Origin: a virus
Strand: one strand, 5' to 3'
IMG/VR virus record: IMGVR_UViG_3300030390_001550
Coordinates: 26,232-90,231 of that record
DNA: 64,000 nucleotides
Shown here: positions 1 to 64,000 of the stretch, piece after piece
Layout: the number at the start of each line of letters is the position of its first letter
Position numbering within the stretch: position 1 is the stretch's first letter
Position numbers and translations under genes: made by a program
Notes under the pieces: model-generated
What the model was told of the DNA's origin: nothing
Databases searched by the model: none
What the model saw: the letters and a program-made list of their open reading frames with translations, nothing else

Positions 1-2
1 GG

Positions 3-356
3 GATGCTATAAAATATGTTAAAAAATTACATGAAGAACATGGTTACGTTTTTCATATGATAACGTCATTATCTAAAAATCCTTGGGCTGGAAAGTTAAG
101 AGTTGAAAATACTGAAAGACTCTTTGGTAAAAGTGCTTTTGAAAAATACATCTTTCTTGATGTTGGTGATGATAAGGGTGAGGAACTTTGTAAATATAAT
201 GATAGTGGACTTCTTTGGATTGAAGATAAAAGCGAAAATGCTATTGATGGTGCCGCCGCTGGTTTAGACTCTGTTCTTATCGCGCATGATCATAATAAAG
301 AATCTTTTATTCCCAGATACCATACTTGGAGAGAATTATATGAGGTCATTACATGA
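3..356 (+). CDS. HAD-type 5'-nucleotidase-like protein (5' end outside window)
   Basis: The reading frame is open from the left edge, so the N-terminus lies upstream and the internal ATG at 57 is not the real start. The visible part resembles the C-terminal half of the NT5C-like (deoxyribonucleotidase) HAD family found in phages: a T-S-L-S-K loop after a hydrophobic strand, F-L-D-V-G-D-D-K, then W-I-E-D-K-S-E-N-A, where the paired acidic residues match HAD motif IV, and an N-A-x-D-G-A-A-A-G-L-D segment. It would dephosphorylate nucleotides in the cytoplasm. It overlaps the next gene by 4 bp. The family assignment is inference from the C-terminal motifs only. Confidence 0.6.
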   Translation, partial: DAIKYVKKLHEEHGYVFHMITSLSKNPWAGKLRVENTERLFGKSAFEKYIFLDVGDDKGEELCKYNDSGLLWIEDKSENAIDGAAAGLDSVLIAHDHNKESFIPRYHTWRELYEVIT

Positions 357-565
357 AATCTATTGCTGAGTTACTTAGTTTAAGATATCAATACGAAAAT
401 TATATAGAAAATCTAGAAATTCCAAAAGATAAAAAAATTGGACATATAAATAACCTTGTATGGTTTAAAGATAATGGGCATGTTAAAAACCGATTTAGAA
501 AAGGTTATGATGAATCAATTCTTATTTGTAAGACCATATTAGATAATTACTATAAGAGAGAATAG
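353..565 (+). CDS. Small conserved-type phage protein, unknown function
   Basis: A 70-aa protein whose ATG overlaps the stop of the preceding HAD gene (ATGA), so the two are probably translationally coupled. It is rich in charged residues, has no Cys and no membrane segment, and looks soluble. I recognise no family. The coupling is the main support for it being real. Confidence 0.55.
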   Translation: MKSIAELLSLRYQYENYIENLEIPKDKKIGHINNLVWFKDNGHVKNRFRKGYDESILICKTILDNYYKRE

Positions 566-573
566 ATTGTAAA

Positions 574-1905
574 ATGGCAAAAGCAAATTTTCCAGCAAGT
601 CCGACTAACGGTCAAACTGTTGTTATAGGTGGAATCACCTATATTTACAATAGCAGTAAAGGCATTTGGCGAGATCAGATTTCTAATATAGGTAATACTT
701 CAGATACTGCCCCAGCAAATGCTGTTGATGGTCAATTATGGTACAATTCTTCTAATGGTGCATTATATGTGTACTACGATGATGGTACATCAACTCAGTG
801 GGTTGGAGTTTCTGGTCCAGCAGGTGCAGCAGGTGCAGCAGGTGCCGCTGGTGCATCTTCTTCTCCAACCTCATATGCAAATCTTGCAGCATTCCCTAGT
901 TCTGGTAATACTGCTGGAAATTTCGGTTTTGCAACTGATACTAAAGCAGTTTATGTTTGGGATGGTACTGAATGGGACAGAATATACACTGATACAAATG
1001 CCGTACCAGAATGGACAACCGCACCGCCAACAACTGCAAATTTAGCTATAGATGGAACTGCAACAAATCAAACGGTTGTAGCAAGCGACCCAGAAGGATT
1101 TCCTATTGAATATTCATATGATACTAATCCATCAAATCAAGCGCAAGCAACTATTTCTCAATCTAGTAACGCTTTTACTATTACTCCATCTACAACAGAT
1201 TCAGATGCTGGAAGTTTCATTTTAAGATATAAAGCGAATGACGGTTTACATAGTACTTCTAAGTCTACAACATATACTTTAGAATTTACGACTCCTATGA
1301 ATGTTTCCACCTCTGGGTCTGGGTCAATGGATATCAATGCAAATTCAACAACAGGTGCGTTAGACATAACTTCTGGAGGTTCAACTGAAACTTCTGGAGT
1401 TGCTTATGTGCCGACAACAGGTTTGAAACTAGGAAAATATTATATAGAGATAGACATAACTTCTTCTTTGGGATCACCCAATAATGTTCTAATGTTCGGT
1501 ATAGGAGATTTAGCAATGGCACAGGCTGGGACTTTGGGTTACAATACTAGCGGTAATGTTCAGATTACGTTTTACGCAAATACTCCTAGATTTTACCCAC
1601 ACAGCGGAACCAATTCAAGTCTTAGTGCTATAGACGATGGCAGTCTACATACTCTAATGTGGGCATATGACACTACCGCTGAAAGGGTATGGTTTGGGGT
1701 TGATGGTACTTGGGACACTTCCACAAACACAGGCGGCGCGCCAGGCACTGGAGCGGGCATAGATATATCTGGAGTCAATTTTACTACTGGACTTGCCTTC
1801 ACTTTTGGTTCTGCTAATTCTAATGGTGTTGCCACTGCACAATTCGTATCTGGGTCAGGACAAACTTTAAGTTACACTGTTCCAACTGGCTTTCAGGCGT
1901 ATTAA
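574..1905 (+). CDS. Adhesin/tail-fibre-like protein with cadherin-like and SPRY-like domains
   Basis: A 443-aa protein of virion-adhesin type. In order: an N-terminal F-P-x-S-P-T-x-G-Q module (about 1-70), a short collagen-like GAAGAAGAAGA run near residue 85, a Y-A-N-L-A-A-F-P-S-S-G-N-T-A-G segment shared with the next gene, an Ig/cadherin-like domain (about 145-240, with ASDPEGFP and NDGL-type turns), and a C-terminal SPRY/B30.2-like domain (about 265-443, with GKYYIEI and WFGVDGTW). SPRY and cadherin-like folds bind ligands, so host-surface recognition or decoration of the virion is a reasonable inference. The next gene is a paralog with the same architecture. Confidence 0.7.
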   Translation: MAKANFPASPTNGQTVVIGGITYIYNSSKGIWRDQISNIGNTSDTAPANAVDGQLWYNSSNGALYVYYDDGTSTQWVGVSGPAGAAGAAGAAGASSSPTSYANLAAFPSSGNTAGNFGFATDTKAVYVWDGTEWDRIYTDTNAVPEWTTAPPTTANLAIDGTATNQTVVASDPEGFPIEYSYDTNPSNQAQATISQSSNAFTITPSTTDSDAGSFILRYKANDGLHSTSKSTTYTLEFTTPMNVSTSGSGSMDINANSTTGALDITSGGSTETSGVAYVPTTGLKLGKYYIEIDITSSLGSPNNVLMFGIGDLAMAQAGTLGYNTSGNVQITFYANTPRFYPHSGTNSSLSAIDDGSLHTLMWAYDTTAERVWFGVDGTWDTSTNTGGAPGTGAGIDISGVNFTTGLAFTFGSANSNGVATAQFVSGSGQTLSYTVPTGFQAY

Positions 1906-1919
1906 AGGATAAATAAAAC

Positions 1920-3179
1920 ATGGCAATAAACTTTCCAGATAGTCCAACACATAATCAAAGTGCAACACTAGCAGGAAAATCATTCACCTATGATTCAGAT
2001 GTATCTGGATGGAATGTCAGTTCTTCTGCTAATTCTACTCTTGATAGCGCAGATGTTACTAATATAGTTGATAGTGATTATGTATCACTAAGGTCAAGTA
2101 GTGGGGGTGGAGTCACTGTGTATGCCAATCTTGCTGCATTTCCTTCAAGTGGAAATACTGCTGGTGATCTTGGTTTCGCGACTAATACCAAAGCATCATA
2201 TATGTGGGATGGTGTTGCATGGCAGAGAATGTCCATAGGAACTCAAATTGGCCCTAGATTTACCACAACACCAGCAGCATCTCTTTCTTTGAATGCTGAT
2301 GGTACAACATCAACTATTACTGCTGTTGCAACTGATGAATCTGGATTCCCAGTGACTTATGATTGGGATGCGTATAGTGGATCAACCCTATATAATGCTG
2401 ATAGTTTACCATCACAAGTCACTGCATTGTCTCAATCTAACGGCGTTTTTACTCTTACACCATCTACAGCAGAGGCAAACGCTGGAGATTTTTCTTTTAG
2501 AGTAAAGGCTTCCGATGGAGTTTTAGCAACTCCTATAACATCGTTAATATCCTTGGCATTTAGTCTGACCATTACTATTGCAGCACGACAAACTAGAGGT
2601 TCCAATTATGTTGAACCAACATCTACTGGTGTTACTCAATTTAATTATGCCTCCGCTGCTTCTGGTTCTAATTATAATTATTTTCCAGAAGGTGCTACTG
2701 AAGCCGCAGCAAGTTGGCCTACTGGTAAGAGATATATTGAAGCAAAATGGACATCAACAGATGGTTCTTTTGGATCATTTATGCTTGGAGTAGGAGAACG
2801 AACTGCTTCTCACAACAATGCTTCTACTGGTGGATACACTACTTCAGGTACAACTTCAGCGTATGCATATACAGACACTGGTGGCAATTATATCGCTGCT
2901 GGAAACAACCAAACCAGCGGTCTTGGCGCATATGTATTGAATGATGTATTTACAATTGCATACGATACTGATGCAGAAAAGATATGGATTGGTAAAAATG
3001 GCACTTGGGGGTCGGGTTGTGGAGATCCAGGTGCTGGCGGTGCTGGATTTCCTTTATCATATGCTAATGAAGGATATGCTTTTGTCGTGGCCTCGGTGTC
3101 AAATAATGGCGGCAACGATTTTACACTTACTTGGGGTGGGTCTGATTATACCATACCAACTGGATTTACTAAATTTTAA
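1920..3179 (+). CDS. Second adhesin/tail-fibre-like protein with SPRY-like domain (paralog)
   Basis: A 419-aa paralog of the protein encoded just upstream. It keeps the N-terminal F-P-D-S-P-T-H-N-Q module, the YANLAAFPSSGNTAG segment, a cadherin-like domain (about 110-220, ATDESGFPVTYDWD and KASDGV turns) and a C-terminal SPRY-like domain (about 240-419, GKRYIEAKW and KIWIGKNGTW). It lacks the collagen-like run. The start follows AAAGGA after a 14-nt gap. The tandem arrangement indicates a gene duplication, followed by divergence mostly in the SPRY part. Confidence 0.7.
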   Translation: MAINFPDSPTHNQSATLAGKSFTYDSDVSGWNVSSSANSTLDSADVTNIVDSDYVSLRSSSGGGVTVYANLAAFPSSGNTAGDLGFATNTKASYMWDGVAWQRMSIGTQIGPRFTTTPAASLSLNADGTTSTITAVATDESGFPVTYDWDAYSGSTLYNADSLPSQVTALSQSNGVFTLTPSTAEANAGDFSFRVKASDGVLATPITSLISLAFSLTITIAARQTRGSNYVEPTSTGVTQFNYASAASGSNYNYFPEGATEAAASWPTGKRYIEAKWTSTDGSFGSFMLGVGERTASHNNASTGGYTTSGTTSAYAYTDTGGNYIAAGNNQTSGLGAYVLNDVFTIAYDTDAEKIWIGKNGTWGSGCGDPGAGGAGFPLSYANEGYAFVVASVSNNGGNDFTLTWGGSDYTIPTGFTKF

Positions 3180-3237
3180 TTGTCACACTTAATTTTGTAC
3201 TATATACTAAGTAAATAAAATTCTTATGGAGAAAAAA

Positions 3238-3474
3238 ATGACTACTGAAAATGAACAAACGAATGAAATGCCAAAAGTTGACATTACACCAAACGATCTT
3301 ATGGTTATCAGACAAGTATTTGATGCATCAAGCCAAGCAGGAATTTTTAAAGCACAAGATTTAACCACTGTTGGTTTCGTGTATGATAAAGTACATGCTA
3401 TTGTTGAAGGTATCATTGCTGCCGCCAAAGCAGATGAAGAGAGCAACAGTTCTGAAGAATCAAAAGAAGAATAA
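3238..3474 (+). CDS. Small acidic conserved phage protein
   Basis: A 78-aa protein. I place the start at the ATG at 3238 because GGAG lies 6 nt upstream (3228-3231), while the in-frame ATG at 3226 overlaps that ribosome site. The middle (D-I-T-P-N-D-L to A-A-K-A) looks helical and the C-terminus is a Glu/Ser-rich tail. Similar proteins are common in T4-like cyanophages but have no assigned role that I know of. Confidence 0.65.
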   Translation: MTTENEQTNEMPKVDITPNDLMVIRQVFDASSQAGIFKAQDLTTVGFVYDKVHAIVEGIIAAAKADEESNSSEESKEE

Positions 3475-3510
3475 TTGAATTTTTTGTTATGATCAATCTA
3501 AGGAAAGAAC

Positions 3511-3864
3511 ATGGCAAATAAAAAACCAAAGCAACTTGAACATGAATCAAAGTATGAATACCTAGATAGGGACGGGGATGGAATCATCTCTGATGATGAA
3601 ATGGCAAATGAAAAAAGAATGATTGAACTAGAAGATTTACGTTCTGATATGGAAAATGAGGACAAGAAGCAAGATGCTCAAAGAGCAATGGCATGGTTCG
3701 CGCTTGCTGGAATGTTACTATATCCATTTGCTGTTGTCCTCGCTGCATGGGTAGGTCTTGAAAAAGCACCTAATATTCTTGGTGATATGGCCCCTACATA
3801 CTTTGTTTCTGTTGCTGCTATTGTTGCAGCATTTTATGCTAAAGAAGTTCTACACAAGAAATGA
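3511..3864 (+). CDS. EF-hand protein with two predicted membrane segments
   Basis: A 117-aa protein with one textbook 12-residue EF-hand loop at residues 19-30 (D19, D21, D23, S27, E30 as ligands), a charged helical linker (30-55), and two hydrophobic segments (about 57-80 and 92-111). This suggests a calcium-binding head attached to the inner membrane. Size and topology would also allow a holin-like or membrane-sensor role, but nothing shows that directly. RBS AAGGAAAG. Its stop overlaps the start of a 41-aa Cys-rich gene. Confidence 0.7.
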   Translation: MANKKPKQLEHESKYEYLDRDGDGIISDDEMANEKRMIELEDLRSDMENEDKKQDAQRAMAWFALAGMLLYPFAVVLAAWVGLEKAPNILGDMAPTYFVSVAAIVAAFYAKEVLHKK

Positions 3865-3986
3865 AAAATATTAACACGATCAGAGATGTGTGTTATAATT
3901 GTAAGTGTAAATCTCACTGCGAGAAAGAATGTAAGTCTTGCAGAAATGATGTTTGTATAAAATGCGAGTGTCCTCGCTGTAAATAA
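3861..3986 (+). CDS. 41-aa protein with ten cysteines
   Basis: A very short gene whose ATG overlaps the previous stop (ATGA). The product has 10 Cys in 41 residues in C-x2-C, C-x-C and C-x3-C spacings (residues 11, 14, 16, 20, 24, 27, 32, 35, 37, 40). Such density is typical of metal-binding (zinc or metallothionein-like) or disulfide-rich micro-proteins. There is no signal peptide, so cytoplasmic metal binding is more likely. No family recognised. Confidence 0.55.
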   Translation: MKNINTIRDVCYNCKCKSHCEKECKSCRNDVCIKCECPRCK

Positions 3987-4000
3987 AATTGGAATGTATT

Positions 4001-4783
4001 ATGAAAAGACTTATATATCAAGTTTACGTTGGAAAGCGTTCAAAACTTTATGACCATTGTACACAGTCTGTGAAAGATTATTGTAAACGTCACAGCATAG
4101 ATTATGAAGTTCAAAGATCACCTATTCTTATGATTAAGCCTGATGTATTTTCTACAAACCGTAGTAAAGAATCGTATGAAAAGCATGGTGGCTATCTTCC
4201 AATATATGAAAAAGAAAATGCATTCACTTATCTTAGATCATACGATCAAGTAGCAATTATTGATGCTGATGTGTGGATTCGTCCAGACGCTCCAAATATC
4301 TTTGATGAACTACCTGAAGGTTATGATTTTGGTGCTGTTTGTGAAAGAGAAATGCCTATCAATAATCAGTATATGGCAAAAATTGCCAATTATTCTAGAA
4401 TGCAATACAGCACGATTAAATCTGTTGATTGGAAATGGAATAATAAAACAGGTGGTCAGTTTTTCAATATGGGCATCATGGTTATGAACAAATCAATTGA
4501 AAAGTACTTGAAAGGTGAAACTCCAGCACAATTTATTCGTAGACCAGAGTTCAAACCTTTTGTTGATGGTATGGGTGCTTGGAAATGGTCAACAGACCAA
4601 ACACTTCTCAATACTTGGATTAGAGAGGAAAAAATGGCAATCAAGCATTTAGATTGGAAATGGAATGGTTTGTTCACTGCTAACACTAAAATTAAAGAAT
4701 GTCACTTTGTGCATTTCTTCTTAAAAGATAAACTACCAAATCGTGGTGAGAATGTAGAAGAATTGAGAAAGGTTGTAGAATGA
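4001..4783 (+). CDS. GT-A-type glycosyltransferase-like protein
   Basis: A 260-aa protein. The ATG at 4001 is preferred over an upstream TTG at 3989. A strand-plus-DxD motif (A-I-I-D-A-D-V-W, about residues 86-93) fits a metal-dependent GT-A glycosyltransferase, and the FFNMGIMVMN segment resembles GT8-like enzymes. Acceptor and sugar are unknown. It overlaps the sulfotransferase gene by 4 bp, so the two probably act on the same glycan. Confidence 0.65.
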   Translation: MKRLIYQVYVGKRSKLYDHCTQSVKDYCKRHSIDYEVQRSPILMIKPDVFSTNRSKESYEKHGGYLPIYEKENAFTYLRSYDQVAIIDADVWIRPDAPNIFDELPEGYDFGAVCEREMPINNQYMAKIANYSRMQYSTIKSVDWKWNNKTGGQFFNMGIMVMNKSIEKYLKGETPAQFIRRPEFKPFVDGMGAWKWSTDQTLLNTWIREEKMAIKHLDWKWNGLFTANTKIKECHFVHFFLKDKLPNRGENVEELRKVVE

Positions 4784-5475
4784 TACAAAAGTTTTTTATC
4801 CATATTCCGAAAAACGGTGGAATGAGTATTAGACGTAGCAATATTGCTAGACCTAAAGTAATGATTGCAGCACCACAAACTCACAAAACTGGCGAATACA
4901 CCCAAGCGGTTAGAAATAAAATGCAATCGCTTGGTGAGCATGATGGTTTTGAACACGCTAGATGGAAAGATATTAGCAAGGGTTTACAAGACAAAATGCA
5001 GTTTTTTGCGATTGTAAGAAATCCTTGGGACAGAGTTGTTTCTCGTTACTTTTTTGCTAAAAAGGTTATTTACCTTGAAGAAAATTCAGATCATTATGGT
5101 GAGACTGAATATTCAGATTGCTCATCATTTGAGGCTTTTCTTGAGGAAAGGCATAAATGGGGTGGACATGAATACATGTGGCACAGAGCCATTCGTGGTT
5201 GGTATCCAGCAAAAGATTATGTAACTTGTGATAAAGGTATTATGCGTTGTGATATTTTACGACTTGAGCATTTAGATGAAGAGATATGTAAATATTTAAA
5301 TTTGCCATTTATGACAGGACCAAGAAATGTAACTGCTGTTAATGATAAGCGTTATCAAGACATATATACACCAGAGACGATTCAAATTGTTGCGGATTGG
5401 TATAAAAATGATATTGAGCAGTGGGGTTTTGATTTTGATACACCTGCACAAAAAAACTATTGGTGTGAAGATTAA
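4780..5475 (+). CDS. PAPS-dependent carbohydrate sulfotransferase-like protein
   Basis: A 231-aa protein with both PAPS-binding signatures of the sulfotransferase superfamily: the 5'-phosphosulfate loop H-I-P-K-N-G-G-M-S (residues 8-16, family consensus HIPKTGGTS) and the 3'-phosphate motif V-R-N-P-W-D-R-V-V-S-R (about 79-89). It would transfer sulfate to a hydroxyl of a sugar. ATGA overlap with the upstream glycosyltransferase supports a shared glycan substrate. Phage-encoded sulfation would need PAPS from the host. Family assignment is solid; substrate is unknown. Confidence 0.8.
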   Translation: MIQKFFIHIPKNGGMSIRRSNIARPKVMIAAPQTHKTGEYTQAVRNKMQSLGEHDGFEHARWKDISKGLQDKMQFFAIVRNPWDRVVSRYFFAKKVIYLEENSDHYGETEYSDCSSFEAFLEERHKWGGHEYMWHRAIRGWYPAKDYVTCDKGIMRCDILRLEHLDEEICKYLNLPFMTGPRNVTAVNDKRYQDIYTPETIQIVADWYKNDIEQWGFDFDTPAQKNYWCED

Positions 5476-5488
5476 TATTGAGAATTGA

Positions 5489-6184
5489 ATGAAAACTAAT
5501 ATAATATATAATTCTATATCAGAAAAATCATCTGAAAATGCTCTACTTTGTAGACAATCTTTTAATAATTTTAAAGGTTGGGATGTTGAAATATTTGATG
5601 GTTGTAATCCATTAAACTTACATAAATATCACAATAAATATAATTTGAAAACCACTGAGAGAACACTACATCAAGATAGACCATTAGTGAAAATACATTC
5701 AAAGAAATGTTGTTTTTATTCCCATTACGAGTTATGGAATAGATGTGCTGAATCTGGAAAAAATATGGTTATAGTTGAGCATGATACTGAGTGTGTATTA
5801 GACAACAATATACCAGAGTTTGACCCAAAAGAAAAACTTGCAATGCAATTAAGTACTGATACCATTTTATGGAATTGGCCTTGGTACAATACCGAAAAAA
5901 ATAAAGAAAAATATGAAAAAAATGGTAGTGGTGTGCATGAAATATTTTATTCACAACCCAATGGTGTAAAATGTATGTCTGGTAATACTGCATATTTAAT
6001 AACACCAGCGGCATGTGAGCATTTAATACAAGATTGTATTAAAAATGGATGGACGCAAAACGATTTGTTAATAAATACAAGCCAATTTCCATTATATTAC
6101 TATGCGCCTTCACCAATCGCATATATAAAGTCAAGAGAATTGAGATCATCTAGTGTGGGCGTAATAAAGGATTTTATTAAATGA
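5489..6184 (+). CDS. GT25-like glycosyltransferase
   Basis: A 231-aa protein resembling glycosyltransferase family 25 (LPS-biosynthesis type): a helix C-C-F-Y-S-H-Y-E-L-W followed by M-V-I-V-E-H-D-T-E, which matches the GT25 pattern of a SH-x-x-x-W helix followed by an ILE(D/H)D strand. Two other proteins in this window (8409 and 14174) share the pattern. It overlaps the downstream methyltransferase-like gene by 4 bp. Confidence 0.65.
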   Translation: MKTNIIYNSISEKSSENALLCRQSFNNFKGWDVEIFDGCNPLNLHKYHNKYNLKTTERTLHQDRPLVKIHSKKCCFYSHYELWNRCAESGKNMVIVEHDTECVLDNNIPEFDPKEKLAMQLSTDTILWNWPWYNTEKNKEKYEKNGSGVHEIFYSQPNGVKCMSGNTAYLITPAACEHLIQDCIKNGWTQNDLLINTSQFPLYYYAPSPIAYIKSRELRSSSVGVIKDFIK

Positions 6185-6753
6185 TTAAAGCAGATTTGTT
6201 AGGAATAGATACTTTAGAAGAATGGTATAAATCTATTGTTAATCAACAAGAACAAGCGCATGGAGAACATTATTGTGCAATGCATAACGCTATTCAAGAG
6301 TGTTTGAGCGAAAGTAAGACATACAAAGAACTTGGTACAATGCAAGGTGGGACCGCCGCCGCTGCGTTGTTTTCTACACCTCATCCAATAAGAGTTGATT
6401 TGGTTGATATTAATATGAGTAGATTTAATCCCCACAAACATCTTTTTGATGATTGGTGTAGTAAAAATAATATTGAATTGAATGTTATGGAATGTGATTC
6501 AAGGCATCCTGATTGTGTTAGCGAAGTTGACGTTCTACTTATAGACTCAGTGCATTTAAGACCACATATGGAAAGTGAATTAAAGGCACACGCTAATACT
6601 GTGCAAAAATACATAGTATTTCATGATACAACAGCAAGACGCGATCTGGCACAAGGAATCGAAAAATTTTGTAGTAAGATTAACCCTTGGGTTTTACATG
6701 AAAAGTTTTTACCTAATGTTGGATACACCGTATTAAAAAGAGTTGGTGCGTAA
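6181..6753 (+). CDS. Class I SAM methyltransferase-like protein
   Basis: A 190-aa protein with a Rossmann methyltransferase outline: motif I-like E-L-G-T-M-Q-G-G-T-A (about 51-60), an acidic strand end V-D-L-V-D-I-N (73-79), and V-L-L-I-D-S-V-H (about 117-124) followed by F-H-D-T-T. This is the layout of Methyltransf_24 / CmcI-type O-methyltransferases. Located inside the glycan island, it may O-methylate a sugar; that is inference. Confidence 0.6.
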   Translation: MIKADLLGIDTLEEWYKSIVNQQEQAHGEHYCAMHNAIQECLSESKTYKELGTMQGGTAAAALFSTPHPIRVDLVDINMSRFNPHKHLFDDWCSKNNIELNVMECDSRHPDCVSEVDVLLIDSVHLRPHMESELKAHANTVQKYIVFHDTTARRDLAQGIEKFCSKINPWVLHEKFLPNVGYTVLKRVGA

Positions 6754-6775
6754 TGATAATTGCAGAAAAATGTAA

Positions 6776-7741
6776 ATGAGTAAAATTTTTATTACAGGTA
6801 TAGCTGGATTTATCGGTTACCATCTTGCAAGAAAGCTATTCTCCCAAGGACATGACGTTTCGGGATTAGACAGCTTTAATGATTATTATGATCCATCACT
6901 AAAGAGGATCAGAGCATCTAAATTGTCTGATTTGGGAATAGAAGTATTTGAATGCAATCTAACCTCTGATGCGTTCAAATTTTATAAAAATGCACATAGG
7001 CTTACTATACCTCAACCGTCTTTAGACGGTGTTGAAACCGTCATACATCTTGCGGCATATGCTGGTGTTAGACACTCAATGTTAGACCCGCATCTTTATA
7101 TCCAGAATAACATTATCGCATCACAAAACTTAATTGACAGGTGTGAGAAAGACGGCGTAAATAGAATTTTATATGCGTCAACATCGTGCGTCATGGCGGG
7201 TAATCCACTGCCTTGGAAAGAGGATGTGAACTTAGGTCACCAATTAAATCCTTACGGCTTTACAAAAGCGACTACAGAATCTCAGTTCAAAACCAGCAAA
7301 ATTAAAAATACTACTGGACTTAGATTTTTTACTGTATATGGTCCTTGGGGTCGCCCCGACATGGCACTATTTGACTTTACTAAAAACATTATTGCGGGCA
7401 ATCCTATAAAGCTATTCAACAATGGAGATATGACTAGAGATTTTACTTATATTGATGATATTGTAAACGGAATCTTACTTCTTTTGACCGCTGATGGCAA
7501 AGAAATATATAACATTGGTCGCGGCGAAAAAGTTAAATTGCTAGATTTTGTTCATGAAATTGAAAATAACTTAAATATAAAAGCGATCAAAGAAATGGTG
7601 CCTATGCATCCAGCAGATACTCAAACTACATGGTCTGATACAACTAAAATAAAAAAACTAGGATATAATCCAAAAGTATCAATTGGTGAAGGAATAGAAA
7701 ATTTCGTAAATTGGTACAAATTTTATTATAAAGTGAATTAA
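6776..7741 (+). CDS. NAD-dependent sugar epimerase (UDP-glucuronate 4-epimerase-like)
   Basis: A 321-aa short-chain dehydrogenase of the extended type. It has the N-terminal NAD motif G-I-A-G-F-I-G (residues 8-14), the D-S-F-N-D-Y-Y-D-P-S-L-K stretch typical of UDP-glucuronate 4-epimerases, an A-S-T-S-C-V substrate strand, the Y-x-x-x-K catalytic pair in N-P-Y-G-F-T-K, and R-D-F-T-Y-I-D-D near residue 220. It would supply an epimerised nucleotide sugar to the nearby glycosyltransferases. Length and motifs are complete. Confidence 0.85.
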   Translation: MSKIFITGIAGFIGYHLARKLFSQGHDVSGLDSFNDYYDPSLKRIRASKLSDLGIEVFECNLTSDAFKFYKNAHRLTIPQPSLDGVETVIHLAAYAGVRHSMLDPHLYIQNNIIASQNLIDRCEKDGVNRILYASTSCVMAGNPLPWKEDVNLGHQLNPYGFTKATTESQFKTSKIKNTTGLRFFTVYGPWGRPDMALFDFTKNIIAGNPIKLFNNGDMTRDFTYIDDIVNGILLLLTADGKEIYNIGRGEKVKLLDFVHEIENNLNIKAIKEMVPMHPADTQTTWSDTTKIKKLGYNPKVSIGEGIENFVNWYKFYYKVN

Positions 7742-7743
7742 AT

Positions 7744-8412
7744 ATGTCAAAAAATATAATACTCCAACATTGGGTTGGTAAATTAAGCGAATTAGAAAAA
7801 TCATCTATTGAAGATATGAAGTCTTATGCCGAATATTGTGGGGCTGAACATAGATTAATAGAGGGATATTTTTTAGATGGGCTGTGTCCACAAGGGCAAA
7901 AACTTCATATGTTAAATGAAGTTTTTGATGATTACGATATCGTAGTAATGTTAGACCCTGATATGTTTACAAACAAACTTAAAAAAACAAAAAATATATT
8001 CACAGAAGAAACTGGTATTGGTAGGTATTTTGGATTACAACCAAAAATTCATAAAAAAGTAGTAATGAAACATCCTATGTTGTCTAATATTAATAATGCA
8101 TTTTGGGGTGGTGCAATATATAGATTAGAAAGAGAAATGAGAAAAAAATTGCGACAGCATATAGTTATTGGTGAACTTTCTCAATTTAATAATGAGTTTT
8201 TTGATGAAGGAATGATGCACAGACTTGCTGTTAAAACGGATATTAAAAATGAATCCAAATATCATATTGATAGAGGTCAATGGGATTCTAGTAGTTATGA
8301 AAATAATAATAATTCTGAAATAATACATATTCGGCCTAGAAGATCATTAGGTGGCCCATGGACTCCAAAAATTCAAATATATAGAGAATTGAAGGAAAGG
8401 GGATTAATATGA
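7744..8412 (+). CDS. GT-A-type glycosyltransferase-like protein
   Basis: A 222-aa protein with a hydrophobic strand leading into D-P-D-M (V-V-M-L-D-P-D-M-F, about 68-76), a DxD metal site of GT-A enzymes, and a F-W-G-G-A-I-Y segment as in enzymes where a Gly-rich strand follows the acceptor pocket. The start lies 2 nt after the epimerase stop, and the stop overlaps the next gene. Sugar and acceptor unknown. Confidence 0.6.
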   Translation: MSKNIILQHWVGKLSELEKSSIEDMKSYAEYCGAEHRLIEGYFLDGLCPQGQKLHMLNEVFDDYDIVVMLDPDMFTNKLKKTKNIFTEETGIGRYFGLQPKIHKKVVMKHPMLSNINNAFWGGAIYRLEREMRKKLRQHIVIGELSQFNNEFFDEGMMHRLAVKTDIKNESKYHIDRGQWDSSSYENNNNSEIIHIRPRRSLGGPWTPKIQIYRELKERGLI

Positions 8413-9104
8413 AGGCATATTGTATAACCCTAAAAGATGATGAACTAAGTGAAAATGGTTTTAACAAAGTATGGCAAAGTGCTAAAGAACTAAATTGTGA
8501 TTTCTATGTAGAGAGATTTGATGCTACAAATGAAAAAAATGCTAATAGACAGTTGCTTGATTGGGATTTATTTTGGAATTATCCATGGGAAGGTAAGGTT
8601 ACCGATATTGCAACAGGTCTTACTAAATCTGCATATCCTACAGCGATCAAAGAAAGAAGAATTGCTTGTGCTATAAGTCATTTTAGATTATGGACGAAAT
8701 GTTTTGAAATAAAAGAACCAATTCTTATATTGGAGCATGATGCCAAATTTGTTAAAAAATTAGATTATCAATATATTTTAGATTCAAAATATAAAGTAGT
8801 GGGGATAAATAATCCTATTGGTGCAACAAGACGCGCTAGGCAATATCATGATATTATTCAGCGAAACCATAATCCAATTCAAGGGATACCTCATATTGAC
8901 GAATGGAATATTCCTCAAGGTTTGGCGGGAAATTCTGCATATATTATTAAACCAGAGGGGGCCGAAAAACTCATATCAAATGTATTTAATTATGGGCTTT
9001 GGCCTAATGACGCTATTATGTGTAAACAATTAGTTGATGATATGGGGGTTACTAAAATTTTCTATACCGAAATTCAAGGTTTAAAATCAACAACAACTCA
9101 ATAG
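8409..9104 (+). CDS. GT25-like glycosyltransferase
   Basis: A 231-aa protein with the GT25 outline: an N-terminal A-Y-C-I-T-L-K strand, the R-R-I-A-C-A-I-S-H-F-R-L-W helix (about 93-105), the I-L-I-L-E-H-D-A strand (about 114-121), and G-N-S-A-Y-I-I near residue 177. It is ATGA-coupled to the gene before it. Same family as the genes at 5489 and 14174. Confidence 0.7.
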   Translation: MKAYCITLKDDELSENGFNKVWQSAKELNCDFYVERFDATNEKNANRQLLDWDLFWNYPWEGKVTDIATGLTKSAYPTAIKERRIACAISHFRLWTKCFEIKEPILILEHDAKFVKKLDYQYILDSKYKVVGINNPIGATRRARQYHDIIQRNHNPIQGIPHIDEWNIPQGLAGNSAYIIKPEGAEKLISNVFNYGLWPNDAIMCKQLVDDMGVTKIFYTEIQGLKSTTTQ

Positions 9105-9114
9105 GTAAATTATA

Positions 9115-9777
9115 TTGAAAAAGATTGATATCTTTTATGCTGCTCTAAACGCAAAAAAATTTGAAAGATTAAATGATTTCTATTATTACTGTATAGATTA
9201 TGCTAATAATGGTCTTGCTTTAGATATAGGGTCTGATAATTTTTTAGGTCTAACAAAAAAGTTATTAGACAAACAGTGGGTTGGAGATATATGTGCATTT
9301 GATCTTCAAGATTTAAAAGAATATGATAATAAGATTGAGTTTTATAGTGGCGATGTTTTGGATACAATAACATCAGTTTTAGAAGATAAGAATAAAAAAA
9401 TCTCTATTTTGGAGATAGATTTAAGAGAACCTACAATTTCTTTAAATGAGGATTTAGATTTGAAAAGAAATAGGGTGAATGAAGTATTGACTTTATGTGA
9501 TGATTATTTGAATGATAATGTAGTGATTATAATAAATGAATTTATGAACGATGTGTGGGGCAGTATAAATCCAGATGGGTATTTTCTAGCAGATTTTTTT
9601 GAAAAAAATAATAAGTCTTATGAATGTCTGGGATATCTACCGTATTATCTAAGTTATAATGGTGAATTATTAGGTAACGAAGGTGCAACTGCTTGGGTTG
9701 TATCTGATAGTAAAAGTTTACAAGGAAACGATCTTAAAAATCTTATAAATCAATTATGGACACATAGTCCATTTTAA
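9115..9777 (+). CDS. Methyltransferase-like protein, TTG start
   Basis: A 220-aa protein. The only reasonable start is TTG at 9115, with AGGTAA about 7 nt upstream; the next in-frame Met is far into the protein. A L-D-I-G-S-D-N-F-L-G segment (about 36-45) resembles SAM motif I, and I-L-E-I-D-L-R resembles the post-II acidic strand, so it may be a diverged methyltransferase ending the glycan operon. This is a weak fold-level call. Confidence 0.45.
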   Translation: MKKIDIFYAALNAKKFERLNDFYYYCIDYANNGLALDIGSDNFLGLTKKLLDKQWVGDICAFDLQDLKEYDNKIEFYSGDVLDTITSVLEDKNKKISILEIDLREPTISLNEDLDLKRNRVNEVLTLCDDYLNDNVVIIINEFMNDVWGSINPDGYFLADFFEKNNKSYECLGYLPYYLSYNGELLGNEGATAWVVSDSKSLQGNDLKNLINQLWTHSPF

Positions 9778-9801
9778 ACAACCAAGAAAGGTTAAAAACA
9801 A

Positions 9802-10860
9802 ATGAAAAAACTTTTAGCAATCGTAGCAGCGGGAATGATGTTAGCAACAAGCGCATTCGCTGGGGATAAAGTAAAAGTAGGGTTTGTCTACGTTGGACCA
9901 ACTGGTGATCATGGGTGGACATATCGTCATGATATTGGTCGCCAAGGAGTGCAAGACCATTTCGGTGACAAAGTTGAAACTGTATATGTAGAAAGTGTTA
10001 AAGAAGGTCCAGACGCTGCAAGAGTTATTCGTGGTATGGTAATGGACGGTGCTGATATTATTTTTACAACATCTTTTGGATATATGGAACAAACGCTAAA
10101 AATGGCGAAAATGTTTCCTAATGTAAAATTTGAACACGCAACTGGATATAAGCAAGCAAAGAATATGTCTAGTTATGGGCTTAGATTATATCAAGCACGA
10201 CACGTACAAGGTATTATTGCTGGACTTATGACAAAAACAAATAAGATTTGTTATGTTGCAGCATATCCAATTCCAGAAGTTATTCGTGAAATTAATACCT
10301 ATTTTATGGGCGCACGTAGAATGAATCCAGACGTTGAAATGGATATTGTATGGGTAAATACTTGGTATGATCCCGGAAAAGAGTCGGATGCTGCTAAAGC
10401 CCTCATGTCCCAAGGTTGTGATATGATTGCACAACACACAGACTCTCCTGCGCCAATGCAAGCAGCAGAGGCACAAGGTAGACATGGCTTTGGTCAGGCA
10501 TCAGATCAAATTGTGTTCGCGCCAGATGCACAATTGACTGCAACTATTGATAACTGGACTCCTTATTATATTCGTAAAGTTGGAGCAGTTATTGATGGAA
10601 CTTGGGAGAGTGAGAACTATTTTGGTGGTATGAAAGAGGGTGGTGTGCAAATGGCCCCATTTACCAATATGCCAGATGCAGTTCGCGCCAAAGCACAAGA
10701 GGTAAAAGACCAAATTGAAAATGGCGAATACTTTGCTTTCACTGGGCCATTATATGATAATGAAGGAAATCTTCAACTCGCTGAAGGTGAGGTCGCAACT
10801 GATTTTCAGTTAAATTCAATGAATTATTATGTTGAAGGAATTAACGCGAAAGTACCTTAA
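9802..10860 (+). CDS. Periplasmic BMP/PnrA-family substrate-binding protein
   Basis: A 352-aa secreted solute-binding protein. It has a classical Sec signal peptide (residues 1-20, cleavage after S-A-F-A) and no lipobox Cys, followed by K-V-G-F-V-Y-V-G-P-T-G-D-H-G-W-T, the signature start of the Bmp/Med (PnrA-like) family, with a complete two-lobe length. Known family members bind purine nucleosides for ABC import. No permease or ATPase gene is nearby, so the phage protein would have to feed a host transporter; that is inference. Strong RBS (AAGAAAGG) and an inverted repeat downstream suggest a single-gene unit. A host origin by transfer is likely. Confidence 0.9.
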   Translation: MKKLLAIVAAGMMLATSAFAGDKVKVGFVYVGPTGDHGWTYRHDIGRQGVQDHFGDKVETVYVESVKEGPDAARVIRGMVMDGADIIFTTSFGYMEQTLKMAKMFPNVKFEHATGYKQAKNMSSYGLRLYQARHVQGIIAGLMTKTNKICYVAAYPIPEVIREINTYFMGARRMNPDVEMDIVWVNTWYDPGKESDAAKALMSQGCDMIAQHTDSPAPMQAAEAQGRHGFGQASDQIVFAPDAQLTATIDNWTPYYIRKVGAVIDGTWESENYFGGMKEGGVQMAPFTNMPDAVRAKAQEVKDQIENGEYFAFTGPLYDNEGNLQLAEGEVATDFQLNSMNYYVEGINAKVP

Positions 10861-10872
10861 ATAATTATTAAT

Positions 10873-10893
10873 GGAGACTCCAATGGAGTCTCC
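10873..10893 (+). terminator. Inverted repeat after BMP gene, possible terminator
   Basis: GGAGACTCC, loop AAT, GGAGTCTCC: a perfect 9-bp hairpin 12 nt after the BMP stop. Only a weak T stretch follows (AACTTTAGG), so it may be a terminator or an mRNA-stabilising stem. Confidence 0.5.
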
Positions 10894-10913
10894 AACTTTA
10901 GGATTGATTTAAT

Positions 10914-11495
10914 ATGAATAATACAACAAATGGCGGTTCACAACCAGCAATGATTCCACCAAAAATGCAATTAATTTCAAATGGAATGTATGTGTTTATG
11001 GGTGATGTGTCTATGGATACGATGAGTCCAATTATTGATTGGATATTATCAGAAAATATGAAAAGAAGTGATAGACAAAAAGAATTGACTTTAGGTATTT
11101 GCTCAAGAGGTGGTGATCTTAATGCTTGCTTTGCATTAGTTGATGTTTTGAGAGCATCAACAATTCCTGTTAAGACTGTAGGATTAGGTATGATTGCATC
11201 TTGTGGTTTGCTTTTATTTATATCTGGACAAAAAGGTAAAAGAATTTTAACACCAAATACTGCAATTTTATCTCATCAATATTCTTGGGGTAGTGTAGGT
11301 AAAGAACATGAATTGTTTGCCAGAGTGAAAGAGATGGAACTCACAACCGAGCGTATGATTAATCATTACAAAAAATGCACTGGGATGAATGAAAAAAAAG
11401 TAAGAGAGTTTCTTCTTCCACCAGAAGATGTTTGGTTAAGCGCAGAGGAAGCAAAAAGTTTAAAACTTTGTGATAAAATAGAAGATATACAATAA
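10914..11495 (+). CDS. ClpP-like serine protease
   Basis: A 193-aa ClpP-fold protein with a complete catalytic triad: Ser96 in G-M-I-A-S-C-G, His121 in A-I-L-S-H-Q, and Asp172 in P-P-E-D-V-W-L-S-A-E-E-A. The oxyanion loop S-R-G-G-D (64-68) is present. ClpP-family peptidases form tetradecamers and need an unfoldase; the phage copy could use host ClpX/ClpA or act in capsid maturation. It is followed by a strong terminator, then the AsnRS-like gene and an aberrant tRNA. Confidence 0.88.
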   Translation: MNNTTNGGSQPAMIPPKMQLISNGMYVFMGDVSMDTMSPIIDWILSENMKRSDRQKELTLGICSRGGDLNACFALVDVLRASTIPVKTVGLGMIASCGLLLFISGQKGKRILTPNTAILSHQYSWGSVGKEHELFARVKEMELTTERMINHYKKCTGMNEKKVREFLLPPEDVWLSAEEAKSLKLCDKIEDIQ

Positions 11496-11523
11496 AAATA
11501 TTACTAAATACATCTAATGAGTT

Positions 11524-11550
11524 GAGGAAGCCTTGGCTTCCTCTTTTTTT
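11524..11550 (+). terminator. Rho-independent terminator
   Basis: GAGGAAGCC, loop TT, GGCTTCCTC, followed by seven T. It sits 28 nt downstream of the ClpP-like gene and just before the AsnRS-like gene, so the latter needs read-through or its own start. Confidence 0.88.
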
Positions 11551-11566
11551 AAAAGAAAGAGAGAAA

Positions 11567-12394
11567 ATGACACAACTGATAAATCCAAAGAAATTTACTA
11601 ACACTGTGGGGCTTTTACGCTCCTTTTTTTTGACCAGAGGGTTTCAAGAAGTACATACGCAAAATAGATTAAGCATTTTAGCAGCATGTGAAGACCCAGA
11701 AAATGTAGCAAGTTATAATTATGAAGGTGAGGTTTGGCCTTTACCGCAAACAGGTCAAATGTGGCTAGAACATGAATTATTATCTGATCCCTCTGCGAAG
11801 GGATTTTTTTGTGTCTCCACTTCATATAGACAAGAACCAAACGCAATTCCAGGTAGACACGATACGATTTTTCCTATGTTTGAATTTGAAATGGCAGGTG
11901 ATATTAATGATCTTAAAGTTATGGAAAGACAATTAGTAAGTCACTTAGGTTTTGACGATTGCACAGAGAAAACGTATGGAGAATGGCAGCAACATTATGG
12001 TGTTAGTGCAAATACCGAATTGGATGCCCAACATGAGTTGGCAATGCAAGCATCATTCGGTTCTTGTATGATTACAGATTTTCCAGAGATAACAAGTCCG
12101 TTTTGGAATATGTCTAGAAACGAGGATGGTACAAGTAGAAAAATTGATGTTATCCTTGGTGGTATGGAAACTATTGGTAGTGCAGAACGCAGTACCGACA
12201 AAGAACAAATGAGAAACACATTTAATACAATTTCTAATGGTGAATATGCTGGACTCATCAAGAGTTTATTTGGAGATGAAAGGGTTGAGGCAGAACTTGA
12301 AAAGTTTCTTGAGTTTGATTTCTTCCCAAGAGTTGGTGGTGGTATAGGGTTGACACGAATGATATCCGCTCTAGAAACTCAAAAGAGTAACTAA
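11567..12394 (+). CDS. Minimal AsnRS/AsxRS-like class II synthetase core
   Basis: A 275-aa protein that is only the catalytic core of a class II aspartyl/asparaginyl-type synthetase. Seen: G-F-x-E-V near 25 (motif 1 region), T-G-Q-M-W-L-E (62-68), motif 2 Y-R-Q-E (87-90) with R-H-D (97-99) and F-E-F-E-M (105-109), G-G-M-E-T-I-G-S-A-E-R, and motif 3 G-G-G-I-G-L-T-R-M (257-265). ATP-binding residues are kept, so an adenylation reaction is plausible. The N-terminal OB-fold anticodon-binding domain is absent. Stand-alone cores of this kind include asparagine-synthetase-like AsnRS paralogs and EpmA. The ATG at 11567 has a GA-rich RBS; an upstream TTG inside the terminator is rejected. A tRNA with Asn-like identity bases lies 9 nt downstream. 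Confidence 0.85.
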   Translation: MTQLINPKKFTNTVGLLRSFFLTRGFQEVHTQNRLSILAACEDPENVASYNYEGEVWPLPQTGQMWLEHELLSDPSAKGFFCVSTSYRQEPNAIPGRHDTIFPMFEFEMAGDINDLKVMERQLVSHLGFDDCTEKTYGEWQQHYGVSANTELDAQHELAMQASFGSCMITDFPEITSPFWNMSRNEDGTSRKIDVILGGMETIGSAERSTDKEQMRNTFNTISNGEYAGLIKSLFGDERVEAELEKFLEFDFFPRVGGGIGLTRMISALETQKSN

Positions 12395-12403
12395 AGCGCA
12401 TAT

Positions 12404-12514
12404 TCTGGGGTGGTGGAATAGGTAGACACGCGATACTGTTTATATCGTGGATATATAGTTAAGTGTAAAAGACTATTTATATTCGTGAAGGTTCGAGTCC
12501 TTCCCCCAGAGCCA
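12404..12514 (+). tRNA. Aberrant tRNA with GUU anticodon and giant variable arm
   Basis: 111 nt with encoded CCA. Acceptor TCTGGGG/CCCCAGA with discriminator G; D-arm GTG/CAC whose 19-nt region (12411-12429) is identical to that of the phage tRNA-Leu at 19497; anticodon stem CGATA/TATCG with loop CTGTTTA, anticodon GTT at 12438-12440; T-arm GAAGG/CCTTC with loop TTCGAGT. The variable region is 39 nt (12448-12486) and can form an 11-bp arm with a 2-nt bulge. Anticodon GUU, G73 and U1-A72 are Asn-type features, but the body is class II (Leu-like), and position 37 is U where a purine is nearly universal. It may not be a decoding tRNA. Confidence 0.8.
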
Positions 12515-12528
12515 AAGGAAATAAAAAA

Positions 12529-13392
12529 ATGATACCAGTGATTGATTTAAATTCTTCATATGCAAATCAGCATATTGAGGATGCCTACACATCTGTGGGT
12601 TTTGCAGTTTTTACTAATAGTTTAACTCAAATTGAAAAGTCTGACATAATTAGTTGGTTTAGCGAAATGAAAGCATTTTTCAATTTACCTGATGAAATAA
12701 AGAAAAAATATCCATATGAAGGCGATACCAATCTAGGATATAGCATGGTGGGTGATGAAAATGTTGATCCAACAGCACCTAAAGACATTAAAGAATCTTT
12801 CAATTACAATAATACAAGAATGAGCGAATATCTTTGGCCCAAAGAACTTCCAGGATTTAAAGCAACAGCATTACAAAGTATTGATGTTGCAGACAAACTT
12901 ACGATTAGAATACTTAGTAGGTTTGATGAAATTCTAAAATGTGGCACTACTCTTGTGGACGCTCATATGAAACCATTTAACACTACAAGAGTTATTCATT
13001 ACCCAGCCCATGATGGTCCAGTAGAAGATAAGCAAATGAGAATAGGTGAACATAGTGACTATGGTACTATCACATTACTGTGGCAAATTAATGATGTTCC
13101 AGGATTGCAAGTTCAAGACTTAAAAGGAGAGTGGCATCCAGTGCCATATGATGTTGACGGTGTGGTTGTGAATATTGGCGATCTACTCCAGAGATGGACA
13201 AACGATTACTTTAAAAGCACTAAGCATAGAGTAGTTAATTCGCATATACATAAGACTAGATACAGTATGCCACATTTTGTTGATCCTACTCCAGGAACAA
13301 TGGTGAAAAATTTGAGAACCCATGAGGTTGACAAGTACTTACCTATTGAGAGTAAAGAATATTTGATGTGGAGACTAGCACAAAGTTATTGA
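12529..13392 (+). CDS. 2OG-Fe(II) oxygenase, isopenicillin-N-synthase-like
   Basis: A 287-aa member of the IPNS/flavanone-hydroxylase-like dioxygenases. It has the N-terminal I-P-V-I-D-L strand, the HxD iron site in G-E-H-S-D-Y-G (about 172-178), V-P-G-L-Q-V, the distal His in S-T-K-H-R-V (about 231), and the 2-oxoglutarate-binding R-Y-S-M (about 244). It would use Fe(II), O2 and 2-oxoglutarate to oxidise a small molecule or modified base. The RBS is AAAGGA just after the tRNA. Substrate unknown. Confidence 0.85.
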   Translation: MIPVIDLNSSYANQHIEDAYTSVGFAVFTNSLTQIEKSDIISWFSEMKAFFNLPDEIKKKYPYEGDTNLGYSMVGDENVDPTAPKDIKESFNYNNTRMSEYLWPKELPGFKATALQSIDVADKLTIRILSRFDEILKCGTTLVDAHMKPFNTTRVIHYPAHDGPVEDKQMRIGEHSDYGTITLLWQINDVPGLQVQDLKGEWHPVPYDVDGVVVNIGDLLQRWTNDYFKSTKHRVVNSHIHKTRYSMPHFVDPTPGTMVKNLRTHEVDKYLPIESKEYLMWRLAQSY

Positions 13393-13400
13393 GGTATATT

Positions 13401-14177
13401 ATGCATTCTTTAGTACTATTAGGATATGGGTTTGTTGGTAAGGCAGTACATGACGTACTGAAAGATCATCACAATATTATTATTGTAGACCCACAATATT
13501 CAAACGACACAGTAGAAGATCAAGTTGGAAAGGATGGTTACATAGTTTGCTTGCCCACCCCTCAAGGACAGTATGGTGAGTGTGATGTAAGTATTATTTT
13601 TGAAATGTTAAATAAAATTCCTGCTGTAGATGGTCAAGTTACAGAGGTTCTTATAAAATCTACTATATCAATAGAAGGTTGGAGAGAAATTGAAAAAGAT
13701 AATACGCATTTAAATATATGTTTTTCTCCAGAGTTTTTAACTGCTGCAAAAGCATCTGAAGATTTTAAAAATCAAGATAAAATGCTTTTCGGTGGTGGGA
13801 ATGAAGATTTCTGGATTAATGTTTTTGAACCTTGCAAAAAGTTTGATGCAGTCCGATCATCAATTCCTGAACTCATCATAACTAAATATGTTAGAAATTC
13901 TTTCCTAGCAACAAAAGTCGCGTTTTTTAATGAAGTTTATGATCTTTGTGCTTCTTTGAATATCCAATACGATGAAGTATCATATCTCGTAGGTATGGAT
14001 GAAAGGATTGGATATTCACATATAAGTGTTCCAGGTCCAGATGGTGATAGAGGTTTTGGCGGTGCTTGTTTTCCAAAAGACACACTTGCTTTGCAGCATT
14101 CAGCGGAAAGTAGGGATCAGCATCTTAATATTTTAAATGCTGCAATTGCATCAAATAGAAATAAGAGAAAACTATGA
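13401..14177 (+). CDS. Short UDP-glucose/GDP-mannose dehydrogenase
   Basis: A 258-aa protein; the ATG at 13401 follows GAGG. The N-terminal L-G-Y-G-F-V-G-K NAD motif (6-13), I-V-C-L-P-T-P, the S-P-E-F-L segment and the catalytic-Cys motif F-G-G-A-C-F-P-K-D (about 221-229) are present. Usual family members are about 390-450 aa; here the chain stops soon after the catalytic Cys, so the C-terminal nucleotide-sugar-binding Rossmann domain is missing. It may be a working short form or have changed substrate. ATGA overlap to the next glycosyltransferase. Confidence 0.8.
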   Translation: MHSLVLLGYGFVGKAVHDVLKDHHNIIIVDPQYSNDTVEDQVGKDGYIVCLPTPQGQYGECDVSIIFEMLNKIPAVDGQVTEVLIKSTISIEGWREIEKDNTHLNICFSPEFLTAAKASEDFKNQDKMLFGGGNEDFWINVFEPCKKFDAVRSSIPELIITKYVRNSFLATKVAFFNEVYDLCASLNIQYDEVSYLVGMDERIGYSHISVPGPDGDRGFGGACFPKDTLALQHSAESRDQHLNILNAAIASNRNKRKL

Positions 14178-14857
14178 AATCATATGTAATAACAATTATG
14201 GATATGGAAAAATCTGTCAAGGCAGCGGAAAAGTGTATTCAATCTGCTGCTGAATATGGTGTGACGGTAGAGATGTTTCCTGCGATAACGCCAAAAGATG
14301 ATCCTTCAAGAATGATGGACGAGCGCAATATACCAACTTTTAGATTTAATGAAAAATGGTCTAGAACCGAAAGATGTATGGCAGCATTTTTATCTCATCA
14401 TAGTCTTTGGAAAAAATGTGAAGAAGAAAAAGATCAATCTTATTTAATTTTGGAGCATGATGCAGTTTTTGAAGGAAATATCCCAAATATAAGTATGCTT
14501 GAGATCAACACAGAGCCACTATTAGTATCTTTGGGGGAACCATCTTATGGTTCATATGAAACTCCAAATACTATTGGTTTAAATAAATTACAATCAAAAT
14601 CTTACCTTCCAGGCGCACATGCTTACATGATTAACTATAAGGCAGCACACCAACTTGTCGTTAGAGCAAAAAATGACCCTTGCCCAACTGATGTTTTTAT
14701 TGATAATAGAAGATTTTATTTTTTACATGAATGGAGTCCATTTCCTATTACTGTAAAGGATACTTTCACAACTATACAAAGAGAAATCGGATGTGCAAGT
14801 AAACACTCTTATAAAAAGACGATTGAAACAGGAAAGGGTAAATATGATATTATTTGA
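14174..14857 (+). CDS. GT25-like glycosyltransferase
   Basis: A 227-aa GT25-pattern protein: S-Y-V-I-T-I strand, R-C-M-A-A-F-L-S-H-H-S-L-W (about 72-84), Y-L-I-L-E-H-D-A (about 94-101), and P-G-A-H-A-Y-M-I. Third copy of this family in the window. It overlaps genes at both ends, placing it in one unit with the dehydrogenase. Confidence 0.7.
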   Translation: MKSYVITIMDMEKSVKAAEKCIQSAAEYGVTVEMFPAITPKDDPSRMMDERNIPTFRFNEKWSRTERCMAAFLSHHSLWKKCEEEKDQSYLILEHDAVFEGNIPNISMLEINTEPLLVSLGEPSYGSYETPNTIGLNKLQSKSYLPGAHAYMINYKAAHQLVVRAKNDPCPTDVFIDNRRFYFLHEWSPFPITVKDTFTTIQREIGCASKHSYKKTIETGKGKYDII

Positions 14858-15563
14858 TAAATGTTTCATCACTGGTTGTGATGAAAATACTGAATGGATG
14901 CTTCCTTGGTTTGTTGAAAATTATAAAACCCATAATGATATTCCTTTAGTTTTTGCAGACTTTGGTGTTAGTTTAGAATTAAAAAATATGTTATCACACT
15001 TAGGTTTTGATCATGTTATAGACATGCGAAACACAATTGCAGATTCTACGATTGGTAATCCAAAAAAATTAGTTAATTGGTTTAAAAAACCAAAAGCGAT
15101 GATAAATTGTTCTAAAATTTCAAATTATAGTTGCTGGATAGATAGTGACATAGAAGTTTTAGCAGATATATCAGATATTTTTAGTTATGTTGTTCCTAAC
15201 AAATTAGGAATGGTTCAAGACCACCCATGGTCAACAAGAATGAAGCAAACTTGGCATAATTCTGGAATTGTTGCATTCAAAGATTGTCCAGAAATTTTAA
15301 AGAAATGGTCGCAATATATTGAAAAAGGTGGTCATGGTCAGAGAGGCGATCAGGAAGTACTCCATGCATTGTTAACAGCCCCACTTAATAGAATGATACA
15401 TATTACTGATATTCCAAATGAATATAATTGGTTAAGATTACAATTTGAGAATGATAATCAAAAAAGTGACAATGCAAAGGCGATTCATTGGACAGGTAGA
15501 AAAGGAAAAGCGCGAATTATGAGTAAAATGGGAATGGAAATTATGGAAGATTCTAATGCCTAG
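14844..15563 (+). CDS. GT-A-type glycosyltransferase-like protein
   Basis: A 239-aa protein; the ATG at 14844 is preceded by GGAAAGG and lies 14 nt inside the previous gene. It has a DxD site in S-C-W-I-D-S-D-I-E (about 92-100), and W-H-N-S-G-I-V-A-F plus R-G-D-Q-E, which match GT8-like or mannosyltransferase-like enzymes where the Gly-rich strand and a D-Q pair bind donor and metal. Acceptor unknown. Confidence 0.65.
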   Translation: MILFDKCFITGCDENTEWMLPWFVENYKTHNDIPLVFADFGVSLELKNMLSHLGFDHVIDMRNTIADSTIGNPKKLVNWFKKPKAMINCSKISNYSCWIDSDIEVLADISDIFSYVVPNKLGMVQDHPWSTRMKQTWHNSGIVAFKDCPEILKKWSQYIEKGGHGQRGDQEVLHALLTAPLNRMIHITDIPNEYNWLRLQFENDNQKSDNAKAIHWTGRKGKARIMSKMGMEIMEDSNA

Positions 15564-16158
15564 TGTAGCACATATTATTGGTAACGGAAAAAGTGCTGGC
15601 TTATATAATCCATCAAAGGGTTTAAAGATCGTATGTAATCTTCCACCTATGGAAGTTAACAATGTATATACAACAGTGATGGTTGATTTTAAAATGATGA
15701 AAGCCATATCAACAGGAAGTGTTCAAGTTCTTGGGGATTGGGTATTAGGTGCTAGACCAAAGCATTGGATGGAAATGAGAAATGATTTCTATATCCATTA
15801 TTCAAAACAAATTAAAGAGTTTTATACAGTTCTACCTAAATATGCTTCAAACTATACAGATTTTAATTGTGGGCATATGGCAACACATTACACTGCAAAT
15901 AAATTAAAAAGAGAAGAGATTCATATGTATGGGTTTGATTCAATGTTTGGTTTTGATATTACAAGTCACTCAGATGTATATTTACCCTCTCCAAGAGATA
16001 ATTTAAACACTCAAAGATTGACAGAAAATTGGAGACCTATTTGGCATGGACTATTTAGAGAGTTTCCAAAAACTCAATTCGTTATTCATCAAGTGAAGGG
16101 TAAATCTTTAGTAAAATTACCTGATAATGTTGAAGTGGTTTATCCAAAGCGCAAATAG
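15556..16158 (+). CDS. Putative glycan-related protein, DUF115/GT42-like start
   Basis: A 200-aa protein overlapping the preceding glycosyltransferase by 8 nt. It begins with H-I-I-G-N-G-K-S and later I-V-C-N-L-P-P and M-Y-G-F-D-S-M. This G-N-G-x-S ... C-N ... Y-G-x-D layout is seen in MptE-like (DUF115) and sialyltransferase GT42-like proteins. The match is outline only; position at the end of the glycan operon supports a glycan role. Confidence 0.45.
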   Translation: MPSVAHIIGNGKSAGLYNPSKGLKIVCNLPPMEVNNVYTTVMVDFKMMKAISTGSVQVLGDWVLGARPKHWMEMRNDFYIHYSKQIKEFYTVLPKYASNYTDFNCGHMATHYTANKLKREEIHMYGFDSMFGFDITSHSDVYLPSPRDNLNTQRLTENWRPIWHGLFREFPKTQFVIHQVKGKSLVKLPDNVEVVYPKRK

Positions 16159-16232
16159 TATACTACCCTCATCATAAAGGAGTCTCCTTATTATACATAC
16201 GATTGGATGATTCGTCAACCCTAAAAATATAC

Positions 16233-16261
16233 TTGACAGTAATTTAATTATATGATACTTT
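16233..16261 (+). promoter_or_regulatory. Host-type promoter
   Basis: TTGACA (16233-16238), 17-nt spacer, TACTTT (16256-16261), followed by a leader ending AGAGAATCATATG. It drives the metalloprotease gene at 16293. It belongs to the repeated promoter-leader set of this window. Confidence 0.7.
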
Positions 16262-16292
16262 AAGGTGTAATAAGAAAGCGTGAGAGAATCAT

Positions 16293-16700
16293 ATGATATT
16301 AGAAATCTTAAATAGACCTTCAAAAATCTCAGATGAGATGCTTGATTCTATTGTGAATCATGCAGATAGAGTTCTAGAATTAGAAGAATTAGAAGAACTT
16401 CAAATAGTATTCAAAGCAGAAAATAATGATACTTGTGGTTATTTTGATGGTATTGGTGATGAGGAAGAAGGTGTTGCTGTTATTGAAATCAATAGTAAGA
16501 AACCTATAGATGAAATCGTCAAAACAATATTCCACGAAATTGTTCATGTCCAGCAAGTGTTACATGGATTTTTCTGTGTTGATGAAAAAACTTGGCATGG
16601 TGATTATTTTGGTGATCTTGACTATGATGAAAAGCCTTGGGAGATAGATGCTTTCTCAAAAGAGCGTATGCTTTATAGTAGTTGGAAAACTTGTACCTAA
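16293..16700 (+). CDS. HExxH zinc-metalloprotease-like protein
   Basis: A 135-aa protein with a zinc-binding F-H-E-I-V-H helix (about 80-85) and a downstream W-E-I-D-A (112-116) that can provide the third ligand or the Glu typical of small phage metallopeptidase-like proteins. No signal peptide, so it acts in the cytoplasm. Target unknown. The ATG at 16293 follows GAGAGAAT. Confidence 0.65.
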   Translation: MILEILNRPSKISDEMLDSIVNHADRVLELEELEELQIVFKAENNDTCGYFDGIGDEEEGVAVIEINSKKPIDEIVKTIFHEIVHVQQVLHGFFCVDEKTWHGDYFGDLDYDEKPWEIDAFSKERMLYSSWKTCT

Positions 16701-16753
16701 AGCCGTAAAAAACACTAAATATAGTATGAGATTAACTACAAGTGCGGTAATAC

Positions 16754-16843
16754 ATGCATCACGAAAAACCTGCCCCAGTTGATGATCCTTGTGACGATTG
16801 GAGCAAAGAGATTGATAGGTTGAGAAAATACTTGACAATCTAA
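16754..16843 (+). CDS. Possible 29-aa peptide
   Basis: A short frame with acidic D-D-P-C-D-D-W-S-K-E-I-D composition that ends inside the next promoter. The ribosome site is weak. Listed because it fills an otherwise empty gap and its amino-acid use looks protein-like. Confidence 0.3.
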   Translation: MHHEKPAPVDDPCDDWSKEIDRLRKYLTI

Positions 16844-16860
16844 AAAAAATATGCGATAAT
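16832..16860 (+). promoter_or_regulatory. Host-type promoter
   Basis: TTGACA (16832-16837), 17-nt spacer, GATAAT (16855-16860). It precedes the 62-aa gene at 16895. Confidence 0.75.
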
Positions 16861-16894
16861 AGAAAATCACTAAATAATGGCAAGGGAAATCGCT

Positions 16895-17083
16895 ATGAGT
16901 GAAAATGCATATTGGACTGTAAAGGCGTATAATTGGGATTCTCAAAACAAAAATTTTGTACTTTCTGAGTGGGGGTCTGGATTTACTCATAATAACGCAG
17001 ATAGTTACTATAAGAAAATGAGAGTGACTAACAAGTTTGCAAAGTTAACTATGGAAAAAATGCTTGTTGACACACCCTATTAA
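16895..17083 (+). CDS. Small phage protein, unknown
   Basis: A 62-aa protein. The ATG at 16895 is chosen because AAGGGA lies about 9 nt upstream; the in-frame ATG at 16877 lacks this. Aromatic- and Asn-rich, no Cys, soluble. The -35 box of the next promoter lies in its last codons. Own promoter directly upstream. No family recognised. Confidence 0.6.
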   Translation: MSENAYWTVKAYNWDSQNKNFVLSEWGSGFTHNNADSYYKKMRVTNKFAKLTMEKMLVDTPY

Positions 17084-17095
17084 GTATGCTATAAA
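17067..17095 (+). promoter_or_regulatory. Host-type promoter
   Basis: TTGACA (17067-17072), inside the end of the previous gene, 17-nt spacer, TATAAA (17090-17095). The leader ends AGAGAGAATCATG at the next start. Confidence 0.78.
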
Positions 17096-17123
17096 ATATA
17101 TGTAATCAAAAAAAGAGAGAATC

Positions 17124-17420
17124 ATGATTGATATGAATACCCCACAACCTGCTACTAATGACTCTAACTGGCATTATTTTCGGTGTGAAGAAGATGCTAG
17201 GATCAATCCTATGACTGCCCAAGGTGAGCAATCTAATATGATGCAAGCCGACTTTGGAAAATGGGCCAAGGGTAACGGAACTTGGACAACAGTATCTTCT
17301 TATTACGAAAATGTACAGATGTGGTATGAAGATACTTCAAATGTAATGTGGATAGGTAATTATCGGTACGGTGAACCAGTATATCAAACTGAATATGATG
17401 GGATGGAAATCTATGGATGA
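17124..17420 (+). CDS. Small phage protein, unknown
   Basis: A 98-aa Trp/Tyr/Met-rich soluble protein with an AGAGAGA ribosome site. It is the first gene of a tight cluster (17124-18453) in which each gene overlaps the next by a few nt, ending with an IscA-like protein and a 38-aa peptide. No family recognised. Confidence 0.6.
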   Translation: MIDMNTPQPATNDSNWHYFRCEEDARINPMTAQGEQSNMMQADFGKWAKGNGTWTTVSSYYENVQMWYEDTSNVMWIGNYRYGEPVYQTEYDGMEIYG

Positions 17421-17589
17421 TAATGATTTTGCGACTAAGGAAGATATGTTAGAACTAGTTGGAGATACAGTTGCAAATCTCAATCATAGGATTGATGTAT
17501 TGAGTTCTGCTGTTGAAAGCATGATGAGGAATATGAAAGTAATACTTGATATTCACATCTCAAACCAAGATGATGGCGATTTAGAATGA
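17413..17589 (+). CDS. Small helical phage protein
   Basis: A 58-aa protein. The ATG at 17413 overlaps the end of the gene before (ATGGATGA) and has GGAAAT upstream. Residues about 8-48 form a likely amphipathic helix or short coiled coil. Unknown role. Confidence 0.6.
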   Translation: MDDNDFATKEDMLELVGDTVANLNHRIDVLSSAVESMMRNMKVILDIHISNQDDGDLE

Positions 17590-17840
17590 TACGCGCAAAA
17601 ACACCACAATCAGATATTATAATTGATCTTGATGGGCCAGATGGTAATGCTTTTCAACTACTTGCATATGCAAAAAAATTAGCGCACCATAAGGGTATGA
17701 GAGCATCACCTATTATGTCGGAAATGTGTTCTGGTACAGATTATTGGAAATTAGTTAAGATTTTTGATAAACATTTCGGTGATATGGTCGTTCTAGAAAG
17801 TAGTGATAGAAAACTTATGGAGTTTGTAAATGCGGATTAA
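17586..17840 (+). CDS. Conserved-type small phage protein
   Basis: An 84-aa protein that begins with I-I-I-D-L-D-G-P-D-G-N-A, a pattern seen in small T4-like phage proteins of unknown role, followed by a helix with A-Y-A-K-K-L-A. ATGA overlap with the gene before and 11-nt overlap with the gene after. Confidence 0.6.
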   Translation: MIRAKTPQSDIIIDLDGPDGNAFQLLAYAKKLAHHKGMRASPIMSEMCSGTDYWKLVKIFDKHFGDMVVLESSDRKLMEFVNAD

Positions 17841-18039
17841 TTCATATGGACGTACAGCCACGGTAATGTCAACAATGCAAAATTTGGCTATTAGAAAAAC
17901 GGCAAAGAGCAATTTTCGTAGTGTAATGGAATTGGAGCAAATGCCTATGGCAAAAGATAGTGCAAGTCATTCTAAAAATCATGAAATTGATTATCAAAAA
18001 CTTGTTGATGCCATTATCAAAAGTGGTGATTTAAAATAA
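17830..18039 (+). CDS. Small basic phage protein
   Basis: A 69-aa protein overlapping the genes on both sides (11 nt upstream, 1 nt downstream). The N-terminal half is basic; the end is an acidic helix (Y-Q-K-L-V-D-A-I-I-K). No family recognised; coupling to the IscA-like gene suggests co-expression. Confidence 0.5.
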   Translation: MRINSYGRTATVMSTMQNLAIRKTAKSNFRSVMELEQMPMAKDSASHSKNHEIDYQKLVDAIIKSGDLK

Positions 18040-18347
18040 TGATATTAAACGTCACAGACAAGGCAAAAGAATATATGACCCATCAGTTAGTTTTGGCTGA
18101 GAAAAATTATGTACTTCTTGAGGTAAAGGGTGGCGGTTGTAGTGGTTTTAAATATGAATGGTCGTATGTTGAGGATAATTCAAAAGGCACTCTGATTGAT
18201 AATATATTGGTTCTTGATGCTATGGCAGAAATGTTTGTCTTTGGATGTACTGTTGATTACATAACAGAACTTGGTGGTAATTATTTAATAGTACAAAATC
18301 CAAATGCAAAAGCACAATGTGGTTGTGGAGAAAGTTTTGCAGTCTAA
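18039..18347 (+). CDS. A-type Fe-S cluster carrier (IscA/HesB family)
   Basis: A 102-aa protein with all three conserved cysteines: Cys34 in G-G-G-C-S-G and Cys94/Cys96 in C-G-C-G-E-S-F. Family members carry or transfer iron-sulfur clusters in the cytoplasm. HesB/IscA-like genes are common in marine T4-like phages. Here it could support Fe-S enzymes such as the radical-SAM proteins at the right end; that link is inference. Confidence 0.9.
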   Translation: MILNVTDKAKEYMTHQLVLAEKNYVLLEVKGGGCSGFKYEWSYVEDNSKGTLIDNILVLDAMAEMFVFGCTVDYITELGGNYLIVQNPNAKAQCGCGESFAV

Positions 18348-18453
18348 AGATTGGTATTGGTTAAATGACGATGGTAAGTATGTTGTTGATTGGGACTTAC
18401 TAATGGATGCGATGATAAATGAATTAAAGAAAGAAATATCAAAAAAGAGTTGA
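18337..18453 (+). CDS. 38-aa peptide with TTG start
   Basis: A TTG at 18337 with a well-placed GGAG 6 nt upstream opens a 38-residue frame overlapping the IscA-like stop. The product has W-Y-W-L-N-D-D-G-K-Y and a Lys-rich C-terminal helix. Its stop lies in the next -35 box. Spacing and composition support a real small gene. Confidence 0.5.
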   Translation: MQSKDWYWLNDDGKYVVDWDLLMDAMINELKKEISKKS

Positions 18454-18478
18454 CAAGCCTTCTTAACTATGCTAAATT
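18450..18478 (+). promoter_or_regulatory. Promoter of the repeated leader family
   Basis: TTGACA (18450-18455), 17-nt spacer, TAAATT (18473-18478), then ATAAGAGTAGAAAGAATTATGAAAG as a leader (given in parts: ATAAGAGTAG, AAAGAATTA, TGAAAG). Drives the 88-aa gene and possibly tRNA-Arg. Confidence 0.75.
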
Positions 18479-18510
18479 ATAAGAGTAGAAAGAATTATGA
18501 AAGTGTTACC

Positions 18511-18777
18511 ATGATTTATAAACAGACCATAAAAGATTCTCGCGATAAAAATAATACCTTGTATGGTATTGGTCGTAAAGATTCTATGCATGGTAAACAA
18601 CCAGATGAAGGTGGTTATGCTGTTTGGGTTCGTAGAGGTAATTATTCTGGTAGTGCAAAAGGCGGCATCGCATATACATGGCGAAAGGTTAAAGGTGATC
18701 TAGGTTATGTTGAGGCTGTAAAGTTGATGAATAAAAGACTTAAAAGAAAAGAGTTTGTTGAAGAATTACCAAAATAA
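18511..18777 (+). CDS. Small phage protein, unknown
   Basis: An 88-aa protein. The ATG at 18511 follows GAAAG in the leader; an upstream frame from 18469 lies in the promoter and is rejected. Gly/Tyr-rich middle (G-G-Y-A-V-W-V-R-R-G-N-Y) and a basic helical end. It precedes tRNA-Arg by 7 nt. Confidence 0.6.
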   Translation: MIYKQTIKDSRDKNNTLYGIGRKDSMHGKQPDEGGYAVWVRRGNYSGSAKGGIAYTWRKVKGDLGYVEAVKLMNKRLKRKEFVEELPK

Positions 18778-18784
18778 AAGTTTT

Positions 18785-18860
18785 GGTCTCTTGGCTCAAT
18801 GGATAGAGCAACGGCCTTCTAAGCCGTAGGTTGCAAGTTCGAGTCTTGCAGAGACCGCCA
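18785..18860 (+). tRNA. tRNA-Arg (UCU)
   Basis: Full cloverleaf with encoded CCA: acceptor GGTCTCT/AGAGACC, D-arm GCTC/GAGC, anticodon stem ACGGC/GCCGT with loop CTTCTAA (anticodon TCT at 18818-18820), T-arm TGCAAG with loop TTCGAGT. AGA is a common codon in this AT-rich genome, so the tRNA can relieve codon limits. Confidence 0.93.
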
Positions 18861-18880
18861 AGAAACTGAGTGAAAAGTTA

Positions 18881-19061
18881 AATTGGAACACGAAGTGTTG
18901 GAGTTTAAAAAATCATTCAGTGAAATCCTAGTTGTTTTGAAGCCTTGCAAGGTCATTCTAGGTCGGTGAATACTCTGTACCGACGAAAACCAGAGCGGAA
19001 TTGTCAACGAGAAAGACAAATAGGGGGTGGAGATTGTGCATAGTCTCCACCCTTGACCCTA
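18881..19061 (+). ncRNA. Structured RNA candidate with H-type pseudoknot
   Basis: About 180 nt without a convincing gene, full of exact pairings in order: AACAC/GTGTT with GAA loop (18887-18899); CCTAG (18927-18931) with CTAGG (18958-18962) enclosing CCTTGCAAGG; GTCGGT (18962-18967) with ACCGAC (18979-18984) interleaved with CTCTG (18973-18977) and CAGAG (18991-18995), an H-type pseudoknot; TTGTC/GACAA (19001-19019); GGGTGGAGA/TCTCCACCC (19025-19052), which may end the RNA. It could be an independent RNA trailing tRNA-Arg or the 5' leader of the 62-aa gene, i.e. a riboswitch-like element. I recognise no known family. Confidence 0.55.
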
Positions 19062-19078
19062 ATATAAGGAATAACGAG

Positions 19079-19267
19079 TTGTATAAATTAGAACGAAATG
19101 GTAAAATTGTAGAACGTATCGTAATGTCTGGTGATCTGGGATATAAAGTTTATCAGATTCCAGAAATAATTGATTTAGTGTTTGATACAAAAGAACAAGC
19201 CAAACAAGTGGCAAATATATTGGACGCTAAAGTTGTAGTCCATCAAGAATATGCAAGAGTAGCATAA
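19079..19267 (+). CDS. Small phage protein, TTG start
   Basis: A 62-aa protein. TTG at 19079 with AAGGA 8 nt upstream fits; an extended frame from 19001 would run through the structured RNA and is rejected. The sequence (Y-K-L-E-R-N-G-K-I-V ... A-K-Q-V-A-N-I-L) looks like a small alpha-beta protein. Unknown role. It is the first gene after the pseudoknotted leader. Confidence 0.6.
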   Translation: MYKLERNGKIVERIVMSGDLGYKVYQIPEIIDLVFDTKEQAKQVANILDAKVVVHQEYARVA

Positions 19268-19289
19268 GGAATAAAATAAGGAGATTGCA

Positions 19290-19514
19290 ATGCTTACATG
19301 CTTAATAGTTGCAGGATCATTATGGATAGGTGATGACACTAGGATGTTTCCAACACAAGGAGCGTTTTATTTTATTAAACAAAGAGATGTGATTGTAATT
19401 TATGATAATTCAAAACGAACAAGAATCGCTAGTTTTGTAATACCAAAGAATGTTAAAGGCGATACTATAAAAGAAGTATTTGAAAATTGTAATAACGCTC
19501 CCATGGTGGAATAG
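19290..19514 (+). CDS. Small phage protein overlapping tRNA-Leu
   Basis: A 74-aa protein with AAGGAG upstream of the ATG. Its N-terminus is mildly hydrophobic (M-L-T-C-L-I-V-A-G-S-L). The last six codons, including the stop, lie inside the acceptor and D-arm of tRNA-Leu, so tRNA processing would destroy the mRNA end. Unknown role. Confidence 0.55.
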   Translation: MLTCLIVAGSLWIGDDTRMFPTQGAFYFIKQRDVIVIYDNSKRTRIASFVIPKNVKGDTIKEVFENCNNAPMVE

Positions 19515-19583
19515 GTAGACACACCAGACTTAAAATCTGTTGCCCATAGTGGCGTCCCAGTTCAAGTCTGGGTGGGAGTACCA
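19497..19583 (+). tRNA. tRNA-Leu (UAA)
   Basis: Class II tRNA with CCA: acceptor GCTCCCA/TGGGAGT (one G-U pair), D-arm GTG/CAC, anticodon loop CTTAAAA (TAA), 15-nt variable arm, T-arm CCCAG/CTGGG with loop TTCAAGT. TTA is a major codon here. Its D-arm is identical over 19 nt to that of the aberrant tRNA at 12404. Confidence 0.93.
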
Positions 19584-19589
19584 AATAAC

Positions 19590-19665
19590 GCGAGAGTAGC
19601 ATAGTGGTTAATGCGCACCGCTCATAACGGTTTGATCGTAGGTTCAAATCCTACCTCTCGCACCA
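19590..19665 (+). tRNA. tRNA with CAU anticodon (Met or Ile2)
   Basis: Cloverleaf with CCA: acceptor GCGAGAG/CTCTCGC, D-arm GCAT/ATGC, anticodon loop CTCATAA (CAT at 19623-19625), T-arm GTAGG/CCTAC with loop TTCAAAT. Elongator Met and lysidine-type Ile cannot be told apart by eye; Ile2 is common in phages. Confidence 0.88.
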
Positions 19666-19667
19666 AT

Positions 19668-19675
19668 TATAAATA
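19668..19675 (+). promoter_or_regulatory. T4-type late promoter
   Basis: TATAAATA, the T4 late-promoter -10 consensus read by gp55-type sigma with gp33, placed 31 nt upstream of the gene at 19707. Confidence 0.7.
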
Positions 19676-19706
19676 GCACTATATAAACTAACAAAGGATA
19701 TTTCAA

Positions 19707-20024
19707 ATGGCAATTAAACCCCCCGCATGGGCAAAAGGCTCACATCCAACAATTAGTGGTTGGATGAAAGGTAGAGAGTTACTTGTGGCAAAAACAATAT
19801 CTCAATCGGATATTGATGAATGGAATGGTACTTTAGGTCAACCAGTACCACCTGCTCCAAAACCAGAGCCAGAGCCAGTAGTAGTAGTAGAAGAAGATTT
19901 TTCTGAGATTGAAAATATGTCTAAAAGAGAATTAGAAGAATTTGCAAGAACTAAAGGTGTAGAATTAGACAGACGCCAAAGTAAAAGATCATTGCTTACC
20001 ATTGTAAAGGATGTTATGAAATAA
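19707..20024 (+). CDS. Late protein with Pro/Glu linker and SAP-like end
   Basis: A 105-aa protein behind a late promoter and AAGGA. N-terminal A-W-A-K-G-S-H-P-T-I-S-G-W region, a Pro/Glu/Val linker (50-65), and a C-terminal M-S-K-R-E-L-E-E-F-A-R-T-K-G-V-E-L segment resembling SAP-type helix-turn motifs or HeH-like modules found in phage structural proteins. Probably virion-related, from its late promoter. It overlaps the next gene by 1 nt. Confidence 0.6.
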   Translation: MAIKPPAWAKGSHPTISGWMKGRELLVAKTISQSDIDEWNGTLGQPVPPAPKPEPEPVVVVEEDFSEIENMSKRELEEFARTKGVELDRRQSKRSLLTIVKDVMK

Positions 20025-20287
20025 TGGATATTAAAGGGCCAGCATATTCACATAATTATGCGAGTCAACCACTGGAACTAATTGTAAAGACTCAAGCAGC
20101 GAAAGAACTTCAAATGAATATAGTTGAACAAACTCGCCGTAGAACTGAGTTAACAGTGAGACAACCACAAAAAGCATTAGGTAACTCATATGAAGGTCAT
20201 GCTGGTACATATGGTGCAGATGGTAAAAAAATGCATATACCACAAGTTGAGGGGGTTAAACCAAAAAGCATAGATATTCAAGTATAG
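20024..20287 (+). CDS. Small phage protein, probably late
   Basis: An 87-aa protein coupled to the gene before (TAATG). A helix with Q-A-A-K-E-L-Q-M-N-I is followed by a Gly-rich C-terminal half. No family recognised; shares the late promoter at 19668. Confidence 0.55.
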   Translation: MDIKGPAYSHNYASQPLELIVKTQAAKELQMNIVEQTRRRTELTVRQPQKALGNSYEGHAGTYGADGKKMHIPQVEGVKPKSIDIQV

Positions 20288-20305
20288 TATAAGGAACTGA
20301 TTATT

Positions 20306-20563
20306 ATGAAGGTTATAAAAGCACAAGATATTATAAGTGAACCTCGCTCAGTGGGTTGGAATGATCCTATCGCTAATAAAACTTTTCCAGAAGATGGTCC
20401 ACTTAAATTTGCTACAGAAAATGGAACTAACAATGTTTCTAGGCAAGAACTGGTAACATACAAAAGACGTAATGGTAAAATGGTAAGAGAGACTGTAGTG
20501 AGAGTATTTTCAACAAATGATTACATAGATCATACTAATACCGTAATCTTATCCGAATTATAA
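20306..20563 (+). CDS. Small phage protein, unknown
   Basis: An 85-aa protein with AAGGA about 10 nt upstream. Beta-rich composition with R-R-N-G-K-M-V-R-E-T-V-V-R-V strands. Follows two late-type genes in the same direction. Unknown role. Confidence 0.55.
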   Translation: MKVIKAQDIISEPRSVGWNDPIANKTFPEDGPLKFATENGTNNVSRQELVTYKRRNGKMVRETVVRVFSTNDYIDHTNTVILSEL

Positions 20564-20578
20564 AATAAGGAGAGAGCG

Positions 20579-20788
20579 ATGCGTGAATTATTAATAAGAG
20601 CATTTAAAAGCCATTCTCAAGGCCATATTGATAAACACCTAGCCAATTTTGAAGTGTATCTTCATAATGCTGCTGGAGTTGGAGAACATCCAGATATTAT
20701 TGAAGCAATGGAAATGGAAATGGAACAAGTTGCAAAATACCACGATTTACTTGAAATGGTGGAAAAATATGTTGAGAGTGATATTTGA
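20579..20788 (+). CDS. Small helical phage protein
   Basis: A 69-aa protein with a strong AAGGAGAGA ribosome site. Mostly helical, with H-I-D-K-H-L-A-N-F-E-V-Y-L and an M-E-M-E-M-E run. Similar small proteins occur widely in T4-like marine phages without known role. Its stop overlaps the TTG start of the next gene. Confidence 0.65.
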   Translation: MRELLIRAFKSHSQGHIDKHLANFEVYLHNAAGVGEHPDIIEAMEMEMEQVAKYHDLLEMVEKYVESDI

Positions 20789-21435
20789 CTCTAAATATTA
20801 AAAATGGGGTCAACAATTGTTGGGTATCACCTATATTAAAAACATCAATCACTAAGACTGAGTGTGATAGATTGTTTACTGATATAATGATTGCTCATAG
20901 TGTTGACTCCAAAACAGGAAATAAAAAAAGAAAAAACTTTAAAGGTTTAGGTGATAAATCTGATAAGGGTATGCATATTGGGCAAATTGATATAGAGGAA
21001 GATTTGCTGCTTAGAACTTGTGCAGATAGATTTTTTGGTGAATATTTTGATAAGGTTTTGGGTATCAATTTAAAAGATTTTGATTACAGATATTCATCTG
21101 CGTTTAATATTAATCGTGGTAGGGGGTCAATGCCAATTCATCAACATCAAGAGGTTGATTTTATTTCAGTTGTCTACTTATATGCAGATGCAGAAGATGG
21201 ACAAATAGTTCTGCATGATCCAAGATGGGCGATAGCATCTAAAGGTTATAAAACTGAATTTTTAGACCATTATGGTTCTATAGAATTTACACCAAAAACT
21301 GGAGATGTTCTTGTAATGCCAGCCTACATATATCATTCAGTAAAACAAAGTTTAGCACCTCTAAGAGTGTCTATGCCTATTGACTTAATTATTAATTCAA
21401 ATGATGAGGAAATAAAAAATGAAATATGTTATTGA
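20785..21435 (+). CDS. 2OG-Fe(II) oxygenase-like protein (PF13759-type)
   Basis: A 216-aa protein starting with TTG in a TTGA overlap. The core P-I-H-Q-H-Q-E-V-D-F-I-S-V-V-Y-L-Y (about 112-128), L-H-D-P-R-W (147-152) and D-V-L-V-M-P-A-Y-I-Y-H-S-V (173-185) match the phage-common 2OG-FeII_Oxy_5 layout: first His region, D-P-R, and distal His. It would hydroxylate a protein or small molecule. Function in phages is not known. Confidence 0.7.
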   Translation: MTLNIKNGVNNCWVSPILKTSITKTECDRLFTDIMIAHSVDSKTGNKKRKNFKGLGDKSDKGMHIGQIDIEEDLLLRTCADRFFGEYFDKVLGINLKDFDYRYSSAFNINRGRGSMPIHQHQEVDFISVVYLYADAEDGQIVLHDPRWAIASKGYKTEFLDHYGSIEFTPKTGDVLVMPAYIYHSVKQSLAPLRVSMPIDLIINSNDEEIKNEICY

Positions 21436-21751
21436 TATTGATGGAACGATTTGTAATGAGGTTTTAAAACCTGATGGTAAAAAAGACTATGAATTGCATG
21501 AACCCATGATGAATAGGATTGAAAAGGTAAATAAATTATATGATGCTGGTCATACTATAAAATATATGACTGCAAGAGGTTGTGTGAGTGGTGTTGATTA
21601 TGAACCTCTTACTAGGAGACAACTTATGGCTTGGGGTGCAAAATATCACGAATTGAGTGTTGGTAAAAAAGAACATTATGATATTTGGATTGATGACAAA
21701 GCATTTTGGTCTGAGAACTTTTTCCGAGAAACTGGGGAAACTTATGAGTAG
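21419..21751 (+). CDS. HAD-superfamily phosphatase-like protein
   Basis: A 110-aa HAD protein with D-I-D-G-T-I (motif I, 6-11), K-Y-M-T-A-R-G (motif II, Thr51) and D-I-W-I-D-D-K-A (motif IV, 89-96). A conserved K-K-E-H-Y-D segment precedes motif IV. The size fits a cap-less phosphatase such as those acting on sugar phosphates or polynucleotide ends. Overlaps the oxygenase by 17 nt. Confidence 0.78.
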   Translation: MKYVIDIDGTICNEVLKPDGKKDYELHEPMMNRIEKVNKLYDAGHTIKYMTARGCVSGVDYEPLTRRQLMAWGAKYHELSVGKKEHYDIWIDDKAFWSENFFRETGETYE

Positions 21752-21896
21752 GATTCCTATGAAGGGCGGTGATGAGTACGATGGTCTTACTAAGGCTCGT
21801 AAATATTACAACTGGAGTAAGGGACAACTTAAAAAAATCAAACGTGGTTATAATAAGAGATTTCGTAAAGTAGGAAAAAAAATAACATATGAGTGA
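21744..21896 (+). CDS. Small very basic protein
   Basis: A 50-aa protein; the ATG at 21744 overlaps the HAD gene end and GGGGAAA lies upstream. The C-terminal half is Lys/Arg-rich (K-K-I-K-R-G-Y-N-K-R-F-R-K), suggesting nucleic-acid binding. It overlaps the next gene by a GTGA. Unknown function. Confidence 0.5.
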   Translation: MSRIPMKGGDEYDGLTKARKYYNWSKGQLKKIKRGYNKRFRKVGKKITYE

Positions 21897-22615
21897 TTAT
21901 GATAATATATTTTAGAAATTATTTTAGAAATAAAACTTTAAATTTAACAGTAAAGAGTGTTAGGTATTTTATGCCTAACGCAGAAATAAATTGTGTATGT
22001 TTTTATGACAAAGATGTATCTGAATATGATAATTTTGAAAAAATATGTGGAGTAGATAATATAATCTATAAGAAAACATCCTATCCAAATGATACAAATA
22101 TTTCTCCAGAAATTTCAAATAATCAAAAAACTTCTGGATCATTGGGTAGTAGAAATTTAAAAATTTTTACTGAGGGATATAATACTATTTTTAGTGAGGT
22201 AAAAAATAGAGATGAAAAAGTTTTATTACTCACAGAAGATCATTTTTTTACAAATGGAAAAACATTAAAAGAATTGCTTAATTCTGACTTTAGCCTAGCA
22301 TATGCAAGATTTGGTAAAGGCGTTCACACAATAAAACAAAACGATAGATTTTTACCTAACGCTAGTATAATTTGTTTTTTACCTAAAAAAATAAAACATC
22401 TATTTCCCTTAAATCTTGTAACTACAAAAAATAGTAAAGACCCTTGGTCTAATGCGATTGAGTACCATCTGAAAAAAATATTAATAGATCGTGTAAAATT
22501 AAACGAATTACATATAATTTCAACTAGAAATCATGCTAACTATATGGGAGATGGATTGCTTACCAATGATTATTTAGATATTGAAAATAGATTAAAGAAT
22601 TGTGATATTATATGA
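21893..22615 (+). CDS. Putative glycosyltransferase-like protein
   Basis: A 240-aa protein. The start is GTG at 21893 (GTGA overlap) or the ATG at 21899. The outline (I-I-Y-F-R-N-Y strand, V-L-L-L-T-E-D-H-F-F where E-D-H sits like a DxD site, and a late R-N-H-A-N-Y) is that of a GT-A-like fold, but the motif is not canonical. Neighbouring nucleotidyltransferase supports a sugar-related role. Confidence 0.45.
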   Translation: MIMIIYFRNYFRNKTLNLTVKSVRYFMPNAEINCVCFYDKDVSEYDNFEKICGVDNIIYKKTSYPNDTNISPEISNNQKTSGSLGSRNLKIFTEGYNTIFSEVKNRDEKVLLLTEDHFFTNGKTLKELLNSDFSLAYARFGKGVHTIKQNDRFLPNASIICFLPKKIKHLFPLNLVTTKNSKDPWSNAIEYHLKKILIDRVKLNELHIISTRNHANYMGDGLLTNDYLDIENRLKNCDII

Positions 22616-23280
22616 TAACAGGAATTGTACCTATAGGTGGTTTTGGGACAAGATTAGGAATGACATTTTCAAAAGAAATGTTACCTCAAAGAAATTACAA
22701 ATACTATAATCCAGTATCAAATCATTTGGTTTCAAAGATGATAGATGCAGGTGCTAAAAAAATAATATTTATTCATGGTGATGAATTAAAAAGTGATGTT
22801 ACTTCTTTTTTTACTAATGATAATTTTATTCATATTTGTCAGAAAAAATCTGGTTTCGCAAACGTGTTAGTTGAGTTTTTAGATTATAATCATACGACTA
22901 AAAATGATATATTATTTTTTGGTATGCCTGATACTATTTTTGAGAATAACCCCTTTATTGAAATGGCCTCAATTAAAGGCGTAGTTGCTGGAACATTTAT
23001 TACTGATGACGAATCTAAAGTTGATAGATTGGAAAAAAATATGAAAAATTTTAAAGTTAAATCTAAAATGGAAAGAATGTTATCAAATAGGTTTTGGGGT
23101 GTGCTAAAATTTGATGGAAAAAACCTAATTGATGCTTATGAACAAAACCTATTTAAAAAATACACTGAGGTCGGAGATATAGTTAATTCATTAGGTTTTA
23201 AGATTGTTGATGGTAGAAAGTATATAGATTTAGGTACTTGGAATAATTATAATAGGTACTTATCTCATGGTTACTATTGA
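22612..23280 (+). CDS. Sugar-1-phosphate nucleotidyltransferase-like protein
   Basis: A 222-aa NTP-transferase with the signature P-I-G-G-F-G-T-R-L-G (7-16) followed by S-K-E-M-L-P (20-25), F-G-M-P-D at the metal-binding strand, and a late Y-I-D-L-G-T-W-N-N-Y, as in glucose-1-phosphate thymidylyl/uridylyl-transferases. It would activate a sugar phosphate for the glycosyltransferases. ATGA overlap on both sides. A bit shorter than usual (about 240-290 aa). Confidence 0.78.
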   Translation: MITGIVPIGGFGTRLGMTFSKEMLPQRNYKYYNPVSNHLVSKMIDAGAKKIIFIHGDELKSDVTSFFTNDNFIHICQKKSGFANVLVEFLDYNHTTKNDILFFGMPDTIFENNPFIEMASIKGVVAGTFITDDESKVDRLEKNMKNFKVKSKMERMLSNRFWGVLKFDGKNLIDAYEQNLFKKYTEVGDIVNSLGFKIVDGRKYIDLGTWNNYNRYLSHGYY

Positions 23281-23626
23281 AGTTGATGAATCTTATGCGT
23301 TTGATTTTTTAAGCATCGCTTGGGTAAAAAAAATTAAAAAATTAAAAAATGCAGATGAACAATTCTTTTTTTATTTTGAAAATATCAAATATCAAATAGG
23401 TAGCGATCTATTTTATGAAATAATTGAGTCCTCAGAGTATAATTCTTTGATCCACTATAATGAAAGAATATACGAAAAGTTAGAAGAAATTAGATGTAAT
23501 AATTGCATAGTTTCAGCAAAAATAATTGACGATTTGAATACTTGTAGATATCATTCAAAAGTAAAACTTCAAAAAAGTTTTTTTGGGAAAGATATAAAAG
23601 AAATTAAAAGTGATATGATGACGTAA
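23267..23626 (+). CDS. Small phage protein, unknown
   Basis: A 119-aa protein overlapping the nucleotidyltransferase by 14 nt. Alpha-beta composition with a C-N-N-C pair near residue 77. The coupling suggests it belongs to the same sugar unit, but no family is recognised. Confidence 0.5.
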   Translation: MVTIEVDESYAFDFLSIAWVKKIKKLKNADEQFFFYFENIKYQIGSDLFYEIIESSEYNSLIHYNERIYEKLEEIRCNNCIVSAKIIDDLNTCRYHSKVKLQKSFFGKDIKEIKSDMMT

Positions 23627-23654
23627 CATCACGAAATAATTTCTGTATAATTTG

Positions 23655-23662
23655 TATAAATA
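23655..23662 (+). promoter_or_regulatory. T4-type late promoter
   Basis: TATAAATA, 24 nt upstream of the 51-aa gene. A TATAAT lies just before it (23646-23651) with a poor -35, so early use is uncertain. Confidence 0.6.
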
Positions 23663-23686
23663 TTACTGAATAACGGAGTTTTTTTT

Positions 23687-23842
23687 ATGATAAAGTTAAC
23701 TGAAAACGACGAGATAGCCCAATGTCGCAAAATTATATCAGAACAATATAATCAAATTGAACTATTGAAAAAACACTTGGCAGACGAAACAAGAGAGAAA
23801 TATGGTTATATAAAACGTATAAAGGAATTGTTAAATGGTTAA
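23687..23842 (+). CDS. 51-aa helical protein
   Basis: The ATG at 23687 follows CGGAG. The product is a single long predicted helix (E-Q-Y-N-Q-I-E-L-L-K-K-H-L), probably a coiled coil. Its end overlaps the next ATG by 8 nt. Confidence 0.55.
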   Translation: MIKLTENDEIAQCRKIISEQYNQIELLKKHLADETREKYGYIKRIKELLNG

Positions 23843-24233
23843 ATTATATTATGCCTTGATTTTATCTTTTGTTTTAATTTCAAGTGCATTCGCTCAAAGT
23901 AAAGATAAAGTCCCGAAAGAATCTCCACAAGAGATGCCTCAAATGGACCCTAGTACTTCTACACCCGTTGCTATGAGAAGTATATGTGATGAACCAAAAA
24001 AAATAAAAGAAATAATTGATCAATATGGAGAAAAGAAATTATTTGATGCTTTTGGAATAACCTTTGTAATACCACCTAATTATCCACCAGAATATGCTAA
24101 ACAGTTGAACGGAATTACTTCAATGTTTGTTAATCCAGATACTGGAACTTTTTCTATTATATTTAAAGGTGAGGGGTTTTCATGTCTAATTTTAAATGGA
24201 AATAAATTTACTCCAGGTGGAATAGACCAATGA
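23835..24233 (+). CDS. Secreted phage protein with signal peptide
   Basis: A 132-aa protein with a Sec signal peptide (about 1-20, ending S-S-A-F-A-Q), a Pro-rich linker (26-45), and a C-terminal domain with F-V-I-P-P-N-Y-P-P-E-Y and G-T-F-S-I-I-F-K. It is exported to the periplasm and could take part in lysis or superinfection control; neither is shown. One Cys in each part of the mature domain. Confidence 0.65.
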   Translation: MVKLYYALILSFVLISSAFAQSKDKVPKESPQEMPQMDPSTSTPVAMRSICDEPKKIKEIIDQYGEKKLFDAFGITFVIPPNYPPEYAKQLNGITSMFVNPDTGTFSIIFKGEGFSCLILNGNKFTPGGIDQ

Positions 24234-24541
24234 ATTATGCTGCATGGATATTGTACTCTTTGTTTAGTTTAAACGATGGGCAAGCGTATGTTATTCAAGG
24301 CCAAAATTTTAAGACTTCTCAAGAATGTGTTGTATTCGCAAAAGCAAATATAAGAGGTCTTGGTACAACAATGTATAATGAATTATCTAGACAATATGGA
24401 GAAGGAAATTTTGTGCCATTGGAAATAGGATGTGTTCCTAAAAAACCAAACGGTTCAGATGATCCTGCAAAACGTATTCCAATTGTTGCTATGCCAAGAG
24501 AACTTTATCCAAAGGTAGAAGATCAAGGGATTGCTTTATGA
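24230..24541 (+). CDS. Small phage protein coupled to secreted protein
   Basis: A 103-aa protein, ATGA-coupled to the secreted protein before it. Its N-terminus is moderately hydrophobic (A-A-W-I-L-Y-S-L-F). Contains F-K-T-S-Q-E-C-V and E-I-G-C-V-P, a Cys pair that could form a disulfide if exported. A periplasmic role is a guess. Confidence 0.55.
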   Translation: MNYAAWILYSLFSLNDGQAYVIQGQNFKTSQECVVFAKANIRGLGTTMYNELSRQYGEGNFVPLEIGCVPKKPNGSDDPAKRIPIVAMPRELYPKVEDQGIAL

Positions 24542-24780
24542 TACATGATATGGCTATTTCTTGGTTAAATTTTATAAAAAGAAAAACTCAGCGTAAAACT
24601 GATCCAAAATTTTTAAGAGAATTATCTGATATGTATCATAAAGAGAGAACTGAAAATTTTAGAGAGAATATAAGAAATATGCAAAATAGAAGCAGACAAA
24701 TTAAAGAAATGCAAACTGAAAAGCAAGAATCTTATCACGATTATATTGCAAGAAGATTGAGGGAAACAAAAGATGAGTGA
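24538..24780 (+). CDS. Small highly charged helical protein
   Basis: An 80-aa protein in ATGA overlap. Arg/Lys/Glu-rich throughout, with long helices (R-E-N-I-R-N-M-Q-N-R). Likely coiled coil or nucleic-acid-binding. Unknown role. Confidence 0.55.
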   Translation: MIHDMAISWLNFIKRKTQRKTDPKFLRELSDMYHKERTENFRENIRNMQNRSRQIKEMQTEKQESYHDYIARRLRETKDE

Positions 24781-25036
24781 TGATATTTTTGACTTTGGAT
24801 TTACAGCAGTTACTGAAGATGAATTAGAGACCGTACAAGAACTCACTCAAAAATCCACATCTAGTGCTGAAAATCTAGATGCTGTTCAAGATAAAATTGA
24901 TAAACTTTATAATGCAATAATCCCCTTGCTCAATAACCTTAAAAAGAATCCACAAAAAGATTATATTCATTGGCCCAACAGACTCACGAAAGTTGAGCAG
25001 TTTGAAGAAATGTTAACTAAGATTTATAAATTATAG
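24773..25036 (+). CDS. Conserved-type T4-like phage protein
   Basis: An 87-aa acidic protein overlapping the previous gene by 8 nt. Begins D-D-I-F-D-F-G-F-T-A-V and ends with K-D-Y-I-H-W-P-N-R ... K-I-Y-K. This start and the tryptophan segment are typical of a small protein seen in many T4-like cyanophages; function unknown. Confidence 0.65.
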   Translation: MSDDIFDFGFTAVTEDELETVQELTQKSTSSAENLDAVQDKIDKLYNAIIPLLNNLKKNPQKDYIHWPNRLTKVEQFEEMLTKIYKL

Positions 25037-25038
25037 AG

Positions 25039-25067
25039 TTGACAATCTAATTTAAATATCGTAAGTT
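25039..25067 (+). promoter_or_regulatory. Promoter of the repeated leader family
   Basis: TTGACA (25039-25044), 17-nt spacer, TAAGTT (25062-25067), then ATAAGAGTAA, AGAGAATCAC, TTGAAAGG as the shared leader before the metalloprotease gene. Confidence 0.72.
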
Positions 25068-25101
25068 ATAAGAGTAAAGAGAATCACTTGAAAGGGTTCC
25101 T

Positions 25102-25743
25102 ATGCTCATTTATCAAACACACCAAAAGCCCATTGCACAAAATCTACAATCTCTTAACTGGGATAATTCAGATATTATGTCATACTTGGCGTATCTCAAT
25201 AAGAAGCAGACTCTTATTGAAACTGGTCGCAAACATGGCAAGTATAGTCGTGACTCAGATCGTTCAAAAGTTTATAATGCTGAGTTTAAGTATGAACGTA
25301 CTTATGGTATGGGCAAGAAATTCAAAAACCTCGCAGAAGCACAAAAGTATTGTGACCACGTTCTCGCCTCAAAGACTTGGCAGAAAATGTCAAACACTAC
25401 TCATATTGCTTTGTCTACCATGCATGGCAATAGAACTGCTGGTCGCGCTTGGAGAAATAATATTGATCTGAATGTCAAAGGTGGAATGAACCAGTATGTT
25501 CTCATTCATGAGATGGCTCATTGTGCTGGTAATATGCACCACGACACTCAGTTTCGGATTGATCTATTGAAGTTGGTATCTCGTTTCATTGGTAAAGAGC
25601 AAGCAGAATATCTCAAGGCTTGTTTCAAGGAAAAGAAACTCAAACTCAAAATCAATACTAATGTCATGAAGCCTGATGCTTGGATGAAAATGAACAAGCG
25701 TATGGAAATGGCAAGAGATAAAAGGGTTGACATTGCAGCATAA
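25102..25743 (+). CDS. SprT-like HExxH metalloprotease
   Basis: A 213-aa protein with H-E-M-A-H-C-A-G-N-M-H-H-D-T-Q-F (about 136-151), a zinc HExxH helix followed by H-H-x-x-x-F as in WLM/SprT-type phage metallohydrolases. The rest is basic, consistent with DNA or RNA contact. Base composition is less AT-rich than nearby genes (many CTC, GGC, CGC codons), hinting at a different history. It is flanked on both sides by the repeated promoter-leader module. Confidence 0.75.
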   Translation: MLIYQTHQKPIAQNLQSLNWDNSDIMSYLAYLNKKQTLIETGRKHGKYSRDSDRSKVYNAEFKYERTYGMGKKFKNLAEAQKYCDHVLASKTWQKMSNTTHIALSTMHGNRTAGRAWRNNIDLNVKGGMNQYVLIHEMAHCAGNMHHDTQFRIDLLKLVSRFIGKEQAEYLKACFKEKKLKLKINTNVMKPDAWMKMNKRMEMARDKRVDIAA

Positions 25744-25755
25744 TTATCGTAGTTT
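25727..25755 (+). promoter_or_regulatory. Promoter of the repeated leader family
   Basis: TTGACA (25727-25732) lies within the last codons of the metalloprotease gene, 17-nt spacer, TAGTTT (25750-25755), then the shared leader to the ATG at 25793. Confidence 0.72.
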
Positions 25756-25792
25756 ATAAGAGTAAAGAGAATCACTTGAAAGGATTTAGACC

Positions 25793-26164
25793 ATGACTAA
25801 GTTTAACAAAGCAGATTTTAGCTACCACGGTGGATACTTAACGTACACAGGCGATTATGAAGGTCGCCCAGTATGGCAGACAACAACAGCAGCGGGAGGC
25901 TCAGTCCACCCATCACTTGTTGGAAAAGGCAAAGATTTGTTCATTGCACGGTTCAAGCATCGTGGACCTTTCACCAAAGCAAAGTTTCTTGCTGAACTAG
26001 TAAAGTCTTTTACAGTTGAAGAGTATGTTGAAGAGCGGGCAAAAGATGGACTTGATAGTTCTCCCTTGCAAATCCTTCGGAATAAAAATGAAGATTGGTA
26101 CTATAAAGTAATGTTTGCTTGGAAGAATAAAAATACACCAATCTGTGCTTACGATCACGCATAA
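25793..26164 (+). CDS. Small phage protein, unknown
   Basis: A 123-aa protein with its own leader-type promoter. Y-H-G-G-Y-L-T-Y-T-G-D-Y start, then basic and aromatic segments. Composition is also less AT-rich than neighbours, as in the preceding protease gene. No family recognised. Confidence 0.6.
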   Translation: MTKFNKADFSYHGGYLTYTGDYEGRPVWQTTTAAGGSVHPSLVGKGKDLFIARFKHRGPFTKAKFLAELVKSFTVEEYVEERAKDGLDSSPLQILRNKNEDWYYKVMFAWKNKNTPICAYDHA

Positions 26165-26183
26165 AGTTTTCTTCTTAATGGTA

Positions 26184-26212
26184 TTGACACTCTTACTCTT
26201 ATATCGTAGTTT
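26184..26212 (+). promoter_or_regulatory. Promoter of the repeated leader family
   Basis: TTGACA (26184-26189), 17-nt spacer, TAGTTT (26207-26212), then the shared leader, with one A missing (GAGTAAGAG instead of GAGTAAAGAG). Confidence 0.73.
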
Positions 26213-26246
26213 ATAAGAGTAAGAGAATCACTTGAAAGGTTTCATC

Positions 26247-26423
26247 ATGACTGAATATAGGGAAGTCGCCCAAATGCTTCGGCAGTTGATCAAAAACACA
26301 AACTCACCAGAGAGTCCAATTCCTGCTGGACATATTATGGTATTATCAGAGATGCTTGATGAAAAGGCAGATAGTGTTGAGTTAGAGATGATAATTGAAA
26401 TGCAAAGAAAGGCAGTCGCATGA
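26247..26423 (+). CDS. Small helical phage protein
   Basis: A 58-aa protein; the ATG at 26247 follows GAAAGG of the leader. Helical, with R-E-V-A-Q-M-L-R-Q-L-I-K. Overlaps the next gene by 4 nt. First gene of a run of small genes to 28.6 kb. Confidence 0.6.
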   Translation: MTEYREVAQMLRQLIKNTNSPESPIPAGHIMVLSEMLDEKADSVELEMIIEMQRKAVA

Positions 26424-26668
26424 AAATGAAAGTTGTAAGTTCAAATGGATACACTATTGGTGATTTCCAAGAGGCATTTGATAAGTTGACCCAAAATATG
26501 GAAAACTGGAAAATGCCAATCAAATCCACAATTCGGATTGCTGAGTTGACATTGATGAGTGAAGCGTGTACTTGGTTTACTGGATCAGAATTGACTCAAA
26601 CAAACCACAATGGTGATGGAACTATGGAAGTTAGTGCTGATGGTTATTACATGGCAATAGGAGCATAA
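26420..26668 (+). CDS. Small phage protein, unknown
   Basis: An 82-aa protein in ATGA overlap with the gene before. Contains K-S-T-I-R-I-A-E-L-T-L-M-S and ends with D-G-Y-Y-M-A-I-G-A. Unknown role. Confidence 0.55.
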   Translation: MKMKVVSSNGYTIGDFQEAFDKLTQNMENWKMPIKSTIRIAELTLMSEACTWFTGSELTQTNHNGDGTMEVSADGYYMAIGA

Positions 26669-26669
26669 A

Positions 26670-26882
26670 ATGACTAAATATGATAAAAGACATGGTGGCC
26701 CATACGATAGGGGTAGTGCAGATTCTTGGTATCGGCGTGGAGTTGAACCTCACTATTGGTCGCAAGGTACTGGTAGTGGTATAAAAACAGAAGAAAAAGA
26801 TATGACGCCCGATGAAATAAAAGCGTATCTTGCTGGCTATGATGAAAATGAAAGTTCTGGCTGTCACAAGGATTGGTTTTAA
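26670..26882 (+). CDS. H-G-G-P-Y-D-R-G small phage protein
   Basis: A 70-aa protein that begins K-Y-D-K-R-H-G-G-P-Y-D-R-G-S-A-D-S, a start found in a widespread family of short proteins in T4-like and other marine phages, followed by T-P-D-E-I-K-A-Y. Function not known. The start is 2 nt after the previous stop. Confidence 0.7.
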   Translation: MTKYDKRHGGPYDRGSADSWYRRGVEPHYWSQGTGSGIKTEEKDMTPDEIKAYLAGYDENESSGCHKDWF

Positions 26883-26893
26883 GGAGCAATAAG

Positions 26894-27100
26894 ATGGCAA
26901 TATATCGTCACGATAACCTAATACTAGATTTGTCTGGTCCTAGTAATGCCAAAGCAAAAGTGTATCGTGATGGTATGTTACTTTTTCAAGGACAAAGCGG
27001 ATATGCGGTTCCTTTATTTGTAAAAGAATGTAACGACAAAGATGTAACCTTTAAATTTTATTCACAAACCACTAGACAAAATTTGACAAATGGGTTATAA
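26894..27100 (+). CDS. Small beta-rich phage protein
   Basis: A 68-aa protein; ATG at 26894 with AAGGAG 9 nt upstream. Alternating strands (Y-R-D-G-M-L-L-F-Q-G). The upstream in-frame start at 26873 lacks a ribosome site. Unknown role. Confidence 0.6.
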   Translation: MAIYRHDNLILDLSGPSNAKAKVYRDGMLLFQGQSGYAVPLFVKECNDKDVTFKFYSQTTRQNLTNGL

Positions 27101-27110
27101 TGGTAAAAAT
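27083..27110 (+). promoter_or_regulatory. Possible weak promoter
   Basis: TTGACA (27083-27088) inside the end of the previous gene; the -10 is poor (AAAAAT at 27105-27110, 16-nt spacing). The gene at 27129 follows. Confidence 0.3.
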
Positions 27111-27128
27111 AATGATTCGGAGAAAAGT

Positions 27129-27398
27129 ATGAAAACAGCGACTACTCAAGCAGATCGTATGGCACTTATTGCAGAGGTTCACCAACGACATAAAAAGTTA
27201 AAAAGGTTAAAATTAAACAGTAAAAAGCGTCCAATGATCAAACGAGATTTCGCTAAAATCGTGGTAGATGATACTGATGAAAATATCAACCATTATACTG
27301 ATGCAAGTAAATATGCAAAAGAATATTATGCGGATATTTTATACCAAACAATTAAGTATGATAATCCAGGTGTTGGTGAAGATTGGGGTGATTATTGA
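27129..27398 (+). CDS. Small phage protein, basic N-terminus
   Basis: An 89-aa protein; ATG at 27129 with CGGAG upstream. Basic segment K-K-L-K-R-L-K-L-N-S-K-K-R (about 21-33), then an acidic C-terminal half ending G-V-G-E-D-W-G-D-Y. May bind nucleic acid. Stop and next start share one base. Confidence 0.58.
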   Translation: MKTATTQADRMALIAEVHQRHKKLKRLKLNSKKRPMIKRDFAKIVVDDTDENINHYTDASKYAKEYYADILYQTIKYDNPGVGEDWGDY

Positions 27399-27763
27399 TG
27401 GAAGTCAATACTCATGGGATTGAAGAAGAAGAAAATGAACATGCCATAGAACGGCGTGTTTATATGGATATTACGCCCAGACCAAAACAATCTGAAATCG
27501 TTACTTCTCTTAAAAATCAAGCGGGTAAAGAATGGCAGTCTAGATGTACGGAACATTTTGCGTGGAAAGCGGCAGATCATATAATTGAACTTGAAAATAA
27601 TGCAATCTTAGAAAATGAAATCCAAATTATTATGTGGAAATCTTTAGAGAGAGTTAAAATCCAACAAAATGAACTGGAAGAAGAAAATAAATTCCTAAAA
27701 GGACTTATTAACAAGTATCATTTGGAGCATGATGCCTTTACTGGAAAGGGAAATATAACATGA
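27398..27763 (+). CDS. Coiled-coil phage protein
   Basis: A 121-aa protein starting at the ATG 27398 (TGATG coupling; a TTG one codon earlier is less likely). Residues about 58-105 form a coiled coil (I-I-E-L-E-N-N-A-I-L-E-N-E-I-Q). Unknown role. Confidence 0.55.
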   Translation: MEVNTHGIEEEENEHAIERRVYMDITPRPKQSEIVTSLKNQAGKEWQSRCTEHFAWKAADHIIELENNAILENEIQIIMWKSLERVKIQQNELEEENKFLKGLINKYHLEHDAFTGKGNIT

Positions 27764-28104
27764 CTATGCATCTTATGCGAGGTATGTCCTCAAACAGTAC
27801 AAAGAAACGTAAATTGAAAAGAAGTCCGGGCTGGAAAAAACGCCAAGAGGAACATAACGCATTTCTTAAAAAAATGGGAGTGAGCGATAGACCTAGCACC
27901 TATCGCTCAGATATGCCTGATTTAAGTGTCCGAAAAATGCCACAAACTTCAGACAGTATTTGTTCAAATGGTTTGAAAAAAGAAACACCGACTTACACTG
28001 GAAATGAAATTGCTGGTATTGTGACAACACACAAGAGTAATCTTATGCCAATTCGTAAAGATAATAAAAATGCGGCAATTGATGCTGCTAATATGCGGAG
28101 ATAA
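27760..28104 (+). CDS. Conserved-type T4-like phage protein
   Basis: A 114-aa basic protein with K-K-R-K-L-K-R-S-P-G-W-K-K-R-Q-E-E (about 15-31) and K-K-M-G-V-S-D-R-P-S. Similar short proteins with this K-x-W-x-x-x-x-E start are frequent in T4-like marine phages, role unknown. A 10-bp perfect inverted repeat sits within the coding part (27881-27909). Confidence 0.62.
   Translation: MTMHLMRGMSSNSTKKRKLKRSPGWKKRQEEHNAFLKKMGVSDRPSTYRSDMPDLSVRKMPQTSDSICSNGLKKETPTYTGNEIAGIVTTHKSNLMPIRKDNKNAAIDAANMRR
27881..27909 (+). repeat. Inverted repeat inside a gene
   Basis: TGAGCGATAG, 9-nt loop, CTATCGCTCA: perfect 10-bp arms within the coding sequence. It could form a stem in the mRNA or be a protein-binding site. 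Confidence 0.7.
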
Positions 28105-28105
28105 T

Positions 28106-28336
28106 ATGTTTACAGTAGAACATGAATTTGATTACTCTACAGTGGTTGTTATGGATAATCATAATAAAGCAGACGATGTTGAAATTATATTTGATGAAGA
28201 ATATGTATATGTAAGACAGTATGATAAAGAAGATGATTTTAATATCGTTGTAATAACTCCACAAATGTTTAAAGAAATAATTGCTGCCTATAATATGTCA
28301 GAGGGTTCATATGTAACTGGAAAATTTAAAAAATGA
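28106..28336 (+). CDS. Small acidic beta-rich phage protein
   Basis: A 76-aa protein; ATG at 28106 with CGGAG upstream; an earlier in-frame start overlaps the gene before and is rejected. Acidic, V/Y/D-rich strands. ATGA overlap with the next gene. Unknown. Confidence 0.58.
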   Translation: MFTVEHEFDYSTVVVMDNHNKADDVEIIFDEEYVYVRQYDKEDDFNIVVITPQMFKEIIAAYNMSEGSYVTGKFKK

Positions 28337-28626
28337 ACTTGGCGAGACACGCGAACAAAATTATTAAGATTAACCCTAATATGATGATACCGTATTATCT
28401 TATGGCATCATATGCTTATTATGAAGAATCTGATCCAATTTTTTCTGATAGTTACTTTGATAATTTGGCTAAAAATATTTTAAAAGAATGGGATAACTTA
28501 GATCATTACCATAAACATCTACTAGATAGAGATGTTCTTGAAGCAGGAAGTTATATTGGAAAATATCCAACAATCGTAATTGACTCTTTAGATGAATTGA
28601 AAAAAGGAAAAAATAATGCTAATTAA
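28333..28626 (+). CDS. LigA-related small phage protein
   Basis: A 97-aa protein with [16 protein letters not shown] (about 18-33) and D-S-Y-F-D-N-L, like the N-terminal Ia region of NAD-dependent DNA ligases (Y-Y-x-x-D-x-P-x-x-S-D-x-x-Y-D). Phages often encode this piece alone; no adenylation domain follows here. Its role is not established. It overlaps the GMP reductase gene by 11 nt. Confidence 0.6.
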
Positions 28627-29629
28627 TGATGATGTTAAACTTGATTATTCTGACGTTTTGATCAGACCAAAACGATCAACACTAACTTCGCGGTATGATG
28701 TTGACTTAGAGAGAAAATACAAATTTAAACATAGTAAAAAAACTTGGATGGGAACTCCAATTATGGCATCAAACATGGATACTGTGGGAACATTTTCCAT
28801 GGCAGATGTGTTGACTAATTATAATATGATAACTTGCCTCGCCAAACATTATAATGCAGAAGGTGTATGGCCCACTAAAATTCTAGAGCCAAATCATTTA
28901 TGCGTTATGGGTGGAATATCTGATACTGACATTCAAAACACTCAAAAAATATACCAATCAAGTGAAGCATTTTTCATTGGTTTAGATGTAGCCAATGGCT
29001 ACACAATTAGTTTTGTAGATGCTGTAAAGAAAATGCGTGATTTAGAACCAGACGCTACAATTATTGCGGGTAATGTTGTCACTGCTGATATGACGCAAGA
29101 ACTAATCCTTGCTGGTGCAGACATTGTAAAAGTTGGTGTTGGTCCTGGTTCAGTTTGTACAACAAGAATTAAAACTGGTATTGGTATGCCTCAACTGAGT
29201 GCGGTTATTGAATGTGCTGATGCAGCGCATGGTATGGATGCTCATATCATTGCGGATGGTGGATGTACTACTTCTGGTGATATGGTGAAAGCATTTGCCG
29301 CAGGTGCAGATTTTGTAATGATTGGTGGTATGCTTGCTGGGCATGATGAATGTGATGGTATTATAGACAATGGTAAAATGAAATTTTATGGTATGGCGTC
29401 AGGCTCTGCGATGGATAGACACAAAGTTGGTCATAGAGAATATAGAGGCGTTGAAGGTAAAACCGTCACAGTAGATCATAAAGGGCCAGTGGAGTTAACA
29501 CTAATTGATATTTTATCTGGCATCAGATCAGCGTGTACTTATGTTGGTGCAAGCAGATTAAAAGATTTATCAAAATGCGCGACATTTGTAAGAGTAAATA
29601 ATACGCATAATACAGTTTATGGCTCTTGA
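28616..29629 (+). CDS. guaC: GMP reductase
   Basis: A 337-aa TIM-barrel enzyme of the IMPDH/GMPR family. The catalytic loop G-P-G-S-V-C-T-T-R (176-184) with Cys181, then [13 protein letters not shown], and [10 protein letters not shown] ... E-G-K-T-V-T-V fit GMP reductase rather than IMP dehydrogenase; there are no CBS domains. It converts GMP to IMP with NADPH, shifting guanine toward adenine nucleotides, which suits an AT-rich phage. Strong RBS AAAGGA. Full length. Confidence 0.9.
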
Positions 29630-29654
29630 CAGTGGTTAATTCTTCTGCTAATTT
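29626..29654 (+). promoter_or_regulatory. Promoter of the repeated leader family
   Basis: TTGACA (29626-29631) overlaps the GMP reductase stop codon, 17-nt spacer, TAATTT (29649-29654), then ATAAGAGTAA, AGAGAATCAT, CTAGTCTTGA, AAGGA. Confidence 0.75.
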
Positions 29655-29695
29655 ATAAGAGTAAAGAGAATCATCTAGTCTTGAAAGGACGCATC

Positions 29696-29899
29696 ATGAA
29701 CTTACATATCGGTTTAGACATTATCGGAAATTTCGGTGCTACGGTTTCGGAAATGTACGGTCGAATCTCTAGGATAGACGGTAATCTAATTGATGTGAAG
29801 TGGTCAAACGGTTCTCTCCACTATATCACCGCAGAGGATATTCGGGACGATTACTGCGATAGCAATCTGATTGGTTTTTATATCAATCCTTTTAAATAG
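29696..29899 (+). CDS. Small phage protein, unknown
   Basis: A 67-aa protein; ATG at 29696 after TTGAAAGGA. Beta-strand and turn pattern (G-R-I-S-R-I-D-G-N-L-I-D-V-K-W) resembles a small SH3-like barrel. Its own promoter and a second promoter right after it make it a single-gene unit. Less AT-rich in places (TCGG, CGG codons). Confidence 0.58.
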   Translation: MNLHIGLDIIGNFGATVSEMYGRISRIDGNLIDVKWSNGSLHYITAEDIRDDYCDSNLIGFYINPFK

Positions 29900-29901
29900 G
29901 G

Positions 29902-29930
29902 TTGACAATCAAGTAAAAATTGTCTATATT
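29902..29930 (+). promoter_or_regulatory. Promoter of the repeated leader family
   Basis: TTGACA (29902-29907), 17-nt spacer, TATATT (29925-29930), then ATAAAAGTAA, AGAGAATCAC, ATAGTCTTGA, AAGGA. Confidence 0.78.
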
Positions 29931-29971
29931 ATAAAAGTAAAGAGAATCACATAGTCTTGAAAGGACACAAC

Positions 29972-30319
29972 ATGACTGATATCACTTCTAATGTAAATGC
30001 TCTGATTTCAGATATTATTTCAGACTATGGAAAACGATCAAAATCTTCTGATCCATCTCTTGCTGACCATATAGCAAAAATGGACAAAGAATTTGCAGAA
30101 AAAATCACATTCACTGTGGGTAAGAAATATATCCGAATTGTAAATGGCTCTGGTGGAGTGTGGGGTTTTATTGTCAATACTGCTGACGATAAGAAATTCA
30201 ATCTTGGCGATATTCTTATGGCTGCTGGTTGGAAAACTCCAGCGCGGAATTCATCTCGCGGAAATGTTGTTGATGGTGATTATAGCATCTCTTGGACAGG
30301 TCCGGGATACCTTCGCTGA
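29972..30319 (+). CDS. Small phage protein, unknown
   Basis: A 115-aa protein; ATG at 29972 after the leader's AAGGA. N-terminal helix (V-N-A-L-I-S-D-I-I-S-D-Y-G-K), then a beta-rich C-terminal half with V-N-G-S-G-G-V-W-G-F-I and K-F-N-L-G-D-I-L. Stop shares bases with the next start (TGATG). No family recognised. Confidence 0.6.
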   Translation: MTDITSNVNALISDIISDYGKRSKSSDPSLADHIAKMDKEFAEKITFTVGKKYIRIVNGSGGVWGFIVNTADDKKFNLGDILMAAGWKTPARNSSRGNVVDGDYSISWTGPGYLR

Positions 30320-30474
30320 TGAAAACTGAAGTATATGAAATTTCAGTGGATGGTAAGTTCGTAACTACCATCCGCGAAATAAGTGAATTTTGTGCGATAA
30401 ACAAATTCAAAGATATGTGGGATTATCCAAAGAATGGAAAAATCATTGCAAAAATATGGGAGCCTAAGTTATGA
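30319..30474 (+). CDS. 51-aa phage protein
   Basis: Coupled to the gene before by TGATG and to the next by ATGA. Begins K-T-E-V-Y-E-I-S-V-D-G-K. Unknown role. Confidence 0.5.
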   Translation: MKTEVYEISVDGKFVTTIREISEFCAINKFKDMWDYPKNGKIIAKIWEPKL

Positions 30475-30731
30475 AATTTTCTGAGTTAGAATTTGAACCT
30501 ATGAGTAACGGTGGCAATCGTGCAGTTGTGCGGTTTGGTGACTATGGATTATCTATCATAGATAATGGGTATGGCAGAGAACGTGATTTATATGAAGTAG
30601 GTACATTTTATAAGAATAAACTTGCAAACCTCTTACCTTCCCATACTGGTGATGATACTGTTGTAGGTAATTGTACTGAAAGTCATGTTGAGTTTGTTAT
30701 AGAAGCAATGAAAACAAGAAGTTTATGGTAA
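30471..30731 (+). CDS. Small phage protein, unknown
   Basis: An 86-aa protein in ATGA overlap. G-G-N-R-A-V-V-R-F-G-D-Y-G-L-S and Y-G-R-E-R-D-L-Y-E-V suggest a small alpha-beta protein. Unknown role. Confidence 0.55.
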   Translation: MKFSELEFEPMSNGGNRAVVRFGDYGLSIIDNGYGRERDLYEVGTFYKNKLANLLPSHTGDDTVVGNCTESHVEFVIEAMKTRSLW

Positions 30732-30740
30732 GGGGATTAC

Positions 30741-30932
30741 GTGGTTAATACTTATGAAGATGATGACGATGTTGTTCTGACAGCCTTCAATAATTACCAA
30801 ATAGCAATTTTAAAAGAAGAAATTGATCGTATTTCCGCGCTAGATGATTGCGATTATCATAATAACATTTTAATATATTTGAATACAAGAGTAACTACAC
30901 TTCGCGCTCTAAAATTCAAAATTGCGTTCTAA
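30741..30932 (+). CDS. Small helical protein, first of a paralog pair
   Basis: A 63-aa protein with a GTG start and AAGGGGA upstream. Q-I-A-I-L-K-E-E-I-D-R-I and a Asp/His-containing turn, then I-L-I-Y-L-N-T-R-V-T-T-L. The next gene has the same pattern, so the pair arose by duplication. Its end lies in a 20-bp tandem repeat. Confidence 0.55.
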   Translation: MVNTYEDDDDVVLTAFNNYQIAILKEEIDRISALDDCDYHNNILIYLNTRVTTLRALKFKIAF

Positions 30933-30942
30933 AATTCAAAAT
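30904..30942 (+). repeat. Tandem 20-bp repeat, two copies
   Basis: Two consecutive near-identical units sharing TCTAAAATTCAAAAT (30908-30922 and 30928-30942). The stop of the 63-aa gene is in the second copy, so the duplication changed its C-terminus. Confidence 0.75.
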
Positions 30943-30959
30943 CTATAGGGAGATAATTA

Positions 30960-31160
30960 ATGGGAATGGAGAATGAAAACTATGTTTGGGAACCAATTAA
31001 ACACATTGATAATGTGCGAATACAAATTCTACAAGAAGAAATAGAGTATTATAGGACTCTAATTCAACCACATGATTGTGGTCATATCTATACTACCATA
31101 AGTTTTTTAGAACAAAGAATAAAAAATCTTGCTGGTGGTAAAAAGGAATTCCCTTTCTAA
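30960..31160 (+). CDS. Small helical protein, second of a paralog pair
   Basis: A 66-aa protein; AGGGAGA upstream of the ATG. R-I-Q-I-L-Q-E-E-I-E-Y-Y, a H-D-C-G-H turn, then I-S-F-L-E-Q-R-I-K-N-L, matching the gene before. Two-helix hairpin likely; unknown role. Confidence 0.58.
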   Translation: MGMENENYVWEPIKHIDNVRIQILQEEIEYYRTLIQPHDCGHIYTTISFLEQRIKNLAGGKKEFPF

Positions 31161-31191
31161 TATTAGGCCATTTTTCAACTTTGTGGTTAAG

Positions 31192-31199
31192 TATAAATA
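31192..31199 (+). promoter_or_regulatory. T4-type late promoter
   Basis: TATAAATA in the gap before the DUF2693-like gene. A host-type promoter follows 13 nt later, so the gene may be expressed both early and late. Confidence 0.6.
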
Positions 31200-31212
31200 A
31201 TTAAAATATAAG

Positions 31213-31241
31213 TTGACAACTTAAACAAACTATGATACAAT
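31213..31241 (+). promoter_or_regulatory. Host-type promoter
   Basis: TTGACA (31213-31218), 17-nt spacer, TACAAT (31236-31241), 25 nt upstream of the ATG at 31267. Confidence 0.78.
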
Positions 31242-31266
31242 TCAGTATATCATGAAAGGAAACTAT

Positions 31267-31521
31267 ATGCTAACGAAATCAGAACTAATTGAACAACTCC
31301 AAACTGGAGTTTATGAAGTAACATTTACAAAAGTAAATGGTGATAATCGTATTATGCCTTGTACTTTGATGGGAGATTATCTACCAGAGTTTGATACTAA
31401 ATTAAAAGAACCTAATCCTGTTGACACTGATCTAGATCGTATTTCAGTTTGGTGTACGGATGCTAACGCTTGGAGAGCATTTAAACCATCAAAACTCATT
31501 TCCTTTGAGCGGATGGTATGA
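31267..31521 (+). CDS. DUF2693-like SH3-barrel phage protein
   Basis: An 84-aa protein beginning L-T-K-S-E-L-I-E-Q-L-Q-T-G-V, then E-V-T-F-T-K-V-N-G-D-N-R and M-P-C-T-L, and late S-V-W-C-T-D-A-N-A-W-R-A-F. This is the pattern of the DUF2693/WYL_2-like SH3-fold protein found in T4 and its relatives. The ATG at 31267 has AAAGGA 8 nt upstream. Biochemical role unknown. Confidence 0.75.
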   Translation: MLTKSELIEQLQTGVYEVTFTKVNGDNRIMPCTLMGDYLPEFDTKLKEPNPVDTDLDRISVWCTDANAWRAFKPSKLISFERMV

Positions 31522-31772
31522 TTGTAATTGACCAATATATATTAAGCGCAATCGTCACGTTTGCGCTTTTTATTGCCTATCGTCTAGGACTTAAATCAGC
31601 AGTTGAAAAAAACGATACTCTTAGAGTAGAAAGAATTGTTGATCATACCGTTGATAAACTTTGTGACGAAGGTTACGTTGTCTATAAGAAACATGATGAT
31701 GGTGAGGTAGAATTAATTCAATTGCCAGAATGGATTTTAGAAAAAGAAGACTTGACTTTCATTGAAAAATAG
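31518..31772 (+). CDS. Small membrane-anchored protein
   Basis: An 84-aa protein with one N-terminal transmembrane segment (about 4-23) and a soluble C-terminal part (R-I-V-D-H-T-V-D-K-L). ATGA overlap with the gene before. Single-span phage membrane proteins of this size are often of unknown function. Confidence 0.6.
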   Translation: MIVIDQYILSAIVTFALFIAYRLGLKSAVEKNDTLRVERIVDHTVDKLCDEGYVVYKKHDDGEVELIQLPEWILEKEDLTFIEK

Positions 31773-31809
31773 TTTAGGGTTATGGAAATAATCACTAGGA
31801 GTGAACCAC

Positions 31810-32916
31810 ATGGCACAATCAAAAAAAAGAAAAACTTTCTCTAGAAAAACTAAAACTGGCTTTGCTGCTGCGCCGACTGATAACTTTCAACACTTCAATG
31901 ACTATATAAGGATAGAAGTGGATAGGAAAGATATCGCTATAAAAATAAAAAACCATGTGAAAAAGTCTCTATCTAAGGAAGATGCTAAAATTGCATTACA
32001 AGCACCAGAATGGGCAATCAGTCAATCTCCTGGTTTAGCAGCAACCATTGCATGGGCAGAACTACAATTAGAATTTCCTACTTGGTGGAACGCTGAAAAG
32101 GTTCTCACAAAACAAGTTAATGAAATTCTGCGTCTTGGCAAGCGTAAACTTTTAAATAAAACTGATAATATTGGAGTTGTTACGACTCCGAGAAAATCAC
32201 CAGCAGAAATTATTAAAGAGCGTACTAGTGATTTTATTGGTGGTATTGAAATTATTATTGATAATTGGAAAGATGAAAAAGATTTCTCCATTTATAGTGA
32301 AATGAAAAAACACGATGTGCCTTACATTACAGCCAAAACAACTTATGATCATTACGTCCCATTAAAAGATGAATTGGACGAATTAATAAACAAAAAAACT
32401 CCCGATCTTGTTGAGGGTTATTCATCTATGAAAGTGAGTGATCAGAAAAAATATCAAAAGTTTGTAAATAACATTCTTACTGACATTGAAAAATATATGA
32501 TAGCAAAGAAAGCAACTCGTAAGACACGTAAGCCTATAGTAAAATCTGCTGAAAAACAAGTAGCGAAAATTCAACACTTAAAGGACTCTGTAGAATTTAA
32601 ACTAGCGTCTATTAATCCATCATCCTTGATTGGAGCCATGCGAGTTTATTTATTCAATGTAAAGACTAGGGCATTAACCGAATTGGTTTGCGAAAAGAGT
32701 TGTGGTTTTGAGGTAAAAGGGACAACCCTTCAAGGTGTTGATCTTGCGGCATCAAGAGTTACAAAATTGCGTAAACCAGAGGTCTTTATTCCAATGGTAC
32801 TTAAAAAGACTTCAAACCAGATAAACAAAGAGTGGTCTAGTCTTACCACAAAAACAACTATCGCAAATGGTAGGATTAATAAAGATACCATAATTTTAAG
32901 GGCAATGAATAAATGA
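31810..32916 (+). CDS. 368-aa conserved T4-like phage protein
   Basis: The ATG at 31810 has AGGAG 8 nt upstream; a GTG at 31801 overlaps that site. A Lys-rich N-terminus (Q-S-K-K-R-K-T-F-S-R-K-T-K) precedes a mostly helical protein with E-F-P-T-W-W-N near residue 85. Marine T4-like phages carry a protein of this size and position beside the gp33-gp32 genes; its function is not known to me. DNA binding is possible from the basic start. It overlaps gp33 by 4 nt. Confidence 0.6.
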   Translation: MAQSKKRKTFSRKTKTGFAAAPTDNFQHFNDYIRIEVDRKDIAIKIKNHVKKSLSKEDAKIALQAPEWAISQSPGLAATIAWAELQLEFPTWWNAEKVLTKQVNEILRLGKRKLLNKTDNIGVVTTPRKSPAEIIKERTSDFIGGIEIIIDNWKDEKDFSIYSEMKKHDVPYITAKTTYDHYVPLKDELDELINKKTPDLVEGYSSMKVSDQKKYQKFVNNILTDIEKYMIAKKATRKTRKPIVKSAEKQVAKIQHLKDSVEFKLASINPSSLIGAMRVYLFNVKTRALTELVCEKSCGFEVKGTTLQGVDLAASRVTKLRKPEVFIPMVLKKTSNQINKEWSSLTTKTTIANGRINKDTIILRAMNK

Positions 32917-33143
32917 TAGACAAAAGTTTTATGAACAGAGCAAAATTTAGCAAACTGATTGAGGAACAAGTAATTGATAAAAAACTAGGTTATATTGATG
33001 CAGTTGTTGAGGTGTGTGATATAACCAAACTTGAACCAGAAGATGTGAGCAAATTTATCTCACCAGTAATAAAGGAAAAGATTGAGGCTGAAGCAATGAG
33101 TCTTAATTTTTTACCTAAACAGAATGAATTGATTTTTGAATGA
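32913..33143 (+). CDS. 33: gp33-like late transcription accessory protein
   Basis: A 76-aa protein with F-S-K-L-I-E-E-Q-V-I, Y-I-D-A-V-V-E-V-C, E-P-E-D-V-S-K-F-I and I-K-E-K-I-E-A-E-A-M-S-L-N-F-L-P-K, the pattern of T4-like gp33. In T4, gp33 binds the RNA polymerase beta flap and couples gp55-directed late transcription to the sliding clamp. Its presence next to gp32 and the TATAAATA promoters in this window agree. Confidence 0.82.
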   Translation: MIDKSFMNRAKFSKLIEEQVIDKKLGYIDAVVEVCDITKLEPEDVSKFISPVIKEKIEAEAMSLNFLPKQNELIFE

Positions 33144-33313
33144 TACGGTGGTATGATTATTTTGTTATTGCAATAACGTCAGTTCTTATATTTCCGTTTG
33201 CAATGATAATACTACCACCAATTATAAATCTAAATGCAGTTTTCCCTTTATATGCCTTTTGGTGGTTTTGGGAAATGTATTGTGATAAAAGACAGAGTAT
33301 AGAAAATGTCTGA
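33140..33313 (+). CDS. 57-aa membrane protein
   Basis: ATGA overlap with gp33. The product has two closely spaced hydrophobic stretches (F-V-I-A-I-T-S-V-L-I-F-P-F-A and P-L-Y-A-F-W-W-F-W) with the charged tail C-D-K-R-Q. A small inner-membrane protein; the Trp-rich second segment is unusual. Function unknown. Confidence 0.55.
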   Translation: MIRWYDYFVIAITSVLIFPFAMIILPPIINLNAVFPLYAFWWFWEMYCDKRQSIENV

Positions 33314-33428
33314 TAAAGAGATAAAAGAATTTATAACAATGTTTAAAGGAGTACTACCAGACCCAGACAATTATCCAACATCTTTTGAATACTATTACCA
33401 ACTATACAAACATATAAAAGGAAAATAA
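33306..33428 (+). CDS. 40-aa phage protein
   Basis: Overlaps the membrane protein gene by 8 nt. Residues E-F-I-T-M-F-K-G-V-L-P-D-P-D-N-Y-P followed by S-F-E-Y-Y-Y-Q-L-Y resemble a very short protein class common near gp33/gp32 in marine T4-like phages. Function unknown. Confidence 0.58.
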   Translation: MSDKEIKEFITMFKGVLPDPDNYPTSFEYYYQLYKHIKGK

Positions 33429-33429
33429 A

Positions 33430-33624
33430 ATGTTTGAACTGATTTTTATCGCGTCACTCTTTCTAAATGATAACGAAGATTTTTTTGCTGCAAGTGAAGC
33501 AAATCAAAAAGCGGGTACTACATGGCAATATGTGGGAACAAAGCCTGTACCAGATGGTCATGTTGCAATTCCATCAGTGAATCCAGACACTGGTAAAGAG
33601 ACTATTATTTTTCAGAGAAAGTAA
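33430..33624 (+). CDS. Small phage protein, unknown
   Basis: A 64-aa protein with AAAGGA upstream. Hydrophobic start (F-E-L-I-F-I-A-S-L-F-L), then a soluble part with P-D-G-H-V-A-I-P-S-V-N-P-D. Unknown role. The gp32 promoter follows. Confidence 0.52.
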   Translation: MFELIFIASLFLNDNEDFFAASEANQKAGTTWQYVGTKPVPDGHVAIPSVNPDTGKETIIFQRK

Positions 33625-33638
33625 TCTGATAAATATGG

Positions 33639-33667
33639 TTGACACACACACAAAAATATGATATAAT
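33639..33667 (+). promoter_or_regulatory. Strong promoter of gp32
   Basis: Perfect TTGACA (33639-33644) and TATAAT (33662-33667) with 17-nt spacing. It fits the need for abundant gp32. Confidence 0.9.
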
Positions 33668-33723
33668 ACAGATATACTAAAAAATATTACAGCAATAATT
33701 CAGCATATATGGAGAAATAAAAT

Positions 33724-34620
33724 ATGTCTTTTGCAAATCTAAAACGTAATCGTGGTCAGATTGACCGATTAAGTGCTGCCGCAACAGCAACACAAACCAC
33801 TACAAAATCTTATGTGGATGAACGCATGTGGAAACCCACTGTTGATAAACAGAATAATGGCTATGCTGTTATTCGTTTCTTGCCAGATGGGAAAGAAGGT
33901 TCTGAAGTACATTTTGTACGTTATTGGGATCATGCCTTTAAAGGTCCAACTGGTAAATGGTACATTGAGAAGTCTTTGACTTCAATTGAACAACAAGACC
34001 CAGTTGGTGAATACAATTCCAAACTTTGGAATAGTGGTATTGAATCTGATAAAGAAACAGCGCGGCGTCAAAAGCGGCGTCTGCATCATGTTTCAAATAT
34101 TCTGGTAGTTTCTGATCCAGGAAATCCAGAAAATGAAGGCAAAGTTTTCATGTACCAATATGGTAAGAAAATCTTTGATAAACTTATGGATGCTTGGTCG
34201 CCAGAATTTGCAGATGAAACACCTATGAATCCATTTTGTATGTGGGAAGGTGCAGATTTCAAACTTAAAATTCGTGATGTTGAAGGTTATCGTAATTACG
34301 ATAAATCTGAATTTTCCTCAACTCGCGTATTATCAGAAAGTGATGAACGCTTGGAAGAAGTATATGACAAGTGTTACGATCTTTCAGAGTTTACTGATCC
34401 AGCAAACTATAAGTCTTATGCAGAACTAGAAACTAAGATGCGTAATGTTTTAGGTCAAACTGAACCTCAACCAACAATGGCACAAACTGCTTCATTGGGT
34501 GTGGAAAAGGCTCCAGCATTGGATGATAATATTCCAGATTATGCTGCGCCTAAAAAGACAGAAGTAGAAGGCGAAGATAATACTATGGATTACTTTGCAA
34601 GTCTAGTTAACGAAGACTAA
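33724..34620 (+). CDS. 32: gp32-like single-stranded DNA-binding protein
   Basis: A 298-aa protein with the T4-like gp32 outline: an N-terminal basic self-association region (S-F-A-N-L-K-R-N-R), an OB-fold core with Y-A-V-I-R-F-L-P and W-D-H-A-F-K-G-P-T-G-K-W-Y, N-P-F-C-M-W-E-G-A-D-F-K-L, and an acidic C-terminal tail (E-V-E-G-E-D-N-T-M-D-Y) that in T4 contacts partner proteins. Unlike T4 gp32 there is no His-Cys3 zinc site; only one or two Cys remain, as in the known marine relatives. It coats ssDNA in replication and recombination. Confidence 0.92.
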   Translation: MSFANLKRNRGQIDRLSAAATATQTTTKSYVDERMWKPTVDKQNNGYAVIRFLPDGKEGSEVHFVRYWDHAFKGPTGKWYIEKSLTSIEQQDPVGEYNSKLWNSGIESDKETARRQKRRLHHVSNILVVSDPGNPENEGKVFMYQYGKKIFDKLMDAWSPEFADETPMNPFCMWEGADFKLKIRDVEGYRNYDKSEFSSTRVLSESDERLEEVYDKCYDLSEFTDPANYKSYAELETKMRNVLGQTEPQPTMAQTASLGVEKAPALDDNIPDYAAPKKTEVEGEDNTMDYFASLVNED

Positions 34621-36518
34621 TTTCCATAATGAGGAAATGCCCAGCGTAGCGAATTATCTGCTACGCTGGTCAACACCCCACCATTTAGATTGGTGGTATT
34701 CTGTTGAACATTTGATAATGTAGAATTATCCATTATAACGGTTGGTTGTTTTTTTCCAATACCAGTAGCAGCAACTGCCATATTTTCAGCAGCACGAACT
34801 TCACTTTCTAATCTTGATGCTAAAAGTGCTCTGTTATTTTCACTTTCTACAAAAAGTCGGCGGTTTTCTGGTAAATTTGACATATCAGGGCCATTCATCT
34901 CTTCAATTTTTTCCTTTGTGTCTAATGACCACTTTAAAAAAGTATCTCTCATATCAGTGACACCACCTGCTAAGTCGGTATTAAACCCAAATACTCCAGT
35001 TGCCATATCTGCTAATCCAGCAAAACTTTTTGTAATTCCAGCAGCAGCACCAACCATACCCACTTCAATACTATCTGTAAGAGTTTGCGGTTTAAATGTT
35101 TTTAAAGCATCCCCAGCACCTGTGACACCATCAAATACTGCCATACCAGCAGCAAGAACTTGTCCAGCAATTGGAATACCTCTGGCAAGGCCACCGAATT
35201 TTCCACCGAATTTTGCAAGTTTCCCAAGTTTACTTTTGGATTTTCTATCAGCAGCATCCATTGCAGCATCTGACATAAAGTCTCCACCAACCGCTTTGCC
35301 ATTGATTTTTGTTCCTGCTGGATATTGACGCCTTACTCTTCCTTTTTTATCATCACCATCAATATCAACAATATCATCCATTCCAAAGCCAAACATATTT
35401 TTAAATCTTTGAAATTTGCTTCTTTTCCCTCTTGGTTTTTTACCATCACCATCAATACCAAGACCACCTAATCCCCTAGCCCGTATTGCGGCGGTCAGTG
35501 CGACCATTGCAGCAGTGTTCGCGAGTGTATTAATCGCTTGAATCCCAGAAATAACAGCCCTTACTCCCGATATCGCCACCCCCAACAATCTCATAGGCCC
35601 ACCTAATGCAATTATTGCTGCTGTTAATCCAAGCATTTCTGCGATGCCAAACTCTTTACCCATAAACTCAGTTATTTTATCTCTCAATGGTCCAAGACCT
35701 AAAGTCTGTACTACATCTTCAAAAAATATTTTTGTATTTTCCCACATAGTTGTCATACCATCAAGTGCAGTCTGGAGAGATGGAAATGCAGTGAGCATTT
35801 GATTCACACTTTCTTTCAAGGCATCAAAAGCACCACCTTCAGCAAAAGCACCACCGATTGATTTCAAAGCACTAGTCATTGTCTCACCAAAGAGAGGCAT
35901 ACCAAAAAGTTCATCTGCTTTGTTATTTATTGCATCAAGTATACTAAAGCCTGGATCAATACCTAACTGATCCCTAAATCTCGCCACTAGAAATGCAACA
36001 GCACCACCAGCAAGAACTGTCGCTAAAATTGCTCCAGTAAAACCACCAAACCCTTGCATAATTTCAGACATATTTGCTAGGTTTCCAAGCATTCCACCTT
36101 GTCTATTTCCAGAACGCATAACTCCCTTTTTTTGCAGTGCGCCATCAACCTTTTTTCTATCACGTTTTTCTTCAATCGCATCAAGTCTTGACATTTGTTG
36201 GTTTGCAAGAAATTTAGAAAACATAGTAACCAATCTAAACATATTTTTACCTATGTCTTTAACTTCATTAGTTAATTTTAAATCGGTACTCAATGTTTTA
36301 GGCATTATTGATAAGGATTTTACCATATCAGTAAGGTTTTTCATACCAGGAACTTTTACTCCAACATCTATTTTTTGAACAGATTTTTCCAAATTATTGA
36401 AACCTTTTTTGATTTCATCAAGTGTTGATTTATTCAACTGCATATTTTTGAAGTTAATATCAGCAATTCCATCGCTGTTTATTTCTCTAACTTCATTTAC
36501 TGTTGCTCCAAATGCCAT
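34617..36518 (-). CDS. Tape-measure / hub-type tail protein
   Basis: A 633-aa protein, alpha-helical at the N-terminus (1-130), with two hydrophobic stretches (about 158-180, G-G-F-T-G-A-I-L-A-T-V-L-A-G-G; and 295-345) and a Gly/Ala-rich region near 450-480. Such Gly-Ala-hydrophobic segments are typical of tail tape-measure proteins (T4 gp29 is 590 aa). It lies directly after gp26 and its -1 extension, the standard place of a tape measure after the tail chaperone. Its stop overlaps the gp32 stop from the other strand by 4 nt. Confidence 0.68.
   Translation of the reverse strand: MAFGATVNEVREINSDGIADINFKNMQLNKSTLDEIKKGFNNLEKSVQKIDVGVKVPGMKNLTDMVKSLSIMPKTLSTDLKLTNEVKDIGKNMFRLVTMFSKFLANQQMSRLDAIEEKRDRKKVDGALQKKGVMRSGNRQGGMLGNLANMSEIMQGFGGFTGAILATVLAGGAVAFLVARFRDQLGIDPGFSILDAINNKADELFGMPLFGETMTSALKSIGGAFAEGGAFDALKESVNQMLTAFPSLQTALDGMTTMWENTKIFFEDVVQTLGLGPLRDKITEFMGKEFGIAEMLGLTAAIIALGGPMRLLGVAISGVRAVISGIQAINTLANTAAMVALTAAIRARGLGGLGIDGDGKKPRGKRSKFQRFKNMFGFGMDDIVDIDGDDKKGRVRRQYPAGTKINGKAVGGDFMSDAAMDAADRKSKSKLGKLAKFGGKFGGLARGIPIAGQVLAAGMAVFDGVTGAGDALKTFKPQTLTDSIEVGMVGAAAGITKSFAGLADMATGVFGFNTDLAGGVTDMRDTFLKWSLDTKEKIEEMNGPDMSNLPENRRLFVESENNRALLASRLESEVRAAENMAVAATGIGKKQPTVIMDNSTLSNVQQNTTNLNGGVLTSVADNSLRWAFPHYGN
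34641..34669. terminator. Strong inverted repeat at convergent gene ends
   Basis: CCAGCGTAGC, 9-nt loop, GCTACGCTGG, perfect 10-bp arms, 20 nt past the gp32 stop and inside the 3' end of the minus-strand tape-measure-like gene. No T run follows on either strand. It may stop or protect gp32 mRNA. Confidence 0.6.
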
Positions 36519-36527
36519 CTTTTATTC

Positions 36528-36713
36528 CTAGTTTTGTTGTTGTGCTTTTATTCTATCGTTTTCTTCCTCAACGTGTTGTATCAATAATGTAATGTATATC
36601 TCTCTTTCCCACGGCATCATATTATCAAGTTCTGTTAATGAATATTTGTGATCTTGCATTAATTGAAAATTGGTCTTATAATGACTTAACAGGTTATCAT
36701 GAGAAAGAGCAAT
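36528..36713 (-). CDS. -1-frame C-terminal extension of gp26 (tail-chaperone T-like)
   Basis: An open frame without its own early start runs on from the last codons of gp26 in the -1 frame for 61 codons: ...F-L-I-A-L-S-H-D-N-L-L-S-H-Y-K-T-N-F-Q-L, then L-T-E-L-D-N-M-M-P-W-E-R-E-I-Y-I. The M-P-W-E-R-E-I-Y type segment is typical of the T-like part of tail assembly chaperones. Eight T on the coding strand (36715-36722) with codons GAT TTT TTT TAA form a slippery site right at the gp26 stop. A short independent start also exists (ATG at 36659, 43 codons). Either way it is likely expressed. Confidence 0.7.
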   Translation of the reverse strand: MALSHDNLLSHYKTNFQLMQDHKYSLTELDNMMPWEREIYITLLIQHVEEENDRIKAQQQN

Positions 36714-37420
36714 TAAAAAAAATCATCTAATCCTTCTAATGTAAATTCGTTTGAGTGATTGCATTTTACGCAATTAAAATTTACAGTTTCAGACAATTTT
36801 GGCATAGTCTGAATCCACTCTTTTACTTTATCAAATTGAGTTGATGATAGTGATCCAATAAAATCTTGAATTTCATCTTGGCTCTCATCCGCAAGATCAT
36901 ATCTTTCTTCTGCTGTTTCCAAAACTTTCATACATTTACTAATCATTTGAAAAGTCTTTACTGTGTCGCTCAGTGTATCATCTCCATCAGCATCCATGAT
37001 AGATTTAAAATTTGGATAGCCCATGTGTAAAACCATATCTTCTGTAATCTTTATTTTACTACTAACAGATTGTTCGGTAACCTCAATTGTAGATAGGTCA
37101 ATTGGTACTGGATTGTCGGCCTCACATTCTTCACATTTTATTGTGACATTGGCGTTCTCTCCTACAGATTTTGACCTAAGTTTGAGAAACATATATTCAA
37201 CATCAAAAGAGGTTAATTTATTTTGGTCAACATCACCTTCAAGACACGCCATAATAGTATCAACAATAGCATTTACTGTCGCCCTTTTATCTTCAGACTC
37301 CATTGCTAACATTAACACTTTTTCTTCTTTAACCAAATAAGGTCTAAACTTTACATTTGTCTTGGTTGAGGGGATTGTTAATTCATATTTTGGTTTATCA
37401 TTTAGTTTTGGTAGTGCCAT
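36713..37420 (-). CDS. 26: gp26-like baseplate hub / tail chaperone protein
   Basis: A 235-aa protein of the T4_baseplate (gp26) family. It has F-R-P-Y-L-V-K-E-E-K-V-L-M near 26-38 and two CxxC pairs (C96/C99 and C217/C220), which could bind one zinc. The chain ends D-D-F-F-stop in a T8 run that permits a -1 frameshift into a 61-codon extension. Gene order tube-like, gp26, extension, tape measure equals the tail-tube, chaperone, tape-measure order of many tailed phages. Confidence 0.85.
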   Translation of the reverse strand: MALPKLNDKPKYELTIPSTKTNVKFRPYLVKEEKVLMLAMESEDKRATVNAIVDTIMACLEGDVDQNKLTSFDVEYMFLKLRSKSVGENANVTIKCEECEADNPVPIDLSTIEVTEQSVSSKIKITEDMVLHMGYPNFKSIMDADGDDTLSDTVKTFQMISKCMKVLETAEERYDLADESQDEIQDFIGSLSSTQFDKVKEWIQTMPKLSETVNFNCVKCNHSNEFTLEGLDDFF

Positions 37421-38004
37421 TATTTACTTCTCCAATTTGTATACGTCAATGATAGACTTACTTCAACAAGCCCATCTAATTCATTAGTTAATTCAATTGA
37501 ACCCAAAGTAGTTGGAAACGCTCTTTCAAGTACACATGTATATACTTTTTTTGATAAATGCATACTAACTCCACCTGGAACAACAAGTGGGTTGTCCGTA
37601 TAATGTGTTTCTCTATTATCGTGTGCGAGTTGATGTATTACGACTTCTTTGCCATATCCATTTGGCCCATACTTATAGCCCAACTCATAAGTATCATTAT
37701 CTACTGCTAGATTCATCCAACTTTCAATATACTTTTTTATGTTATAATCATTAGTTACATAAAACGATAGATTAATATCGTCTGTTACAAATGTATTTGC
37801 AACTTTTTCAGTCACAATTCCAATAACCCTATCTACTGATGAAATCTGTCTTGAGGGTAGCGTAACATTTTTACAGAGTATATTTAAATCATTTGTGGTT
37901 ATTTGTACGTCAGAAATTGACGGTAATTCTACATGAAAAAGATTTGATCTTCCAATTCCTTTTTTGATACTACTTTTGAAATTCTCTATAGTTTGTGCTT
38001 GCAT
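37420..38004 (-). CDS. Tail-tube-family protein (gp19/gp54-like)
   Basis: A 194-aa protein with L-F-H-V-E-L-P near the start, C-K-N-V-T-L-P-S-R-Q (about 44-53), F-Y-V-T-N-D-Y-N-I-K-K-Y-I-E-S-W, and a late Y-T-C-V-L-E-R-A-F-P-T-T-L-G. This is the T4 gp19-like tube fold (P-S-R-Q strand, W-M helix, A-F-P turn). It is either the tail tube or the short tube-initiator gp54-like paralog; its place next to hub genes favours the latter. Start and stop overlap both neighbours by 1 nt. Confidence 0.75.
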   Translation of the reverse strand: MQAQTIENFKSSIKKGIGRSNLFHVELPSISDVQITTNDLNILCKNVTLPSRQISSVDRVIGIVTEKVANTFVTDDINLSFYVTNDYNIKKYIESWMNLAVDNDTYELGYKYGPNGYGKEVVIHQLAHDNRETHYTDNPLVVPGGVSMHLSKKVYTCVLERAFPTTLGSIELTNELDGLVEVSLSLTYTNWRSK

Positions 38005-38588
38005 TAGACCATACCTCTTGATATTTTATGTACTTTTGCTTGAGACATTTTCTGAAAATCAGCAGTTGGTAAAAATGCAGCAATTTCCCATTCTGGGGCT
38101 GGGACCAAAGCAAAACGACTTCTTACATGATTTGCCAAATAGTGCTTATAACAAGGTCTGAAGTATTTAAACTTTGCTGCACCTTGAAGTAAATCATACG
38201 ACATTTTGAACTTGGTTGTATCGTTATATTTCTTATTATTAGTAATCTCTAATAAACTATCAAGAAATTTTGCTCTTAATGTCATAGGCAAATAGTGTAG
38301 ATTTAGTCCAGCGAAGCCACCTTTCGCTTTGCCGACAATTATAGTAAGAGGAAAACTATCATAGTATGGTAGTGTGGACTTACCTTTTGGATCATAGAAA
38401 TACATAAACATCTTGCCGACTGCTTGCCGATTTTGAAGTCTGAGTGTATCATCTTTCATGAGTTCGTTTCTATTTATTTTACCCATTTTGGATGCTTTAT
38501 CCTTGAACCAAGAAATTGATTCCTTAGTTCTAGGGGTAATTCCCGCTCTAAACGCTTGTACTTCTAAATTTTGAAACAGATTAGACAT
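38004..38588 (-). CDS. Conserved T4-like virion-type protein
   Basis: A 194-aa protein with K-M-F-M-Y-F-Y-D-P-K-G-K-S-T-L-P-Y-Y-D, F-A-G-L-N-L-H-Y-L-P, and Y-F-R-P-C-Y-K-H-Y-L. I know this pattern (Y-D-P-K, P-Y-Y-D-x-F-P, G-L-N-x-H-Y-L) from conserved virion proteins of marine T4-like phages but cannot give it a T4 gene number. A minus-strand late promoter lies 26 nt upstream. Confidence 0.6.
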   Translation of the reverse strand: MSNLFQNLEVQAFRAGITPRTKESISWFKDKASKMGKINRNELMKDDTLRLQNRQAVGKMFMYFYDPKGKSTLPYYDSFPLTIIVGKAKGGFAGLNLHYLPMTLRAKFLDSLLEITNNKKYNDTTKFKMSYDLLQGAAKFKYFRPCYKHYLANHVRSRFALVPAPEWEIAAFLPTADFQKMSQAKVHKISRGMV

Positions 38589-38613
38589 TTATATTCCCAA
38601 AGTTATTCATTGT

Positions 38614-38621
38614 TATTTATA
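38614..38621 (-). promoter_or_regulatory. T4-type late promoter, minus strand
   Basis: TATAAATA on the minus strand, 26 nt before the ATG at 38588; it can drive the unit 38588 to 34617. Confidence 0.7.
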
Positions 38622-38626
38622 TCAAT

Positions 38627-39118
38627 TTATAGACGTTTTAATTTTTTCAACTTGGGTAATGGTTTCAATTGCTTGGGCATAATACCCATTTTAATCAATG
38701 TTTTTTCAGTCCAAATTTCAAAGGTCCAACCCCTATCTTTGGCATAAGATTCTGCTGCTTTCCACTTATTCATATTTTTTACATAAGCCATACCTTCATT
38801 AATATAACGCTTAGTTTTGCGAGATGGTACTTTTGGCGGTCTAGTTTGTGAATCTGGTTTTATTTCTATGAGGTAAACTTTATCATTTAATTTTATTTTT
38901 AGGTCCATAAAATATCTATGATACTTCCTATCAACATCATAAAAATAAGGAATTACAACTTCCTCACTTGACCATTCAGTGATTTGTGTTTGACTGTCGC
39001 ACCATTGAAAAGCATACCTTTCCCAACCAGAGCGATATACGACATTATCTGGATCACCCTTGTACTTTTTACGATTTTTTATTTTATATTTGCCTTTGTG
39101 TGTTCTCATTTTTCTCAT
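38627..39118 (-). CDS. 4: gp4-like head completion protein
   Basis: A 163-aa basic protein; start at the ATG 39118 (M-R-K-M-R-T), not the longer AT-rich upstream frame. S-G-W-E-R-Y-A-F-Q-W-C-D, W-S-S-E-E-V-V-I-P-Y, H-R-Y-F-M-D-L-K-I and Y-L-I-E-I-K-P match the gp4/gp50 head completion family, which has a TnsA-like nuclease outline (E, D, E-I-K). In T4 it finishes filled heads before tail joining. A CATAAATA variant of the late box lies about 23 nt upstream on the minus strand. Confidence 0.8.
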   Translation of the reverse strand: MRKMRTHKGKYKIKNRKKYKGDPDNVVYRSGWERYAFQWCDSQTQITEWSSEEVVIPYFYDVDRKYHRYFMDLKIKLNDKVYLIEIKPDSQTRPPKVPSRKTKRYINEGMAYVKNMNKWKAAESYAKDRGWTFEIWTEKTLIKMGIMPKQLKPLPKLKKLKRL

Positions 39119-39125
39119 ATAAATA
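39118..39125 (+). promoter_or_regulatory. T4-type late promoter
   Basis: TATAAATA on the plus strand, 33 nt upstream of the gp48 ATG; likely start of the plus-strand baseplate unit. Confidence 0.75.
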
Positions 39126-39158
39126 ATGGTAGTATTAATGTATTTATGGAAAAAAAAC

Positions 39159-40148
39159 ATGCCAGGAAATAGACTAGAATTCCCAATCCATGAGAGAGAT
39201 CGTTATAAAGCGAGAATACGGTTTGAAACATTAGTGATTGATCCTATTGAGGTGGGAAGTGTCATAAATGCTCACGCTGCAAATTCTACAGATAAGAGAA
39301 TGGGTATTGGTCCTAGTGGACTTCTATCTGCTGATGCGTTGAGTAGGGCATTTCAGGAAAAAGGTCAATTATTTAATACTAAAGAAATATTGAAAAAACA
39401 AGTAAAAAGAAGAAGTGGTGAAACTTGTCATTTATATATGCCACCATCAATTCAAATACAAGACGGTGTTATGTATGAAAATATGGAGTTCGGAACATTT
39501 GCTACTGGTTTAAATGATATTTTAAATAGCGGTTCTGGTGGTGTTACGGCAGTTGCTAAAGCACTTAAAGAATCTAGTATTTTTACAGATGCTGCAAAAA
39601 TTATGAGAAGTGAATTTGAAAGCCAAGACTTGGCAAGAGTAGGAATTTCAAAACTCGTAAATAAATTTGGTTCAGCGGGTGGTGCAGTAAGATCATCTTT
39701 GCAAACAACACCAAATCCTAATATGAGAGCAATATTTAAATCTGTTAATTTAAGAGAATTTTCTTGGTCATTTAAACTTATCCCAAACTCAAAAATTGAG
39801 GCAGAAGAAATTAAGGATATTATTAATTGGTTTAGAAGAAATTTATATCCAGAAGGAATAGTTAGAGGTGGTATTGTTGTTGGTTACAGGTTCCCACCTA
39901 TGTTTAGAATCCATTTACTTTATGATTCAAAAGAAATGAATCGCACCAATGAAGCATTTATATTTAAAGATATGCATATGAAATCATTTAACGCCACCTA
40001 TAATTCTGGAACCGCAGGTTTTCATGCTGGTGGTGATTATTCTGAAGTTGATATTAGTATATCGTTTGTTGAAAGTGAAACATTCACCAGACAAGATTTT
40101 GATAAAACAAATGCTAGGACGATGCTTGATGGAATGGGGGTAGGATAA
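39159..40148 (+). CDS. 48: gp48-like baseplate tail-tube cap
   Basis: A 329-aa protein; ATG at 39159 with ATGGAAAA upstream. An N-terminal R-L-E-F-P-I-H-E-R-D-R-Y-K-A-R-I segment and a C-terminal tube-like half (V-N-L-R-E-F-S-W-S-F-K-L-I-P, F-R-R-N-L-Y-P-E, G-Y-R-F-P-P-M-F-R) match gp48, which caps the baseplate hub under the tail tube. TAATG coupling to gp53. Confidence 0.82.
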   Translation: MPGNRLEFPIHERDRYKARIRFETLVIDPIEVGSVINAHAANSTDKRMGIGPSGLLSADALSRAFQEKGQLFNTKEILKKQVKRRSGETCHLYMPPSIQIQDGVMYENMEFGTFATGLNDILNSGSGGVTAVAKALKESSIFTDAAKIMRSEFESQDLARVGISKLVNKFGSAGGAVRSSLQTTPNPNMRAIFKSVNLREFSWSFKLIPNSKIEAEEIKDIINWFRRNLYPEGIVRGGIVVGYRFPPMFRIHLLYDSKEMNRTNEAFIFKDMHMKSFNATYNSGTAGFHAGGDYSEVDISISFVESETFTRQDFDKTNARTMLDGMGVG

Positions 40149-40867
40149 TGACATTTTTTAACAGATTTCCAGTAGAGTTATATAACTTTGGGGATGAAAC
40201 TGATCCTTCCATAATTCAAAATATATCAGCATATGTAGATATTATAGATGAATTAAAAGATAATGTTTCTATATATGAAAAATATGAAATTATTGAAGGC
40301 GAAAGGCCAGATACTCTTTCACAAAAATTATATGGATCAACCAAGTATTACTGGACATTTTATCTTATGAATGATAAAATTCGTAGAAATGGATTTCCAC
40401 TACGGTCAAATGATGTGGTTACTTGGTCAAAGAAAAAACATCCAAATACAACTTTGGTTACAAGAGATTATTTTTTTACCAAAATGCAAATAGGTGATAG
40501 CATTACAGGAGTTACTTCTAATACAGTTGCTGAGATTATTGATAGAGATGTGAACTTAGGTCATATTGTTGTAAAAGGTACTAAATCGTTTACTAACGGC
40601 GAAACTATTCAAAAAACTGGAGATTCTACTCAATCAATAATTCTACAATCACATTCAAGTGAACATCTTGCAGCCAGATATTTTACTAATGCCTCTGGTG
40701 ATCAAGTTGATATTGATCCAACAGTCGGCGGCGGCTCAAACACTGAGGTTACACATCTTGATTATTATCAAAAATTAAATAATGAAACTAGAATAATCAG
40801 AGTTATAAAAGCAGATAGTATTTTAGAGATATATGATAATTACAAATTATCATTATTGGTGGACTAG
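40148..40867 (+). CDS. 53: gp53-like baseplate wedge protein
   Basis: A 239-aa protein with a LysM-like part: G-E-R-P-D-T-L-S-Q-K-L-Y-G-S-T-K-Y-Y-W (about 51-69), typical of gp53. N-terminal Y-N-F-G-D-E ... I-S-A-Y-V-D-I-I also fits. gp53 joins neighbouring wedges in the baseplate. Full length. Confidence 0.85.
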   Translation: MTFFNRFPVELYNFGDETDPSIIQNISAYVDIIDELKDNVSIYEKYEIIEGERPDTLSQKLYGSTKYYWTFYLMNDKIRRNGFPLRSNDVVTWSKKKHPNTTLVTRDYFFTKMQIGDSITGVTSNTVAEIIDRDVNLGHIVVKGTKSFTNGETIQKTGDSTQSIILQSHSSEHLAARYFTNASGDQVDIDPTVGGGSNTEVTHLDYYQKLNNETRIIRVIKADSILEIYDNYKLSLLVD

Positions 40868-40870
40868 ATT

Positions 40871-42205
40871 ATGATAACTCGTAGTATTGAACCAGAAAAT
40901 AGATCACCGTTCAATTATAATTTAAAAAAATGTGAAATCAGTGGAGAAAGAATGTCTGGTTCAATTGACTTGAGCGCGGTTTCTATTGAAATTAAATTGT
41001 TTGAAAATATTAATAATCCATTTATTAGTGGAGAAATCGCTATATTAGATAATGATGATTTGATGAACAGAATAGGTTTTTCTGGTACAGAAAAATTATC
41101 AGTAGAGATTGAAACTGAATTTGCAAATATAAGAAAGAAATTTATTGTTACTGAAGTTATTAACACATTAAGTACGAATGGTAAAGATAAAGTAATTTTA
41201 TTACAAATTTTAGAAGATATTTCATTTTTATCTAAATTAATAAGAGTTTCTAAATCATACAGCGGCTCTCCAGATATCATAATAAAAAATATTTTAAAGG
41301 AACATCTTAATAGAGATATGTTTAATATATCATCTCAAGAACATAATGATGGGCCGATGAAAGTAATCGTTCCAAATTTGACGCCATTAGGTGCATGTGA
41401 ATGGATACAAAGACGCGCAGTAACAAAAAGTGGTATGCCATTTTATCTTTTTTCAACTTTGTCCGATGATAAGATAAGGTATAATGATCTAGAATCTATA
41501 TTAACATCTAAACCATTGAATGAAAATAATACGCCATATTTTTATAATCAAGGAATTGCGAACAATAATTTGGATGAAAATGGACAATCATTTATAATTA
41601 GTGATACTACACAGTCTCACGCTGAAAATACGATAATGTTATGTCAGTTAGGTTTTATGTCTAGTACCTATACAAATATTGATACTGTAAAAGGTTCTAA
41701 ATTAGAGAATATGCATATTATGGCAGATGTTCTTAAAGACTTGAAAAGTAGTGTTTTTAGATCAGGTCAAAAAGAAGCAATTATTGATACAACAAATACA
41801 TTTAATAATAAAAAAATTCAAGAATATGATACAAGACAGATTACCAGAATTACTCCAACAAATTCATATGAAAATGAATATAAAAATTATAGTGAAGCGA
41901 ATGATGTTTCTGCACATATGTTAAAAGCAAAGGCTATATCTTTAAGAGGAATATTAAGTAAATCTCCTATAGATATATCGGTGCCGGGAAGAAATTTCTG
42001 CCAAACAAATAAAAATGTTAGTATCGGTAATACAATAAATTTAGACTTTTCAAGGATGTTGGAGTTTGAAAAAAAAATTCAGCATGACCCAAAGAAATCT
42101 GGAACCTATATGATTCACGCAGTGCGACACGTATTTTCTGGGCCAAAATATATGGCAACGGTTGGATGCAGTCGCTTGTCTCAAAAAACTCCAGAAAGAG
42201 GATAA
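40871..42205 (+). CDS. 27: gp27-like baseplate hub protein
   Basis: A 444-aa hub protein. The N-terminal beta-rich domain with I-E-I-K-L-F-E-N-I-N-N-P-F-I-S-G, the I-L-K-E-H-L region, and R-R-A-V-T-K-S-G-M-P-F-Y-L-F-S match gp27/VgrG-N type hubs. As a trimer it forms the central hub with gp5. Start 3 nt after gp53. Confidence 0.82.
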   Translation: MITRSIEPENRSPFNYNLKKCEISGERMSGSIDLSAVSIEIKLFENINNPFISGEIAILDNDDLMNRIGFSGTEKLSVEIETEFANIRKKFIVTEVINTLSTNGKDKVILLQILEDISFLSKLIRVSKSYSGSPDIIIKNILKEHLNRDMFNISSQEHNDGPMKVIVPNLTPLGACEWIQRRAVTKSGMPFYLFSTLSDDKIRYNDLESILTSKPLNENNTPYFYNQGIANNNLDENGQSFIISDTTQSHAENTIMLCQLGFMSSTYTNIDTVKGSKLENMHIMADVLKDLKSSVFRSGQKEAIIDTTNTFNNKKIQEYDTRQITRITPTNSYENEYKNYSEANDVSAHMLKAKAISLRGILSKSPIDISVPGRNFCQTNKNVSIGNTINLDFSRMLEFEKKIQHDPKKSGTYMIHAVRHVFSGPKYMATVGCSRLSQKTPERG

Positions 42206-42210
42206 TTATT

Positions 42211-43089
42211 ATGCAACCACAAGATTTTTATGGTGATACAATGCGTTGGTTTGTGGGTGTTGTTGAAGATAATTTAGACCCTTTAAAACTTGGAAGAGTT
42301 AGGGTAAGGATACAAGGTATTCATAGTGAAAGATTAACAGACATTCCTTTAAATGATCTTCCTTGGGCGCAAGTAATGCTTCCAACAACAGAGGGTGGTA
42401 TTTCTGGTATAGGAAAAATGCCTAGACTTCAGCCGGGTGCTATGGTAGTCGGTTTTTTTACTGATGGTATTAATTCTCAAAATCCACTTGTTATAGGATC
42501 AATTCCTACTATGGAATCTGAATGGAATAGTCCACCGATACACGGTTATGATGAAGGTTACCTTGAAAATTATCAACCGAAAGACTATTATGATGGGAAA
42601 GTTAAAAAGTTGAACTTACCTGGCGGTAGTAATCCAGAACAGTCATATCATTATTTTTTAAGCCAAGGATTTTCTCCAGAACAATCAGCAGGAATAGTTG
42701 GAAATTTTATGGTTGAATCTACTCCAAAAATGAGTACTAAAGCGAGAAATCAAGGTGATGGTAGAGATGGTAGTGATAGCATAGGTATTGCCCAATGGAA
42801 CTCTGGCAGAGCAAAATCACTGCATTCCTTTGCAGATACAAATGGATTAACTTGGGATGATTTAGACACACAACTTCAATTTGTTATGGTAGAATTAAGG
42901 GGTACTCACAAGCATGTTTATACTGCAATGAAAAATGCTAAGACTATAAAAGATTCTGCATGGATATGGGAAAGAAAATATGAAATACCAAAGTTGGGTT
43001 CTCATCCAGAAAGGTTTAAGTTTGCAAGAGAAGTTTTTGCTACTTATCTAACAACAGTTACTGAATATGAACCGCAAGCAGGAGAATAA
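42211..43089 (+). CDS. 5: gp5-like OB-fold hub with lysozyme-like domain
   Basis: A 292-aa protein; the ATG at 42211 is chosen, as the longer frame overlaps gp27. Residues about 8-100 are the gp5 OB-fold (R-W-F-V-G-V-V-E-D-N-L-D-P-L-K-L-G-R-V-R-V-R). Residues about 145-285 look like the Phage_lysozyme2 domain (A-G-I-V-G-N-F-M-V-E-S, S-I-G-I-A-Q-W-N-S-G-R). T4 has lysozyme and spike in one gp5; here they are split over three genes. It cuts peptidoglycan at entry. Confidence 0.82.
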   Translation: MQPQDFYGDTMRWFVGVVEDNLDPLKLGRVRVRIQGIHSERLTDIPLNDLPWAQVMLPTTEGGISGIGKMPRLQPGAMVVGFFTDGINSQNPLVIGSIPTMESEWNSPPIHGYDEGYLENYQPKDYYDGKVKKLNLPGGSNPEQSYHYFLSQGFSPEQSAGIVGNFMVESTPKMSTKARNQGDGRDGSDSIGIAQWNSGRAKSLHSFADTNGLTWDDLDTQLQFVMVELRGTHKHVYTAMKNAKTIKDSAWIWERKYEIPKLGSHPERFKFAREVFATYLTTVTEYEPQAGE

Positions 43090-43092
43090 TAG

Positions 43093-45006
43093 ATGCCATT
43101 AACAAATAGTATAGATTTTTCTCAAGTAAATCAAGCGTTAGGCGATTTGAAAAATGTTTCCGATCTTTCAGCAACAGCAGATAAGATGTTAAATTCCGCG
43201 CAGAATTTAGTAAATGTTAAGTCTACGCCACTTGGGAGTGAGGTTGGTGAGGTTGTAGGTGGAATTCAATCTTTAGTTCAAGAAGTAGATTACTTAGACC
43301 CAAACTCTTTAATTGAGAATTTAGGTGTCGCTAAAATAACTTCAGAACTTGAGGGATTTTCAGATTTACAAAAAATTCCTACTGGTCCTGTTATACTTGA
43401 GGCTCTTACTGGGTTGAGTTCAGAGTTATCTTCTATCCCAATACAATTGAACCAAATAATAACTTCACCTGCCCCAGCATCAATTGCTGCTAACTTAGAG
43501 TCTGTAATGGGAAAACTACCTAATGCTAGTGCTTTAAGTAAACTAAGTGGAAATTCTATAGACGCGCTTTCATCAGTAACTGATATGTTAGGTAGTTTAA
43601 CCACCCTCTCACAAGGCATTGGTGGAATTGAAGACAAATTTAAAAATGCAGCAGCAACTTTTGAATCCCAAATAAATAATAATTTAGCAGATGTGAAGGG
43701 TGGTATCATAAATAGATTGTTAGAAAACACCAATCCTGTTATTGGTAATGAGATAACTTCATTGTCCAAAGGTTTATTAAATGCATCAGAACAATTAGAA
43801 ACATTACAAAATATTTTAAATGGAAGAAATGATATAGTATCAGACCTAATATCAGAAAAGATTTCAAAAGCGTTCCCTCTTGATGATATATCAGTTTTAC
43901 AAGGTATGATTGGTTTGCTAGACCCATCTATTACAAATATGGTTAATTCTGGTAGCTTATCAGTACAAAAGAAAACTTTGGGTAATAGGGTATCAACTAA
44001 GACTGAACAAGCATGGAAAAATCCAGATGAGAAATATGTTTTTACAAGGATTCATTCTTATGAAGAAGTAATATCAGAATTTAGAGGTGCTACAAGAGAA
44101 ATAAGTGAGGTGGTTGTTCATTGGAGTGCCACATATATTAATCAAAATATTGGTGCGGAAGAAATTGATCAGTGGCACAAAGCCAGAGATTTTTCGGGAA
44201 TAGGATATCATTATGTTATTCGTAGAGATGGGTCACTACAAAGAGGTAGACCGTTGAATGAGATTGGCGCACATGCTAAAACTGGTGGTCATAATAATTT
44301 TAGTGTTGGAATATGTCTTGTTGGTGGATATAATTGCGCTAGTGGAACTAAAAATCCAGATCAGTTCGCTAATAGCACATCAATAAATAACGCACAGTGG
44401 GCTTCACTTAAAAACTTTTTAAGGGCGTTTTATTCAGTTCATCCGGGAGGTCAAGTTTGGGGTCATAATGATACTGATCCAAATAGTAAAATTGATCCGG
44501 GGGTATCTATGGAAAATTTCGTATTTAAACATTTTAAAAAAAGAAATCTAAGTATTGAAGGACGAAAAAGTTCTATAAGTCCATCAGTAATTGCAACTGG
44601 TATAAGAGATGTTTCAGTATCAAATGCAGTCGCTCCACAGACTCAAGAAGTTATTGAACCTAAAGCGAATACGCGAGATGGTCCTTTTGTGGGTTCACAA
44701 TATCTTGCAGAATCAAAAGGATTTTCTCAACACGCATCCTATCCAGAAATGTATGATTTTCAATATGTAACTGAAGATTGGAAAGATGCAAGCAGATATC
44801 CAATTGGAACAAAATTCACCGAATATACTGGACACCAGTTCTACGAAAAGGGATTTGACACAAATGTTTGGCAAATATGGGAACATTTGGTTGGTGACCG
44901 ACCTGGCTCTAGAATTTTAGTGGATACTAGTGATAGTGAGGAAGTAAATAGATGGGCGCGATTAGAAAAACGTCAAGCACCCATGGGAAGAATTAATAGA
45001 GGTTAG
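43093..45006 (+). CDS. Hub protein with amidase domain
   Basis: A 637-aa protein. The first 300 residues are helical and Ser/Leu-rich. Residues about 335-475 are an Amidase_2 (N-acetylmuramoyl-L-alanine amidase) domain: V-V-V-H-W-S, W-H-K-A-R-D-F-S-G-I-G-Y-H-Y-V-I, I-G-A-H-A-K-T-G-G-H-N, V-W-G-H-N-D-T-D-P, with His residues suited for Zn. The C-terminal part (560-637) is Trp/Tyr-rich. A second tail-borne murein hydrolase beside the lysozyme-like gene. RBS AGGAG. Confidence 0.82.
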   Translation: MPLTNSIDFSQVNQALGDLKNVSDLSATADKMLNSAQNLVNVKSTPLGSEVGEVVGGIQSLVQEVDYLDPNSLIENLGVAKITSELEGFSDLQKIPTGPVILEALTGLSSELSSIPIQLNQIITSPAPASIAANLESVMGKLPNASALSKLSGNSIDALSSVTDMLGSLTTLSQGIGGIEDKFKNAAATFESQINNNLADVKGGIINRLLENTNPVIGNEITSLSKGLLNASEQLETLQNILNGRNDIVSDLISEKISKAFPLDDISVLQGMIGLLDPSITNMVNSGSLSVQKKTLGNRVSTKTEQAWKNPDEKYVFTRIHSYEEVISEFRGATREISEVVVHWSATYINQNIGAEEIDQWHKARDFSGIGYHYVIRRDGSLQRGRPLNEIGAHAKTGGHNNFSVGICLVGGYNCASGTKNPDQFANSTSINNAQWASLKNFLRAFYSVHPGGQVWGHNDTDPNSKIDPGVSMENFVFKHFKKRNLSIEGRKSSISPSVIATGIRDVSVSNAVAPQTQEVIEPKANTRDGPFVGSQYLAESKGFSQHASYPEMYDFQYVTEDWKDASRYPIGTKFTEYTGHQFYEKGFDTNVWQIWEHLVGDRPGSRILVDTSDSEEVNRWARLEKRQAPMGRINRG

Positions 45007-45009
45007 AAT

Positions 45010-47127
45010 ATGACAACAGAAATAGACGATATTATAACCAGAGAAAAGAATTTTCCATTTGCCAATGAAAACCAAGGCATTGGGAAAGGTTTTTCTGATC
45101 CCTCAAATCAGTTTCCCAAAGCAGAATATACTGGAAAAAGTTCTATAAACGAATCTGCTAGAGGTGAGAATACAAATAATTTAAATATTAAAAATGGTAT
45201 TCCTGGAAAAGGTATGGGTTACCAACCAGTTCACGATTATGATTACTCCAAAGTTCAAGTTGATGAGTCTCTATGCGGTCACGTAATTGAAGTAAACGAC
45301 ACTCCGGGTGGAGAGAGAATACTTTTGAAACATGCTTGCGGTGCTGGAGTTGACATACAACCAGATGGTACTATAATTATTAATAGTACTGGCAATAGAG
45401 TTGATATTTGTAATGGCGAACATACAATGACGATTGAGGGTGATGGTACAGTTTTATACACTGGAAATTTGAATATGACAGTTACTGGTGATTACAATTT
45501 AAATGTAAAAGGTGACTACAATATCAATGTTGGTGGCAGAAAAGTTTTAGATATAGTTGGCTCTTTCACCAAAACTGTTGGTGGAGTAATGAGAGAATAT
45601 ATTAAAAAATCTAAATCAGTGACAGTTCTTAAACAATCCACTAATACTTTGCTAGGTAATGTTACAAATGCAATTAAAGGTAGTTTAACAAATATTATAG
45701 ACGGTTCTAGTGATTATTCACATAAAGGTTCTTTGACGTTTACCTCAGAAACAGATTTAGCGATAAGTTCTCCAAATATTAATATGGTTGCCGAAAATAT
45801 GACTTGTATTGGTACTGCTGGAACTATTGGCGGTAAAGATATGATAACTTACTCTAAAAATATTTTTGTTAATGAGACCGTTCAAACTAAAAATTTATAT
45901 ATAACCAATAACGCCAAAGCAGACGGAAAATTTGTAGGTTATTTGGCTGGGAATGCTTCTGGTGCAGAATTTGCAAATAAGGCAGGAGTTGCAAAATCTG
46001 GTGTAGGTAAGATACCATCTGATCAAAAATTTGAAACGCAAACAAATTTTGAAGCGAATTTAGACGAAACTGCACAGCCAGTAGACTCTGAAATAAAAAG
46101 AATATTATCAGAAACTCGCTTTGGAATTAGACAATGTAGCGTTGATGGTGATGGTGGTATTACTAATTCAATAGATTTATCTGTTCCAACTGGTGGGATT
46201 ACTGAGAAAGACCTAACAACAAGAGGCGTAAGGTCAAAACTTAAAAACTCTAATAACTTACAAAACAATAAGTTTGTTTTAAGGCAAGTGAGTAAAGGAG
46301 TCCTATCTCCCACATATAGTGATCCAGCACCAACTGAATTGGGGAGAATGGTTAATAAAAAAGAAAATACGGTGGCAGGTTCTAAAGATATTGGGCCGCA
46401 TGGAAGAGAGTCTAGAATTACTAGAACATTACATTCAGAGGCCGCAGAAACAGATAAGCATCATCAGTTGATACCAAATCCACTATTCAATCCATCAACA
46501 TTAACTGTAATTAACTCAAACACAAAATTATCAAATAATACCTCAATATCAAAATTTTCTGCATCTGAAGGTGATTCAACGACTATTTCACATATAGTTG
46601 CTTTAGAGGATAGGAGAGCAATCGCAAGGAATCTTATTCCTCACGCCAGAATTATTGATCTATACCAAACTCTTGATCAGTTTGATGGATATTCTTTAAA
46701 TGTCGCAGAAGGTATTTACAAACTAGGCCCAGAAGAAGTTGTAGAAAGTGAAAGTATTAATGAATTAAAGCAAACTGGTAGAGCAATAGTTTATGAATTA
46801 ATTTCTGTTACAACTGGAAAAGTAGCATTAAGTAAAACCTATGATTTGGCTGTATATCTTAAAGATAATATTCAGTACGATAAAATGTCATTATACTATG
46901 ATATATTAGACCCGAATGATACATCACACCATGCTCAGATTGCAATAAGTACTCCAAAAATACCATCTAACTATAAATCATTTTTTAAAATGGATTTGGA
47001 GACACTATGGAATAATAATATTTTAAGTTCAACAGATTTGGTAGAAATTCCAGAACAAAATGTTGGTAAAATATCAGATTCAATGAATATTGTTGACGCA
47101 TATGGTGAGGATTATAGTTCAAGTTAG
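45010..47127 (+). CDS. Baseplate spike-type protein (gp5 C-terminal-like)
   Basis: A 705-aa protein. Around 95-190 lies the OB/beta-helix type stretch of VgrG/gp5 spikes: G-G-E-R-I-L-L-K-H-A-C-G-A-G-V-D-I, then D-G-T-I-I-I-N-S, and repeats such as Y-N-L-N-V-K-G-D-Y-N-I-N-V. The rest (about 340-705) is unlike T4 and ends in a Ser-rich tail. It probably forms the membrane-piercing spike and extra hub parts. It completes a three-gene split of the T4 gp5 function. Confidence 0.75.
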   Translation: MTTEIDDIITREKNFPFANENQGIGKGFSDPSNQFPKAEYTGKSSINESARGENTNNLNIKNGIPGKGMGYQPVHDYDYSKVQVDESLCGHVIEVNDTPGGERILLKHACGAGVDIQPDGTIIINSTGNRVDICNGEHTMTIEGDGTVLYTGNLNMTVTGDYNLNVKGDYNINVGGRKVLDIVGSFTKTVGGVMREYIKKSKSVTVLKQSTNTLLGNVTNAIKGSLTNIIDGSSDYSHKGSLTFTSETDLAISSPNINMVAENMTCIGTAGTIGGKDMITYSKNIFVNETVQTKNLYITNNAKADGKFVGYLAGNASGAEFANKAGVAKSGVGKIPSDQKFETQTNFEANLDETAQPVDSEIKRILSETRFGIRQCSVDGDGGITNSIDLSVPTGGITEKDLTTRGVRSKLKNSNNLQNNKFVLRQVSKGVLSPTYSDPAPTELGRMVNKKENTVAGSKDIGPHGRESRITRTLHSEAAETDKHHQLIPNPLFNPSTLTVINSNTKLSNNTSISKFSASEGDSTTISHIVALEDRRAIARNLIPHARIIDLYQTLDQFDGYSLNVAEGIYKLGPEEVVESESINELKQTGRAIVYELISVTTGKVALSKTYDLAVYLKDNIQYDKMSLYYDILDPNDTSHHAQIAISTPKIPSNYKSFFKMDLETLWNNNILSSTDLVEIPEQNVGKISDSMNIVDAYGEDYSSS

Positions 47128-47137
47128 ATTAAAACTT

Positions 47138-47145
47138 TATAAATA
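47138..47145 (+). promoter_or_regulatory. T4-type late promoter
   Basis: TATAAATA, 27 nt upstream of gp25. Confidence 0.75.
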
Positions 47146-47172
47146 CTATAAACGAAAGTAAAGAGAAATTAA

Positions 47173-47613
47173 ATGGCAAGAAATTTATCACTTGAAGATA
47201 AAAATTTAGGAGTACTATCTCAAATAACTTTGAGAACTTCTTCCTATAGTGATATTGATTTATCCTTTACTAAAAGAAAAAACGGTGATATTTTCAAAAA
47301 AAATGATGCGGCGGCTGTAAAACAAGCAGTAAAAAACTTGATTTTGACCAATCATTATGAGAAGCCATTTAATATGTTTTACGGTGGTAATATTGTAAGG
47401 CTGCTGTTTGATTTAGCGGATGACGTTAATTCAAATGAGATTGAAAATCAAATAAGAGATGTGATTGAAAATTATGAACCAAGAGTAAGGGTGTTAGATA
47501 TATCTGCTAATATAAAAGGTCAGTATAATTCTTGTTCAGTAATTATTACATTTCAAGTTATCAATAGTAATGAAATATTAACATTAGAAACAGATATTGC
47601 AAGGTTAAGATAA
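47173..47613 (+). CDS. 25: gp25-like baseplate wedge protein
   Basis: A 146-aa protein of the gp25/IraD lysozyme-like family: S-Y-S-D-I-D-L-S-F, A-A-A-V-K-Q-A-V-K-N-L-I-L-T, E-K-P-F-N and Y-E-P-R-V. The gp25 EPR motif is present (E-P-R, about 111-113). It links the wedge gp6 to the sheath. Late promoter directly upstream. Confidence 0.92.
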   Translation: MARNLSLEDKNLGVLSQITLRTSSYSDIDLSFTKRKNGDIFKKNDAAAVKQAVKNLILTNHYEKPFNMFYGGNIVRLLFDLADDVNSNEIENQIRDVIENYEPRVRVLDISANIKGQYNSCSVIITFQVINSNEILTLETDIARLR

Positions 47614-49431
47614 ATGACAACAAATATTACATCAACTCAATTAGATTTTGATCAAATAAAATCATCCTTAAAAACTTATCTTGCGAATAGTACTGAGTTT
47701 AGCGACTTTGATTTTGAAACATCAGGCTTATCAAATATTTTAGACGTTTTGGCATATAATACACATTTTAATGGATTGATAGCAAACTTTGCTACTAATG
47801 AGTCTTTTCTAAATACTGCACAATTAAGATCATCTGTAGTATCTCATGCTGAAGGGCTTGGTTATAGACCAAAATCAAGAAATGCGTCAAAATCAACAAT
47901 AACAGCATCTGTTGATTTATCTGGAGTTGGGGGTAGGCCATCTTCAATAACTTTACCTATAGGAACAACATTCACGGCCTCAAATGACTCAGCATCATAT
48001 CAATTTTCTAGTCGGGCGGCTGTGACCGCAAATGATGTAAGTGGACTTTATACATTTGAAGATGTATTAGTTTACGAAGGTACAATAAAAACAAAAACTT
48101 TTTTGGTTGATTCTTTATCAACAAATCAAACATATGTTATTCCAGATGAAAATATAGATACAAGTACTCTTGACGTTAGGGTATATAATACTCCAACAAC
48201 AAGCACTTATAGCACATATACTTTTTTAGAGGATGCTATTGAAGTATCTGCGACAACTGAGTATTATGACATAAAAGAATCCCCTAATGGATACTATGAG
48301 ATTAATTTCGGTGATGGTGTGTCTTTTGGAAAGGCACCGCCTGTAGGTGGAAAAATATTAGTGACATATAATGTAGTTTCTGGACCAGATGCAAATGGTT
48401 CTTCTACGTTTTCTGCGGTTAACTCTTTACAGGTAAATAGTGTTAATTATAACATTAGTGTTGGAACTCAAATCGCATCACATTCTGGAACAACCAAAGA
48501 ATCTATTGATGCAATTAAAAAACTTGCACCTATACAATTTTCTTCGCAGCAAAGATTGGTTACACCTTTAGATTATAAAGGTATGATATTATCTAAGTTT
48601 CCTACCGTTGTAGATGCAGCGGTTTGGGGTGGAGAACAGAATGTTCCAAAAGATCATGGAAAGGTTTATATGTCATTGAAGTTCCCAGATGGAACAAGCG
48701 ATGCTATAAAAACATCTACACAAAATCAAATAAAAACATCGTTTACTGATAATTTATCTATTATGTCTATAGACAATGTATTCGTAGAGCCACAAATCAC
48801 ATATGTTGAAACAACTACAGAATTTTATTATAATAATGGTTTAACATCGTCAACATTATCAACACTAGAGACTTTAGTTAATAGTTATATTTCAACATAT
48901 TTTGTAAACAATTTAGGTAAATTTGAAAATAAATTTAGAAGGTCGCCATTGCTAACAGGCATTGATAGTGTTGATCGTTCTATATTATCTTCTAAAATGG
49001 ACATAAAAGTTCAACAGAGATTTTCACCAATTTTAGGAAGTAGCAATTCATATTCTTTGAATTTTCCAATTCCATTAGCATCATTTAACGATACTACACA
49101 TACTATACAATCTTCACAATTTGTTTATAGAGACAGTGTTTGCATTTTTAGAAATAAGTTATCTTCAAATAAAATAGAAATTTTTGTTCCCGCTACTGGA
49201 ACTATTCTTGAAACTGGCATAGGTTCATATAATAATATGAATGGTACGCTAACAATTAACACTTTCGCACCAACTTCTATTGTTGGTGGGCTATCAGAAA
49301 TAAAAGTATCGGCAGTTCCGCAAGATCAAGCAGTCATCTCTCCTTTAAGAAATTACATACTTACGTTGGATATCGGTGCTTCGCGATCTTATGGAAATGT
49401 AGAAAATACAGATCAAAAGATAGTATTATAA
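47614..49431 (+). CDS. 6: gp6-like baseplate wedge protein (gpJ family)
   Basis: A 605-aa protein starting right after gp25. N-terminal L-A-Y-N-T-H-F-N-G-L-I-A-N-F-A-T-N-E-S-F, A-E-G-L-G-Y-R-P-K-S, and middle I-N-F-G-D-G and R-L-V-T-P-L-D-Y-K motifs are standard for gp6/baseplate_J proteins. It forms the inner ring of the wedge. Confidence 0.92.
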   Translation: MTTNITSTQLDFDQIKSSLKTYLANSTEFSDFDFETSGLSNILDVLAYNTHFNGLIANFATNESFLNTAQLRSSVVSHAEGLGYRPKSRNASKSTITASVDLSGVGGRPSSITLPIGTTFTASNDSASYQFSSRAAVTANDVSGLYTFEDVLVYEGTIKTKTFLVDSLSTNQTYVIPDENIDTSTLDVRVYNTPTTSTYSTYTFLEDAIEVSATTEYYDIKESPNGYYEINFGDGVSFGKAPPVGGKILVTYNVVSGPDANGSSTFSAVNSLQVNSVNYNISVGTQIASHSGTTKESIDAIKKLAPIQFSSQQRLVTPLDYKGMILSKFPTVVDAAVWGGEQNVPKDHGKVYMSLKFPDGTSDAIKTSTQNQIKTSFTDNLSIMSIDNVFVEPQITYVETTTEFYYNNGLTSSTLSTLETLVNSYISTYFVNNLGKFENKFRRSPLLTGIDSVDRSILSSKMDIKVQQRFSPILGSSNSYSLNFPIPLASFNDTTHTIQSSQFVYRDSVCIFRNKLSSNKIEIFVPATGTILETGIGSYNNMNGTLTINTFAPTSIVGGLSEIKVSAVPQDQAVISPLRNYILTLDIGASRSYGNVENTDQKIVL

Positions 49432-49432
49432 A

Positions 49433-50638
49433 ATGAAAGAAAATAGAATTGATCATATTATAAAATCTAGTTTGGTAAAAGAAGTTTTACCAGAATATTT
49501 TGCCAGTTCTTACCCAAATCTTATAGCATTTATAGAGACCTATTACGATTATATGGATTCTGATGGTCAATTTAATGATGTTATTAAAGACTTATATGAT
49601 ATCAGAGATATAGGAACTACTAAACTTTCATATATTGATAATATGTTTGAAGAATTTGCTTTAGGTATGGGTCAAGAATTTTTTAATGAGCCAAGAGAAG
49701 TTCTAAGAAACTTTGCGAAATTTTTTAGAGTTAAAGGTTCGCTATACTCAGCGAAAGGCTTTTTCAGATCATTTTATAACGATACTACTAGTGAGATCAT
49801 ATACCCCAAAAAAGACTTATTCATGGTTGGGGATAGTGCTTCTGAAATTGGCGCACATTCCACAAAAGTAATTCAAGATGGTGGGGTTTATCAAGTTCTT
49901 TCGGTACTCATCAGATCAAAAACATCACTTGGAGAATATGAAGATTTTTACAGAAAATTCGTACATCCAGCAGGATTTCATCTTGCAGCAGAAATGGAGA
50001 TTAATACTGATACTTCAGTAACTATAAAGTCAGAAACTCCAACACCCACAGTTGATCCTGATCTAGCAATAGAGGATTCAAGTCATAAATTTTCTATGGA
50101 ACATATTGCTTTAGGTTGCACCGCGATTGTGCCTTCTGGAAACTGTGTTATAATAGAGGCAAATAGTGGTTCATATGATCAAGATAAAATTCTTTACATA
50201 GATGACTCGTCTGGAATGCTGGAGTGGGGATTATCATATGATGCTTCTATTGGTAATATGTATGGCCCAACTGGATTTAGTCCAAGTCTTATTACTCATG
50301 AAAGAGTGAATAGTAAACCTTTAACACAAATACAATCTTCTATAGATTCTAATTACTATGCGTCTGGTAATCATTTTAGAGATCATAGTTTGGATAGTAT
50401 TGATATTGGCGCACTTACCGTTCAAAACTTTTGTTTTCAATCGGCGGCGGCTAATGCGCCTTATGACAGTGTAGGAAATTCCCTTAATTTTCCAGCACCA
50501 AGATATAGAACAATTAAAGAGTTTTGTGACTGTAAAGGTGATTCTAACTATATAAATACAAAGTATAGCATAGGTTCAACTCTTATAAGTGATATTAAGG
50601 GAAAAACAATACAAGAAACTAAGGACGCTTTAATCTAA
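49433..50638 (+). CDS. Baseplate/tail protein, gp7-region type
   Basis: A 401-aa protein. The N-terminus (F-I-E-T-Y-Y-D-Y-M-D, D-I-R-D-I-G-T-T-K, R-V-K-G-S-L-Y-S-A-K-G-F-F-R-S-F) matches a conserved virion protein that follows gp6 in T4-like marine phages and takes the place of part of T4 gp7. The C-terminal part has no recognised pattern. Place between gp6 and gp8 supports a wedge role. Confidence 0.65.
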   Translation: MKENRIDHIIKSSLVKEVLPEYFASSYPNLIAFIETYYDYMDSDGQFNDVIKDLYDIRDIGTTKLSYIDNMFEEFALGMGQEFFNEPREVLRNFAKFFRVKGSLYSAKGFFRSFYNDTTSEIIYPKKDLFMVGDSASEIGAHSTKVIQDGGVYQVLSVLIRSKTSLGEYEDFYRKFVHPAGFHLAAEMEINTDTSVTIKSETPTPTVDPDLAIEDSSHKFSMEHIALGCTAIVPSGNCVIIEANSGSYDQDKILYIDDSSGMLEWGLSYDASIGNMYGPTGFSPSLITHERVNSKPLTQIQSSIDSNYYASGNHFRDHSLDSIDIGALTVQNFCFQSAAANAPYDSVGNSLNFPAPRYRTIKEFCDCKGDSNYINTKYSIGSTLISDIKGKTIQETKDALI

Positions 50639-50651
50639 AGTAGGAAATAAT

Positions 50652-52028
50652 ATGGCATCAATTGTAACGGAAACACTCAAGCAAGAACTAATTCAACCAG
50701 TGTTGAAAAATATTACTACTGGTGTTAGTCCATCTTTTTATCTAGGATTATCAAAATCTCAATCTTGGGGAAATGGTTCTGATGCAGCACCAACACCAAG
50801 AAATGATGTTGATGAGGAAAATGATTTCAGAAAAGGATTACAGAGTATAATAAAGATTAATTCTGCATCACTTGTTGTTAAAAGACAAAATTGGACAACT
50901 GGTGTGACTTATGCTCAATACGATGATGAGAGAACTATGAGCCAATATGATTCTGATGGTATACCATATTATATTATGACTGACGCTCAAGATGTTTATA
51001 TTTGTTTTGTAACTGGTAGAGATGCGAATGGTGCAACCGTTCCATCAACTGTAAAACCAACTGGACAAAATAATCATGTATTTGGAACTACTGATGGTTA
51101 TAGATGGAAATTTGTATATAGCGTTTCTCCTTTAGAAGCAAACTATTATATGACGCAAGATTGGATGCCTGTTAGACACATAGAGAGTGTGGATTCAAAC
51201 TCAACTGGCGCAGAAAACAAACAATATGCAGTTCAACAAACTTCTAGACGTAGTGAAATCACTTCATTTATTGTAGATAGTGGCGGGTTAAATTACACAG
51301 ATTCTTGTAGAATACAAGTTAATGGTGTGATTGATGCTAATATATTAGTGAAAACTAGTGGAGGTGTAATAAAAAATATTCTGTTCGCCGCAGATTCTAG
51401 TACTTTTCACACTAAAGAAGATTTAGATGGTGCGATATTAACAACTGTGCATGGTACTGGTACAACAGCATCAATCAGACCAGTATTTTCAAATGCAAAC
51501 GGTATAGGTGCTAATGCTTCTGTTGATTTACGTGCTAAATCTATGATGGTAAATTCAAAAATTACTGGAAACCAAACAGACTTCATAAATGGGCAAGATT
51601 TTAGACAAATTGGAATCATGAAAAATGTAAAAGACTCTCATGGATCAACTGGTAAATTTTTTGCTGATAATTCTGGAAATGCTCTATATCAAATGAAGGT
51701 AACACCAAGCGTAGGATTTACAAAAGATAGATATGTTGTAGGTGCCACAAGTGGCGCGAGAGCATTTCTTGACAATGTAGTTGATAGCAATCTATTTTAT
51801 CATCAATTTGACTCAACAGGTTATATTTCGTTTGTTGACGGTGAAACTGTTAATGAGGATGGTGGGTCTGGAAGCGGTGTCATATCTTCTAACTCTTCCA
51901 AAATTAAACCAGAGGTACACCCAAGGTCTGGTGATGTTTTATACATAGATAATAGAGCAGCAGTACAAAGAGTTGCAAACCAAACTGAAGATATTAAAAT
52001 AGTTATTAAACTAGACAAATGTACTTGA
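50652..52028 (+). CDS. 8: gp8-like baseplate wedge protein
   Basis: A 458-aa protein. S-F-Y-L-G-L-S-K-S-Q-S-W, Y-Y-I-M-T-D-A-Q-D-V-Y-I-C, S-T-V-K-P-T-G and T-T-D-G-Y-R-W-K-F-V-Y are the marks of the gp8 family in marine T4-like phages. It forms part of the wedge dimer with gp7. Longer than T4 gp8 (334 aa); extra residues lie at the C-terminus. Confidence 0.85.
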   Translation: MASIVTETLKQELIQPVLKNITTGVSPSFYLGLSKSQSWGNGSDAAPTPRNDVDEENDFRKGLQSIIKINSASLVVKRQNWTTGVTYAQYDDERTMSQYDSDGIPYYIMTDAQDVYICFVTGRDANGATVPSTVKPTGQNNHVFGTTDGYRWKFVYSVSPLEANYYMTQDWMPVRHIESVDSNSTGAENKQYAVQQTSRRSEITSFIVDSGGLNYTDSCRIQVNGVIDANILVKTSGGVIKNILFAADSSTFHTKEDLDGAILTTVHGTGTTASIRPVFSNANGIGANASVDLRAKSMMVNSKITGNQTDFINGQDFRQIGIMKNVKDSHGSTGKFFADNSGNALYQMKVTPSVGFTKDRYVVGATSGARAFLDNVVDSNLFYHQFDSTGYISFVDGETVNEDGGSGSGVISSNSSKIKPEVHPRSGDVLYIDNRAAVQRVANQTEDIKIVIKLDKCT

Positions 52029-52043
52029 TAGAAAGAAACTATA

Positions 52044-52997
52044 ATGGTTAAGACATTCACCACAAATACTTTTGCAAATGTTTATAGTGATGACTACGAT
52101 GAAGATAAAAGTTTTCAACGTATCCTCTTTAACAATAAAAAAGCATTACAAGCAAGAGAACTTACTCAACTTCAAACTATTATTCAAGAGGGTATAAACC
52201 GCTTCGGAAAAAATATATTTAAAGAAGGTGCGGCGGTTTCTGCTGGTGGTGTTGCAATTAATAATAGATATAGATTTATTAAATTGGATACATCTATAAA
52301 TGCACTACCAGCCAACCCAAGTTCTTTAGTTGGTAAATCTTTTGTTGGGCAAACTTCTGGAGTGACTGTAAAAATATTAGAAGTTGTGTTAGCAGCATCC
52401 CCAGACCCTGCGACAATATATGTTCAATACACAAATACTCTTAGTGGGGCATCTTCAACTGAAACGATTAACGTCACACCATCAGAAGAATTAGTTGAAA
52501 ATAATGGATCAACTCGTTTTATAGTTCAAACAACTAATACGACAGTTAATCCAGCATTTGGTTTTGGAACTAGATTTTCAAGTGCAAGTCAAGACTTTTT
52601 TACACAAGGTTTTTTTGTTCATGCCTCTCAGCAAGAAATAATAATTTCAAAATATACCAATGATATCTCAAAGGTGGTTGGTTTTAGAGTAGAGCAAGAT
52701 ATTGTCACAGTAGATGACGATGTTACTTTATACGATAATCAAGGTAGTGTTCCAAACCAAACCGCACCTGGCGCAGATAGATTTAGAATTAAATTAGTAC
52801 TTACGACTCAAGACCTTATAACATCAGGACAAACATTCGTGTATATCGCCAATGTTGTAAATTCAAAAATAACAGAAAGAGTTACTGGATTAAATCAATA
52901 TAATTTGATTAACGATTTAATGGCAGTTAGAACAAATGATGAGTCTGGAGATTACACAGTTACACCGTTTTTCATAAGATTCGAGGATAGCGCATAA
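52044..52997 (+). CDS. DUF4815-type tail protein, N-terminal piece
   Basis: A 317-aa protein with S-F-Q-R-I-L-F-N-N-K-K-A-L-Q-A-R-E-L-T-Q-L-Q-T-I (about 24-47), the start of the DUF4815 tail-fibre-like family. The usual family protein continues directly into what is here the next gene; the stop TAA shares an A with the next ATG (TAATG). So one long ancestral gene is now two, or an indel is present. Confidence 0.78.
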   Translation: MVKTFTTNTFANVYSDDYDEDKSFQRILFNNKKALQARELTQLQTIIQEGINRFGKNIFKEGAAVSAGGVAINNRYRFIKLDTSINALPANPSSLVGKSFVGQTSGVTVKILEVVLAASPDPATIYVQYTNTLSGASSTETINVTPSEELVENNGSTRFIVQTTNTTVNPAFGFGTRFSSASQDFFTQGFFVHASQQEIIISKYTNDISKVVGFRVEQDIVTVDDDVTLYDNQGSVPNQTAPGADRFRIKLVLTTQDLITSGQTFVYIANVVNSKITERVTGLNQYNLINDLMAVRTNDESGDYTVTPFFIRFEDSA

Positions 52998-55900
52998 TGG
53001 CGAAGATTAAACTAAGGGTTTCTCCCGGTAAAGCATATGTTAATGGTTACAAAATACAGAAAAATATTCCTACATTTTTATCTGTAAGTAAAGCAACTGC
53101 AACCGAAACTATTATAAATGATAGTGTTGGTGCAGCATACGGACATTATGTTATTATTTCGGTTTCTGGTCTAAAAGGTATTCCAAATATATCGGAACTT
53201 GGTGTTGTTCACGTTAAGGATAGTGTTGATTGGGGTGGTAATACTGTTGGTAGTTGTAGAGTTAGAGCAATTGAAAAATATGATGAAATAGTAGATTCTT
53301 CTGGTGTAGCGGTGGTCGCATATAAACTTTATATCTTTGATCTCCAAATGAACTCTACAAAATTCTTTTCTACTGATGCAAAGAGTGTTGGTTTAACCAC
53401 TAGTGATTATGCTAACATATATCAAGAAAACTCTAGGTCTATTATTCATGGCACAAACAATAAAGGACTTCTTTTCTCAACATCAAATATCAGAGCAAAA
53501 GCGGTAACAAATCTATCAATTTATCAACAGAAGAAATTTGCGGCAACTCTCTCAGCAGGTTCTACAACATTAACTTTCACTTGTGCATCTGGTGAAGTCT
53601 TTTCTGATATATCCGATTGGATTGTATCAAATGGTTCTGGTACTATTCAATCGCACAGCGTGACTAGTGGAAGCCTTAACTCTTCATCAGCAACTATTAA
53701 TAGTTTAGTCGCTACAGATACGAGTATAGATGAAACATTCACGATTATTGCTTATGTGTATAAAGCATCTGCCACTCTCGCATCAAAAACAAAACAAACT
53801 GGAACAAGAAATTATACGGTTGCTTGGACTGCTGGTGCTACTAATGTCTCAGTGGATTTAAATGAAGTTGATATTATATCTGTTCCAGAAATTAGATATG
53901 GTGATGAAACTGGCGATATTATTACTGATAAATTTATATTGGATAATGGGCAGAGGGATGCCTTTTATGAAACTGGAAAATTAAGATTAAAAAATGGTCA
54001 CTCTTTAGATAACACTACCATTTGGGTTTCATTTACATATTTTGAACATGGTCAAGGAGATTACTTTGCACCTAATTCCTATGTTGGTGCTGGGTTTACT
54101 TATGATAATATTCAAACATATACTATGGAAAATGGCTCAGAAGTTGATTTAAAAGACGTTATTGATATGAGACCATCCAAAGGCCAAAGTGGTAATAATT
54201 TCACTCATTCATCTGCAAGAGTTCCAGCAATTCCGAAACCAACATCTCTTATGACAGGAGATATTGAGTATTATTTGCCAAGATATGATAAATTAATAGT
54301 TCAACAATCTGGAGAATTTAAGTATATTGAAGGAACACCATCGTTTAGTCCAAAATTTCCAGATGTTCCATCAAACTCTATGGAAATTTATCGTGTGAGG
54401 GTCAATCCATTTACATTGAATAGTAAAGATTTAACTTTCAGCATGATTGAAAATAAACGATATACTATGCGTGATATTGGTAAAATTGATAAGAGAGTGG
54501 ATGACTTAGAAGAACAAGTAACACTTTCTTTGCTTGAAGTTGATACTAAAAACATTCAAGTGTTGGATGAAAATGGAAATCCTAGAACCAAAACTGGTTT
54601 CGTTGCGGATAATTTTTCTGATCAAAGTCATATAGATGTAAAAAATCAAGAATATAAAGGGTCAATTGATCCCCAAGAACAATTCGCAAGACCAAAATTT
54701 AGCGCAAATAATATTGGCTTAGTTTATGATGATGCGCTTTCTACTAGAACTACTATAGTTGGTGATAATATTTATTTAGATTACACACATGCTGATTATT
54801 TAGAACAGAGTTTGGCATCTGGAACTGAAAATGTTAATCCATTTATGGTTATAGGATTTAGAGGGCATGTTAAAATGTCTCCATCTAGTGATGATTGGAA
54901 AGAGGTTGAATATCTCGCTGATAATATGATTGATGGTGGTACAAGACTTAATACTGATGCAGCAGTTCTTTGGAATGAATGGGAATGGAACTGGGGCGGT
55001 TCTGATTTAAATGGCCTTGATGTTGGTTCGGAAACAACTCAAACAGGTGTCACAGGTGAGCAAGCATTTACTGATGTAAGTCAATTTACTACTCGCAGTG
55101 GAGCATTTGGTACAAGTCGTAGACATTGGAGAAGAACTACTACAGGAGTTGAAAGAACAAACACTACAGTTGTAAATAGAATTATCGGAAGCAGTACTGT
55201 TAATGAAGTTGTTGGTGATAGACTCGTTCAATGGGCATTTATTCCATTCATGCGTTCTAAAATGATTTTCTTTAGGGCGGCTGGGCTTCAACCAAATACC
55301 GAAATGTTTGCATTTTTTGATCAGATTTCTGTTGCTGATTGGGTTAAACAAGAATCATTTAACGCATATAATTCTCATAAACAAACTGAATATGGTAACA
55401 GTCAAGTAAACGCAACATCTCATCCTAGTGGTTCATCTAAATTATATAGTGATGGTAATGGTCAAGTTGAAGGATCATTTTTTATCCCAAGCACAGATGC
55501 TATTAGATTTAAAACTGGTAGTATAGAATTTAAACTAACTGATATAACAAGTGTAGATGATAGTAAAGCAATAACTACTGCCTCTGGAATCTTTATTTCT
55601 ACAGGAGTATTAGATACTAGACAAGAGGATGTTGAATCAACTAGAGTATTAGAAGTTGTCGGAACAACTACTGAAAGGGTTGATAGAGAAGTCACTGGAT
55701 CAAATACCGTAAGAATTGATCCTCTTGCACAATCATTTACAGTTAATGAAGAAACTGGAGTATTCATTACTAAAGCCACATTGTATTTTAAACAAAAAAG
55801 TTCCAATATGCCTGTTTGGATTCAAATGAGGCCAATGGTAAACGGTTTTCCATCTTCTGATGTAATTCTTCCTGGTTCTCAAAAACTACTAACATCTTCT

Positions 55901-57331
55901 CAAGTTTCTATAAGTGCAGATGCTACTGTTGGAACAACATTTGAATTTGATGAACCAATTTATTTAAAAGGTAATACTGATTATGCTATAGTTTGTTTAA
56001 CAGATAATACTGATTATTTACTTTATACTTCAAAGGTTGGTGAGTTTGTTTTAGGTACTACAGAAGAAAAAATAAACAGACAACCATTTTTAGGATCACT
56101 ATTTAAATCGCAAAATAGCGTAACTTGGGAAGCAGCACAATGGGAAGATATGAAATTCAAATTGGAAAGAGCGTCTTTTGATACAACTGGCGGTATTGCT
56201 ACTCTCAAAAACGCTAATGTACCTGTAAGAGTTCTAAGTAATAATCCTATTACGTTGTTCGCAAAGGGCGCACCCACAACTGTTGTTGGTAAAACAACTA
56301 TTAAGGTAAATGCTCCACATCACGGATTAATTATTGGTGATAGTGTTGTAATATCAGGGGTGGTAGATGCAACATATGGTGTTGCTGTTAACAATGGTGG
56401 TACAGCACATACTGTAACAGAAATTGATGCTAGTAGTTTTGCGTTTGTCTCTGCTGCCTCTGCAATAACTACACCTGCTGGAACTGCGGCAAGCGGAACA
56501 CCGTTATCTCCAATTTTAACTGGTGGAGTTGCTGTAACTATAACACCACAATATTCTTACAATTTGGCTTGGCCTAATATTGAAACTTTATCGCCTATAA
56601 ATTCATCTATTAATTTTACAGAAAAAGGTATTAGTGGAAAATCTTATGCTGGTAGTGAATCTCCATATGTTCAATACTCAACAGCAACAGCACTTATACC
56701 AAAATATAATAACTATTATGCTTTCCCAAGATCAATAGCACATTCTACAAGAGAAGGTAGTATGGGCCACTCTTCACTTCTCGTTTATGGAACCATGACA
56801 ACTACTTCAAACTTTGTTTCGCCAGTAATTGATATGCAAAGAGCATCTGTTAATCTAATTGAAAATATTATTGATAGTCCAGTTTCACAAGCGACTAGTG
56901 GCGGTAGTAAGGTTGTTCTTGATGTTGCAACATCTGGATATGAAACATATATACCAGAAACTGATGCCCTAAACGGATCAGCATCTGCAAAACATATCAC
57001 GAAATCTGTAAGATTATTATCTCCTGCAAATGGATTGAAAGTTTTTGCTGGTATTAATAAACCATCTGTTTGTGAAGTTGAGTTGTATTATAAAGCACAA
57101 ATGGGTGACGTTGAGTTTGACAGTGTTCCTTGGAATTTAGCAACAGTAGATACTGCTATGCCAAGCGATGATGATAATATTACATTTAGGGAATATATTT
57201 ACACTATTGGTGGGGATACAGGCACAATGCCTGATTTTACTAAATTTAAATTAAAAATAGTAATGAAATCAACAAATTCTTCCAGAGTTCCAGCCATCCG
57301 CGATTTAAGAGCAATAAGTTTAGGTGATTGA
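52997..57331 (+). CDS. DUF4815-type large tail protein, main piece
   Basis: A 1444-aa protein, largest in the window. It begins I-K-L-R-V-S-P-G-K-A-Y-V-N-G-Y, a strand pattern that in relatives is internal to DUF4815 proteins. M-R-D-I-G-K-I-D-K-R-V-D-D-L-E-E-Q (about 492-508) and F-A-R-P-K-F follow. Later parts carry beta-rich adhesin-like domains with a D-P-L-A-Q-S-F-T-V motif near 911. Part of the baseplate periphery or fibres. It restarts in the TAATG overlap. Confidence 0.78.
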   Translation: MAKIKLRVSPGKAYVNGYKIQKNIPTFLSVSKATATETIINDSVGAAYGHYVIISVSGLKGIPNISELGVVHVKDSVDWGGNTVGSCRVRAIEKYDEIVDSSGVAVVAYKLYIFDLQMNSTKFFSTDAKSVGLTTSDYANIYQENSRSIIHGTNNKGLLFSTSNIRAKAVTNLSIYQQKKFAATLSAGSTTLTFTCASGEVFSDISDWIVSNGSGTIQSHSVTSGSLNSSSATINSLVATDTSIDETFTIIAYVYKASATLASKTKQTGTRNYTVAWTAGATNVSVDLNEVDIISVPEIRYGDETGDIITDKFILDNGQRDAFYETGKLRLKNGHSLDNTTIWVSFTYFEHGQGDYFAPNSYVGAGFTYDNIQTYTMENGSEVDLKDVIDMRPSKGQSGNNFTHSSARVPAIPKPTSLMTGDIEYYLPRYDKLIVQQSGEFKYIEGTPSFSPKFPDVPSNSMEIYRVRVNPFTLNSKDLTFSMIENKRYTMRDIGKIDKRVDDLEEQVTLSLLEVDTKNIQVLDENGNPRTKTGFVADNFSDQSHIDVKNQEYKGSIDPQEQFARPKFSANNIGLVYDDALSTRTTIVGDNIYLDYTHADYLEQSLASGTENVNPFMVIGFRGHVKMSPSSDDWKEVEYLADNMIDGGTRLNTDAAVLWNEWEWNWGGSDLNGLDVGSETTQTGVTGEQAFTDVSQFTTRSGAFGTSRRHWRRTTTGVERTNTTVVNRIIGSSTVNEVVGDRLVQWAFIPFMRSKMIFFRAAGLQPNTEMFAFFDQISVADWVKQESFNAYNSHKQTEYGNSQVNATSHPSGSSKLYSDGNGQVEGSFFIPSTDAIRFKTGSIEFKLTDITSVDDSKAITTASGIFISTGVLDTRQEDVESTRVLEVVGTTTERVDREVTGSNTVRIDPLAQSFTVNEETGVFITKATLYFKQKSSNMPVWIQMRPMVNGFPSSDVILPGSQKLLTSSQVSISADATVGTTFEFDEPIYLKGNTDYAIVCLTDNTDYLLYTSKVGEFVLGTTEEKINRQPFLGSLFKSQNSVTWEAAQWEDMKFKLERASFDTTGGIATLKNANVPVRVLSNNPITLFAKGAPTTVVGKTTIKVNAPHHGLIIGDSVVISGVVDATYGVAVNNGGTAHTVTEIDASSFAFVSAASAITTPAGTAASGTPLSPILTGGVAVTITPQYSYNLAWPNIETLSPINSSINFTEKGISGKSYAGSESPYVQYSTATALIPKYNNYYAFPRSIAHSTREGSMGHSSLLVYGTMTTTSNFVSPVIDMQRASVNLIENIIDSPVSQATSGGSKVVLDVATSGYETYIPETDALNGSASAKHITKSVRLLSPANGLKVFAGINKPSVCEVELYYKAQMGDVEFDSVPWNLATVDTAMPSDDDNITFREYIYTIGGDTGTMPDFTKFKLKIVMKSTNSSRVPAIRDLRAISLGD

Positions 57332-57332
57332 T

Positions 57333-57542
57333 ATGTTATTTTCTAAAATTCAAGGCGAAAAAAATTACGTTAAAGATTTAGAATCTGGTGCTATAATTAA
57401 TAGTGATTGCGTAGAAATTGAAAAAGCGAAGGTAAGAAAGAAAAAGATGCGAGAAGAAAAAGAAGAATTTCAAGTATTAAAATCAGAAGTGGCAGATATG
57501 AAAAATCTGCTTGTAGAAATTTCCAGAAAGTTAGGTGACTAA
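57333..57542 (+). CDS. Small coiled-coil tail-module protein
   Basis: A 69-aa protein; ATG at 57333 with AGGTGA upstream. It starts F-S-K-I-Q-G-E-K-N-Y-V-K-D-L-E-S-G-A-I, common after DUF4815 genes in marine T4-like phages, then Lys/Glu coiled coil. Stop and next start share one A. Confidence 0.68.
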   Translation: MLFSKIQGEKNYVKDLESGAIINSDCVEIEKAKVRKKKMREEKEEFQVLKSEVADMKNLLVEISRKLGD

Positions 57543-58744
57543 TGGCTAGATTAGAAAATGTTGATCTCAGTAATTCAGTAAATGCTTGGAGAATGAAAAC
57601 AAATCTTACCGCATCTTATGTTGGTGATTTGGATGATTTAAATACCACTGACAGTGGAAGTATTGTAGGTGCAGTAAATTCAATTCAAACTAAATTTGCT
57701 GTTAATGGTGAGGTGCAAGGATTAGCAAGAACTGCATTAGCATTATCAACTGGTGGGTCTGGTACATATTCAAGTTTATCTTATGTAGATTCAGCAGGAA
57801 TTGGTGGAGGGGTTTTCACGTTTACTTGTAATCCACTCACGGCAAGCGATATTCCTAATTTAGATGCTGGAAAACTAACAACTGGAACTATTAATCCATC
57901 ATTAATACCAGCAATAGATGCTGGGGTTATAACAACTGGAACATTAGCAACTGCGAGATTACCATATCTATCTGCAAATCAAACCACTGCTGGGCAATTT
58001 GATAGTGATCGTATCCCATCTTTACACGCTAATAAAATTAATAGGGGAACTTTTTTAATCGGAAGAATACCTGATATTCCTTCTAGTAAAGTAGTGAGTG
58101 ATGGTACTACAATACCATTAGAAGCAATGGACCCATCACTTGTAAGAAATAATCTTTCCACATCATACACTGGTACAAGAGTATATAATGGAACTAGCAC
58201 TTTTTACAATACGGTTACTGTTGGGACTTCTGCTCTTCCTGTTACATCAACATTTAATGGTCAAATAAATCACGCTGGGCATATTATTCCAGACACAGAT
58301 AACTCTTACAGTGTGGGTAGTTCATCATTTAAATACGCAAATATGTATGCGACAACATTTAATGGTAATGCTACGTCTGCTAATTTCGCTGACCTTGCGG
58401 AGAAATATACCACAGATGAAGATTATCCAATAGGAACTGTTATGATGGTTAATTTTGATACTAATGGTGAAACTACAAAATGCGGCAATTCTGGTATTCC
58501 AGTTGGGGTTATCTCAGCAGAACCAGCGTTTTTAATGAACGCTGAAGCAGAAGGACAAGCACTTGCTCTTAAAGGTAGGGTTCCTGTTAGAGTATGTGGT
58601 CAAATTAGAAAAGGTGAGGCTGTTTATACTTGGAAAAATGGGTGTGGTAGTACAGAATTTAATGGCGCACATATGATTGGAATATCACTTGAGACCAGTG
58701 ATATTGAAGATGAAAAAATGATTGAGTGTGTTCTTAAACTTTAA
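57542..58744 (+). CDS. Tail-fibre-like protein
   Basis: A 400-aa protein. The middle (about 100-185) has imperfect repeats of the type I-P-x-L-x-A-x-x-I-T-T-G-T, as in trimeric fibre shafts. Near 255-275 comes G-S-S-S-F-K-Y-A-N-M-Y, and the C-terminal domain D-L-A-E-K-Y-T-T-D ... G-V-I-S-A-E-P-A-F-L-M-N ... L-K-G-R-V-P-V-R-V is common in marine phage fibres. Likely host recognition. Confidence 0.78.
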   Translation: MARLENVDLSNSVNAWRMKTNLTASYVGDLDDLNTTDSGSIVGAVNSIQTKFAVNGEVQGLARTALALSTGGSGTYSSLSYVDSAGIGGGVFTFTCNPLTASDIPNLDAGKLTTGTINPSLIPAIDAGVITTGTLATARLPYLSANQTTAGQFDSDRIPSLHANKINRGTFLIGRIPDIPSSKVVSDGTTIPLEAMDPSLVRNNLSTSYTGTRVYNGTSTFYNTVTVGTSALPVTSTFNGQINHAGHIIPDTDNSYSVGSSSFKYANMYATTFNGNATSANFADLAEKYTTDEDYPIGTVMMVNFDTNGETTKCGNSGIPVGVISAEPAFLMNAEAEGQALALKGRVPVRVCGQIRKGEAVYTWKNGCGSTEFNGAHMIGISLETSDIEDEKMIECVLKL

Positions 58745-58752
58745 ATTGTCTA

Positions 58753-58781
58753 TTGACATTCTAAATTATAAGGTTTATAAT
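58753..58781 (+). promoter_or_regulatory. Strong host-type promoter of the radical-SAM cluster
   Basis: Perfect TTGACA (58753-58758) and TATAAT (58776-58781) with 17-nt spacing, 26 nt before the cupin gene. Unlike the late baseplate genes upstream, this unit is set for early or middle expression. Confidence 0.88.
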
Positions 58782-58807
58782 AACTTTAGTCATTAAAGGA
58801 TTTTGTT

Positions 58808-59326
58808 ATGATCACCAAAAGTCAATTCTTGAGTATAATCTCAAGTGATATTGCTTATGAGCAAAATATGGTCTATGCCATAGACGAAAATGGTAGAGAA
58901 CATCTCATGAAAAATTTTGCAGATACACTTGCAAATAAAGATACAAATTCAATAAAAATTGAAAGAATGGAAGCATACAACTCGGAAATTTTTTCCTATT
59001 GTTTAGAACTAGAAGATATGTATGAGCATAATGGCCCAATAACATGTCATTTATTTTATGCTGAAAAAAATGCTCATTCATTCAAAAAACATACTGATCC
59101 AGATAATGTTGTTATATATTGTTGTGAAGGTATGAAAACTATAGCAATGGAAGGTCATACTATGGGTGGTGAGCCAGTATTTACTTTGAAGGCAGGTGCA
59201 ATACTACATATTCCTGCGAATACTCTTCACCAAGCATTTAATGAACATGAGGCACTTACTTTGAGTTTTGGCTTAGAAAAATTTATAGAGGATAAAATGA
59301 ATAGTGTTTTGGTCAGTATACCTTAA
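58808..59326 (+). CDS. Cupin-fold protein
   Basis: A 172-aa protein with cupin motifs: F-K-K-H-T-D-P-D-N-V-V-I-Y (about 95-107, possible HxD) and I-P-A-N-T-L-H-Q-A (about 139-147, distal His). It could be a metal-dependent oxygenase or a scaffold. AAAGGA upstream. The last 23 nt overlap the radical-SAM gene, so the two are co-expressed. Confidence 0.7.
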   Translation: MITKSQFLSIISSDIAYEQNMVYAIDENGREHLMKNFADTLANKDTNSIKIERMEAYNSEIFSYCLELEDMYEHNGPITCHLFYAEKNAHSFKKHTDPDNVVIYCCEGMKTIAMEGHTMGGEPVFTLKAGAILHIPANTLHQAFNEHEALTLSFGLEKFIEDKMNSVLVSIP

Positions 59327-60323
59327 AACCACAGAAACTTGTCAATTAAACTGTAAGCACTGTTTTACTTCTGGTAGCAATGGTGCTAAAATTTATTGGA
59401 ATACTGATAAGATAGTTGATTGGATACATAGATTTCGTGAAGAAAAACCTGCAAAGGGTGATGGTATTCATTTAGAGTTTCATGGAGGCGAACCATTTCT
59501 TGTACCTGTAGGGCAAATGAGAAAGGTGTATGATGCTTGTGATGGTCTTTGGGATAATATGAGTTGGGGAGCCACAACCAATTTAGTGTATAAATTAAAA
59601 GATCAGCATAGAGAATTTATAAAAGGTCCACTTAGAAATAGGTTAGGAACTTCATGGGACCGTAAGATAAGATTTGATAATCAAAAACAATATAACTTGT
59701 GGCATAAAAACGTCAAGTCTCTTTTAGCAGATGGTGTAACTATACGTTTGTTTATTAGTCTTACTAAAGATACTTTAGAAAAAGACCCTATTGTATTATT
59801 AAGATGGTGTAGAAGATTGGGAGTTCAAGAGGTATCTTTAGAGAGATTGACCAATAATGGTTCAGCGCGTGAAGCATCAGAAATATTTCCATCAAATAAA
59901 GAGTTAGATGCTTATTTTTTGAAAATGCACCAGCAAAGTGAAGAATATGGAGCGCGAGATTGGTTTGAAAATGATTTTTTTGAAAATATATATGCTAAAT
60001 TTGAAAAAACTCTTACGACATGTGGTACTTTTTGTAGAGATTGCGAAACAAAACTATTCACGATAAATGGTGATGGTACAATAAGTGGTTGTCCAAATTC
60101 AGCACCAGAATTTCAGTTTGGAACTTTAGATGATCCCATTAAAACTCTTATAAATAGTCCTAGAAGAATAAGAACTATCATTGAAGAAAAAATGAGAAAC
60201 CCCAATTGTCTTTCTTGTCCTGTTGCGAAATATTGTGGTGGCGATTGTCATCAATTAGGATGGGAAGGTGATGTGTGTGGCGCACCTAAAAGTTTAATGA
60301 TGGAATTGGCAAAGAATGTCTAG
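59304..60323 (+). CDS. Radical-SAM/SPASM maturase-like enzyme
   Basis: A 339-aa protein, GTG start at 59304 with GAGGAT upstream. C13-x3-C17-x2-C20 (C-Q-L-N-C-K-H-C) binds the 4Fe-4S/SAM cluster; H-L-E-F-H-G-G-E-P-F carries the GGE motif. The C-terminal half has a SPASM-like set of cysteines (C-G-T-F-C-R-D-C, G-C-P-N, C-L-S-C-P-V-A-K-Y-C-G-G-D-C) for auxiliary clusters. The layout is that of anSME/RiPP maturases acting on peptide side chains. The CHSN-repeat protein follows 10 nt later and is the obvious candidate substrate. Confidence 0.9.
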   Translation: MFWSVYLKTTETCQLNCKHCFTSGSNGAKIYWNTDKIVDWIHRFREEKPAKGDGIHLEFHGGEPFLVPVGQMRKVYDACDGLWDNMSWGATTNLVYKLKDQHREFIKGPLRNRLGTSWDRKIRFDNQKQYNLWHKNVKSLLADGVTIRLFISLTKDTLEKDPIVLLRWCRRLGVQEVSLERLTNNGSAREASEIFPSNKELDAYFLKMHQQSEEYGARDWFENDFFENIYAKFEKTLTTCGTFCRDCETKLFTINGDGTISGCPNSAPEFQFGTLDDPIKTLINSPRRIRTIIEEKMRNPNCLSCPVAKYCGGDCHQLGWEGDVCGAPKSLMMELAKNV

Positions 60324-60333
60324 GAGATAAAGA

Positions 60334-61173
60334 ATGGCGATATCAGACCCTATTACAGAAAATCCTGTAATTACAAAATACAGACAGTTTGTGACTGATA
60401 AAATTAATAGTGCTATCGTGTTTGGTGATGATAATGTACCAGACGCATCTGTTGCCAGTTATTTTCATGGCACTAGAAGTGGTGTGACCACTAGTCCTGA
60501 TTTAATAGATGGGCCTATAACAGCATCAAATATTTTTGCTGTTCTATTGAAGGATGTTAACAAATATACTAGAATTAGAAAATTTAATGCTACAAGAACG
60601 GTAACAGGTATTCCAGGTGGCAACACACCAATCCCAACACGCAATAGTTCTTCTACTGCAAATGCAGATGCTGAAAAAAACTTTGCGTGTGAATGGCAAT
60701 CTGCTTTAGATGATGAAATTGCCTCGCGAAGTTTTAGGGGAAATACGCCCACATTTGGTGACCATATTTCAGCGTTCTTCACAAAATATAATACCTATGG
60801 AATTGGTGGAAAGCCTACTACAAAGCAAGAAGCAAGAGACCTACAACCTGCTGCTCAAAGTGCATGTGTTGCAGCAACTCAAAAATATGGCGTAAGTCTG
60901 AGAACTGGTGCTAAAATCAATACACCTTTAAATGTTAGTGGAGTCGGTATTCTAACAGCAAAACATAGTTTTTTTATTGATTCTAGTGATGTTGATCATT
61001 CAATGATTGTAGCAGGAGATTTAATTGATGATGCTGATATGGAGTCATTATTCAATAACCTATATCAAGCATGGAAAAGTGTTGCATTAGACGGTACGGT
61101 AACAGGATATAGCGAGTCTGTGTGTCATTCCAATTGCCACTCTAATTGTCACTCATCAAGGAATAGGAGATAA
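60334..61173 (+). CDS. CHSN-repeat protein, candidate radical-SAM substrate
   Basis: A 279-aa protein, start with AGGAGAT upstream. The bulk (1-260) is soluble with no known fold; near the end S-D-V-D-H-S-M-I-V-A-G-D-L-I-D-D-A-D and L-F-N-N-L-Y-Q-A-W resemble ends of marine phage structural proteins. The chain ends V-C-H-S-N-C-H-S-N-C-H-S-S-R-N-R-R: three period-4 C-H-S-(N/S) units and a basic tail. The units use different codons, so the repeat is kept at protein level. Cys and Ser are typical radical-SAM modification targets. Flanked by two radical-SAM genes. Confidence 0.75.
   Translation: MAISDPITENPVITKYRQFVTDKINSAIVFGDDNVPDASVASYFHGTRSGVTTSPDLIDGPITASNIFAVLLKDVNKYTRIRKFNATRTVTGIPGGNTPIPTRNSSSTANADAEKNFACEWQSALDDEIASRSFRGNTPTFGDHISAFFTKYNTYGIGGKPTTKQEARDLQPAAQSACVAATQKYGVSLRTGAKINTPLNVSGVGILTAKHSFFIDSSDVDHSMIVAGDLIDDADMESLFNNLYQAWKSVALDGTVTGYSESVCHSNCHSNCHSSRNRR
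61123..61158 (+). repeat. Coding repeat C-H-S-N x3
   Basis: Codons TGT CAT TCC AAT, TGC CAC TCT AAT, TGT CAC TCA TCA. The same four-residue unit is written each time with different third bases. Confidence 0.9.
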
Positions 61174-61180
61174 ATTTATT

Positions 61181-61834
61181 ATGGATAATTATGTTACAGT
61201 GACTGCCCCTCTAGGTATTGATGACTTGCAGAAATATTTTTCTGATGACAGCATTAATTTTATTATTGATTATGAAAATAGTGAGTTACAAGGTGAGAAA
61301 TTGCTTGTCTATTTAAGCAACTTAGAATTACCTTGTGATATTAAAGTTGAAAGAAATGATTTAGAAACCCTTGCAAAAATTTATCTCCAGTTTCCGCAAA
61401 TATTAAATATTAAAGTTTTAGAAGAATTTATTATTAAGGTTCTTTTGGTAAGAAAAAAACTATCTTTAGAATCTTTAGATTACTATCAAGATTTCATTGA
61501 TGATAATGAAGAAGTGATTGATACTTGGATTAAAAAGTTGGACTCATTGACACTTTATAATATGTATATTATCCAAGATGATGAAATGAAAGATTGGGTA
61601 CTATCCCATAAAGAAGATGATACTGATGATATAAAAGGTATAAATTTTGTATCTGTATTAAAACATGAAGATTTTTATTACTACTACAATGGTTTAGATG
61701 AAAAAAACTTGACCTATTATTCAAAATATTTTAATGAATATATGTTTAATGGGAAAGGTTTATTCGATTATTGGTCCTATGAAAAAAATCCAATTTTCCT
61801 ATTAACTTGGGGAGTTGGTGCAGGAGAAGTTTAA
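61181..61834 (+). CDS. Unknown protein of the radical-SAM cluster
   Basis: A 217-aa acidic, Leu/Tyr/Asp-rich protein, mostly helical. N-terminal V-T-A-P-L-G-I-D-D-L-Q-K-Y and C-terminal F-L-L-T-W-G-V-G-A-G-E-V. It sits between the CHSN-repeat gene and the second radical-SAM gene, directly adjacent to both. It could be a peptide-recognition or partner protein; I recognise no RRE-type wHTH by eye. Confidence 0.6.
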   Translation: MDNYVTVTAPLGIDDLQKYFSDDSINFIIDYENSELQGEKLLVYLSNLELPCDIKVERNDLETLAKIYLQFPQILNIKVLEEFIIKVLLVRKKLSLESLDYYQDFIDDNEEVIDTWIKKLDSLTLYNMYIIQDDEMKDWVLSHKEDDTDDIKGINFVSVLKHEDFYYYYNGLDEKNLTYYSKYFNEYMFNGKGLFDYWSYEKNPIFLLTWGVGAGEV

Positions 61835-62875
61835 TTGGATTTAGTAGATTTTATTTTAAGAGATAAAAGAGATAAGCAGCAAGAATACACAATTCATTTA
61901 TTTGAATTTTGTAATCTGTCTTGTCCATTTTGCTGGCAAGACCATGACAACATTGTGGGTATTGATACTGTATTGGACAAGTTGGAATCAATAGAAAAGT
62001 TTTTTCAAAAAGAGATGAGGAAACATGTAGTTTTAAACATCATGGGTGGTGAGATATTCGCTGATGAAATTTTTGATGAAAAATTGAAGAACGACTATAT
62101 TGCTCTTGCCCAAGGAATAGTAGACTTAGGAAAAAAATATAAGTTTGAGAGTATAGGAATTAATTGGGTCACTAACCTAGTAATTAGTAAAAGAGACTAT
62201 GTGCGAGATATATTGAAGGCGTGTAGAGATATGGGCTGTAACTCAAAACTCGTAACTTCATATGATCCTAGAGGTAGATTCAATAAACCAAACTTAGAAA
62301 TTTTCAAAGAAAATGTATATGATTTCTGGGATGATCTTGAAGGAATTGGTGTTCTTTTAACCAAGTCTAATATTAAATATTGGTTGACTGATCCTAAAGA
62401 TTTTATGCACGAATTATATCATAAGGGCGTAAAGGTTTATGCTGATTATTACATGCCTGATTGTCAAGCAGAACGAAGTATGCCAACAGACAAAGAACAT
62501 TATGATATTTTCACGCATTTTATAGATAAGTATCCTAAAATTGAGCCTATTCGTTCTTGGATAGAAAATGAGCGTAATGTTGTTTCATGCAGATCATCTA
62601 AATTAGTTCTTGAGGATGGAACCATGTGTTTGTGTGGAAATCTTGTTCAAGAGCCAAGAGATAAAGCGATGTACAAAACAGACATACAGAAGGCTAATAA
62701 CAAACCTATTGAAAAGGCTTTCCTTGAAAAGTATAATTGCTCTACTTGTGAATATTTTCATAGATGTACTCTTGGGTGTTTCATGGCACATGATTATAAA
62801 TATGCAGAAGAGGTTTTTGATGAATGTGTCTATAAAATGACACATAGATACATTGAAAATAAAGGATTAAGATGA
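61835..62875 (+). CDS. Second radical-SAM enzyme
   Basis: A 346-aa protein with TTG start at 61835 and AGGAG 8 nt upstream, directly after the previous stop. C26-x3-C30-x2-C33 (C-N-L-S-C-P-F-C) and V-L-N-I-M-G-G-E (about 69-76) mark a radical-SAM core. The C-terminus has Cys pairs (C-L-C-G-N, C-S-T-C-E-Y-F-H-R-C-T-L-G-C) like a SPASM/twitch auxiliary site. Different from the first enzyme, so a second kind of modification is likely. Confidence 0.88.
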   Translation: MDLVDFILRDKRDKQQEYTIHLFEFCNLSCPFCWQDHDNIVGIDTVLDKLESIEKFFQKEMRKHVVLNIMGGEIFADEIFDEKLKNDYIALAQGIVDLGKKYKFESIGINWVTNLVISKRDYVRDILKACRDMGCNSKLVTSYDPRGRFNKPNLEIFKENVYDFWDDLEGIGVLLTKSNIKYWLTDPKDFMHELYHKGVKVYADYYMPDCQAERSMPTDKEHYDIFTHFIDKYPKIEPIRSWIENERNVVSCRSSKLVLEDGTMCLCGNLVQEPRDKAMYKTDIQKANNKPIEKAFLEKYNCSTCEYFHRCTLGCFMAHDYKYAEEVFDECVYKMTHRYIENKGLR

Positions 62876-62876
62876 G

Positions 62877-63512
62877 ATGTTTTTTTATAAAAATGGCGAT
62901 AAATCTCCAATTAGCCAATCCTTTATAAATAGATTTCCAACAAGAAAAAGATTAACTAATCCAATTAAAGAAATTGATATAGAGTATAATGTATGCCATA
63001 CAGTATTTGATTATTTAGTTGATACTAAATTACCACCATGCATTCATTTTTTAGATAATTTTTTGAAAAGTGAAGTGTATGTGTTTAGTGTTCCACTATC
63101 AAGTAATTTATTATCTAAAGTTAATAGTAAATCTATGATGGAAGATTATACTACTCAATTTACTGGATCACCCAAAACAGTAGTAAATAATGATTATGAG
63201 TTAGGATGGATTGGCATAGAGAAAACTAAAAATTATACAATAATGTCAAATATTCAAATAAATGGAATTTATAGAGATTGCTTAACCAGAAGGCAAGAAA
63301 TAGATTTTTATAAAACTATGATCAAGTTTTGTAAAGGTGAAATATTGAATATGCCAATTTATGTGCCTACAGCCGAAACACTATACACACAAATGAAAAA
63401 AAATCCTGCACATCCTGATAGTGCTATAATGGAAACACCTTACACATCTAAGGTTTTAAAGGGGTTCACAAAGATACAATTTATGAACATGGAGTTTTAT
63501 AAAAATGATTAA
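62877..63512 (+). CDS. Unknown protein of the radical-SAM cluster
   Basis: A 211-aa protein 1 nt after the second radical-SAM gene (AAGGA upstream). Near the end comes Y-T-Q-M-K-K-N-P-A-H-P-D-S and T-P-Y-T-S-K-V. Alpha-beta composition, basic ends, no metal motif. It overlaps the third enzyme gene by 8 nt. Unknown role. Confidence 0.6.
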   Translation: MFFYKNGDKSPISQSFINRFPTRKRLTNPIKEIDIEYNVCHTVFDYLVDTKLPPCIHFLDNFLKSEVYVFSVPLSSNLLSKVNSKSMMEDYTTQFTGSPKTVVNNDYELGWIGIEKTKNYTIMSNIQINGIYRDCLTRRQEIDFYKTMIKFCKGEILNMPIYVPTAETLYTQMKKNPAHPDSAIMETPYTSKVLKGFTKIQFMNMEFYKND

Positions 63513-64000
63513 CGTAGGTTATGTGAATCCAACAGGAATACCCTCAAGAGCAGAATTTAACTATCATTGGATGCTTTTTAAATGTTTTTATGAAGATTAT
63601 GGAAAATATCCAGAAAAAGTTACTTGGGTGGAGCCAATATTCAAATGGAATGAAGTTACAATACAAGATTGTTTGGATAATGTTAAAGGGTGTTCCATTG
63701 TATTTTTTACCAACTATGTTTGGAATTATAAAATTAACCAAAGGATACGAAATGGTCTTGATCCAGATACCATAGTAGTTATGGGTGGTCCTCAACAAGA
63801 CCCTGATATAATAAAAGATTATGACTATGTTGCAGACCCTCTTGCTCCAGGAGAAATATTTGTACAATACTTTCTTGATATGTATCTAGAGGATTCTGTT
63901 GATAAGAAAAAGATTCCATTTTATTTGGGTAGTTCTTTAAAAATTCCTCTTCCATTTGGACATACGAATGTATATAAGAGATGTGAAGATTATTTTACCA
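63505..64000 (+). CDS. B12-binding radical-SAM-like protein (3' end outside window)
   Basis: Open from the ATG at 63505 to the right edge, 165 codons seen. It starts I-N-V-G-Y-V-N-P-T-G-I-P, has C-S-I-V-F-F-T-N-Y-V-W-N, and V-V-M-G-G-P-Q-Q-D-P-D with Y-D-Y-V-A-D-P, the outline of the N-terminal cobalamin-binding domain of B12-radical-SAM proteins (G-G-P-H-x-x-x-x-P). The CxxxCxxC motif would lie beyond the window. This would be a third radical-SAM enzyme of the cluster. Confidence 0.65.
   Translation, partial: MINVGYVNPTGIPSRAEFNYHWMLFKCFYEDYGKYPEKVTWVEPIFKWNEVTIQDCLDNVKGCSIVFFTNYVWNYKINQRIRNGLDPDTIVVMGGPQQDPDIIKDYDYVADPLAPGEIFVQYFLDMYLEDSVDKKKIPFYLGSSLKIPLPFGHTNVYKRCEDYFT

Follow-up and report, generated by a model that had tools for sequence, protein, structure and literature searches.

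In CXXX-repeat/ranthipeptide maturation (TIGR04115, PapA-PapB), a SPASM radical-SAM enzyme lies beside a short precursor with Cys every four residues. In the His-Xaa-Ser system (HxsA/B/C/D), a short repeat with His and Ser at a protein C-terminus is found next to paired radical-SAM enzymes. The anaerobic sulfatase maturases (anSME) also have the SPASM architecture. In phages, the T-even gp38-type and Gly_rich_2 adhesins are tip proteins encoded just after a tail-fibre gene, and the predatory Bdellovibrio uses phage-like MAT fibres with S74 domains for prey recognition (PMC10769870). In addition, puzzling clusters of radical-SAM genes have been noted in jumbo phages and in the host-recognition islands of pelagimyophages (PMC8066314, PMC11898562, PMC7029224).

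In this study, we analyzed a window of 64,000 nucleotides of a viral contig (IMG/VR record IMGVR_UViG_3300030390_001550, positions 26,232 to 90,231). An operon at 58753-64000 of this window encodes several radical-SAM enzymes around a 279-aa protein with a C-terminal Cys-His repeat, which we call the CHX protein. The features of this region are as follows.

57542-58744 (+), tail fibre gene directly upstream of the operon, with a C-terminal domain (PHROG 22593/19602, Peptidase_G2-like in some relatives) shared by fibres upstream of the cluster in many other phages
58753-58781 (+), perfect sigma-70-type promoter, TTGACA-N17-TATAAT
58808-59326 (+), cupin/JmjC_2-like putative Fe(II) oxygenase with an HxD...H triad
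59304-60323 (+), rSAM1, a radical-SAM/SPASM enzyme with CQLNCKHC and the complete 7-Cys SPASM pattern
60334-61173 (+), CHX protein (279 aa), the proposed substrate and putative tail-tip/adhesin protein, ending VCHSNCHSNCHSSRNRR directly before the stop
61123-61170 (+), the tail itself, CHSNCHSNCHSSRNRR, at the extreme C-terminus
61181-61834 (+), PHROG-20767 protein of unknown function, a candidate substrate adaptor
61835-62875 (+), rSAM2, a radical-SAM enzyme with a SPASM-type C-terminus (TTG start)
62877-63512 (+), unknown 211-aa protein of the cluster
63505-64000 (+), N-terminal part of a B12-binding-type radical-SAM, cut by the contig end

These results confirmed the gene content described in the initial annotation. 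The promoter is the only 12/12 match in 57000-64000, and both hexamers and the 17-bp spacing are unchanged in three relatives (L002, L003, and L004) whose spacer differs. The cupin hit Pfam JmjC_2 above cutoff (PF08007, 29.8 bits, cutoff 22), and the triad was found in 150 of 150 relatives. For rSAM1, 172 of 173 sequences had the full 7-Cys SPASM, and the TIGR04085 SPASM domain scored 34.8 bits (cutoff 27). rSAM2 has CNLSCPFC and a full SPASM pattern. The upstream fibre matched phrog_22593 (5e-20) and phrog_19602 (tail fibre, 5e-16). The last gene is cut because the window end is the end of the 90,231-bp viral contig. This gene is 555 aa in L002 and L004, and the missing CxxxCxxC is CPFKCSYC at residue 191 in L002. 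A hint of SdrG_C_C in the 211-aa protein (E 0.005, below cutoff) was rejected. Complete relatives add 2OG-oxygenases and two further radical-SAM enzymes (rSAM3 and rSAM4), followed by a second tail fibre.

The initial annotation described the repeat as CHSN. However, CHSN is only one version, and the repeat is C-H-x-(S/N) three times followed by R-x-R-R. The fourth position of each repeat is Ser or Asn although this was not imposed by the search pattern. In addition, 95 of 135 bodies have no Cys at all, and there is no other CHxxCH in the six frames of the window. The fold predicted for the CHX protein had no significant match in PDB by Foldseek, and against viral models only family members were found. 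The PHROG-20767 protein has a confident AF2 fold, also without a PDB match.

To estimate how strictly the tail and the enzymes occur together, we searched in several ways. A tail DNA pattern hit at least 120 viral contigs. Many uncultured marine phages, a few jumbo phages, and some predatory bacteria carry such proteins. Three genome hits (L133, L134, and L140) were rejected as chance. The initial annotation had named CHSN proteins without radical-SAM genes as the observation that would speak against it, but this test failed to refute it: 211 of 218 tail loci carry a radical-SAM gene in the stretch examined, and the 7 without are short or cut close to the protein. When rSAM1 alone was used as the query, 80 loci were found. 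Of these, 6 are cut at the contig end, 69 have the tail protein as the next gene, and 5 have it one gene further. Thus, 74 of 74 untruncated loci carry it, all with exactly three repeats and the stop right after RR. When only the body of the tail protein was used, 66 of 66 with the tail have rSAM genes, 3 were cut, and 3 have neither tail nor rSAM genes, with none mixed. In those three (about two lineages), the same fibre precedes, a Gly_rich_2/phrog_863 (T-even gp38-type) domain stands where the tail would be, and the next gene is already the second fibre. It should be noted that the loci are related to each other, so these counts overstate independence. Among full clusters, rSAM2, rSAM3, and rSAM4 are present in 24 of 24, the PHROG-20767 protein in 23, and rSAM1 in 22 (the other two start at the locus edge), while the accessory oxygenases are variable.

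Furthermore, the body evolves fast, while the tail and the enzymes are frozen. The dN/dS was 0.22-0.37 for the CHX protein, against 0.03-0.04 for rSAM1 and 0.02-0.04 for rSAM2 in the same genomes.

The comparison with the described systems showed that rSAM1 has a weak full-length similarity to PapB (NF047865, 41.6 bits, cutoff 340) and an N-terminal match to TIGR04115 (37.2 bits, cutoff 350). Cys every four residues is shared with the CXXX-repeat substrates. However, the substrate proposed here is a 120-370-aa putative phage attachment protein with three C-terminal repeats, accompanied by four or more radical-SAM enzymes plus oxygenases. The HxsB and HxsC models scored 31.6 of 370 and 31.7 of 267.9 bits, and the Hxs repeat and partners are different. 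For anSME, the score was 37.7 bits against a cutoff of 349, and no sulfatase is present; nevertheless, the only PDB matches to rSAM1 over its full length are anSME (4k36, 4k37). Membership in the Hxs, PapB, CXXX, DynA, and anSME families was thus rejected on cutoffs. Since rSAM1-4 fall far below the cutoffs of all characterised maturase families, the chemistry cannot be read off. No PqqD-type RiPP recognition element was found in Pfam or NCBIfam searches, although not all RiPP classes need one, and no protease or transporter was recognised among the cluster genes.

The suggestion of the initial annotation that a virion adhesin could be the modified target is supported by several lines of evidence, although the evidence for a virion location is only indirect. 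A tail fibre lies directly upstream in 10 of 10 diverse loci, although phages FLC6 and DT01 carry different fibre-like proteins there. The tail is naturally replaced by a gp38-like glycine-rich adhesin domain in the three loci mentioned above. In the loci L217, L218, L220, and L224, the N-domain of the body is fused to a Gly_rich_2 adhesin domain, while the C-half with the tail is a separate gene. In addition, in phage Atu_ph07 the CHX protein is gp170, the exact first gene of the published MS-defined virion cluster 'CDS 170-215' (PMC6102473); the numbering was checked at gp181, gp198, gp204, gp215, and gp227. This evidence is indirect, because it rests on a cluster boundary given in the text.

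Taken together, the association is strongly shown, and the explanation we consider most likely, with fairly good confidence, is that the CHX protein is an attachment (tail-tip/adhesin) component of the virion. Its variable body would anchor to or cap a tail fibre and face the host, and its C-terminal tail would be modified in place by the enzymes encoded around it, although without a mass spectrum of the tail the modification itself is unproven, and its chemistry and receptor binding are also inferred. We proposed that the operon is transcribed from its own promoter. Then, rSAM1, probably with the PHROG-20767 protein as adaptor, might act on the Cys repeats, most likely forming thioether-type cross-links from Cys to a nearby residue of the same 4-residue repeat; this is inferred from the resemblance to PapB and CXXX-repeat maturases. 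rSAM2, rSAM3, rSAM4, and, in different phages, a B12-rSAM, 2OG-Fe oxygenases, and the JmjC-like cupin might add further cross-links, methyl or hydroxyl groups. Finally, the finished tail would stay on the protein and go into the virion, giving a rigid or chemically reactive tip for host binding. The RiPP-like logic of the initial annotation is supported, but as far as can be seen the tail is not a core peptide that is cut out from a leader. If this is true, viruses use radical-SAM peptide chemistry to finish a structural, host-contacting protein, which we did not find reported. It would explain the radical-SAM clusters noted previously with a concrete substrate and a 16-residue target peptide. 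It would also offer at least four uncharacterised radical-SAM families with a defined short substrate, and link phage and predatory-bacterium attachment. A more far-reaching possibility, which remains tentative, is that phages and predatory bacteria share a "tethered RiPP" attachment device. In this view, a heavily cross-linked, hydroxylated, and sometimes C-methylated tail itself contacts, perhaps covalently, the bacterial surface, and a virus-encoded natural-product chemistry is built into the virion.

Other explanations should also be considered. The main alternative, which keeps the same substrate and place, is that rSAM1 works like an anSME and turns Cys or Ser of the tail into formylglycine, giving aldehydes that could bind host amines covalently. 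The full-length PDB matches are in its favour, and the last repeat, C-H-G-S-R, seems to resemble the sulfatase motif C-x-P/A-x-R. However, TIGR04083, PapB, and DynA score slightly higher, and repeats 1 and 2 lack the Arg. We regard this chemistry as rather unlikely, though less so than the following readings.

It is improbable that the tail is a plain metal- (Fe/Zn) or haem-binding motif of a trimeric fibre tip, with the radical-SAM enzymes acting on something else. Cys and His do alternate, CxxxCH may occur as a variant c-haem motif, and the T4 long-tail-fibre tip probably binds iron through histidines. Nevertheless, tail and rSAM genes are gained and lost together, no haem-lyase or metallochaperone was recognised in the cluster, and a metal site would not need four radical-SAM enzymes. 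It is equally doubtful that the enzymes modify another virion or host molecule, such as the upstream fibre, with the tail only a recognition or docking handle. Fibres with one C-terminal domain type precede the cluster in 9 of 10 loci tested, so they could be co-targets. However, the same fibre domain occurs in PA5oct without a radical-SAM gene in the 24 kb read, and in the loci L317-L319 without any nearby; the tail, not the fibre, tracks the enzymes, and Bdellovibrionota keep both tail and enzymes in their chromosomes. A multi-enzyme radical-SAM cluster with a C-terminal Cys core also resembles RiPP gene clusters, so the tail might be released as a diffusible antibacterial or superinfection-exclusion peptide, the body being a long leader. 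This seems unlikely too, because no protease or exporter was recognised in the cluster, the body changes like a receptor-binding protein and carries adhesin domains in relatives, Atu_ph07 gp170 falls in the virion cluster, and tail-less relatives carry an adhesin instead.

In tblastn searches, neither the CHX protein of the window nor an L010-type CHX protein (from another locus) hit any named phage, and the named phages were reached through rSAM1 and the PHROG-20767 protein instead. A literature search for the tail letters gave only noise. A profile comparison with PA5oct gp360, which sits in the same place after a similar fibre, was not significant. The Campylobacter phage CP220 region shares the fibre domain, but there is no CHxxCH in the 28 kb read. 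The paper on the MAT fibres does not mention radical-SAM genes. Meanwhile, the chromosomal CHX clusters of the predatory Bdellovibrionota lie beside small, prepilin-like proteins ending in an S74 chaperone domain.

The window is the right-hand 64 kb of a 90,231-bp viral contig and ends at the contig end. The initial annotation had placed a cupin, two radical-SAM enzymes, a 279-aa protein with a C-terminal CHSN repeat, two unknown proteins and a B12-radical-SAM-like gene behind a perfect promoter, and we found that every gene named there is present. The promoter is a true 12-of-12 match, and its two hexamers and 17-bp spacing are unchanged in three relatives although the spacer differs. In addition, the window holds two more perfect promoters:

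33639, + strand: perfect TTGACA/TATAAT promoter (spacing 15-19)
45350, + strand: perfect TTGACA/TATAAT promoter (spacing 15-19)

To see what follows the cut, we examined the relatives L002-L004 (IMG/VR contigs). These show a 555-aa B12-type radical-SAM with CPFKCSYC, three 2OG-Fe(II)-type oxygenases, two more radical-SAM enzymes (rSAM3 and rSAM4), a ~148-aa protein, and then (read in L002 and L003) a second tail fibre. Furthermore, the named jumbo phages Atu_ph07 (Agrobacterium), Phosso (Sinorhizobium), FLC6/FLC8/SURPRISE13 (Burkholderia glumae) and SNUABM_DT01 (Pseudomonas) carry homologues of rSAM1 (39-51% identity), of the 217-aa protein and of rSAM4. In the four of these that were read out, the order starts with the cupin, rSAM1 and a third protein, and the third protein ends CHSSCHASCHNSRSRR, CHTSCHASCHSSRSRR, CHSSCHTSCHGSRGRR or CHTSCHTSCHSARGRR. 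It should be noted that Atu_ph07 gp164 (NC_042013, 116015-116902) is annotated as 237 aa without the radical-SAM motif, but tblastn extends the rSAM4 homology upstream to nearly full length, so its annotated start is probably too late. Meanwhile, two adjacent genes annotated as dihydrofolate reductase (gp77 and gp78; L008, 20319-21532) sit inside the FLC6 radical-SAM cluster.

The CHx tail, the repeated Cys-His motif that ends the protein (hereafter CHX protein), is widespread and is not a chance pattern. Apart from three chance-like genome hits, each tail lies at the very end of an open frame. The positions not fixed by the search pattern are strongly biased: the fourth residue of each repeat is Ser (or Asn), RGRR is the usual end, and 95 of 135 bodies contain no other Cys. 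The reversed control pattern gave nothing in 369 genomes. In addition, there is a second group (L010, L033, L042, L061, L073, L075, L092, L103 and other loci) in which two short (~125-140 aa) CHX proteins stand in tandem and are followed by several rSAM5-type enzymes; some of these (L051, L075) also have the cupin-rSAM1 set further on. On one bacterial contig (L139, 3108-5406), the CHX tail gene lies ~100 bp from a prepilin-peptidase-like gene and near a type IV pilin-like gene, with no radical-SAM gene in the 5.4 kb examined.

To estimate the association between the tail and the enzymes without bias, two searches were carried out. First, an rSAM1 alignment alone was used as a query and found 80 loci. 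Of these, 6 end at the contig edge, 69 have the tail protein as the next gene and the other five have it one gene further, so that 74 of 74 carry it. Second, an alignment of the CHX body with the last 17 residues removed found 72 loci. Sixty-six have the tail, and all 66 have rSAM genes within the flanks; three are cut; and three lack the tail and lack every rSAM gene. The one-sided Fisher value is 2e-5, but it overstates independence, as two of the three are near-identical. Among 218 tail loci, 211 hold a radical-SAM gene, and the seven others are short or cut near the protein. In the 24 loci with at least 9 kb downstream, rSAM2, rSAM3 and rSAM4 are in all, the PHROG-20767 protein (of unknown function) is in 23 and rSAM1 is in 22, while the oxygenases, rSAM5 and the B12-rSAM vary.

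It is interesting to see that the tail has been naturally swapped in the three loci without it (L317-L319), where the same kind of baseplate and fibre genes precede. Their CHX-body homologue is 625-627 aa, with a polyglycine stretch inserted in the body and a Gly_rich_2 domain (phrog_863 in L317, the T-even 'tail fiber assembly' family) where the tail would begin; the next gene is already the second fibre, with no enzyme cluster between. In four other loci (L217, L218, L220 and L224) the body is split: its N-domain is fused to a Gly_rich_2 domain, and a second gene carries the rest plus the tail. Thus, the body is a carrier that can present either a glycine-rich adhesin or the CHx tail, and the enzymes go with the tail.

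Between the window and L002-L004, the CHX protein has dN/dS of 0.22-0.37 and 56-77% identity, rSAM1 has 0.03-0.04 and 95-98%, and rSAM2 has 0.02-0.04, while the fibre and the baseplate protein lie between. Over 85 CHX proteins only the tail is invariant and mean column identity is 14%, against 52% for rSAM1. However, it should be noted that the C, H and R of the tail were selected by the search in most of these. This pattern is what one expects of a fast-changing host-contact protein with a fixed enzyme target.

Attai et al. 2018 (PMC6102473) reported that most Atu_ph07 virion proteins found by ESI-MS/MS lie in the clusters CDS 31-76, CDS 170-215 and CDS 284-329. In RefSeq, gp170 is the CHX protein, gp171 is rSAM1 and gp172 is the cupin, and the numbering agrees at gp181/182 (baseplate), gp198 (portal), gp204, gp215 (major capsid) and gp227. 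A cluster whose first member is exactly gp170 implies that gp170 was detected, although this is an inference from the cluster boundary and the evidence is indirect. In addition, a fibre with a related C-terminal domain and the protein encoded right after it are both MS-confirmed virion proteins in PA5oct.

AlphaFold2 gives a confident predicted fold for the CHX body (pLDDT 85.8, pTM 0.84; tail about 53-63), with no PDB match and only family members among viral models. The PHROG-20767 protein is also confidently folded in the prediction (93.5) and without a PDB match.

Although the co-inheritance, the position and invariance of the tail and its replacement by an adhesin domain were observed, it is an inference that the tail is the substrate of the enzymes. 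Four or more radical-SAM enzymes with SPASM-type ends beside a Cys every fourth residue suggest cross-links from Cys. rSAM1 is weakly nearest to TIGR04083, PapB, DynA, anSME and the CXXX-repeat maturase, and over its full length it matches anSME in the PDB. PapB links Cys to a residue four positions on (PMC9413430), which fits a four-residue repeat; however, no Asp/Glu is conserved, so the acceptor would differ. Furthermore, the cupin (HxD...H in 150 of 150) and the P4H-like enzymes suggest hydroxylation, and the B12-rSAM suggests C-methylation. No protease or exporter was recognised, so we expect the tail to stay on the protein.

Individual enzymes have been annotated in FLC6, S13, RP12/RP31 and pelagimyophages without a substrate, and the 2021 comparative survey of jumbo phages does not mention radical SAM in its main text, although few subscription journals were covered by our literature search and the absence of a report is not proof. 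We regard the system as probable radical-SAM peptide/protein maturation, here applied to what is probably a viral attachment protein, and not as a member of any described family.

In ten diverse loci, the gene upstream of the cupin encodes a tail-fibre type protein, nine of them with the same C-terminal domain family. The C-terminal domain of the fibre in the window (57542-58744; PHROG 22593/19602) also occurs in Campylobacter phages such as CP220 (11 radical-SAM genes reported, PMC2853527) and in Pseudomonas phage PA5oct as an MS-confirmed virion protein, without a CHx tail in the stretches read. Moreover, pelagimyophages were already noted to carry radical-SAM cassettes in their host-recognition island next to fibres (PMC7029224).

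Meanwhile, nine of 369 Bdellovibrionota genomes carry the tail. Five 20-kb stretches taken from such genomes (L241-L245) hold CHX, PHROG-20767 and several of the rSAM genes among ordinary chromosomal genes. Three of the five hold a small prepilin-like protein ending in an S74 chaperone domain, together with a ~200-aa protein ending in xVxGRHWVxV. S74-bearing MAT fibres are known prey adhesins of Bdellovibrio (PMC10769870).
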